The notes below the pieces were generated by a model, which was not told where the DNA came from, made no database searches, and saw only the letters and a list, made by a program, of their open reading frames with translations. A DNA stretch of 33,397 bases, from positions 1 to 33,397 of the forward strand of contig JAKFWO010000046.1 of the NCBI GenBank assembly GCA_021731815.1, written 5' to 3'. Made by a program: the position numbers and the translations under genes. Of the stretch, positions 1 to 33,397 are shown one piece after another. Source of the stretch: Hyphomonadaceae bacterium. Its GTDB lineage: Bacteria; Pseudomonadota; Alphaproteobacteria; Caulobacterales; Aquidulcibacteraceae. The first letter of the stretch is position 1; each line of letters begins with the position of its first letter.

Positions 1-125
1 CCCGCCCGCAGTGCTGCGGCCAGAAAACCTCGCGCGATGTCACCGGTGCCGCCGGCAATGTCTGCCAAAATTTCGCCGGGCTGCGGATTGAGCCAGGCCA
101 GCATCGCCGCCTTCCACGCCCGATG
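1..125 (-). pseudogene. UbiE/MenG-type methyltransferase, internal fragment
   Basis: Read from 125 down to the window edge, the minus strand encodes [19 protein letters not shown] followed by [15 protein letters not shown]. This matches the start of the methyltransferase core of UbiE (demethylmenaquinone/ubiquinone C-methyltransferase): the conserved H-R-x-W-K segment, then the SAM-binding motif I, normally of the form [11 protein letters not shown]. The roughly 50-60 residues that precede HR-x-WK in intact UbiE (with the RYD-x-MND motif) are missing. In their place the frame continues directly from a TonB-receptor remnant. The gene runs off the left edge, so its 3' end is unseen. It cannot be read from a normal start here and is called a remnant; a working ubiE would have to lie elsewhere. 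Similarity is judged by eye. Confidence 0.6.
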
Positions 126-464
126 CGGGGTCTCGCCGAAATACACGCCCGTCGCTGGCGACTGCACGAAGCCGACGCCGCCGATATCGCGAATGATGTA
201 TTGCGAATTACCAAGTCCAGTCGTCGCTTAGGCCACACCGGGCACGACGTCCGCTACTTGGGAGAAATCCTTCGCAGCGAAGCGACGCGTTACATCGGCG
301 GACAAAATGATGATACTGGCCGGCACATTCTGCAGGAACTGGCGACGCTTGAGTGCGGTGACGATGATTTCGTCTTCTGTGCTCGCCTCTTGGGCATGAG
401 CGGAGGCGGCGGAGATAAGCAAGCCTGCGCCAAGCAGCGCAGCTGGAAGAGCTTTCCAATGCAT
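126..464 (-). pseudogene. TonB-dependent receptor, N-terminal remnant with in-frame stop
   Basis: The start is the ATG at 464-462, preceded by an AGGTGA ribosome site. It opens a signal peptide (MHWKALPAALLGAGLLISA, cleavage near AHAQEA) and a TonB-receptor plug: a TonB-box-like EIIVTALKRRQ, then LQNVPASIIILS and DVVPGVA. A TAA at 230-228 then stops the frame. In the same frame the plug continues past the stop as [14 protein letters not shown] and TGVYFGETP, the usual IRG and VY-x-DETP region of such plugs. It ends at about 126, where a UbiE fragment follows without frame change. The beta-barrel of roughly 600 residues is absent. Intact family members import siderophores, metal complexes or other nutrients across the outer membrane. 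The product here would be a short secreted peptide at most. Confidence 0.75.
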
Positions 465-535
465 AATATTCACCTGATCCGCGCCCGTTCGGGCGCGCAA
501 AACTGACTTGGGCCGATGGCCCAGTGCGGATTGGA

Positions 536-970
536 TCAGGCGATTTGCCGAGGCCCGGTGGACCAGGGCGGCGGCGCGGCAGGGCCACGGCCGGGAGCCA
601 CCGCGATCGCGCGCGGGGGCTTTGCGGATAGAAGACGGAAAAAGGAGGGCGAGCTCGCCGGTTGTTCCGGGGGCGAGAGCAGGGTTGCGAGCGCGAACAG
701 GCAGGGCGCATCGGCGTGGGGCGCCTTCCTGGAAGGCGCGTCGCTGTCATGGGTTGAACCGGGATCGACGATGGTGCCCGTGGTCAGGTCAATCACTGCC
801 TCGCCGGGCCCATATCCCGAGCATACGGTCACGGTGATGAAGCGATGATCCTGGGTCGGCGCGAACATGTAGCCAGCCGGAACGAGCGCCCTTCCGACCA
901 TCGCCAGCAGCGCGAACGCTGCCAGCGCATGCGCGAACCCATTCTGGTGGTGGCGGAATCCCCGAAACAT
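536..970 (-). CDS. DUF2946-like small membrane/periplasmic protein
   Basis: A protein of about 144 residues with an N-terminal hydrophobic segment (FAHALAAFALLAMVGRALV), then AGYMFAP, a TVCSG motif and later a second cysteine in DAPCLFA, and a Pro/Ala-rich tail. This layout (membrane anchor, L-V-P-x-G-(Y/W)-M, a C-x-G motif, then C-x-F-A) is that of DUF2946 proteins, which often lie beside TonB-dependent receptors and copper-related genes; the biochemical role is unknown. Start 970 was chosen because a GAGGTG ribosome site precedes it; an upstream in-frame ATG at 985 lacks one. It lies about 70 bases upstream of the receptor remnant on the same strand, so the two were probably once co-transcribed. 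The family call rests on motif layout only. Confidence 0.55.
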   Translation of the reverse strand: MFRGFRHHQNGFAHALAAFALLAMVGRALVPAGYMFAPTQDHRFITVTVCSGYGPGEAVIDLTTGTIVDPGSTHDSDAPSRKAPHADAPCLFALATLLSPPEQPASSPSFFRLLSAKPPRAIAVAPGRGPAAPPPWSTGPRQIA

Positions 971-1168
971 GACACCTCGTTTCATTGGGTGCCGTGCTTA
1001 TTGCTTTTGACCTGAGCCGTCAAGCAAGCTCCCCGACCGGCAGGCCTGGCCGTTAAAACGCGTCTGGCCGGCGACATGTCGCTTTTTGCAACTCAGCCGG
1101 GCGCGACTCCGCGATCAAACCGCCAGGACATCGCCGAAACCTGGCTATCGTTCGTGGAGTGCCTGGCT

Positions 1169-1287
1169 AGAGCGCATTCAGGAAAAGTGGAGGCCGGTTT
1201 TCCGTCCGAATGCGCTCGAATTTATTGAGAGCGCATTCAGGAAAAGTGGAGGCCGGTTTTCCGTCCGAATGCGCTCTAATTTATTGA
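1169..1287. repeat. Tandem pair of 59-bp palindromic extragenic units (type A)
   Basis: Two nearly identical 59-bp units start at 1169 and 1228. Each contains a perfect 10-bp inverted repeat, gagcgcattc and gaatgcgctc, with an inner ggaaaa/ttttcc pair around a GC-rich centre (gtggaggccgg). They differ by a single base after the palindrome. The motif resembles the dispersed palindromes widely seen in alphaproteobacterial intergenic DNA. Related, more degenerate copies lie at 11591 and 29863. Confidence 0.75.
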
Positions 1288-1306
1288 ATGAGAACACTTT
1301 TTACTC

Positions 1307-1339
1307 AGAAATCGGTTTCGATTTCTTTGAAAATGCTCT
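1307..1339. repeat. Palindromic extragenic unit (type B, reverse orientation)
   Basis: A perfect 8-bp inverted repeat agaaatcg/cgatttct with a 4-base spacer, continuing into tttgaaaatgctct. Read on the minus strand it begins agagcattttcaaagaaat, which matches units at 11456 and 29800. Confidence 0.65.
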
Positions 1340-1435
1340 ATCGTTCGTGGAGGGAACGCGCCATTCGCAAACAAACGGCACATCCCACTGACTTCAGAGG
1401 GCGAGCAAACGCGGCAACAACCGGATGAGAATCCA

Positions 1436-3111
1436 CGGTTCATCCCCGCGTGTGCGGGGAACGCCGCGCCGAATAGCGTGGGAGCTACCGGGCGCCCGGT
1501 TCATCCCCGCGTGTGCGGGGAACGCTTTGTGCCGACTGGGTACGGTCGTATGCCCGTCGGTTCATCCCCGCGTGTGCGGGGAACGCGGGGCTCATTCCTC
1601 GCACTCGTGTTCCTCGACCGGTTCATCCCCGCGTGTGCGGGGAACGCGCCCCGAGCGATCGGCGGAAGTCCGCTGATGGCGGTTCATCCCCGCGTGTGCG
1701 GGGAACGCTCGAGAGAAATGCTCCAAAACCCGCGCCATTCCGGTTCATCCCCGCGTGTGCGGGGAACGCGCCTCCGCAAGGCTGCGGGCACGCCCGGCGG
1801 GCGGTTCATCCCCGCGTGTGCGGGGAACGCGCGGCGATTCTGGCGTGGCAGGAGGCCGCAGACGGTTCATCCCCGCGTGTGCGGGGAACGCTGATTTGCG
1901 TGGTATGTCGGCCATTCTGGGGGCGGTTCATCCCCGCGTGTGCGGGGAACGCGCGGGATGCGTCGAGCTTACCCTGAACCGCTGCGGTTCATCCCCGCGT
2001 GCGCGGGGAACGCTGCGGATCGAGAAAGCGCTACCCCATTTTCGCCGGTTCATCCCCGCGTGTGCGGGGAGCGCGCCAGTGATCCTCACGACGGCGGCCG
2101 GACGACCGGTTCATCCCCGCGTGTGCGGGGAACGCGCGCGCCTCGAACAGGCCGTAATGCACGGCCCCGGTTCATCCCCGCGTGTGCGGGGAACGCGGAC
2201 ACCTGCCCGTCAGCGGCGAGAATAACGCCGGTTCATCCCCGCGTGTGCGGGGAACGCCGCAATTCGTTCGGGCCGGTTTTGACGAGACGCGGTTCATCCC
2301 CGCGTGTGCGGGGAACGCGGCATAGGCACTCGCCGATTCGCGAGCACGAACGGTTCATCCCCGCGTGTGCGGGGAACGCGACCCCGTTTGCGCCGTCGTG
2401 CACGCCGGCAGCGGTTCATCCCCGCGTGTGCGGGGAACGCACCCCGGCAGGCTATATAAATCAGATCTCCCCCGGTTCATCCCCGCGTGTGCGGGGAACG
2501 CCCCCGGATTGCGTTTTTCTTTACTTTCGGGCGCGGTTCATCCCCGCGTGTGCGGGGAACGCCAGATCGTCCACGATCACGACCGGCCCCGCGTCGGTTC
2601 ATCCCCGCGTGTGCGGGGAACGCAAATCCGGCGGGCGGATACGCGCCGATCAGCGCGGTTCATCCCCGCGTGTGCGGGGAACGCCTGAATTTGAGATACT
2701 CGACGCCCGCCCCGTACGGTTCATCCCCGCGTGTGCGGGGAACGCGGCGCGCCAGTGCCGATACGCGTCGGCAGCAACGGTTCATCCCCGCGTGTGCGGG
2801 GAACGCGGGGTCGGCCTGGGCGTCGTAGTGATCACGGCCGGTTCATCCCCGCGTGTGCGGGGAACGCGCGGCGGGTTGCGGCTGGTCCTCCAGCCGTGAA
2901 GGTTCATCCCCGCGTGTGCGGGGAACGCGGGATATGGAGCGCGTCGCTGAGGCGTACGGCCGGTTCATCCCCGCGTGTGCGGGGAACGCTAATGACGCAG
3001 TCGGGCCCTGGCCGCTCGCTCCGGTTCATCCCCGCGTGTGCGGGGAACGCTATGTCCTATTCCTTCAACGCGAGATAGCGGGCGGTTCATCCCCGCGTGT
3101 GCGGGGAACGC
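1436..3111 (-). CRISPR. Type I-E CRISPR array, 28 repeats and 27 spacers
   Basis: Direct count: 29-bp repeats start at 1436 and every 61 bases thereafter to 3083, giving 28 repeats and 27 spacers of exactly 32 bases. The plus-strand repeat is cggttcatccccgcgtgtg followed by cggggaacgc. Its complement, GCGTTCCCCGC-ACAC-GCGGGG-ATGAACCG, has the I-E form: a 6-bp stem with a 4-base loop and an 8-base 5' handle, ATGAACCG. The array is therefore transcribed on the minus strand, like the cas genes, with its leader at 3112-3160 and its oldest end at 1436. Three repeats vary: loop base at 2002 (t to c), 2071 (a to g), and 2900 (c to a, the last base of that repeat in crRNA sense). The terminal repeat at 1436 is intact. 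Spacer targets cannot be named without a database. Confidence 0.98.
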
Positions 3112-3160
3112 TCTTGCTGCATGTAATTGATGCACCAAAATTATCTTCAGGTCAAAGAAG
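3112..3160 (-). promoter_or_regulatory. CRISPR leader
   Basis: Only 49 bases separate the stop codon of cas2 from the first repeat (3083-3111). They are clearly more AT-rich than the surroundings, as expected of a leader. The functional leader, including any promoter or integration-host-factor site, probably extends into the 3' end of cas2, which is also AT-rich (plus-strand ctttttcgtgttgttcgg). A weak partial match to an IHF core (catcaattacatg, minus strand) is present but not convincing. Confidence 0.6.
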
Positions 3161-4392
<1,232 letters not shown>

Positions 4393-4395
4393 TTA

Positions 4396-5078
4396 TCACG
4401 CACGCCGGATCAGCATCAGGCCGCACCCAAAGGCCTTGGCCCGCCCGAATCCTGCGATGAGACGCGCCAGGAAAGGGTCAGTCTCGCTGATCACAATCGT
4501 GCCTTCAAGGTCGAGAACCCCGAAGCGCGGGCGGCGCGTACCGCGACCAGGTGGTTCAATGACATGATACCCCCGGGCTGCCGCTTCGATCGGACGAAAT
4601 CCGCTGCGCGCTCCTGCGCCATCGAACCAAACGCTGGCGGCTTCCTGCGCGAGGATCATCCGCATATCAGCCCTGTCTGCTTTCGCCAGCGGCTTGAGAC
4701 GCTCCATTACGATATCGACGTGCTGCCGCTCGCGTTTGCCACTCGCAGTGATCCGATCAGATTTCAGGGTTCGGGTCGCATTGACCCGCAACACGAAGGA
4801 AAGGCGATCACCGGGGCGAAGTTCCGGCGCGAACGGCTTGATCTCGTGCTCTTCGAACAATTCCGAGGGCCGGGGTGTCTGCCTTGAAAGCACGAGGAAG
4901 CGTCCGCCGCCCTCGTCGCGCCACAGGAAATCGCGCGGGGCAGACGGATCGCCGGCGAAGGCCGACCAGATCAGGCGATGATGCGCGTCGATCCGGCGCC
5001 CTTCATCGGATGGGGCCAGCAGCGCATCAAGTGCGGCGACCGAGGGCGTGCGCTTGAGTTTCAGGCGCGAAAGAAAGC

Positions 5079-5082
<4 letters not shown>
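4396..5082 (-). CDS. cas6e: Cas6e (CasE), crRNA-processing endoribonuclease
   Basis: A 228-residue protein that cleaves the pre-crRNA repeat below its hairpin and stays bound to the 3' hairpin in Cascade. The N-terminus MSFLSRLKLKR and the HHRLIWSAFAGD segment (H35 is the likely counterpart of the catalytic His near residue 26 in characterised Cas6e) are typical. Near the C-terminus the glycine-rich loop AGFGRAKAFGCGL is the Cas6 RNA-binding signature. Start 5082 was chosen because it overlaps the cas5e stop in an ATGA junction and yields the family N-terminus; the open frame runs 22 codons further upstream inside cas5e without homology. The length is close to that of the family, somewhat longer than the E. 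coli protein. Confidence 0.93.
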
Positions 5083-7357
<2,275 letters not shown>

Positions 7358-7361
<4 letters not shown>

Positions 7362-8848
7362 GCCGGGATACCCTTTTTCTTGCCCTGTTCCGGAACCGGC
7401 AAATCCAGCGCCACAAACGCCTCGCGGCCGGGCTTGCCTTTTCCGTCGAACGCAGCCCTCAGCTCTCTGAGCGCATTGATGATCTTGCCCTGATCTCCGA
7501 CATCCCGATCGGCGAGGCCAGCGATCGCGGCAGCGTCGAAAATACTCAGCGCCACTTTGCGCATGTCATTGAGCCACTGACGCGCGATGCGCTCCCAGTC
7601 GGGAGCGTCGCTCTGAAGGTCCGAAAGTCGATCCTCGAAGGCGGATTGCGTGCGGGCGTAGAAATCCTCTTGCAGGGCTTCCCGCGCTTCGCCTTCTGCC
7701 CGTGCGGTGGACAGTGCCCCGCGCAGGGCCGCGGCGAATCTGTCCGCCGCTTTGACAAGGCCTGCCATGCGGCCGGCAGCCTCTGACTCCAGCGTGACCA
7801 GTGGCACCCGGGAGAACAGAAAATCCAGCGGCTTCATATTGTCCATCGCCCAGCCTGCAATGATGACGTCGGGCCGCCGCCCGCTTCGTCCGCCCCATGC
7901 GCGCACAATCTCAGCCCGGCGTGCGAGATCGTCCGCATCCGGGGGCGGGCTCGCATTTATGCCGAGCCAATTGCGATATCCAAAGGTTCCGGCGCGCGGA
8001 TGCCGCGGAAAGAGCTCGCTTCCCGACGCCACTCGATAATGCGGCGTGAGCGGATGTTCCCAGCCGGCATAATTGGCACCGTAGGGCCGCTGTACCACGC
8101 CGGAGATCTGTTCTTCAGCCGCCACCAGACGCAATCGGCGCGGCATGCCAAAAAGCGCCTCGGCCGGATGCGCGTCCTGAGGAAACACTTTTTGGTCCCG
8201 TTCGGATGTGCGGCTCGGCCGCATCCACGGCAAGACATCGGGCTGGGCCGATGAACCGTCCGGCGTGTTCGCCCAAATCAGCGGCCAGAGCCCGTCGCGG
8301 GGCTCGACAAGGGTGATCAGCGGCCCGCCGCCGCGCATGGACGTACGGTTTCCCTTGCCGCCCGATGGCGCATGGGCTTGAAGCGTAAAGAGCGCCATGG
8401 CCGCGAGCGGATAATCAAGCATCGGGTAGCGATCGCACTTGACCATCAAATCAGCGTTGTTGCGTTGAGTCTGTTCACCGGCGCTGTCAATAAATAACAT
8501 GTCTGGTGTTTTGGGGTCTTTGACGCCAACTTCAAAGGTCTCACAGTCCTGCATGAAGCGCGGCCCATCGCCGAGAAGGTTGAAGGCTCGCGCGAAGTGC
8601 GAAAGCCGCTCGCGCAGGCGTTCCGGGTCTGGTGTCTGTCGGTCCTGCCAGTCCTCAACGTCGGATGGCGGGTCGGCGACGAACACAAGCCCGATCAAAA
8701 ACTCGAGGCACGCAATGTTCAGATCGACCCGCGGCCAATCGGGAAAGGCCAGCGTCGCATCCGCCATCTGCCATGGCGCAATGGTCACACGCGAGCCGTC
8801 CTTGCGCCGGACCGGAATCCAGGAATCGTTGATGAGATTGAGGGACAT
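7358..8848 (-). CDS. cse1: Cse1 (CasA/Cas8e), Cascade large subunit
   Basis: A 496-residue large subunit that reads the PAM and recruits Cas3. The start MSLNLINDSWIPVRRKDG is the typical CasA N-terminus (LLxxxWIPVxRxDG). Later IACLEFLIGLVF and the AHAPSGGKGNRTSMRGGGPL segment (near residues 155-175) are also conserved family features. A TTG at 8881 would add 11 residues, but the ATG at 8848 follows a GAAGG ribosome site and gives the family start. It overlaps cse2 by 4 bases. The 41-base gap to cas3 upstream is the only spacer of note inside the eight-gene operon. Confidence 0.95.
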
Positions 8849-8889
8849 TGTGACCTTCGTCTGCTGCCAGACCTTACGCAACAGTCAGG

Positions 8890-11397
8890 TTAGGTCGATT
8901 CTGTTGTAAATTGTAATCCATTGTTTGCGTGATACCAAAGTCCATCGGTACCTCTTCCTTTATGGTCCACCGGGATAATGGTCCTTGATGTCCGCAGCCA
9001 ATCCGGAAGGCCTGCGCGAATCGCGTCGATCTCCGGGGCGTTCTGGTCCGGCAGGAGGCCGTGTAACCGGCTGGCGCTCGCCTGCACTTCAGAGAGCTGG
9101 CAGGTCTCGACGCTCCATGCGCCGCCCGACCAGGGTACAAGCCGTCCGCCATCACGGCGGGCCAATACAAGCGCGCGGGCGGGCTCCCCGAGGCGTGTCG
9201 GGTATTCCGCATCCGGTGCCCCGCTGGCACCTTCGCGATAGCCTTTATCCCAATCGATCAGATTATGTCGGGCGTGGGCCCGCGCGGCACCAGTCTTGGC
9301 GTCATGCGTCAACCCGGCGGTCTGAAGAGCTTCGGGCAGGTCGAGTGTCTCTCCGTGGGCGGCCTCGATCAAGGCACGGAGTCCCTGTGGCGCATCGATG
9401 GCACCGGTTTTGAACAAGGTCCGGGCAGTACGCCACTGAAGTGGCTGGGGATAAACAAAAGCCCCGCGCCCAAGCGTTGCTTCCAGCCAGCGGTCGGAAA
9501 TTACATCGTCCGGGCTCGGCGAGAGCACGTGAAGCACCGGCAAGGGGACCGGACGTGTCGCCACAGGCCGCTGGTCCATATGCCGCCATAGCCTTCCCGC
9601 CCGCTGGATCAAGGCGGCCATGGGGGCGAGGTCGGAAGCCATCACGTCGAAATCAAGGTCGAGCGAATTTTCCACGACCTGGGTGGCCACCAGAACCCGA
9701 CCTGGCCGATCAATCCGGGCCTTGCCGAACTGGCAAAGAACATGGGCCTCATGGGTTTTGCGATCACACAGAGCAAAGCGCGCATGCAAGAGATCGGTGG
9801 TCACGCCCCGCGCCCGCAATGTCTCCGTCGCCGCGATCGCTTCGTCCACGGCATTGCGTACCCACACGCAAGCTGCGCCTTCGGAAGCAGCTTGCGCGAG
9901 ATATTCAATCACCGCTTCCGGCGTGTCCGCACGGTGCACAGCGACGGGCCCACGCACCGATTGTCGGGGCGCAATGCGGGGCGATTGTGCGCTGTTCATT
10001 GTCAATGCCGGATAGGCCGGATCCCTTCCTGCAATCGACGATCGCCCCGCGCCTTTATCAAAGGCCGCAATCAGCCGCGCGCGCAGATCGAGGGGGATAG
10101 TAGCCGACAGCAGGATGGCCGATCCCCCGAGCGAGGCATGCACCTTGAGCAGCATTTGCATGAGCTCGCCCATATAAGGGTCGCCAAGTTCATGGACTTC
10201 ATCGACGATCAGAATTTTCGAGGAAAGCCCGAACTGGCGAAGCGGGGCGTGCCTCGCCTTTACTACCGCAAGCAGGGCTTGATCCACAGTGCCGACGCCG
10301 ACATCTGCCAGCAGCGCGCGACGGCGGTGGTCTGAAAGCCATTCGCGCGGACCGGGTTCATCCGGATTGTGCGCATGCGCATCTTTCAGATCGCGGAACA
10401 ATTCCGAATGCGCCGCCCTTCCATGCGCCAAAGCGAGTGAAGGCGCGCCCTGGTAAAGCTTCCGCAGGATTTGCGCGACGCGCGCGAACATGGAATCAGC
10501 CGTGGCCATGGTTGGAAGCGCGATATAGAGGCCCCTCCCTTTGCCAGCCGCCAACAGGCGGTGCGCGAGGATCAGCCCGGCTTCGGTTTTGCCGCTTCCC
10601 GTCTCGTCCTCCAGAATAGCCAGCGCTGGCCCGTCGGGAAGGCGAATCCCGGCACATGCCGCCTGCATTGGACGTAATGCAAAGTCGAACAGGGGTTCAG
10701 GTCGAATGGCAGGCGTGTCGAGGCCCGCTTCGGTAATTGCGCGAACAGCTCTCTCTCGCGCGCCGGCGAGGTGCTGGTCGATCGACGGGCCCGGAGCCGT
10801 GGGCGGAAACCAGGCGACGTTGGAAGCGATCCAATCCGCGGCCGTTGTCAGGCCCGCCAGGCGCCATGACAGGCATTGCGCCTCTGGCATTGTCGTGATG
10901 CTCGCGATGGAGGCACGGTCCCAGATATCGAGGAACGCCCGCACAATCGCTTTGGCATCCTCGCATCCTTGCGGCGTCGCTTGGCTCGTCATCCGGTCGA
11001 ACGCGTCAAAATCCTTGTATGGCGGCCTCCCGTGATGACCTGCTACCGCCGCGTAGAGCGCCTTGCGTCGGGTGTCGCGTCCGCCCAGTCGCGGACCGAG
11101 AATATGGTGATCGAACAGATGAAGATACGCTTCCGTCACCTCCCAATGCGTGCCCGCCGATTGGGGTTGCCCTCGCTCCAGCATGTCGCGGAATGGCGCG
11201 CCGATCTTGCCGAGATCATGCAGCCCAACCAGCAGGATCATCGCGTCGCGCAACCGGGGCTCCAATTCCTGGGGCCCGATCAGCAATTCCGCTACCGCCG
11301 CGACGTCGAGCATGTGGTAGACGGCCGGGTGAGAGATCCCGCCTGAGTATGGCGCGCTCTTTCCTGGCCAGCGGCGAATGATATCTTGCTCGTTCAT
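8890..11397 (-). CDS. cas3: Cas3, HD nuclease-helicase effector
   Basis: An 835-residue single-chain Cas3 that is recruited by target-bound Cascade to unwind and degrade DNA. The N-terminal HD nuclease shows SHPAVYHMLDVA (H28), GLHDLGK (H60, D61) and a later AGHHGRPP metal-ligand segment. The SF2 helicase follows with Walker A DETGSGKTEA (near residue 265), the DEVH box (near 397), LLSAT, and the C-terminal VATQVVENSLDLDF and QRAGRLWRH motifs. The C-terminal domain carries the usual accessory region. All key motifs are intact. It is the first gene of the cas operon, and about 400 bases without a gene lie upstream, where the operon promoter must be sought. Confidence 0.97.
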   Translation of the reverse strand: MNEQDIIRRWPGKSAPYSGGISHPAVYHMLDVAAVAELLIGPQELEPRLRDAMILLVGLHDLGKIGAPFRDMLERGQPQSAGTHWEVTEAYLHLFDHHILGPRLGGRDTRRKALYAAVAGHHGRPPYKDFDAFDRMTSQATPQGCEDAKAIVRAFLDIWDRASIASITTMPEAQCLSWRLAGLTTAADWIASNVAWFPPTAPGPSIDQHLAGARERAVRAITEAGLDTPAIRPEPLFDFALRPMQAACAGIRLPDGPALAILEDETGSGKTEAGLILAHRLLAAGKGRGLYIALPTMATADSMFARVAQILRKLYQGAPSLALAHGRAAHSELFRDLKDAHAHNPDEPGPREWLSDHRRRALLADVGVGTVDQALLAVVKARHAPLRQFGLSSKILIVDEVHELGDPYMGELMQMLLKVHASLGGSAILLSATIPLDLRARLIAAFDKGAGRSSIAGRDPAYPALTMNSAQSPRIAPRQSVRGPVAVHRADTPEAVIEYLAQAASEGAACVWVRNAVDEAIAATETLRARGVTTDLLHARFALCDRKTHEAHVLCQFGKARIDRPGRVLVATQVVENSLDLDFDVMASDLAPMAALIQRAGRLWRHMDQRPVATRPVPLPVLHVLSPSPDDVISDRWLEATLGRGAFVYPQPLQWRTARTLFKTGAIDAPQGLRALIEAAHGETLDLPEALQTAGLTHDAKTGAARAHARHNLIDWDKGYREGASGAPDAEYPTRLGEPARALVLARRDGGRLVPWSGGAWSVETCQLSEVQASASRLHGLLPDQNAPEIDAIRAGLPDWLRTSRTIIPVDHKGRGTDGLWYHANNGLQFTTEST

Positions 11398-11455
11398 TCC
11401 GCTTTCCCTGTTTCAGACAAGGGGAGCCTGCGGCAATCGCACGCCTTGGGATCCG

Positions 11456-11505
11456 GAGCATTTTCAAAGAAGTTCGAGCCGGATGATCAAATTGAATCTG
11501 CGACC
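11456..11505. repeat. Degenerate palindromic unit (type B, forward)
   Basis: Begins gagcattttcaaagaagttc and continues gagccggatgatcaaattgaa. It matches the start of the unit at 29800 (gagcattttcaaggaaatcc) and the complement of the one at 1307-1339. The far arm of the palindrome (ttgaatctgc) is decayed, with 7 of 10 bases pairing. Confidence 0.5.
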
Positions 11506-11590
11506 AATCTTTTGCGGGTAGATTGCCCACCTGTGGATCCGGAAATGCGCCCGGTGCATTTCTCACTGAAAGCGCACGGTTTCAACAATG

Positions 11591-11637
11591 GATCGCGTTA
11601 TGGGACGGAAACCGGCCTCCACTCCCGGAGCCTCCGC
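11591..11637. repeat. Degenerate palindromic unit (type A, reverse)
   Basis: Contains gacggaaaccggcctccact, which matches the complement of the type A units at 1169 and 1228 apart from one missing a. The outer arms (gatcgcgtta on the left) are decayed. Confidence 0.5.
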
Positions 11638-11809
11638 ATCCCGGCCCTGGTGGTGGCGCGAACGCCCGCGCATCTCCTGAATCCCATGCACACGCCTGAC
11701 CCGGTCGGGTCTTGCAGGGCAACGACTTTTTTGTTTTCCGCCGCCTGGAGACAATTTGAGCCTGTTTGACCCGGTCTGATCGCCGGTGCACCCCGTCAAC
11801 ATCAAGCGA

Positions 11810-11885
<76 letters not shown>

Positions 11886-12379
11886 TTCGTGCTCGCCTGA
11901 TTGGGGGTGCAATCTGCGTCAACGCTGTATCGCATCGTCGGACAGTACCGCCCCCGATCCAAGCCAGGACGGCCGTTCTAGCGGTCCCGCCATCCTCGTC
12001 AACATTTACGCTGCTAATCGGTAACCGGGTCGGGTCGGCAACCGGTCGACGGATAAGAGAGGAGCCGCGCCGGGCTTCGCCCTTGGTCAGGTCATGGATG
12101 CCCGTCGGCAGAAAATTGAGAAGAAGTGCCGGGACCCAGATGCCTGCTCATAACCCCTTCCACCCCCGACAAATGAATCCCCGAACCCGGCCTTGCGCCT
12201 GCCGGCGCCGGTCCTGCCATGATCGTCTTGCGGGAAATTGCGTTACCAGAGGGCGCGGCAACGCGAAAGCGACAGGCCAAACGAAAGCAGGCGCGATCGG
12301 TATCCTGAAACGCCTGAGGATTTTCCGTGGGGCAATTTCGGCGCGGACATTGAAACCAGTTCCTGAATGACGTCCCTGT
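11886..12379. other. Gene-free gap between tRNA-Phe and the btuD-like gene
   Basis: About 490 bases with no supported gene and no repeat or clear terminator that could be recognised. Small open frames here lack ribosome sites and family features. The promoter of the minus-strand tRNA must lie at its left part, and the 3' end of the btuD-like transcript at its right. Confidence 0.45.
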
Positions 12380-13171
12380 TCACGTTCGATCAGGGCCGGA
12401 GGAAGGGAGCTGATCCCGGCCAACATCAATTTCCCATTCCGCCCATTCGCCGCCCGGCCCGTAAATGTCGGCGAGCAGATCTGCCCCGATCGCCCCGATC
12501 CCGCCGCCCGGACGGTCAGCGATCAGCCGCCCCGCCTTGAGAAACACCAGCCGGCTCGCGAACCGCGCCGCCAGCCGCCAGTCATGGAGCGCGGCGAGCA
12601 CGAGGGTGCCGCGCGCGGCCTCGGCCTGCAGGATCGCACCCAATTCCCAGGCAAAGCCGGGATCGAGGGCGGCGTTGGGCTCGTCGACCAGCAGCACCGG
12701 TGCGCGCGTTGCCAGCGCCCTTGCGAGATGGGCACGCGCGCGCTCCCCGCCCGACAGGCTGTCGAGCCGCCGCGCGCGAAAGCCATCGAGCCCGGTGCGG
12801 GCCAGCGCTTCGGCGACCGCCTGATCCGTTTCGGCACCGGGCGGGTGGGCAAAGCGGCCCAGCTTCACCAATTCCCCGACCCGGATCGGGAAGGCCAGCG
12901 GCCGTTCCTGTGGCAGCCAGGAAAAAAGCCGCGCCGCCATTGGCCGGCTCAGGCGATGGGTTGAAACGCCGTCCACCGTCACGCTTCCGGCTTGCGGCGG
13001 CAATGCGCCGAGCGCGGCACGCAGAATGGTGCTCTTGCCTGCCCCATTGGCCCCGAGCAGCGCCACACATTCGCCCGCGCGCAGACGCAGATCGAGCCCG
13101 TCCACCGCCGGTGCGCCGCGGCGATCCCGGCCCGGCGCGAGCCGCGCACCCGCGAAAACCAGCTCATCCAT
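12380..13171 (-). CDS. btuD: ABC importer ATPase, BtuD/FecE family (probable cobalamin uptake)
   Basis: A 263-residue ATPase that would energise the permease encoded just upstream. Motifs: Walker A GANGAGKST (near residue 42), a Q-loop WLPQE, signature LSGGERARAHLARAL, Walker B VLLVDEPNAALD, and H-loop ALHDW. This is the FepC/BtuD-type family of siderophore, heme and B12 importers. The start at 13171 overlaps the permease stop by 8 bases and places the first beta-strand (DELVFAGARL) at the N-terminus; the frame is open for 18 more codons upstream without similarity. The substrate is inferred from the operon (B12-dependent mutase plus BtuF-like binding protein). A heme or ferric-siderophore importer is the main alternative. 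Confidence 0.8.
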   Translation of the reverse strand: MDELVFAGARLAPGRDRRGAPAVDGLDLRLRAGECVALLGANGAGKSTILRAALGALPPQAGSVTVDGVSTHRLSRPMAARLFSWLPQERPLAFPIRVGELVKLGRFAHPPGAETDQAVAEALARTGLDGFRARRLDSLSGGERARAHLARALATRAPVLLVDEPNAALDPGFAWELGAILQAEAARGTLVLAALHDWRLAARFASRLVFLKAGRLIADRPGGGIGAIGADLLADIYGPGGEWAEWEIDVGRDQLPSSGPDRT

Positions 13172-14183
13172 GCCCGGCCCCGCTCCACACATGGCGGCGC
13201 GCTTCAATGGCGACGATGGCGACAAACAAGGGCGCGCCGAACAAGGCGGCGGCCACGCCGAGTTTCAGTTCATCGCCAAAGGGCAGGCTGCGCGCCACCA
13301 GATCGGCCGCCATGGTCATCGTCCCGCCCAAAAGGGCCGCCGGAAGCAATGCGCGGGCGGGATCGCCCCCGGTCAGCGCACGCGCGAGCCACGGGGCGGC
13401 AAGGCCGACAAACCCCACCGCACCCGCCAGCGCCACCGCCCCGCCGGTCAGCAGCCCGGCCCCCAGAATGAGAATGAGCCGCGACCGGCGCACATCCACG
13501 CCAAGGCTGAAGGCTGTTTCCGCACCGAGTGCCAGAGCTGAAAGATCCCGCCCCCGCCAGATGAGGCAGGCGGCACCGATCGCCATAAACGGGGCGGAAA
13601 TCGCCAGATCCTCAAAGGAACGGTTCTCGACCGATCCCATCAGCCAATTAACCAGATTGGCCAGCGAAAACGGGTTCGGCGCGAAATTGAGCATGAGCGC
13701 GGTCAATGCTGCCGAGAAACTGGCGAGGCCCGCCCCGGCAAGGACGAGCCCCGCGCCATTCGTCCATGCCCCGGCAAACATGGCAAGGAACAGGATCGCC
13801 ACAAGCGCGCCGCCCATGGCAAGGCCCGGCAGCAGCAAGGGCGAGGCCGCGATAAGGCCCCAATGCAGCGCGAAGGCTGCAAACAAGGCGGCGGTGGAGG
13901 AAATGCCGAGCAAACCCGGCTCGGCCAGCGGATTGCGCAGCAAGCCCTGCAACGCCCCGCCGGCGAGGCCAAGGCTTGCGCCGACCACGAAACCGGCCGC
14001 GAGTCGTGGCAGGCGAATTTCGAACAGGATCAGACGATCCGTGGCCGATCCGCCGCCCGCGAGCGCGGCCACGAGATCGCCGGGGCCCATTCCGCCACCC
14101 GCGCCGATCGCGACCATGGCAAGCCCAATGCAGAGGATCGCAAGGACGAGGCTCAGCCGCCCGACGGAAACGGGCGATTTCAT
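13164..14183 (-). CDS. btuC: ABC importer permease, FecCD/BtuC family
   Basis: A 339-residue, strongly hydrophobic inner-membrane protein with about ten predicted membrane segments, as is normal for FecCD-family permeases (FepD, BtuC, HmuU). Family features visible are EIRLPRLAAGFVVGASLGLAG with GGALQGLLRNPLAEPGLLGI (the RLPR and G-x-x-x-Q-x-x-x-x-NPLA-x-P-x-x-LG signature, residues near 55-95), and near the C-terminus VALAGAVGFVGLAAPWLAR, the coupling-helix region. It overlaps the binding-protein gene by 4 bases and the ATPase gene by 8 bases, so the three subunits are made together. As with the ATPase, the family signature does not fix the substrate; the B12 call comes from context. Confidence 0.82.
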   Translation of the reverse strand: MKSPVSVGRLSLVLAILCIGLAMVAIGAGGGMGPGDLVAALAGGGSATDRLILFEIRLPRLAAGFVVGASLGLAGGALQGLLRNPLAEPGLLGISSTAALFAAFALHWGLIAASPLLLPGLAMGGALVAILFLAMFAGAWTNGAGLVLAGAGLASFSAALTALMLNFAPNPFSLANLVNWLMGSVENRSFEDLAISAPFMAIGAACLIWRGRDLSALALGAETAFSLGVDVRRSRLILILGAGLLTGGAVALAGAVGFVGLAAPWLARALTGGDPARALLPAALLGGTMTMAADLVARSLPFGDELKLGVAAALFGAPLFVAIVAIEARRHVWSGAGHG

Positions 14184-15082
14184 TTGAGGCCCTGGCGCAG
14201 GATGTCCACGGCTTCGGCTGAATGCCAGGCCGGACAGGCCAGCATGGCACCAGGGATTTCTGCGCGCGGGATCCCCGCCAGCAGACGGCGCAACACGGGA
14301 TGGCGGGTCAGCGACCAGATCTCGCCGCGACTGGCGCGCAGATCGAAAAAGGACAGGATGAAGCCGGCTGGCGGCTGGCGGATCAGGACCTCAGGATCGG
14401 CCTGGCCCCAGCCGGGAGCCGCCCGGGAATTGCGGAAGCCGGCCGCACGCAGGATTTCGTCGGGCAAGGTTCCGGGACCAGCCACCGCCCCCCCCGAGGA
14501 CAGATATAGCGCCGAGGGCTTCCCGCCATCCGGTGCCGCTGCCCTGGCCGGTTTGGCCGGTCCGGGTGTCAGCCGCTTGCGCATGTCCGCGATGCGCTGC
14601 GCTCCGCTGGCCTCCCGGCCGAGTGCGGTGGCGACCCGCGCGATATCGGCCTCGATCGTTGTGAAATCCTCGGCAAAGGACAATTGAACGACCCTGATGC
14701 CAAGCTGCTCGAGCCGCCGGGTCAGCAAGGGTCCGCCGCCATAAGCGCGCACCACGAGATCCGCCTTGAGGGCGACGATCCGCTCAAGATCAGGGCGGAT
14801 CTGCTTGATGCCCACCGCCTGTGCCCGCAGAAACGAAAAATCCTTGTGCGCATCGCGTGAGAGCGCCGCGATCTGCCCGCGCCTGGCCAGCCTCAGCACA
14901 TATTGATCGGCGCAAAAATCCACCGACACGACGCGGATCGGGGCCGGGACGGGAATGGAGTCCGGGACGGGAATGGGGATCTGACCTGCCTGGTTTCGCC
15001 CCGCGGCTGTCGCATGAAATGGCAGGCCGAGAGCGATCATGGCGATCGCCAGCGCCCGGAAAAGGCGGGCCCGGACCGTCAT
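14180..15082 (-). CDS. btuF: Periplasmic binding protein of a BtuF/FecB-type importer
   Basis: A 300-residue secreted protein: signal peptide [20 protein letters not shown] ending near ATAAG, then a short proline-rich linker with a repeated IPVP motif ([18 protein letters not shown]), then a class III substrate-binding fold. [20 protein letters not shown] and the [11 protein letters not shown] segment match BtuF-like proteins (R-x-V-S-L-x-x-x-x-DQ...ALS). The middle segment [22 protein letters not shown] and [12 protein letters not shown] are likewise typical. The linker repeat is also visible in DNA as two copies of cattcccgtcccgg (minus strand). Start 15082 overlaps the mutase stop as ATGA and gives a clean signal peptide; the frame is open 22 codons further up. 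Substrate cobalamin is an inference from the mutase upstream. Confidence 0.78.
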
Positions 15083-17238
15083 TCGCCGCCTGCCACGTCG
15101 AGCGGCGGCAGATTGTGACCGAGCAGACGGAGAATTTCCGCCGCGCATTCCACGACATGGGTGCCGGGCCCGAAGATCGCCGAAATCCCCGCCCGGGTGA
15201 GGCCGTCATAATCCTGCGCGGGAATGACACCGCCCACAATGACCCTGATATCGGCGCGCCCGGCTTCGCGCAGATGGCCGATCAGCTCGGGCACCAGACT
15301 CATATGCCCCCCCGCCAGCGACGACGCCCCGATGACATCGGCTTCGCCGGCAATGGCTGCAGCCGCGGCTTCCGCGGGGGTCTGGAACAGCGGGCCCATG
15401 GTGATCCCGAAGCCCATATCGGTGAAGGCGGAGGCGATGATCTTTGCCCCGCGATCATGGCCGTCCTGACCGAGTTTTGCGATATAGACACGCGGCGCCC
15501 GCCCTTTGCTTCTGGTCAGGGCCTCCACGCCGCGGATCACGCGCTGAAAGCCCGGATCCCCGGCCAGCGCCGCGCCATAGATCCCCTCGACCATATGGAT
15601 CGTCGCTGAGTGGCGGCCGAACACATCCTCCATGGCCTGCGAAATCTCGCCGAGCGTGCAGCGCGCCCGGGCGCAGGGAATGGCCGCGGCGAGCAGATTG
15701 TCGTTCGCCTGCGCCGCGGCCCGCAGCCCGGCAAGGGCGGCCTGCGCCTGCGCTTCGTCCCGCGCCGTGCGGATCGCGGCGAGCCGCGCAATCTGGGCCA
15801 CGCGCACGGCGCGATTGTCGACCTCGCGAATTTCGAGCGCATCCTCGGCGGGCAATTGATATTTATTGACCCCGACCACTACATCCTCGCTCTTGTCGAC
15901 CCGGGCCTGACGGGCGGCGGCGGCTTCCTCGATCAGCAATTTCGGGAGCCCTTTGGCGACGGCTTTGGTCATCCCGCCAAGCGCGTCCATTTCGGCGATC
16001 AGCGCGCGGGCCTTGTCGGCCAGCGCCGCGGTCAGGGCCTCGACATAATAGGATCCACCCAGCGGATCGACCACCCGCGTGATGCCGCTTTCCTCGGCGA
16101 GCACCAATTGGGTGTTGCGTGCGATGCGCGCCGAAAATTCGCCGGGCAGCGCCACGGCCTCGTCAAGCGCATTGGTGTGCAGGCTCTGGGTTCCGCCCAA
16201 CACCGCGGCCATGGCCTCGATCGTCGTGCGGATTACATTGTTATACGGATCTTTTTCGGTGAGACTGACACCCGAAGTCTGACAATGGACGCGCAGCATC
16301 TGCGAGCCCGGCTTCTGTGCACCGAAATCGCGCATGATCTCGGCCCAGATCTGGCGCCCGGCGCGCATCTTGGCGATTTCCATGAAGAAATTCATGCCGA
16401 TGCCCCAGAAGAAGCTGAGGCGACCGGCAAAGGAATCCACGTCGAGTCCGCGCGCCAGCGCTGCACGCACATATTCCTTGCCATCGGCAAGTGTGAAGGC
16501 GAGCTCCTGCACCGCATTGGCGCCGGCCTCGTGCATGTGATAGCCGGAAATCGACACCGAATTGAATTTCGGCATGAATTTCGCCGTATATTCGATGATA
16601 TCGGCCACGATGCGCATGGATGGATCCGGTGGATAGATATAGGTGTTGCGGACCATGAATTCCTTGAGAATATCGTTCTGGATGGTCCCGGAGAGCTGTT
16701 GGGGCGGGACACCCGCTTCCTCGGCCGCGACGATGTAAAAGGCCATCACCGGGATGACGGCACCATTCATGGTCATGGACACCGACATCCGGTCGAGCGG
16801 GATGTCCGAAAACAGGATCTTCATGTCCTCGAGGGAATCGATCGCCACCCCCGCTTTGCCGACATCGCCCGCCACACGGGGATGGTCCGAATCATAGCCG
16901 CGATGGGTGGCCAGATCGAAGGCCACCGAAAGCCCCATCTGACCCGCTGCAAGATTGCGGCGATAAAAGGCATTGCTTTCCCCGGCCGTGGAAAAGCCGG
17001 CATATTGGCGCAGGGTCCATGGCCGGTTGGCATACATGGTGGCACGCACGCCGCGGGTGAACGGAAACAGGCCGGGGGCGGTTTCGGCGATCCCCGCGAC
17101 ATCGGCAGAATTGTACAGCGCCTTGATGGCGATCCCTTCGGGAGAGGTCCAGTCGAGGCTTTCAGGAGCAGCGCCGCCGAGTTCGGCCGCCGCGCGAACC
17201 GCCCAGATCCGGCGCAATTCTGCTTCTTCGTCTGACAT
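15079..17238 (-). CDS. scpA: Methylmalonyl-CoA mutase, adenosylcobalamin-dependent
   Basis: A 719-residue enzyme, the full length of the homodimer-type mutase (also called mutB or bhbA). It interconverts L-methylmalonyl-CoA and succinyl-CoA, the last step of propionyl-CoA use. The catalytic TIM-barrel has [20 protein letters not shown] and [10 protein letters not shown] (residues near 60-95), and [17 protein letters not shown]. The C-terminal B12 domain (from about 580) has [14 protein letters not shown], the D-x-H-x-x-G cobalt-ligand motif, then ASSLAGGHM and a later GGVIP. Start 17238 was chosen for its GGGAGGG ribosome site; the open frame continues 10 codons upstream. It is the first gene of an operon with BtuFCD-type uptake genes and overlaps the next start by 4 bases. 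No meaB chaperone gene is present in the window. Confidence 0.95.
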
Positions 17239-17361
17239 GAAGCCCTCCCGGCGGATATGGAACCGCATGACGCCGCGTGCTTTCGATTAGCACCGATGCG
17301 GCATCGACAATGAAATCTGGCTCGATTTCCCTGGAAATAACGGGCAAAGGGCCGCAGATGC

Positions 17362-17400
17362 AAATTGAAAGTGCCGCGATCGACCTTGCGCCTTCAATTT
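17362..17400. promoter_or_regulatory. Inverted repeat in the divergent scpA-cysD intergenic region
   Basis: A perfect 8-bp inverted repeat, aaattgaa (17362-17369) and ttcaattt (17393-17400), with 23 bases between arms, lies in the 214-base region between the two divergent starts. It could be an operator or part of overlapping promoters. No known regulator site could be assigned. No cobalamin riboswitch features were found upstream of scpA. Confidence 0.3.
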
Positions 17401-17452
17401 TCCATGAATTGCGTCGCCCTTTCGGCGCGCGCGTGCCGGTTGCCCATTCGCC

Positions 17453-18388
17453 ATGAACGTCATTTCCGACCCCGATGCGAATTCCGCCACCGCCCGCCTG
17501 ACCCATCTGGCGCGGCTCGAGGCTGAATCCATTCACATCCTGCGCGAAATCGTGGCTGAAACCGAAAAGCCGGTCATGCTCTACAGCGTGGGCAAGGATT
17601 CGGCGGTGATGCTGCATCTGGCCCGCAAGGCATTTTACCCGGCCACCCCGCCCTTTCCCTTGCTGCATGTCGACACCACCTGGAAATTCAGGGCGATGTA
17701 CGAATTGCGCGATCGCGCAGCGCGCGCAGCGGGCATGGAATTGCTGGTCCATCGCAATCCGGATGCCTTGCGTGATGGTATCAATCCCTTCGATCATGGC
17801 GGCCTGCATACCGATCTGTGGAAGACGGAGGGGCTGAAACAGGCGCTCGATCTCCATGGCTTCGATGCCGCTTTTGGTGGCGCGCGCCGCGACGAGGAAA
17901 AATCCCGCGCCAAGGAAAGGATCTTTTCCTTCCGCAGCGCCGCCCATCGCTGGGATCCCAAACAGCAAAGACCGGAATTATGGTCGCTCTATAATGCGCG
18001 CAAGGCCAAGGGCGAGAGCATCCGGGTGTTTCCCCTGTCGAACTGGACGGAACTCGATGTCTGGCAATATATTCTGGCTGAAGGGATCGAGATCGTTCCG
18101 CTTTATTTCGCCGCCCTTCGCCCCACAATTATTCGCGACGGCCTGATGCTCATGGTCGATGACGCGCGCTTCAAATTCCGTCCGGGGGAGGAAGTGGTCG
18201 AGCGCTCGATCCGTTTCCGAACCCTTGGCTGCTATCCGCTGACCGGGGCGGTGGAAAGCCGGGCCGATACCCTGCCGGCCATCATCCAGGAAATGCTGCT
18301 GACCACGACCTCCGAACGCCAGGGCCGGGCCATCGACCACGACCAGAGCGCCAGCATGGAGAAGAAGAAGCAGGAGGGCTATTTCTGA
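17453..18388 (+). CDS. cysD: Sulfate adenylyltransferase subunit 2 (CysD)
   Basis: A 311-residue ATP sulfurylase catalytic subunit, which with CysN makes adenosine phosphosulfate from ATP and sulfate. It shows the PP-loop motif [17 protein letters not shown] (residues near 45-61), then [18 protein letters not shown], the conserved [20 protein letters not shown] stretch, and the C-terminal [15 protein letters not shown] and QEGYF end, all diagnostic for CysD. No clear ribosome site precedes the ATG. It lies divergent from the mutase operon, 214 bases away, and its stop overlaps the cysNC start (TGATG), typical of coupled expression of the two subunits. Confidence 0.97.
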
Positions 18389-20355
18389 TGCCGGCCGATT
18401 CCCTTGCCAAAGCGGGTGCCACTCCTTCCGCCCCTCCCGCGGGCAATGCCTACCGCCCCCATGACCTGATCGGGACGGATATCGACCTCTATCTGCGCCA
18501 GCAGCAGAGCAAATCGCTGTTGCGCTTCATCACCTGCGGGTCGGTGGATGACGGGAAATCCACCCTGATCGGGCGGCTGCTCTATGATTCGAAAATGATT
18601 TTCGAAGACCAGCTCGCCGCCCTCGAAGCCGATTCGAAGCGCCATGGCACACAGGGCCAGGGGATCGATTTCGCCTTGCTGGTCGATGGTCTCGCCGCCG
18701 AGCGCGAACAGGGCATCACCATCGATGTCGCCTATCGCTTCTTTTCCACCGACAAGCGCAAACTCATCGTCGCCGATACGCCGGGCCACGAACAATATAC
18801 CCGCAACATGGTGACCGGGGCCTCGACCGCCGATCTCGCCGTCATCCTGATCGATGCGCGCAAGGGGGTGCTGACCCAGACCCGTCGCCATTCCTTCCTC
18901 GTCCATTTGCTGGGCATCCGCCATATCGTGCTGGCGATCAACAAGATGGATCTTGTGGGCTTTGACGAGGCCCGGTTCGAGGCGATCCTCGCCGATTACC
19001 GGGCATTCGCGACGGAAATCGGGATCACCCATTTCACCGCTATTCCGGTGTCGGGGCTCGGGGGCGACAATATCGCCAGCCAGAGCGCGCGGATGGACTG
19101 GTATCGGGGGCCGAGCCTGATCCATCATCTCGAAACCGTCCCCGTCGATGCCGACGCCCTGGCGCGCCAGCCCTTCCGCATGCCGGTGCAATGGGTCAAC
19201 CGTCCCCATTCCGATTTCCGCGGCTTTGCAGGGCAGATCGCCCAGGGCGAAGTGAGGCCGGGTGATGAAATGCGGCTGGTCCCCTCGGGCCGGACTTCGC
19301 GCGTCCGTCGGATCGTCACCATGGATGGCGATCTGCCGCTGGCGCAGGCCGGCCAATCGGTGACGCTGTGCCTCGCGGACGAGGTCGATTGCGCGCGCGG
19401 GGAATGGCTGACCAGTGCTGATGCGCCCGCTGAAGCCGCCGACCAGTTCGAGGCGAGCCTCGTCTGGATGGCCGGTGAATCACTGGTTCCGGGCCGTGCC
19501 TATTGGCTGAAACTGGGAACGCGAACCATCGCCGCCCGGATTGCCGCCCCGAAATATGAGATCGACGTCAACACCCTCACCCATGCCGCCGCGCGCACGC
19601 TCGCGCTCAATTCGATCGGGGTGGTCGAGATCACCACCGAAGCGCCGATCCCGTTCGAGGCCTATGCGCAGAACCGGGCGCTGGGCGGGTTCGTGCTGAT
19701 CGACCGGATCACCAATGCGACGCTGGCAGCCGGCATGATCCATTTCGCCTTGCGTCGGGCGAGCAATGTTCACTGGCAGGCCATCGAAATCAGCCGCGAG
19801 GCCCATGCCGCCCAGAAGGGCCAGTCTCCGCGCCTTTTGTGGTTCACCGGCCTGTCGGGGTCGGGAAAATCCACCATCGCCAATCTGGTGGAGAAGAAAC
19901 TCCACGCTTTGGGCCGGCACAGTTTCCTGCTCGATGGCGACAATATCCGCCACGGGCTCAACAAGGATCTGGGCTTTACCGAAGCCGACCGCATCGAAAA
20001 TATCCGCCGCATCGGCGAAGTGGCGCGGCTGATGACCGATGCCGGGCTCATCGTGCTCACCGCCTTCATCTCGCCCTTCCGCGCCGAGCGCGACATGATC
20101 CGCGAACGCATGCCGGCCGGTGAATTCGTGGAGATTTTTGTCGATACCCCGCTTGAAGTGGCCGAAAGCCGGGACGTGAAGGGCCTCTATAAAAAGGCGC
20201 GCGCCGGGGCGCTGCGCAATTTCACCGGCATTGACAGCCCCTATGAACCGCCTCTGTGCCCCGAAATCCGCATCGATACCATGGCGATGACGCCGGAAAC
20301 AGCGGCGCAAATCATCGTCGATTATCTGGCGGCAGGCCAGAGCTTGTTCGAATGA
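18388..20355 (+). CDS. cysNC: Bifunctional sulfate adenylyltransferase subunit 1 / APS kinase (CysN-CysC fusion)
   Basis: A 655-residue fusion. The N-terminal GTPase part (to about residue 450) has the P-loop [20 protein letters not shown] (near 50-69), [27 protein letters not shown] and NKMDL, then elongation-factor-like beta-barrel domains. GTP hydrolysis drives the ATP sulfurylase reaction of CysD. The C-terminal APS kinase part (from about 480) has [33 protein letters not shown] and [15 protein letters not shown], and would phosphorylate APS to PAPS. The NodQ-type fusion is frequent in alphaproteobacteria and rhizobia. Domain boundaries are estimated. The operon thus takes sulfate to PAPS, for cysteine synthesis or sulfotransfer; no PAPS reductase or sulfotransferase gene is in the window. 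Confidence 0.97.
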
Positions 20356-20397
20356 AATCGAGCCGGGCCCCCCTTGGGCAGAACCGGGGCACGGAAT

Positions 20398-22477
<2,080 letters not shown>

Positions 22478-22581
22478 CCTTTCGTCCCGGCCTTTCGTCC
22501 CGGCCTTTCGTCCCGGCCTTTCGTCCCGGTCTTTCGTCCCGGTCTTTCGTCCCCGTCTTTCGTCCCCGTCTTTCGTCAGGG
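22478..22581. repeat. 13-bp tandem repeat, eight copies
   Basis: Eight head-to-tail copies of a 13-bp unit: four exact cctttcgtcccgg (22478-22529), one tctttcgtcccgg, two tctttcgtccccg and one tctttcgtcaggg (22569-22581). Decayed units flank both ends (cctttggcagg on the left, tctttcggcagg on the right). The copies change stepwise from left to right, as in an array grown by slippage. The last copy contains the stop codon of the epimerase gene (22576-22578, minus strand). As 13 is not a multiple of 3, open frames through it on either strand are artefacts with a 13-residue period. Confidence 0.95.
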
Positions 22582-23751
22582 TCTTTCGGCAGGCAGCGCG
22601 CAGGCTTCGGCAAAGGCCAGGAAGACATGATACAAGGTCGAGGCCGGAATCGATGTGGCACATGCCTGCCCATTGGCATCGAAGGCATCGATCCAGGTGC
22701 CTGCGGGGATCGGAAATCCCGACCGGGGTGAAAGATAGCGATCGAGCAACAGGGCGCCGGATTGTTCGATCATTGCCCGTCCGCGCTCAAAATCATCGGG
22801 CTTCCCGTCCGGCCGGCCGGCGAAGCGGCACAGGGCAATGCCGGCCTTCATGCGTTCAGTATTCGGCCAGGTGCGGCTGCCACCATCAACAATCTCGCCG
22901 TCATCGCGCACGACATTGCGCACTGCGCCGGAAACCGGGCATCGGCCCAGTTGCTCGGCGGTTTCGATCAGTGCCCGGGCTGCGCGGGACCGATCACCCC
23001 CCAGAACATGATCGCAGCGTTCGAGGATCCATGCCCATTCAAATTGATGCCCGGGCTCGACCAGCCGGCCATCAGGACCCGGCGCGGGATTCCAGTCGGT
23101 ATCGAAATATTCGCACAGGGTACCCGTGACGGGCTGGAAAAACCGTTGCTCGAACATGCCCAATACGGATGCAGCGATGTCGGCATAGCGCTTTCCGAGC
23201 CCGGCTTCGCAGGCAATGAGACAGGCTTCGAGCAAATGCATATAGGGGTTCTGGAGCCGCCATTGCCCTTTGGGCAGCGGCGGGATCTCCCCGTTCGCGC
23301 GCGTTTCGAACCGGGTTTCGATGGACTCAAGACACAGCTGTGCCCGGTCTGCCCATTTGGCCTGCCCGCTCGCCTTGTAGGCCCAGGCGAAGCCGAACAG
23401 GCAAAAGGCGTGATCGTAGAGATCGGGTGTCGGATCGAGTATCCGGCCTTCGCGGGTTGTCCGGCGCACAAAGGATCGCCCGGTCCATGCCTGCTCCATC
23501 AGCCAGGACCCGGCAGTGTCCACCACGCGAGAACCCTCGGACCAGCCGAGAAGCGCTGCATGTGAAAACACATATATTTGTCGCCCGGCCACGCGGGTCC
23601 GTTTGAACTCCCGCGCGGCATCGCGCCCATCAAGCGCAAGTTCCTCCACTACGCCGCCGAATTCGGCATCAGGGGCACTGCGTGCCCAGAAGGGAAGGGC
23701 CTCGTCGAACATCCATGAATGGAAGCGATTGCGGGGCTCAGCAGCGGGCAT
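22576..23751 (-). CDS. AGE-family sugar epimerase/isomerase (possible mannose-6-phosphate isomerase-type)
   Basis: A 391-residue all-helical (alpha/alpha)6-barrel protein of the N-acylglucosamine 2-epimerase superfamily. It carries TRVAGRQIYVFSHAALLGW near residues 52-70, DLYDHAFCLFGFAWAY, NPYMHLLEACLIACE, EPGHQFEWAWILERC (with the probable catalytic His), RTWPNTERMKAGIALCRF and IPASTLYHVFLAFAEA. Family members interconvert mannose/glucose-type sugars, GlcNAc/ManNAc or related free sugars. Next to manC and gmd, a role in supplying mannose or mannose-6-phosphate is plausible, but the substrate is not shown by the sequence. It is divergent from manC. Its last codons and stop lie in the degenerate edge of the 13-bp repeat, so the C-terminus (ERP) is repeat-derived. 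Confidence 0.85.
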   Translation of the reverse strand: MPAAEPRNRFHSWMFDEALPFWARSAPDAEFGGVVEELALDGRDAAREFKRTRVAGRQIYVFSHAALLGWSEGSRVVDTAGSWLMEQAWTGRSFVRRTTREGRILDPTPDLYDHAFCLFGFAWAYKASGQAKWADRAQLCLESIETRFETRANGEIPPLPKGQWRLQNPYMHLLEACLIACEAGLGKRYADIAASVLGMFEQRFFQPVTGTLCEYFDTDWNPAPGPDGRLVEPGHQFEWAWILERCDHVLGGDRSRAARALIETAEQLGRCPVSGAVRNVVRDDGEIVDGGSRTWPNTERMKAGIALCRFAGRPDGKPDDFERGRAMIEQSGALLLDRYLSPRSGFPIPAGTWIDAFDANGQACATSIPASTLYHVFLAFAEACALPAERP

Positions 23752-23896
23752 TCAGGCTTCTCCCGGGCTCAAGGAAGCATTCCTGTCGGAAATGTCACGA
23801 AACCGGATGCGCGACGTTGCCGGCAACAAAAATCCTGTCTATCAGCAAAGTCGACCGCGCGGCGGGACATGCGGCGGGACATGGAGAAGCCGAGCG

Positions 23897-24979
23897 ATGC
23901 TCGCAAGTCAAGCAATGATTCGGCCCGTCATCCTGTCCGGCGGGGCGGGCACGCGCCTCTGGCCGCTTTCGACCGCCCGATCCCCAAAACAGTTTCACGC
24001 ATTGGGTTCTGCAATCCCGATGCTCGCCGAAACCGCTTTGCGGGTTCAGGATACAGGATTTAGTTCCCCGGTCGTGCTGGGAAATGTCCGGCATGGTGGA
24101 CGGATCGTCGATTGCCTTGCTGCGCATGGTGTCACGCCCGATTGCATCATCCTCGAACCAGAGCCCCGCAATACGGCACCAGCGATTGCGGTTGCGGCGC
24201 TGGCGGCGCGCGATCCGGACGAAATTCTCGCAGTACTCCCTGCCGATCACCTGATCCCGGGCGCGGACGCGTTGCGCGCCGTCCTCATCCGCGCCGCGAT
24301 CGCCGCCCGGGCAGAGCGCATTGTCACGCTTGGCCTGAAACCCACCGGACCCGAGACCGGTTTCGGCTATATCCGCGCCGGCGAGGCTTTCGGGGACGGT
24401 GTGCACAGGGTCGAGGCCTTTGTCGAAAAGCCCGATCAGGAGCGCGCGAATCACTATGTCGCTTCCGGCGATTATTTCTGGAATGCCGGAATTTTCGTTT
24501 TCCGAGCCGGAACCATGATTGAAGCGTTTGCCAGATTGCGACCCCAGACGCTCGATGCAGCGCGCGAATCGCTCGCACGCGCCCGGACGGCGCAGAATGT
24601 GGTCAGCCTTGATGCGGAAGCCTTTGCACGCACCCATGCACAATCGATCGATTATGAAATCATGGAGCGCATTTCCAATGCAGCGGTCGTGCCCGTGGCA
24701 TTGGACTGGTCGGATATCGGCTCCTGGGCGGCGCTGTGGGACGCCAGCCCAAAGGACAATTCCGGCAATGCCGGCGGCGGCACGGGCGAGGCGGTGTTCA
24801 TCGATGTGCGCGACAGTCTCATCCACTCGACCGGCCCGGCTGTGGCCCTGGTCGGGGTCGAGGGACTTGCTGTCATCGCCACACCTGAAGGAATCATTGT
24901 CATCCCGAAATCCAGAGCCCAGGAAGTCAAGGCCGTGGTCGAGGAATGGAAACGGCGCGGCCGAAGCGACCTTGTCTGA
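23897..24979 (+). CDS. manC: Mannose-1-phosphate guanylyltransferase, short form
   Basis: A 360-residue enzyme making GDP-mannose from mannose-1-phosphate and GTP. It has the nucleotidyltransferase signature RPVILSGGAGTRLWPLS followed by PKQFHAL, then LEPEPRNTAPAIAVAAL, VLPADHLI, VEAFVEKPDQERA, FWNAGIFVFRA, DYEIMER and LDWSDIGSWAALWD. It lacks the C-terminal phosphomannose isomerase domain of the long (about 470-residue) ManC/AlgA proteins. The start at 23897 is preceded by GGAGAAG with good spacing; a second ATG at 23915 is possible, and the open frame extends much further upstream without homology. A 12-bp direct repeat, gcggcgggacat twice (23859-23882), lies just before the ribosome site. 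Isomerase activity might come from the divergent AGE-family gene. No phosphomannomutase is seen. Confidence 0.94.
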   Translation: MLASQAMIRPVILSGGAGTRLWPLSTARSPKQFHALGSAIPMLAETALRVQDTGFSSPVVLGNVRHGGRIVDCLAAHGVTPDCIILEPEPRNTAPAIAVAALAARDPDEILAVLPADHLIPGADALRAVLIRAAIAARAERIVTLGLKPTGPETGFGYIRAGEAFGDGVHRVEAFVEKPDQERANHYVASGDYFWNAGIFVFRAGTMIEAFARLRPQTLDAARESLARARTAQNVVSLDAEAFARTHAQSIDYEIMERISNAAVVPVALDWSDIGSWAALWDASPKDNSGNAGGGTGEAVFIDVRDSLIHSTGPAVALVGVEGLAVIATPEGIIVIPKSRAQEVKAVVEEWKRRGRSDLV

Positions 24980-25029
24980 TCTCGCTTTGCCCTTTTCGGC
25001 ATGGCCAAGGAAGAATCCGGGAAATTGCG

Positions 25030-25752
25030 ATGGTGGCCAATATTTTCATTCTCACCGGTGCCGGGATTTCCGCCGCTTCCGGCGTACCCACATTCCGCGG
25101 TGCCGACGGGTTATGGGAAGGGCATCACATCGAGGATGTGGCCTCACCCGAGGGCTTTGCCCGCGACCCTGTGCTCGTCCATGAATTCTACAACCAGCGG
25201 CGTGCCGCGCTTTCGCGTGTCAACCCCAATCGGGCGCATGCGGCCCTCGTTACCCTTGAACGCGCCGTCATCGCCCATGGCGGCGATTTCACGCTGGTCA
25301 CCCAGAATGTCGACGATCTCCATCAGCGCGCGGGTTCGGAGCGCCTTTTCCCGATGCATGGCCAATTGACGCGCGCCCGATGCACGGCGTGCGGCTGGGC
25401 CGGTGACGCCCCGCCATTGCTTTCTTCCGCCCATTCCTGTCCAGCCTGCGCCCGCAAGGGAGACGTGCGGCCCGACATCATATGGTTCGGGGAAATGCCG
25501 TATTTCATGGAGGAAATCGAGGAAAGACTCGCCAATGCCGATCTCTTCGCCGCAATCGGCACCAGCGGCCATGTCTATCCGGCCGCGGGATTTGTCCGGG
25601 AAGCGCGGCGGGCGGGTGCCGTGACCATCGAACTCAATCTCGAGCCTTCGGCCATTCGGGGACAGTTTGACCATGCGATCGAGGGCAATGCTGATGAAAC
25701 CGTGCCGATCTGGGTCGATGGCGTGCTCGGCCAATTGCATGGCGATCGCTGA
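25030..25752 (+). CDS. cobB: CobB-type sirtuin, NAD-dependent protein deacylase
   Basis: A 240-residue Sir2 protein that removes acyl groups from lysines using NAD. Motifs: GAGISAASGVPTFRG (residues 10-24), TQNVDDLHQRAG (91-102), catalytic H110 in FPMHGQL, a four-cysteine zinc site C118, C121, C137, C140, and GTSGHVYPAAGF. The pair Y54 and R57 in HEFYNQRRAA matches the Y-x-x-R motif of class III sirtuins, which bind succinyl- and malonyl-lysine, so desuccinylase activity is predicted in addition to deacetylase activity. The ATG at 25030 directly starts the first strand (VANIFILTGAG). It follows manC by 50 bases on the same strand, so they may share a transcript, though no functional link is evident. 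Confidence 0.94.
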   Translation: MVANIFILTGAGISAASGVPTFRGADGLWEGHHIEDVASPEGFARDPVLVHEFYNQRRAALSRVNPNRAHAALVTLERAVIAHGGDFTLVTQNVDDLHQRAGSERLFPMHGQLTRARCTACGWAGDAPPLLSSAHSCPACARKGDVRPDIIWFGEMPYFMEEIEERLANADLFAAIGTSGHVYPAAGFVREARRAGAVTIELNLEPSAIRGQFDHAIEGNADETVPIWVDGVLGQLHGDR

Positions 25753-25862
25753 TCGTGGGGCATCAACCGATGACCGGGAGCGCTTCACCGATTGCCCCGG
25801 AAAGGCGATTGCAGGCGAAAGCATCGAGGCCATGTTTCAGTATTGCGCTCTTTATGCTCGCA

Positions 25863-25903
25863 CAGGAATTTGACTGAGCCGAAGCACCTTGTTGAAATTC
25901 CTG
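25863..25903. promoter_or_regulatory. Perfect inverted repeat between cobB and the exporter
   Basis: caggaattt (25863-25871) and aaattcctg (25895-25903) form a perfect 9-bp inverted repeat with 23 bases between arms, about 110 bases after the cobB stop and 125 before the exporter leader ORF. No T-run follows, so it does not look like an intrinsic terminator; an operator or an RNA stem is possible. The rest of the 275-base gap shows nothing else recognisable. Confidence 0.35.
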
Positions 25904-26027
25904 CCCGGCGCGCGCTCGCCACCAGCGAACACGCATCTTGCACTCATGGCCGGCCAAATTTTTCCGGGGATTTAACAGCCGGGTCCAGTAGCCCCGATCT
26001 TGCCACCCGGGTAAGGAGTGCATTCAC

Positions 26028-26054
26028 ATGACTGCGTTGATTTGGTTTCCATGA
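26028..26054 (+). CDS. Eight-codon leader ORF overlapping the exporter start
   Basis: A strong AAGGAG ribosome site (26013-26018) is set 9 bases before ATG 26028, which opens a frame of only eight codons, MTALIWFP, closed by TGA at 26052-26054. That TGA overlaps the ATG of the exporter gene (26051) as ATGA. Because the best ribosome site of the region serves this ORF and not the exporter, the exporter is probably translated by reinitiation after the short peptide. Expression is not shown; the alternative is a GTG start at 26018 in the exporter frame, but that codon lies on the ribosome site itself. Confidence 0.45.
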   Translation: MTALIWFP

Positions 26055-27946
26055 CCCAAGCGGAAGGCACTGCCTCCTCCAGCCGACCCAGCCCCGGGAA
26101 CGTCGCCGTTCAGGCCTGGAATCGCGATGGCGGAAAGCGCGAGCCCGGCGGTGACCTGCGCATCCTGGCGCGGTTGTGGCCTTATGTGTGGCGTCGCCCG
26201 GTCGATCTCGCAGCGGCGATGTTTTTTCTGCTGCTGTCAGCGACGGCGACCCTGTCGATCACCGGTGGCGCGCGTGCTCTGGTCGATCATGGCTTCTATT
26301 CGGAAAATTCCGAAGGGCTCGATCGCTATTTCCTGCTTCTGGCCGCCATTGCCGGCGTGATGGCAGTGGCATCGGCATGTCGCTTCTATTTCGTGACCAA
26401 AATCGGAGAGCGCGTGGTCGCGGATCTGCGCAAGGATGTCTATGCGCATCTGCTCGGCCTGTCGGCCTCGTGGTTCGCGCAGGTCCGCGTGGGTGAGGCC
26501 ATTTCACGCCTGACCACGGACGCTGCACTCATCGAGACATTGGTCGGATCCTCGGCATCGATCGCGCTGCGCAATGTCATCACGACGCTCGCGGCGCTCG
26601 TCTTGCTGGCGGTGATTTCGCCATTGCTGACCGGATTGCTGTTGCTCATGATCCCGGCGATTCTCGTACCTTTGTTCGCACTGGGCGGGCGGGTAAGGCG
26701 GCTCTCGACCCTTGCCCAGGACCGTGTGGCGGATGCCGCCGCGAGTGCTGCCGAAGCGATCGAGGCGCGCGAAATCGTTCAGGCTTTTGGCCGCGAGGAT
26801 TTCGCCATCGCGCGGTTTTCGGGTGCCGTTGATGCGGCCTTCGCGGCCGCAAAAAAGCGGATCCGGGCGCGCTCTTTCATGACCGCATTGCTGATTTCGC
26901 TGATTTTCTCTGGCGTTGCGGGGGTGTTGTGGCTTGGTGCCCGGCAGGTCGTTGACGGCGCGATGAGCCACGGCGCGCTCGCCCAATTCGTGTTTCTGGC
27001 GATCCTCGCTGCGAGCGGGACGGCAGCCCTCACCGAAGTATGGGGCGATGTGCAACGCGCGGCGGGAGCAGCGCGGCGCCTTGTCGAGATCCTCGATGCC
27101 GAACCTGCGATCCGGGCCCCGGCCAATCCGCAAAGCCTTCCTGATTTATCCCGGTCCGGCGGCCCGTCCGGGGAAATCAGCTTTGAAAATGTCCATTTTG
27201 CCTATCCCGCGCTGGAATACGCCAATGAGACGGGGGCGGAAGCCGCCCCGATGGCCACCCGAATGGCTGCGTTGCGCGGCGTGAGTTTCCGCATCAGACC
27301 CGGCGAGACGGTGGCGATTGTCGGGCCCTCGGGGGCGGGAAAATCGACTTTGTTCAAGCTGCTTCTACGTTTTTACGATTGCGATTCCGGCGGGATACAG
27401 CTCGATGGCGTGGATGCCCGGGCCGCCGATCCGCGGGAATGGCGCCGACGCTTTGCCTATGTCAGCCAGGATTCCGCTCTGTTTTCGGGTTCGGCCTTCG
27501 ACAATATCGGGTTCGGCCGGGCCGGGGCCGGGGAGGATGCGATCCGCAGCGCCGCCGCCCGGGCCGAGGCTCTCGGCTTTGTCGAAGCCCGCGACGGCGG
27601 CCTCCATGCCCCGCTTGGCGACCGGGCACGCGCGCTGTCGGGTGGAGAGCGCCAGCGCCTCGTCATCGCGCGCGCCCTGGTGCGCGAGGCCCCCATCCTG
27701 CTGCTCGACGAGGCGACCTCGGCGCTCGATGCCCATAACGAGCATCTGGTGCAAAAGGCGCTTTCGGAAGCGATGGACGGACGAACCACTTTGGTGATCG
27801 CCCACCGGCTTGCCACCGTGTTGCGCGCCGACCGGATCCTTGTCATGGAACATGGGCGGATCGTGGAAGAGGGGCGACATGCCGAGCTCGTGGCGTGCGA
27901 CGGGCTCTATGCACGGTTGGCGTCGCTGCAATTTTCGGCGGAATGA
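26051..27946 (+). CDS. ABC exporter half-transporter (fused membrane and ATPase domains)
   Basis: A 631-residue MsbA/LapB-type exporter subunit, expected to work as a dimer in the inner membrane. After a polar N-terminus of about 40 residues come six membrane helices (first near VDLAAAMFFLLLSATATLSI). The ATPase domain starts near residue 375: A-loop FENVHFAYP, Walker A IVGPSGAGKSTLFKLLLRFYD (near 425), Q-loop YVSQD, signature LSGGERQRLVIARAL (near 530), Walker B ILLLDEATSALD and H-loop VIAHRLATV. About 20 extra residues (ALEYANETGAEAAPMATRMA) lie between the A-loop and the Walker A strand, where relatives have a tight turn. The substrate (lipid, peptide or drug) is not evident. ATG 26051 was chosen because of the overlap with the leader ORF and the normal N-terminal length. 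Confidence 0.92.
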   Translation: MTQAEGTASSSRPSPGNVAVQAWNRDGGKREPGGDLRILARLWPYVWRRPVDLAAAMFFLLLSATATLSITGGARALVDHGFYSENSEGLDRYFLLLAAIAGVMAVASACRFYFVTKIGERVVADLRKDVYAHLLGLSASWFAQVRVGEAISRLTTDAALIETLVGSSASIALRNVITTLAALVLLAVISPLLTGLLLLMIPAILVPLFALGGRVRRLSTLAQDRVADAAASAAEAIEAREIVQAFGREDFAIARFSGAVDAAFAAAKKRIRARSFMTALLISLIFSGVAGVLWLGARQVVDGAMSHGALAQFVFLAILAASGTAALTEVWGDVQRAAGAARRLVEILDAEPAIRAPANPQSLPDLSRSGGPSGEISFENVHFAYPALEYANETGAEAAPMATRMAALRGVSFRIRPGETVAIVGPSGAGKSTLFKLLLRFYDCDSGGIQLDGVDARAADPREWRRRFAYVSQDSALFSGSAFDNIGFGRAGAGEDAIRSAAARAEALGFVEARDGGLHAPLGDRARALSGGERQRLVIARALVREAPILLLDEATSALDAHNEHLVQKALSEAMDGRTTLVIAHRLATVLRADRILVMEHGRIVEEGRHAELVACDGLYARLASLQFSAE

Positions 27947-28060
27947 GGTCGCGTCGTGAAGCGGCACTTGCACGCGGATCAAAGCCCGGCCACAAGGGAA
28001 TCGCGCTGATCTGTCCCGGCTTCCGGGTTTCCCTGCCGTTTCTCGCCCTGTTTTTCATAT

Positions 28061-29380
28061 ATGTCCCTCATTCCTGGCCACGCTGCATCCAATGCCGGCC
28101 TTGCCCAAACGGGAAGGCCGCGTTCCGTCGTGATCCTCGGCGCGGGTCAGGCGGGGGGCGAAGCCGCGTTCCGGCTGCGGGCCAATGGCTTTTCCGGCGC
28201 GATCACGCTGCTGGGCGAGGAGCCCTTCCTGCCCTATCAGCGCCCGCCTCTGTCCAAGGCCCATCTGCTGGGCGACATGGCGGTTGAAGCATTGTTTCTG
28301 CGCGAAAGCTCCGCCTTCGAGGCGGCGGACATCATGGTCCACACCGGAGCCCGGGCGGAAGCCATCGATCGCGCGGCCCGCGAAATCCGGCTCAGCACTG
28401 GCGAGCGGCTGGGCTATGACCGCCTGATCCTCGCCGCGGGTTCGTCCGCCCGCCGTCCGGGCTTTGCGCGCGGCGAGCTGCAAGGGCTGCATGTGCTGCG
28501 CTCGATCGCCGATGTCGCCCGGTTGCGTCCGGAAATGCGTGCAGGCGCGCGTCTTGCCGTGATCGGGGCGGGCTATATCGGGCTCGAAGTCGCAGCGATT
28601 GCGCGCAAACTGGGCCTTGCCGTTACCGTGTTCGAGGCCGCCGACCGGCCTCTGGCGCGCGTCGCCCATCCCATGACGGCCCGCTTCTTCCGCGACCTGC
28701 ACGAGACACATGGCGTGCGGTTCGAATTCAGCGCAGCGATCGCCGGGATCGAGGGAAATACGCGCGTGACGGGGCTGCGCCGGGCCGATGGCAGCGTGTT
28801 TGCGTGCGATCTGGCACTTTTGGGCATTGGCGGAATTCCCGAATCGGGTCTCGCCGAAGCGGCCGGGCTGGCCTGCGACAATGGCATCGTCGTTGATGAT
28901 TCCATGCGGAGCACCGATCCGGCCATTTTCGCGATCGGTGATTGCTGCCGGCGTCCGATTCCGCTCTATGACAGGCGGATGGAGCGACTGGAATCTGTCC
29001 ATAATGCGCTGGAATCAGCGCGCATCGCAGCGTTTGTGATCGCGCATGAGGCCGATCCCGAGACGCCGCACAAGGCACCCATGCTGGAAGCGCCGTGGTT
29101 CTGGTCGGATCAATATGACGTGAAATTGCAGATAGTCGGGCTGTCGGCCGGGCATGACCAGATCGTGCTGCGCGGCGAAGGGCCCTGTTTCACACTGTTT
29201 TATCTGATGTCAGGCCGGGTTTTGGCGGCCGATTGCATCAATATGCCGGGCGATTTTCCGGGGGCTCGAAAGCTTGTGCAAGAGCGCCTGAGGGTTGCGC
29301 CGGAAATTCTGCGCGATACATCGCTCCCGATGAAGGAAATTCTCCGCCTTGCGGCGGCACCCGTCGCGCAATCGCAGTAA
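28061..29380 (+). CDS. NAD(P)H-ferredoxin reductase, FAD-dependent
   Basis: A 439-residue flavoprotein of the putidaredoxin reductase/rhodocoxin reductase class. It has an FAD-binding motif [21 protein letters not shown] (near residues 23-43), [28 protein letters not shown], a second Rossmann motif for NAD(P)[22 protein letters not shown] (near 170), then [21 protein letters not shown] and [18 protein letters not shown], all conserved in the family. It would pass electrons from NADH to the [2Fe-2S] ferredoxin encoded 10 bases downstream. No strong ribosome site precedes the ATG, and the N-terminal 20 residues are unlike the family, so the true start may be slightly further in. Such pairs commonly serve cytochrome P450s or dioxygenases, none of which is in the window. 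Confidence 0.93.
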
Positions 29381-29390
29381 CGAGGTCTCA

Positions 29391-29711
29391 ATGCCGAAAG
29401 TCACCTATATCGAGCACAATGGCAAGGAACATGTGGTGGATGCCACTTTGGGCGCGAGCGTCATGGACGCAGCGGTCAAGCACAACATCCCCGGCATCGA
29501 CGCCGATTGCGGCGGGGCCTGCGCCTGCGCCACCTGCCATGTCTATGTGGATGAAGCCTGGCTCGGCCAATTGGACAAGGCCGGGGCCATGGAACAATCC
29601 ATGCTCGATTTCGCCAATGAGGTCGAAACCAATTCCCGGCTGTCGTGCCAGATCAAGCTCACGGCGGCACTGGACGGCCTTGTCGTGCGTATGCCCGCAA
29701 GCCAGCATTAA
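29391..29711 (+). CDS. [2Fe-2S] ferredoxin, P450/adrenodoxin type
   Basis: A 106-residue ferredoxin of the adrenodoxin/putidaredoxin/FdxE class. The cluster ligands are visible as the C-x5-C-x2-C pattern in [17 protein letters not shown], plus the fourth Cys in SRLSCQIKL; a further Cys lies inside the loop, as in relatives. Other hallmarks are [27 protein letters not shown] and the end [12 protein letters not shown], typical of the C-terminus. The ATG at 29391 has AGG upstream; the frame extends 14 codons into the reductase gene without homology. It forms a two-gene unit with the reductase and would be the soluble electron carrier to an unlinked oxygenase. Confidence 0.95.
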
Positions 29712-29799
29712 CCCGGCAAGTGAAATTCGTCTGATCTGACGTCGTATCCGATCCATCAGGCGCAGCTTGATCGGGGCGGATCTGCTCAGGATTTGGCTC

Positions 29800-29845
29800 G
29801 AGCATTTTCAAGGAAATCCGCGCCGGATGTCTGAATTGAAAATGC
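29800..29845. repeat. Palindromic extragenic unit (type B, forward)
   Basis: A perfect 10-bp inverted repeat gcattttcaa (29802-29811) and ttgaaaatgc (29836-29845) enclosing aaatccgcgccggatg. It matches the start of the unit at 11456 and the complement of 1307-1339. It lies in the gap between the convergent ferredoxin and ftsA genes. Confidence 0.7.
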
Positions 29846-29862
29846 CCGGATTCAATGATCTG

Positions 29863-29909
29863 GAGCGCGTTCAGTCGAAAACCGGATTCCACGTTTTCTG
29901 AACGCACTC
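29863..29909. repeat. Palindromic extragenic unit (type A, reverse) reaching the ftsA stop
   Basis: Arms gagcgcgttcag and ctgaacgcactc pair at 11 of 12 positions around tcgaaaaccggattccacgttt. The core matches the complement of the 1169 unit in outline. The right arm ends at the ftsA stop codon (29909-29911). A hairpin here could act in the RNA ends of both convergent transcripts. Confidence 0.65.
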
Positions 29910-31210
29910 TAGAATGTCGCCGAAATCCAGTCCCAGGTGGCCGAGAACCGGTTCGGTCCGGAAGCCTCGCTACGCTCGCGCCGCCGCGTGAGGTCGGGTA
30001 GCGCACCCGCCTGCCAGGCCAGCGCGCCGACCAGGCCCGAAAGGCCGTGGTGAAGCCTCTGCCCGTCCGGCGCGAGCGCCAGGGGTGGCGCAATACGCAC
30101 CGCCATTCCCAAAATGGCCTGCGCATGTTCACGAATGCCGGGGAGATTCGCGCCGCCGCCGGTCAGGGCGGCGATCGGAAGCCAGGCGTCCCCCCCGCGG
30201 GCGGGGGTCAGGCGATCGCGGGCGATTTCCAGTATTTCCTCGATCCTCGCAGCGGCGGCCCGATTGGCAATGCCGCGCACGATCTCGCCGCCGCCCAGCC
30301 GGCCATCGGCATTGACCCGCGCGATCCGGATCGTCGAAGGATCAGTACAGGCAGCTTCGGAAACATCGATCTGGCGCAATTTCACCCGCTCGGCGGAAGC
30401 GAAATTCCCGCCCCACAAGGCCGCAAGATCAGCTGTGACATGCGCGCCGCCCAGCCCGAAACTGTCGAGGAACACAAGCTGACCGCGCTCGAAGACCGCA
30501 AGCCGGGTCTGGAGCGCGCCGATATCGATCACGATCGCACCTTGCCGGCGCTCGGCGTCGGACAAGACTCCCAGCGCCGGGGCAAGGCCCGCGGCGATTG
30601 TTGCATCGGGCATGATTCCGGCGCGCCCGAGCGATTCCTCTCGCGCCGTCAGATCATTTTCGTCGGCGCAGATCAGGCGCACACTGGCCTGCAAATGCGA
30701 ACCCCGATGTCCGCGGGGATCCGGCAGAAGCGCGCCCTTGTCGACCCGATAACCATGGGCAAAGGCATGCAGGACCCGCGTTTCCGGTGGAACCTCGCGT
30801 GCAGCCGCGAGCGCCCGGGCCGCGGCGGCGGCAGTGACCAGACCATCCGGCAGGTCGGCCCCGGCTTCTCCGGTCTGAAGAATGCTTCGCCCAAGCGTGC
30901 CGGTGACGACGAAGGGCGGCCATGCCTCCTCGTCGGCCAATCGGTCGCCATCAGGCCGATCCGCCAGTGCGAGCCGCAAGGCCCGCGCCATTTCTTGCAG
31001 GTCGTCGGGCATGTCGGGCGATCGCAATTGCCGTTTCTGCTCCCGCAGGGCGATCAATTTGATCCCCTCCTGTGCCGAAGCGATGCCAAGGGCCACAGCG
31101 ATGCGCGAGGTGCCAATATCGATCGCTCCCAGAAGGGGCGCGGCGGGCCGTGCCCCCGGCCAGGGCAGGGCGAAAGACCAGCGGGACCAGGGCAGGGCCG
31201 CGCGCTTCAT
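29909..31210 (-). CDS. ftsA: Cell division protein FtsA
   Basis: A 433-residue actin-like protein that tethers FtsZ to the membrane. Phosphate motif 1 is LLGAIDIGTSRIAVALG near residue 23. The 1C subdomain and AGIMPDATIAAGLAPALGVL follow, then phosphate 2 AIVIDIGALQTRLAVFERG with FLDSFGLGGAHVTADLA, and the adenosine motif IAALTGGGANLPGIREHA. The C-terminus NRFSATWDWISATF looks like the amphipathic membrane-targeting helix. The start at 31210 lies one base beyond the ftsQ stop (stop at 31212-31214) and gives a normal N-terminus. The frame is open for 86 more codons inside ftsQ. ftsZ is not downstream: the next gene is the convergent ferredoxin gene. Confidence 0.93.
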   Translation of the reverse strand: MKRAALPWSRWSFALPWPGARPAAPLLGAIDIGTSRIAVALGIASAQEGIKLIALREQKRQLRSPDMPDDLQEMARALRLALADRPDGDRLADEEAWPPFVVTGTLGRSILQTGEAGADLPDGLVTAAAAARALAAAREVPPETRVLHAFAHGYRVDKGALLPDPRGHRGSHLQASVRLICADENDLTAREESLGRAGIMPDATIAAGLAPALGVLSDAERRQGAIVIDIGALQTRLAVFERGQLVFLDSFGLGGAHVTADLAALWGGNFASAERVKLRQIDVSEAACTDPSTIRIARVNADGRLGGGEIVRGIANRAAAARIEEILEIARDRLTPARGGDAWLPIAALTGGGANLPGIREHAQAILGMAVRIAPPLALAPDGQRLHHGLSGLVGALAWQAGALPDLTRRRERSEASGPNRFSATWDWISATF

Positions 31211-31211
31211 T

Positions 31212-32177
31212 TCAGGCACCACCCTTGTCATCGTCGGCGGTCGCGGCGAGGACCGGTGCATCGGGGTTATTCGGCAGGGCTGTGCGCTCGTCTGCCTGTT
31301 CTGCCGTTCGGGCATCCGGCCGGGATGGCAGGACATAGGCCTTGTCGGGGCTGCGCAGGTCGATCCGCCGAAAGCCGAGGCCAAGGACGGGCGTTTTTGC
31401 GTGGAAGGATTCAAATTTGGCGAGTGCCGAAGTAAAGTCGCGCTCGGGGAGTTCGACCCAGGTTCCATCGTTCAGGACCAGCCGCCAGCGGCGGCGGCCA
31501 ATATATTCGGCGCGCGAGAACTCCCGGCGCAGAACACTGTTGCCGCTCAGGAATTCGGCCAATTGCCCTGCGGCATCCTCGGCACCTGCCCCGAGGATCA
31601 GCGGCAGGGTCCGGCGGTCTTCCGGTTCAGCGATCCGCAGGGGGCGGCCATCCGGCGCGATCACCCATTCCGCCGGCCGTGCGCCATGTGGCATGCCGAT
31701 CAATCGGGCAAAGGCCCGGCGGGATTTCACGTGAATCTCGATCCGGTCCGGCCACAGCCGGTAAACCGCCGCGTCGGCGACAAAGGGTTGCGCCAGCGCG
31801 CGCGCGCGCAGGGTTTTGGGGTCGGCGCGATAGATTGGTTCGCCGTCTTCAAAAAGGAGGGCACCCCGCAAGAGGGCCTCTTCCTCGACATCGAGGCCTT
31901 TGATTTCGATCTGCGGGACGCCGAAGCCCGAGCCAATTGCAAAGCGGTCAAAGCCGTTGTTTGCGGCGCGCAATGTGTCATTGAGCGAACCGCCGAGCCA
32001 GGCCGCGGCGAGGATGAAGGCTCCTCCGGCAAGAACAAAGGCCGCCAATTGGGTCGAAAGCTGCGAGGGCCGGCGCTGTGCCCGCCGCCCCGATGCCGGG
32101 GCGAGCGCGCCGAGCTTCATGCCGGTTGCTGGCCGGCGTGCGGATCTGGCAGGGGCGCGGGATTTCACCGGGGGCAT
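31212..32177 (-). CDS. ftsQ: Cell division protein FtsQ
   Basis: A 321-residue bitopic inner-membrane protein linking early and late divisome proteins. It has a basic, Ala/Pro-rich cytoplasmic N-terminus, a single membrane helix ([22 protein letters not shown], residues 44-65), a POTRA domain ([20 protein letters not shown] to about 156, including [20 protein letters not shown]), and a beta domain with [12 protein letters not shown] and [17 protein letters not shown]. Start 32177 overlaps the ddl stop by 13 bases; a second ATG at 32198 would add seven residues. The C-terminal tail after about 270 is long, acidic and Ala/Asp-rich. Confidence 0.92.
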
Positions 32178-33076
32178 GAGGCATCCTCGATCATCCACTC
32201 GACCAGGGCCTGCATATCCATTCCGATATGAGCCGCCTGTTCGGGAACGAGGCTGGTGGGCGTCATCCCCGGCTGGGTATTGATTTCGAGAATGATCAGG
32301 CGTCCGGTGTCCGGATCAAAGCGGAAATCCGAGCGGCTGACGCCGCGACAGCCAATCGCGCGATGGGCCGACAAGGCATATTCCAGCGCGCGGTCGGCGA
32401 GATCCGAAGGAATGGGCGCAGGCAGGATGTGGCTCGACCCACCGGTCGCATATTTGGCGTCGAAATCATAGAATTCGCGCCCGGTCAGGATTTCGGTCAC
32501 GGCAAGCGCGCGGTCGCCCATGACCGCCACGGTAAATTCGCGCCCCGGAATGAATTCCTCGACCATCAATTGGTCGCCCCATTCCCAATCCGGTGCATTG
32601 AGCGCCGCCGGCGGGCGATTGTCACCGGCCCGCACCATAAAAATCCCGACGCTCGAGCCTTCATAGATCGGCTTGACGACGTAAGGGGGAGGCAGCAAAT
32701 GCTCCGAGGCGCAGGCGCGGCGATCGGCGACGACATGATCGGCCACCGGCAGGCCGCAATCGCGGAAAACGGCCTTGGCCCTGGCCTTGTCGAGCGCCAG
32801 CGCCGAGGCCAGCACACCCGAATGCGTGTAGGGAATGCCGAGCAATTCCAGCACGGCCTGAATGCGGCCATCTTCGCCCCAGGGGCCGTGCAAGGCGTTC
32901 AGGGCGATATCGGGCCGTGCGTCGCGCAATTGCAGCCAGATATCCGGCGTCGCGTCGATTTCGATGACCTCGTGACCGAGCGCGCGCGCGGCATCCGCAC
33001 AGGCGCGGCCGGAGGCGAGGGACACGGATCGTTCCGAGCTCCATCCGCCCATCAATATTGCAACGCGTTTTGCCAT
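32165..33076 (-). CDS. ddl: D-alanine-D-alanine ligase
   Basis: A 303-residue ATP-grasp ligase that makes the D-Ala-D-Ala dipeptide for peptidoglycan. Motifs: [19 protein letters not shown] (N-terminal substrate loop), [41 protein letters not shown], the ATP-binding [44 protein letters not shown], and the metal-binding [19 protein letters not shown]. All are intact. The ATG at 33076 follows a GGGAGAG ribosome site; the frame is open 15 codons further up. It leads the ddl-ftsQ-ftsA unit. A divergent gene lies upstream, so murB and murC, usual neighbours, are not adjacent. Confidence 0.96.
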
Positions 33077-33248
33077 TCTCTCCCGATCCTCACAGCGCTT
33101 GCGCGCATTCAACCCCAACATGTTTAACGGGTATTTGCTGCACGCAGGAATATTTCATTGCCGTTGACGGCCGGCGTGCCCTTTGCGCGTGTCGAAACGA
33201 TCGGTTAGGCTGTTGGGGACAAGTGATTCAGCTGGTCCGGGGTTTTTC

Positions 33249-33397
33249 TTGACACGATGGATTGCCGGCATCGCGGCGGCTTTTGCAGCCTTCGGACCGA
33301 ATGCGCAGGCCGCTGAGGTCAAATTGGGCCTGTTCAAGCATGATGTGGTGTTTCTGGGCGAGGGTCTGGGCCTTGGCGCGGGCGGGCGGGAACAGGG
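33249..33397 (+). CDS. Secreted protein, possibly PagL-like lipid A deacylase / acyloxyacyl hydrolase (5' part)
   Basis: The frame continues to the window edge. It begins with a likely signal peptide, TRWIAGIAAAFAAFGPNAQA, then AEVKLGLFKHDVVFLGEGLG and LGAGGREQ. The G-x-x-x-H-D pattern followed by a GxGxGGRE-like stretch resembles the first strand of alphaproteobacterial PagL/acyloxyacyl hydrolase proteins (outer-membrane beta-barrels that trim lipid A), but the catalytic His-Ser-Glu region is outside the window. No ATG is available in this frame; the TTG at 33249 or a TTG about 12 codons upstream would have to start it, neither with a strong ribosome site. It is divergent from ddl, with 172 bases between starts. 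Confidence 0.4.
   Translation, partial: MTRWIAGIAAAFAAFGPNAQAAEVKLGLFKHDVVFLGEGLGLGAGGREQ

Follow-up and report, generated by a model that had tools for sequence, protein, structure and literature searches.

An eight-codon reading frame overlapping an ABC exporter start in a Hyphomonadaceae bacterium: a possible ribosome-loading relay or an incidental frame

Overlapping stop and start codons strictly coupled translation in 13 of 14 gene pairs from H. volcanii and E. coli, and the requirement for a Shine–Dalgarno (SD) sequence differed from pair to pair (PMC6728339). In M. tuberculosis, PPE2 expression requires a uORF that overlaps the PPE2 start at AUGA and that acts mainly by termination-reinitiation (PMC11260477). 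In the drug-responsive leaders msrDL (PMC10314930) and bmrB (PMC4191407), a stalled ribosome acts on a structure. Here and below, PMC6728339, PMC11260477, PMC10314930, PMC7246954 and PMC4117421 are cited from excerpts of their text.

We analysed a 33,397-nt stretch of DNA from a Hyphomonadaceae bacterium (the window), in which a short ORF led by an SD-like site overlaps the start codon of a gene for an ABC exporter. A preliminary description had suggested that exporter output depends on translation of this ORF, as in antibiotic-responsive leaders. The observation itself is confirmed and coupling is possible, while a regulatory leader is not supported; at most, the short ORF is an ordinary ribosome-loading relay.

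Layout of the short ORF and its exporter

The features of the locus are collected in Table 1. Coordinates and codons (TAAGGAGTGCATTCACATG; positions 26012-26056 read TAAGGAGTGCATTCACATGACTGCGTTGATTTGGTTTCCATGACC) proved exact, the short ORF consisting of ATG ACT GCG TTG ATT TGG TTT CCA TGA, with its stop at 26052-26054. By our rule for an SD (at least 4 nt of AAGGAGGT, 4-12 nt from the start codon), none precedes ATG 26051, which bears out the earlier claim that the only good ribosome site belongs to ATG 26028. An SD-led ORF whose stop overlaps the next start is the sequence layout of a uORF coupled by termination-reinitiation, in which downstream translation would also have to depend on upstream translation. 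Frameshifting from the ORF into the exporter was considered and rejected, a look by eye at their junction (GGTTTCCATGA) giving no X_XXY_YYZ slippery site. Elsewhere, the window carries a CRISPR-like array at 1558-3052 (29-nt repeat CGGTTCATCCCCGCGTGTGCGGGGAACGC, period 61), which we take to be type I-E-like, and a 13-bp tandem repeat at 22479-22588 (CTTTCGTCCCGGT, 8.5 copies, 94% match).

Table 1. Features at the exporter locus, in window coordinates
Feature	Positions	Strand	Evidence
SD-like AAGGAG, 9 nt before ATG 26028	26013..26018	+	6-nt match
8-codon ORF MTALIWFP with TGA stop	26028..26054	+	sequence; codon score -0.25; no counterpart found in relatives
ATGA stop/start overlap	26051..26054	+	sequence
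Weak promoter-like pair TTGCCA-N19-CACATG, -10 covering the ATG of the short ORF	26000..26030	+	top matrix score
ABC exporter, 631 aa	26051..27946	+	best NCBIfam model TIGR02204 MsbA_rel; start conserved
Lengthened stretch after A-loop FAYP, +14 residues versus relatives	27209..27268	+	sequence, protein alignment

TIGR02204 is the best of 187 NCBIfam models for the exporter and covers residues 36-628, at a score below the curated cut-off for membership (746.2 versus 780.4 bits). The exporter's initial MTQ aligns with MTD, MTQ or MTN in the family relatives and, judged by this protein alignment, ATG 26051 is the conserved start. Identity is 56-66% in the family relatives (58-61% where the protein is nearly full length and uncut by a contig end), 46-57% for the closest copies in 18 of 19 order relatives and 38% in G057. 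From 210 named loci we kept 80, nine of which entered the protein alignment; the best seven named relatives of the exporter are all alphaproteobacteria (43-51% identity). The preliminary description had also given the ATPase about 20 extra residues near its A-loop: an extra stretch is indeed present and is absent from all 37 other alignment rows, but the alignment reduces its excess to 14 residues. At the same place, L019 has five extra residues and L034 has four.

Exporter starts in relatives and short ORFs in the same genome

The exporter (E ≤1e-120) was found in 25 of 60 family genomes, a count that includes its own genome and a set that holds no second genome of its genus. Upstream DNA was readable in 22 of the 24 family relatives (L033 and L120, which end at a contig edge before the start, were excluded) and was read in 12 of the 19 matching order genomes (G043, G045, G047, G051, G055, G057 and G059 were left out). 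By the same rule, all 22 family relatives lack an SD at the orthologous ATG; in L126, AAGG lies just 3 nt from it, outside the rule. In none of these 22 does an SD of 5 nt or longer lead an overlapping short ORF, and 15 have some overlapping short ORF, which starts with ATG in two (L018 and L019, both without an SD) and combines a GTG or TTG start with a 4-nt SD in L013, L122 and L125. Among the 12 order relatives read, none has an SD-led overlapping ORF upstream of the exporter, and in nine the exporter itself bears a 4-5-nt SD. The preliminary description had named lack of conservation as a result that would count against its leader, and this is what we found: outside its genus, the peptide has no counterpart in any of the 22 family or 12 order relatives, where a drug-sensing arrest peptide would be expected to be conserved.

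A DNA search with 25753-26110 across 101 genomes matched, its own genome aside, a single relative over 22 nt. These 22 nt (25892-25913) are identical to codons near a gene start in G002 (E 4.6e-4; 1 of 100 relatives), presumably that of an Nfu-like Fe-S scaffold gene, and the identity is a relic or chance. A pattern search in six genomes gave inexact matches.

We sampled 833 kb of the exporter's own genome (40 stretches plus the window), in which a simple script called 668 genes with starts placed from codon usage alone, some of them wrongly. An SD of at least 4 nt precedes 37% of 667 scored starts (background 10%), leaving 63% without one, and the corresponding values are 11% (background 2%) for at least 5 nt and 1.5% (background 0.3%) for at least 6 nt. 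AAGGAG is a strong SD for this genome, whose starts are SD-poor and in this resemble those of Caulobacter crescentus, where an SD is absent from 75.4% of genes and leaderless mRNAs account for 9.6% of CDSs (PMC4117421).

We then compared the frequency of short ORFs (ATG, GTG or TTG start, at most 40 codons, stop abutting or overlapping the gene start) with that in dinucleotide-shuffled upstream DNA, using the 457 genes whose free upstream DNA exceeds 60 nt. Any such ORF was present at 108 of the 457 genes, compared to 102 in shuffles; therefore, the overlap at the exporter is ordinary, and SD strength alone stands out. At minimum SD lengths of 4, 5 and 6 nt, ATG-led cases numbered 10, 2 and 2, compared to 9.05, 1.75 and 0.3 in shuffles. 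A second cut, of 499 genes with over 40 nt upstream, had 121 short ORFs versus 114.6 overall and 13, 3 and 2 versus 8.55, 2.0 and 0.25 for the same SD lengths. The two cases with at least 6 nt among the 457 genes are the exporter locus and a 25-codon ORF in L160. Thus, an overlap led by such an SD is locally unlikely by chance, yet about one is expected per whole genome, a figure extrapolated from the shuffle count of 0.3 in one third of the genome, and in an SD-poor genome this calls for caution. The L160 ORF (MQMSESNHWKLIILLWGEAGPKSDR, minus strand, SD GGAGGT) overlaps a gene start near 8021; the gene presumably encodes a 6-phosphogluconolactonase-type protein.

Readings of the short ORF

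Our leading explanation, to which we assign a probability of about 0.45, is that the short ORF, if transcribed, is a passive, lineage-specific relay that loads ribosomes by termination-reinitiation. RNA polymerase would start upstream of 26013, AAGGAG would load ribosomes onto a throw-away ORF, and after terminating at TGA 26052 some ribosomes would restart one base back at ATG 26051. The role of the ORF would be ribosome loading for an SD-less exporter start, and not sensing. The strong, well-spaced SD before ATG 26028 and the lack of one before 26051 favour this explanation, as do the overlap-coupled gene pairs of H. volcanii and E. coli and the M. tuberculosis uORF described above. Moreover, 4-nt overlaps occur in 52 of 378 close same-strand called gene pairs in the own-genome sample, and in 32 of those 52 the downstream gene has no SD of at least 4 nt; consequently, the layout for coupling, which is plainly there in the DNA, could operate provided that the region is transcribed.

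Several observations weigh against a relay. The ORF is absent from all relatives examined (22 family, 12 order), about one such layout per genome is expected by chance, and the best promoter-like site overlaps its ATG. Its codon score resembles that of upstream DNA (-0.25, where genic sequence averages 0.21 and upstream DNA -0.14; 33% of upstream segments and 2.4% of genic segments score as low), although a score resting on 7 codons deserves little weight. In predicted folds, which are no stabler than shuffles, AAGGAG is partly paired with bases near or after 26045. The claim that exporter output depends on translation of the peptide stands in part: the geometry for coupling is there, but because an SD-less start is common to all 22 family relatives, dependence on the short ORF is not implied.

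A near-equal rival, which we hold almost as readily, is that the ORF is incidental: the exporter would start at 26051 without an SD, 26000-26050 would be promoter DNA, and the ORF would be untranscribed or unused. Transcription of the ORF is the point that divides these two explanations. SD-less starts are found not only at the exporter of the family relatives but at most called genes of the own genome, and overlapping short ORFs are no commoner than chance. Of the 21 family relatives scored, 19 have a pair of -35/-10-like elements whose -10 ends 5-9 nt before the ATG (for example, TTGGCG-N17-CACATC and TTCACG-N16-TAACTC); L020 and L126 do not fit. This count uses positions for L123 and L125 corrected by 3 nt, the rows of L123, L125 and L126 being 3 nt off register in the upstream alignment and promoter scoring and in the right register in the SD and ORF reading. 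L124, outside the 21, has TTGGCG-N17-TACACC, 6 nt before its ATG. The relatives' -10 sites resemble the Caulobacter -10 form GCTANAWC. A -10 ending 5-9 nt before the ATG would place the 5′ end at or near that ATG and, therefore, the exporter mRNA of the family relatives may be leaderless. The pair is kept near the exporter ATG in L012-L017, L021, L023, L026, L029, L121 and L122, a group in which, by the same sites, leaderless exporter mRNA may extend to at least two genera.

The window's own best promoter-like site also lies just upstream of the exporter. It is the top matrix site of 25753-26051 (8.41, compared to shuffle maxima with a mean of 7.53 and an sd of 1.72), its -10 letters CACATG include the ATG of the short ORF, and L028 carries identical -10 letters. 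Its score, however, falls inside the shuffle range, its spacer is 19 nt and its -10 ends 20 nt from the exporter ATG. A standard scan of 25700-26120 found no sigma-70 promoter. Because the pairs in the relatives, L124 included, were chosen manually and also served to train the matrix, the scoring is circular and describes rather than tests. In addition, the window's upstream DNA aligns with few of the 21 relatives (shuffle fraction 0.003 for L011 and L023, about 0.02 for L029, L121 and L123, and above 0.1 for the other 16), which does not suffice to establish the promoter region as homologous. An AAGGAG 9 nt from an ATG is also unlikely by chance at any one place, which counts against an incidental ORF.

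In the own genome, a de novo search for two-block promoters in 442 upstream regions returned A/T-rich, palindrome-like patterns from five seeds and was set aside as uninformative. Patterns resembling a -10 show a slight excess at most at -15 to -6 before called starts; among 225 SD-less first genes, GCTANA has 3 of its 5 matches there, and such numbers are too small to be of use.

It is highly improbable that the ORF senses an antibiotic or metabolite through ribosomes stalling on MTALIWFP and altering exporter expression. In length and hydrophobicity the peptide is like MsrDL (MYLIFM), on which erythromycin stalls ribosomes at termination (PMC10314930). A C-terminal Pro is reported to slow termination in E. 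coli, as cited in PMC7246954, but the reporter assay of that same paper, in its excerpts, found no significant effect of a C-terminal Pro, and little can be built on the Pro-UGA end. Lack of conservation argues against a sensing role, as does the surrounding RNA. We found no intrinsic terminator-like site in 25700-26120, no Rfam match in 25600-26300 up to E = 1 and no unusually stable fold at the locus, the predicted folds having z-scores of 0.92, 0.61, -0.12 and 1.20 relative to shuffles. The locus consequently does not qualify as a ribosome-mediated transcription attenuator of the bmrB or msrDL type. Nor does it qualify as a translational attenuator of the ermC type, since the exporter ATG has no SD to uncover and the stop of the short ORF overlaps the exporter start. 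With a ribosome paused at Pro8, the exporter AUG would be covered and, therefore, stalling at the end of the ORF should repress the exporter. Nothing in the present analysis links the exporter to drugs, and the antibiotic-responsive leader first proposed is left unsupported.

We regard as a long shot a gate that needs no hairpin, in which slow termination at Pro-UGA would directly set the number of ribosomes restarting on the exporter AUG. Slowed release, by a tunnel-binding drug or low RF2, would then lower or delay exporter synthesis, and the gate would have arisen in one lineage, replacing an ancestral leaderless start. A misplaced start or wrong base, making ATG 26028 or GTG 26018 the true start of a longer protein, is very unlikely: GTG 26018 and TTG 26042 share the exporter frame, but the family relatives' starts line up with Met 26051, and GTG 26018 is rejected because it sits on the SD-like site.

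If the relay explanation is true, the gene moved in one lineage from the probable leaderless initiation of its relatives to SD-loaded reinitiation, which would make it a small example of a testable evolutionary step.

Comparison with described systems

Like msrDL-msrD, the locus places a very short hydrophobic peptide before an ABC-type gene, but msrD encodes an ABC-F translation factor rather than an exporter, and an intrinsic terminator separates msrDL from msrD where we find an overlap and no terminator (PMC10314930). The bmrB-bmrCD system of Bacillus subtilis also has a small ORF immediately 5′ of an ABC exporter gene; bmrB, however, has 53 residues and terminator and anti-terminator structures (PMC4191407), whereas none were found here. 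Overlapping gene pairs translated by termination-reinitiation share the stop/start overlap and a downstream SD that is not always required, and differ in that, as excerpted, their upstream partner is a real gene (PMC6728339), compared to eight codons not found in relatives. The uORF-ppe2 of M. tuberculosis works in connection with a B12 riboswitch and has been shown by mutants, whereas the exporter's short ORF has no Rfam match and is known from sequence alone; the two are alike in an SD-dependent or SD-led uORF, an AUGA overlap and, for uORF-ppe2 as excerpted, termination-reinitiation (PMC11260477), the mechanism that our leading explanation would extend to the exporter.
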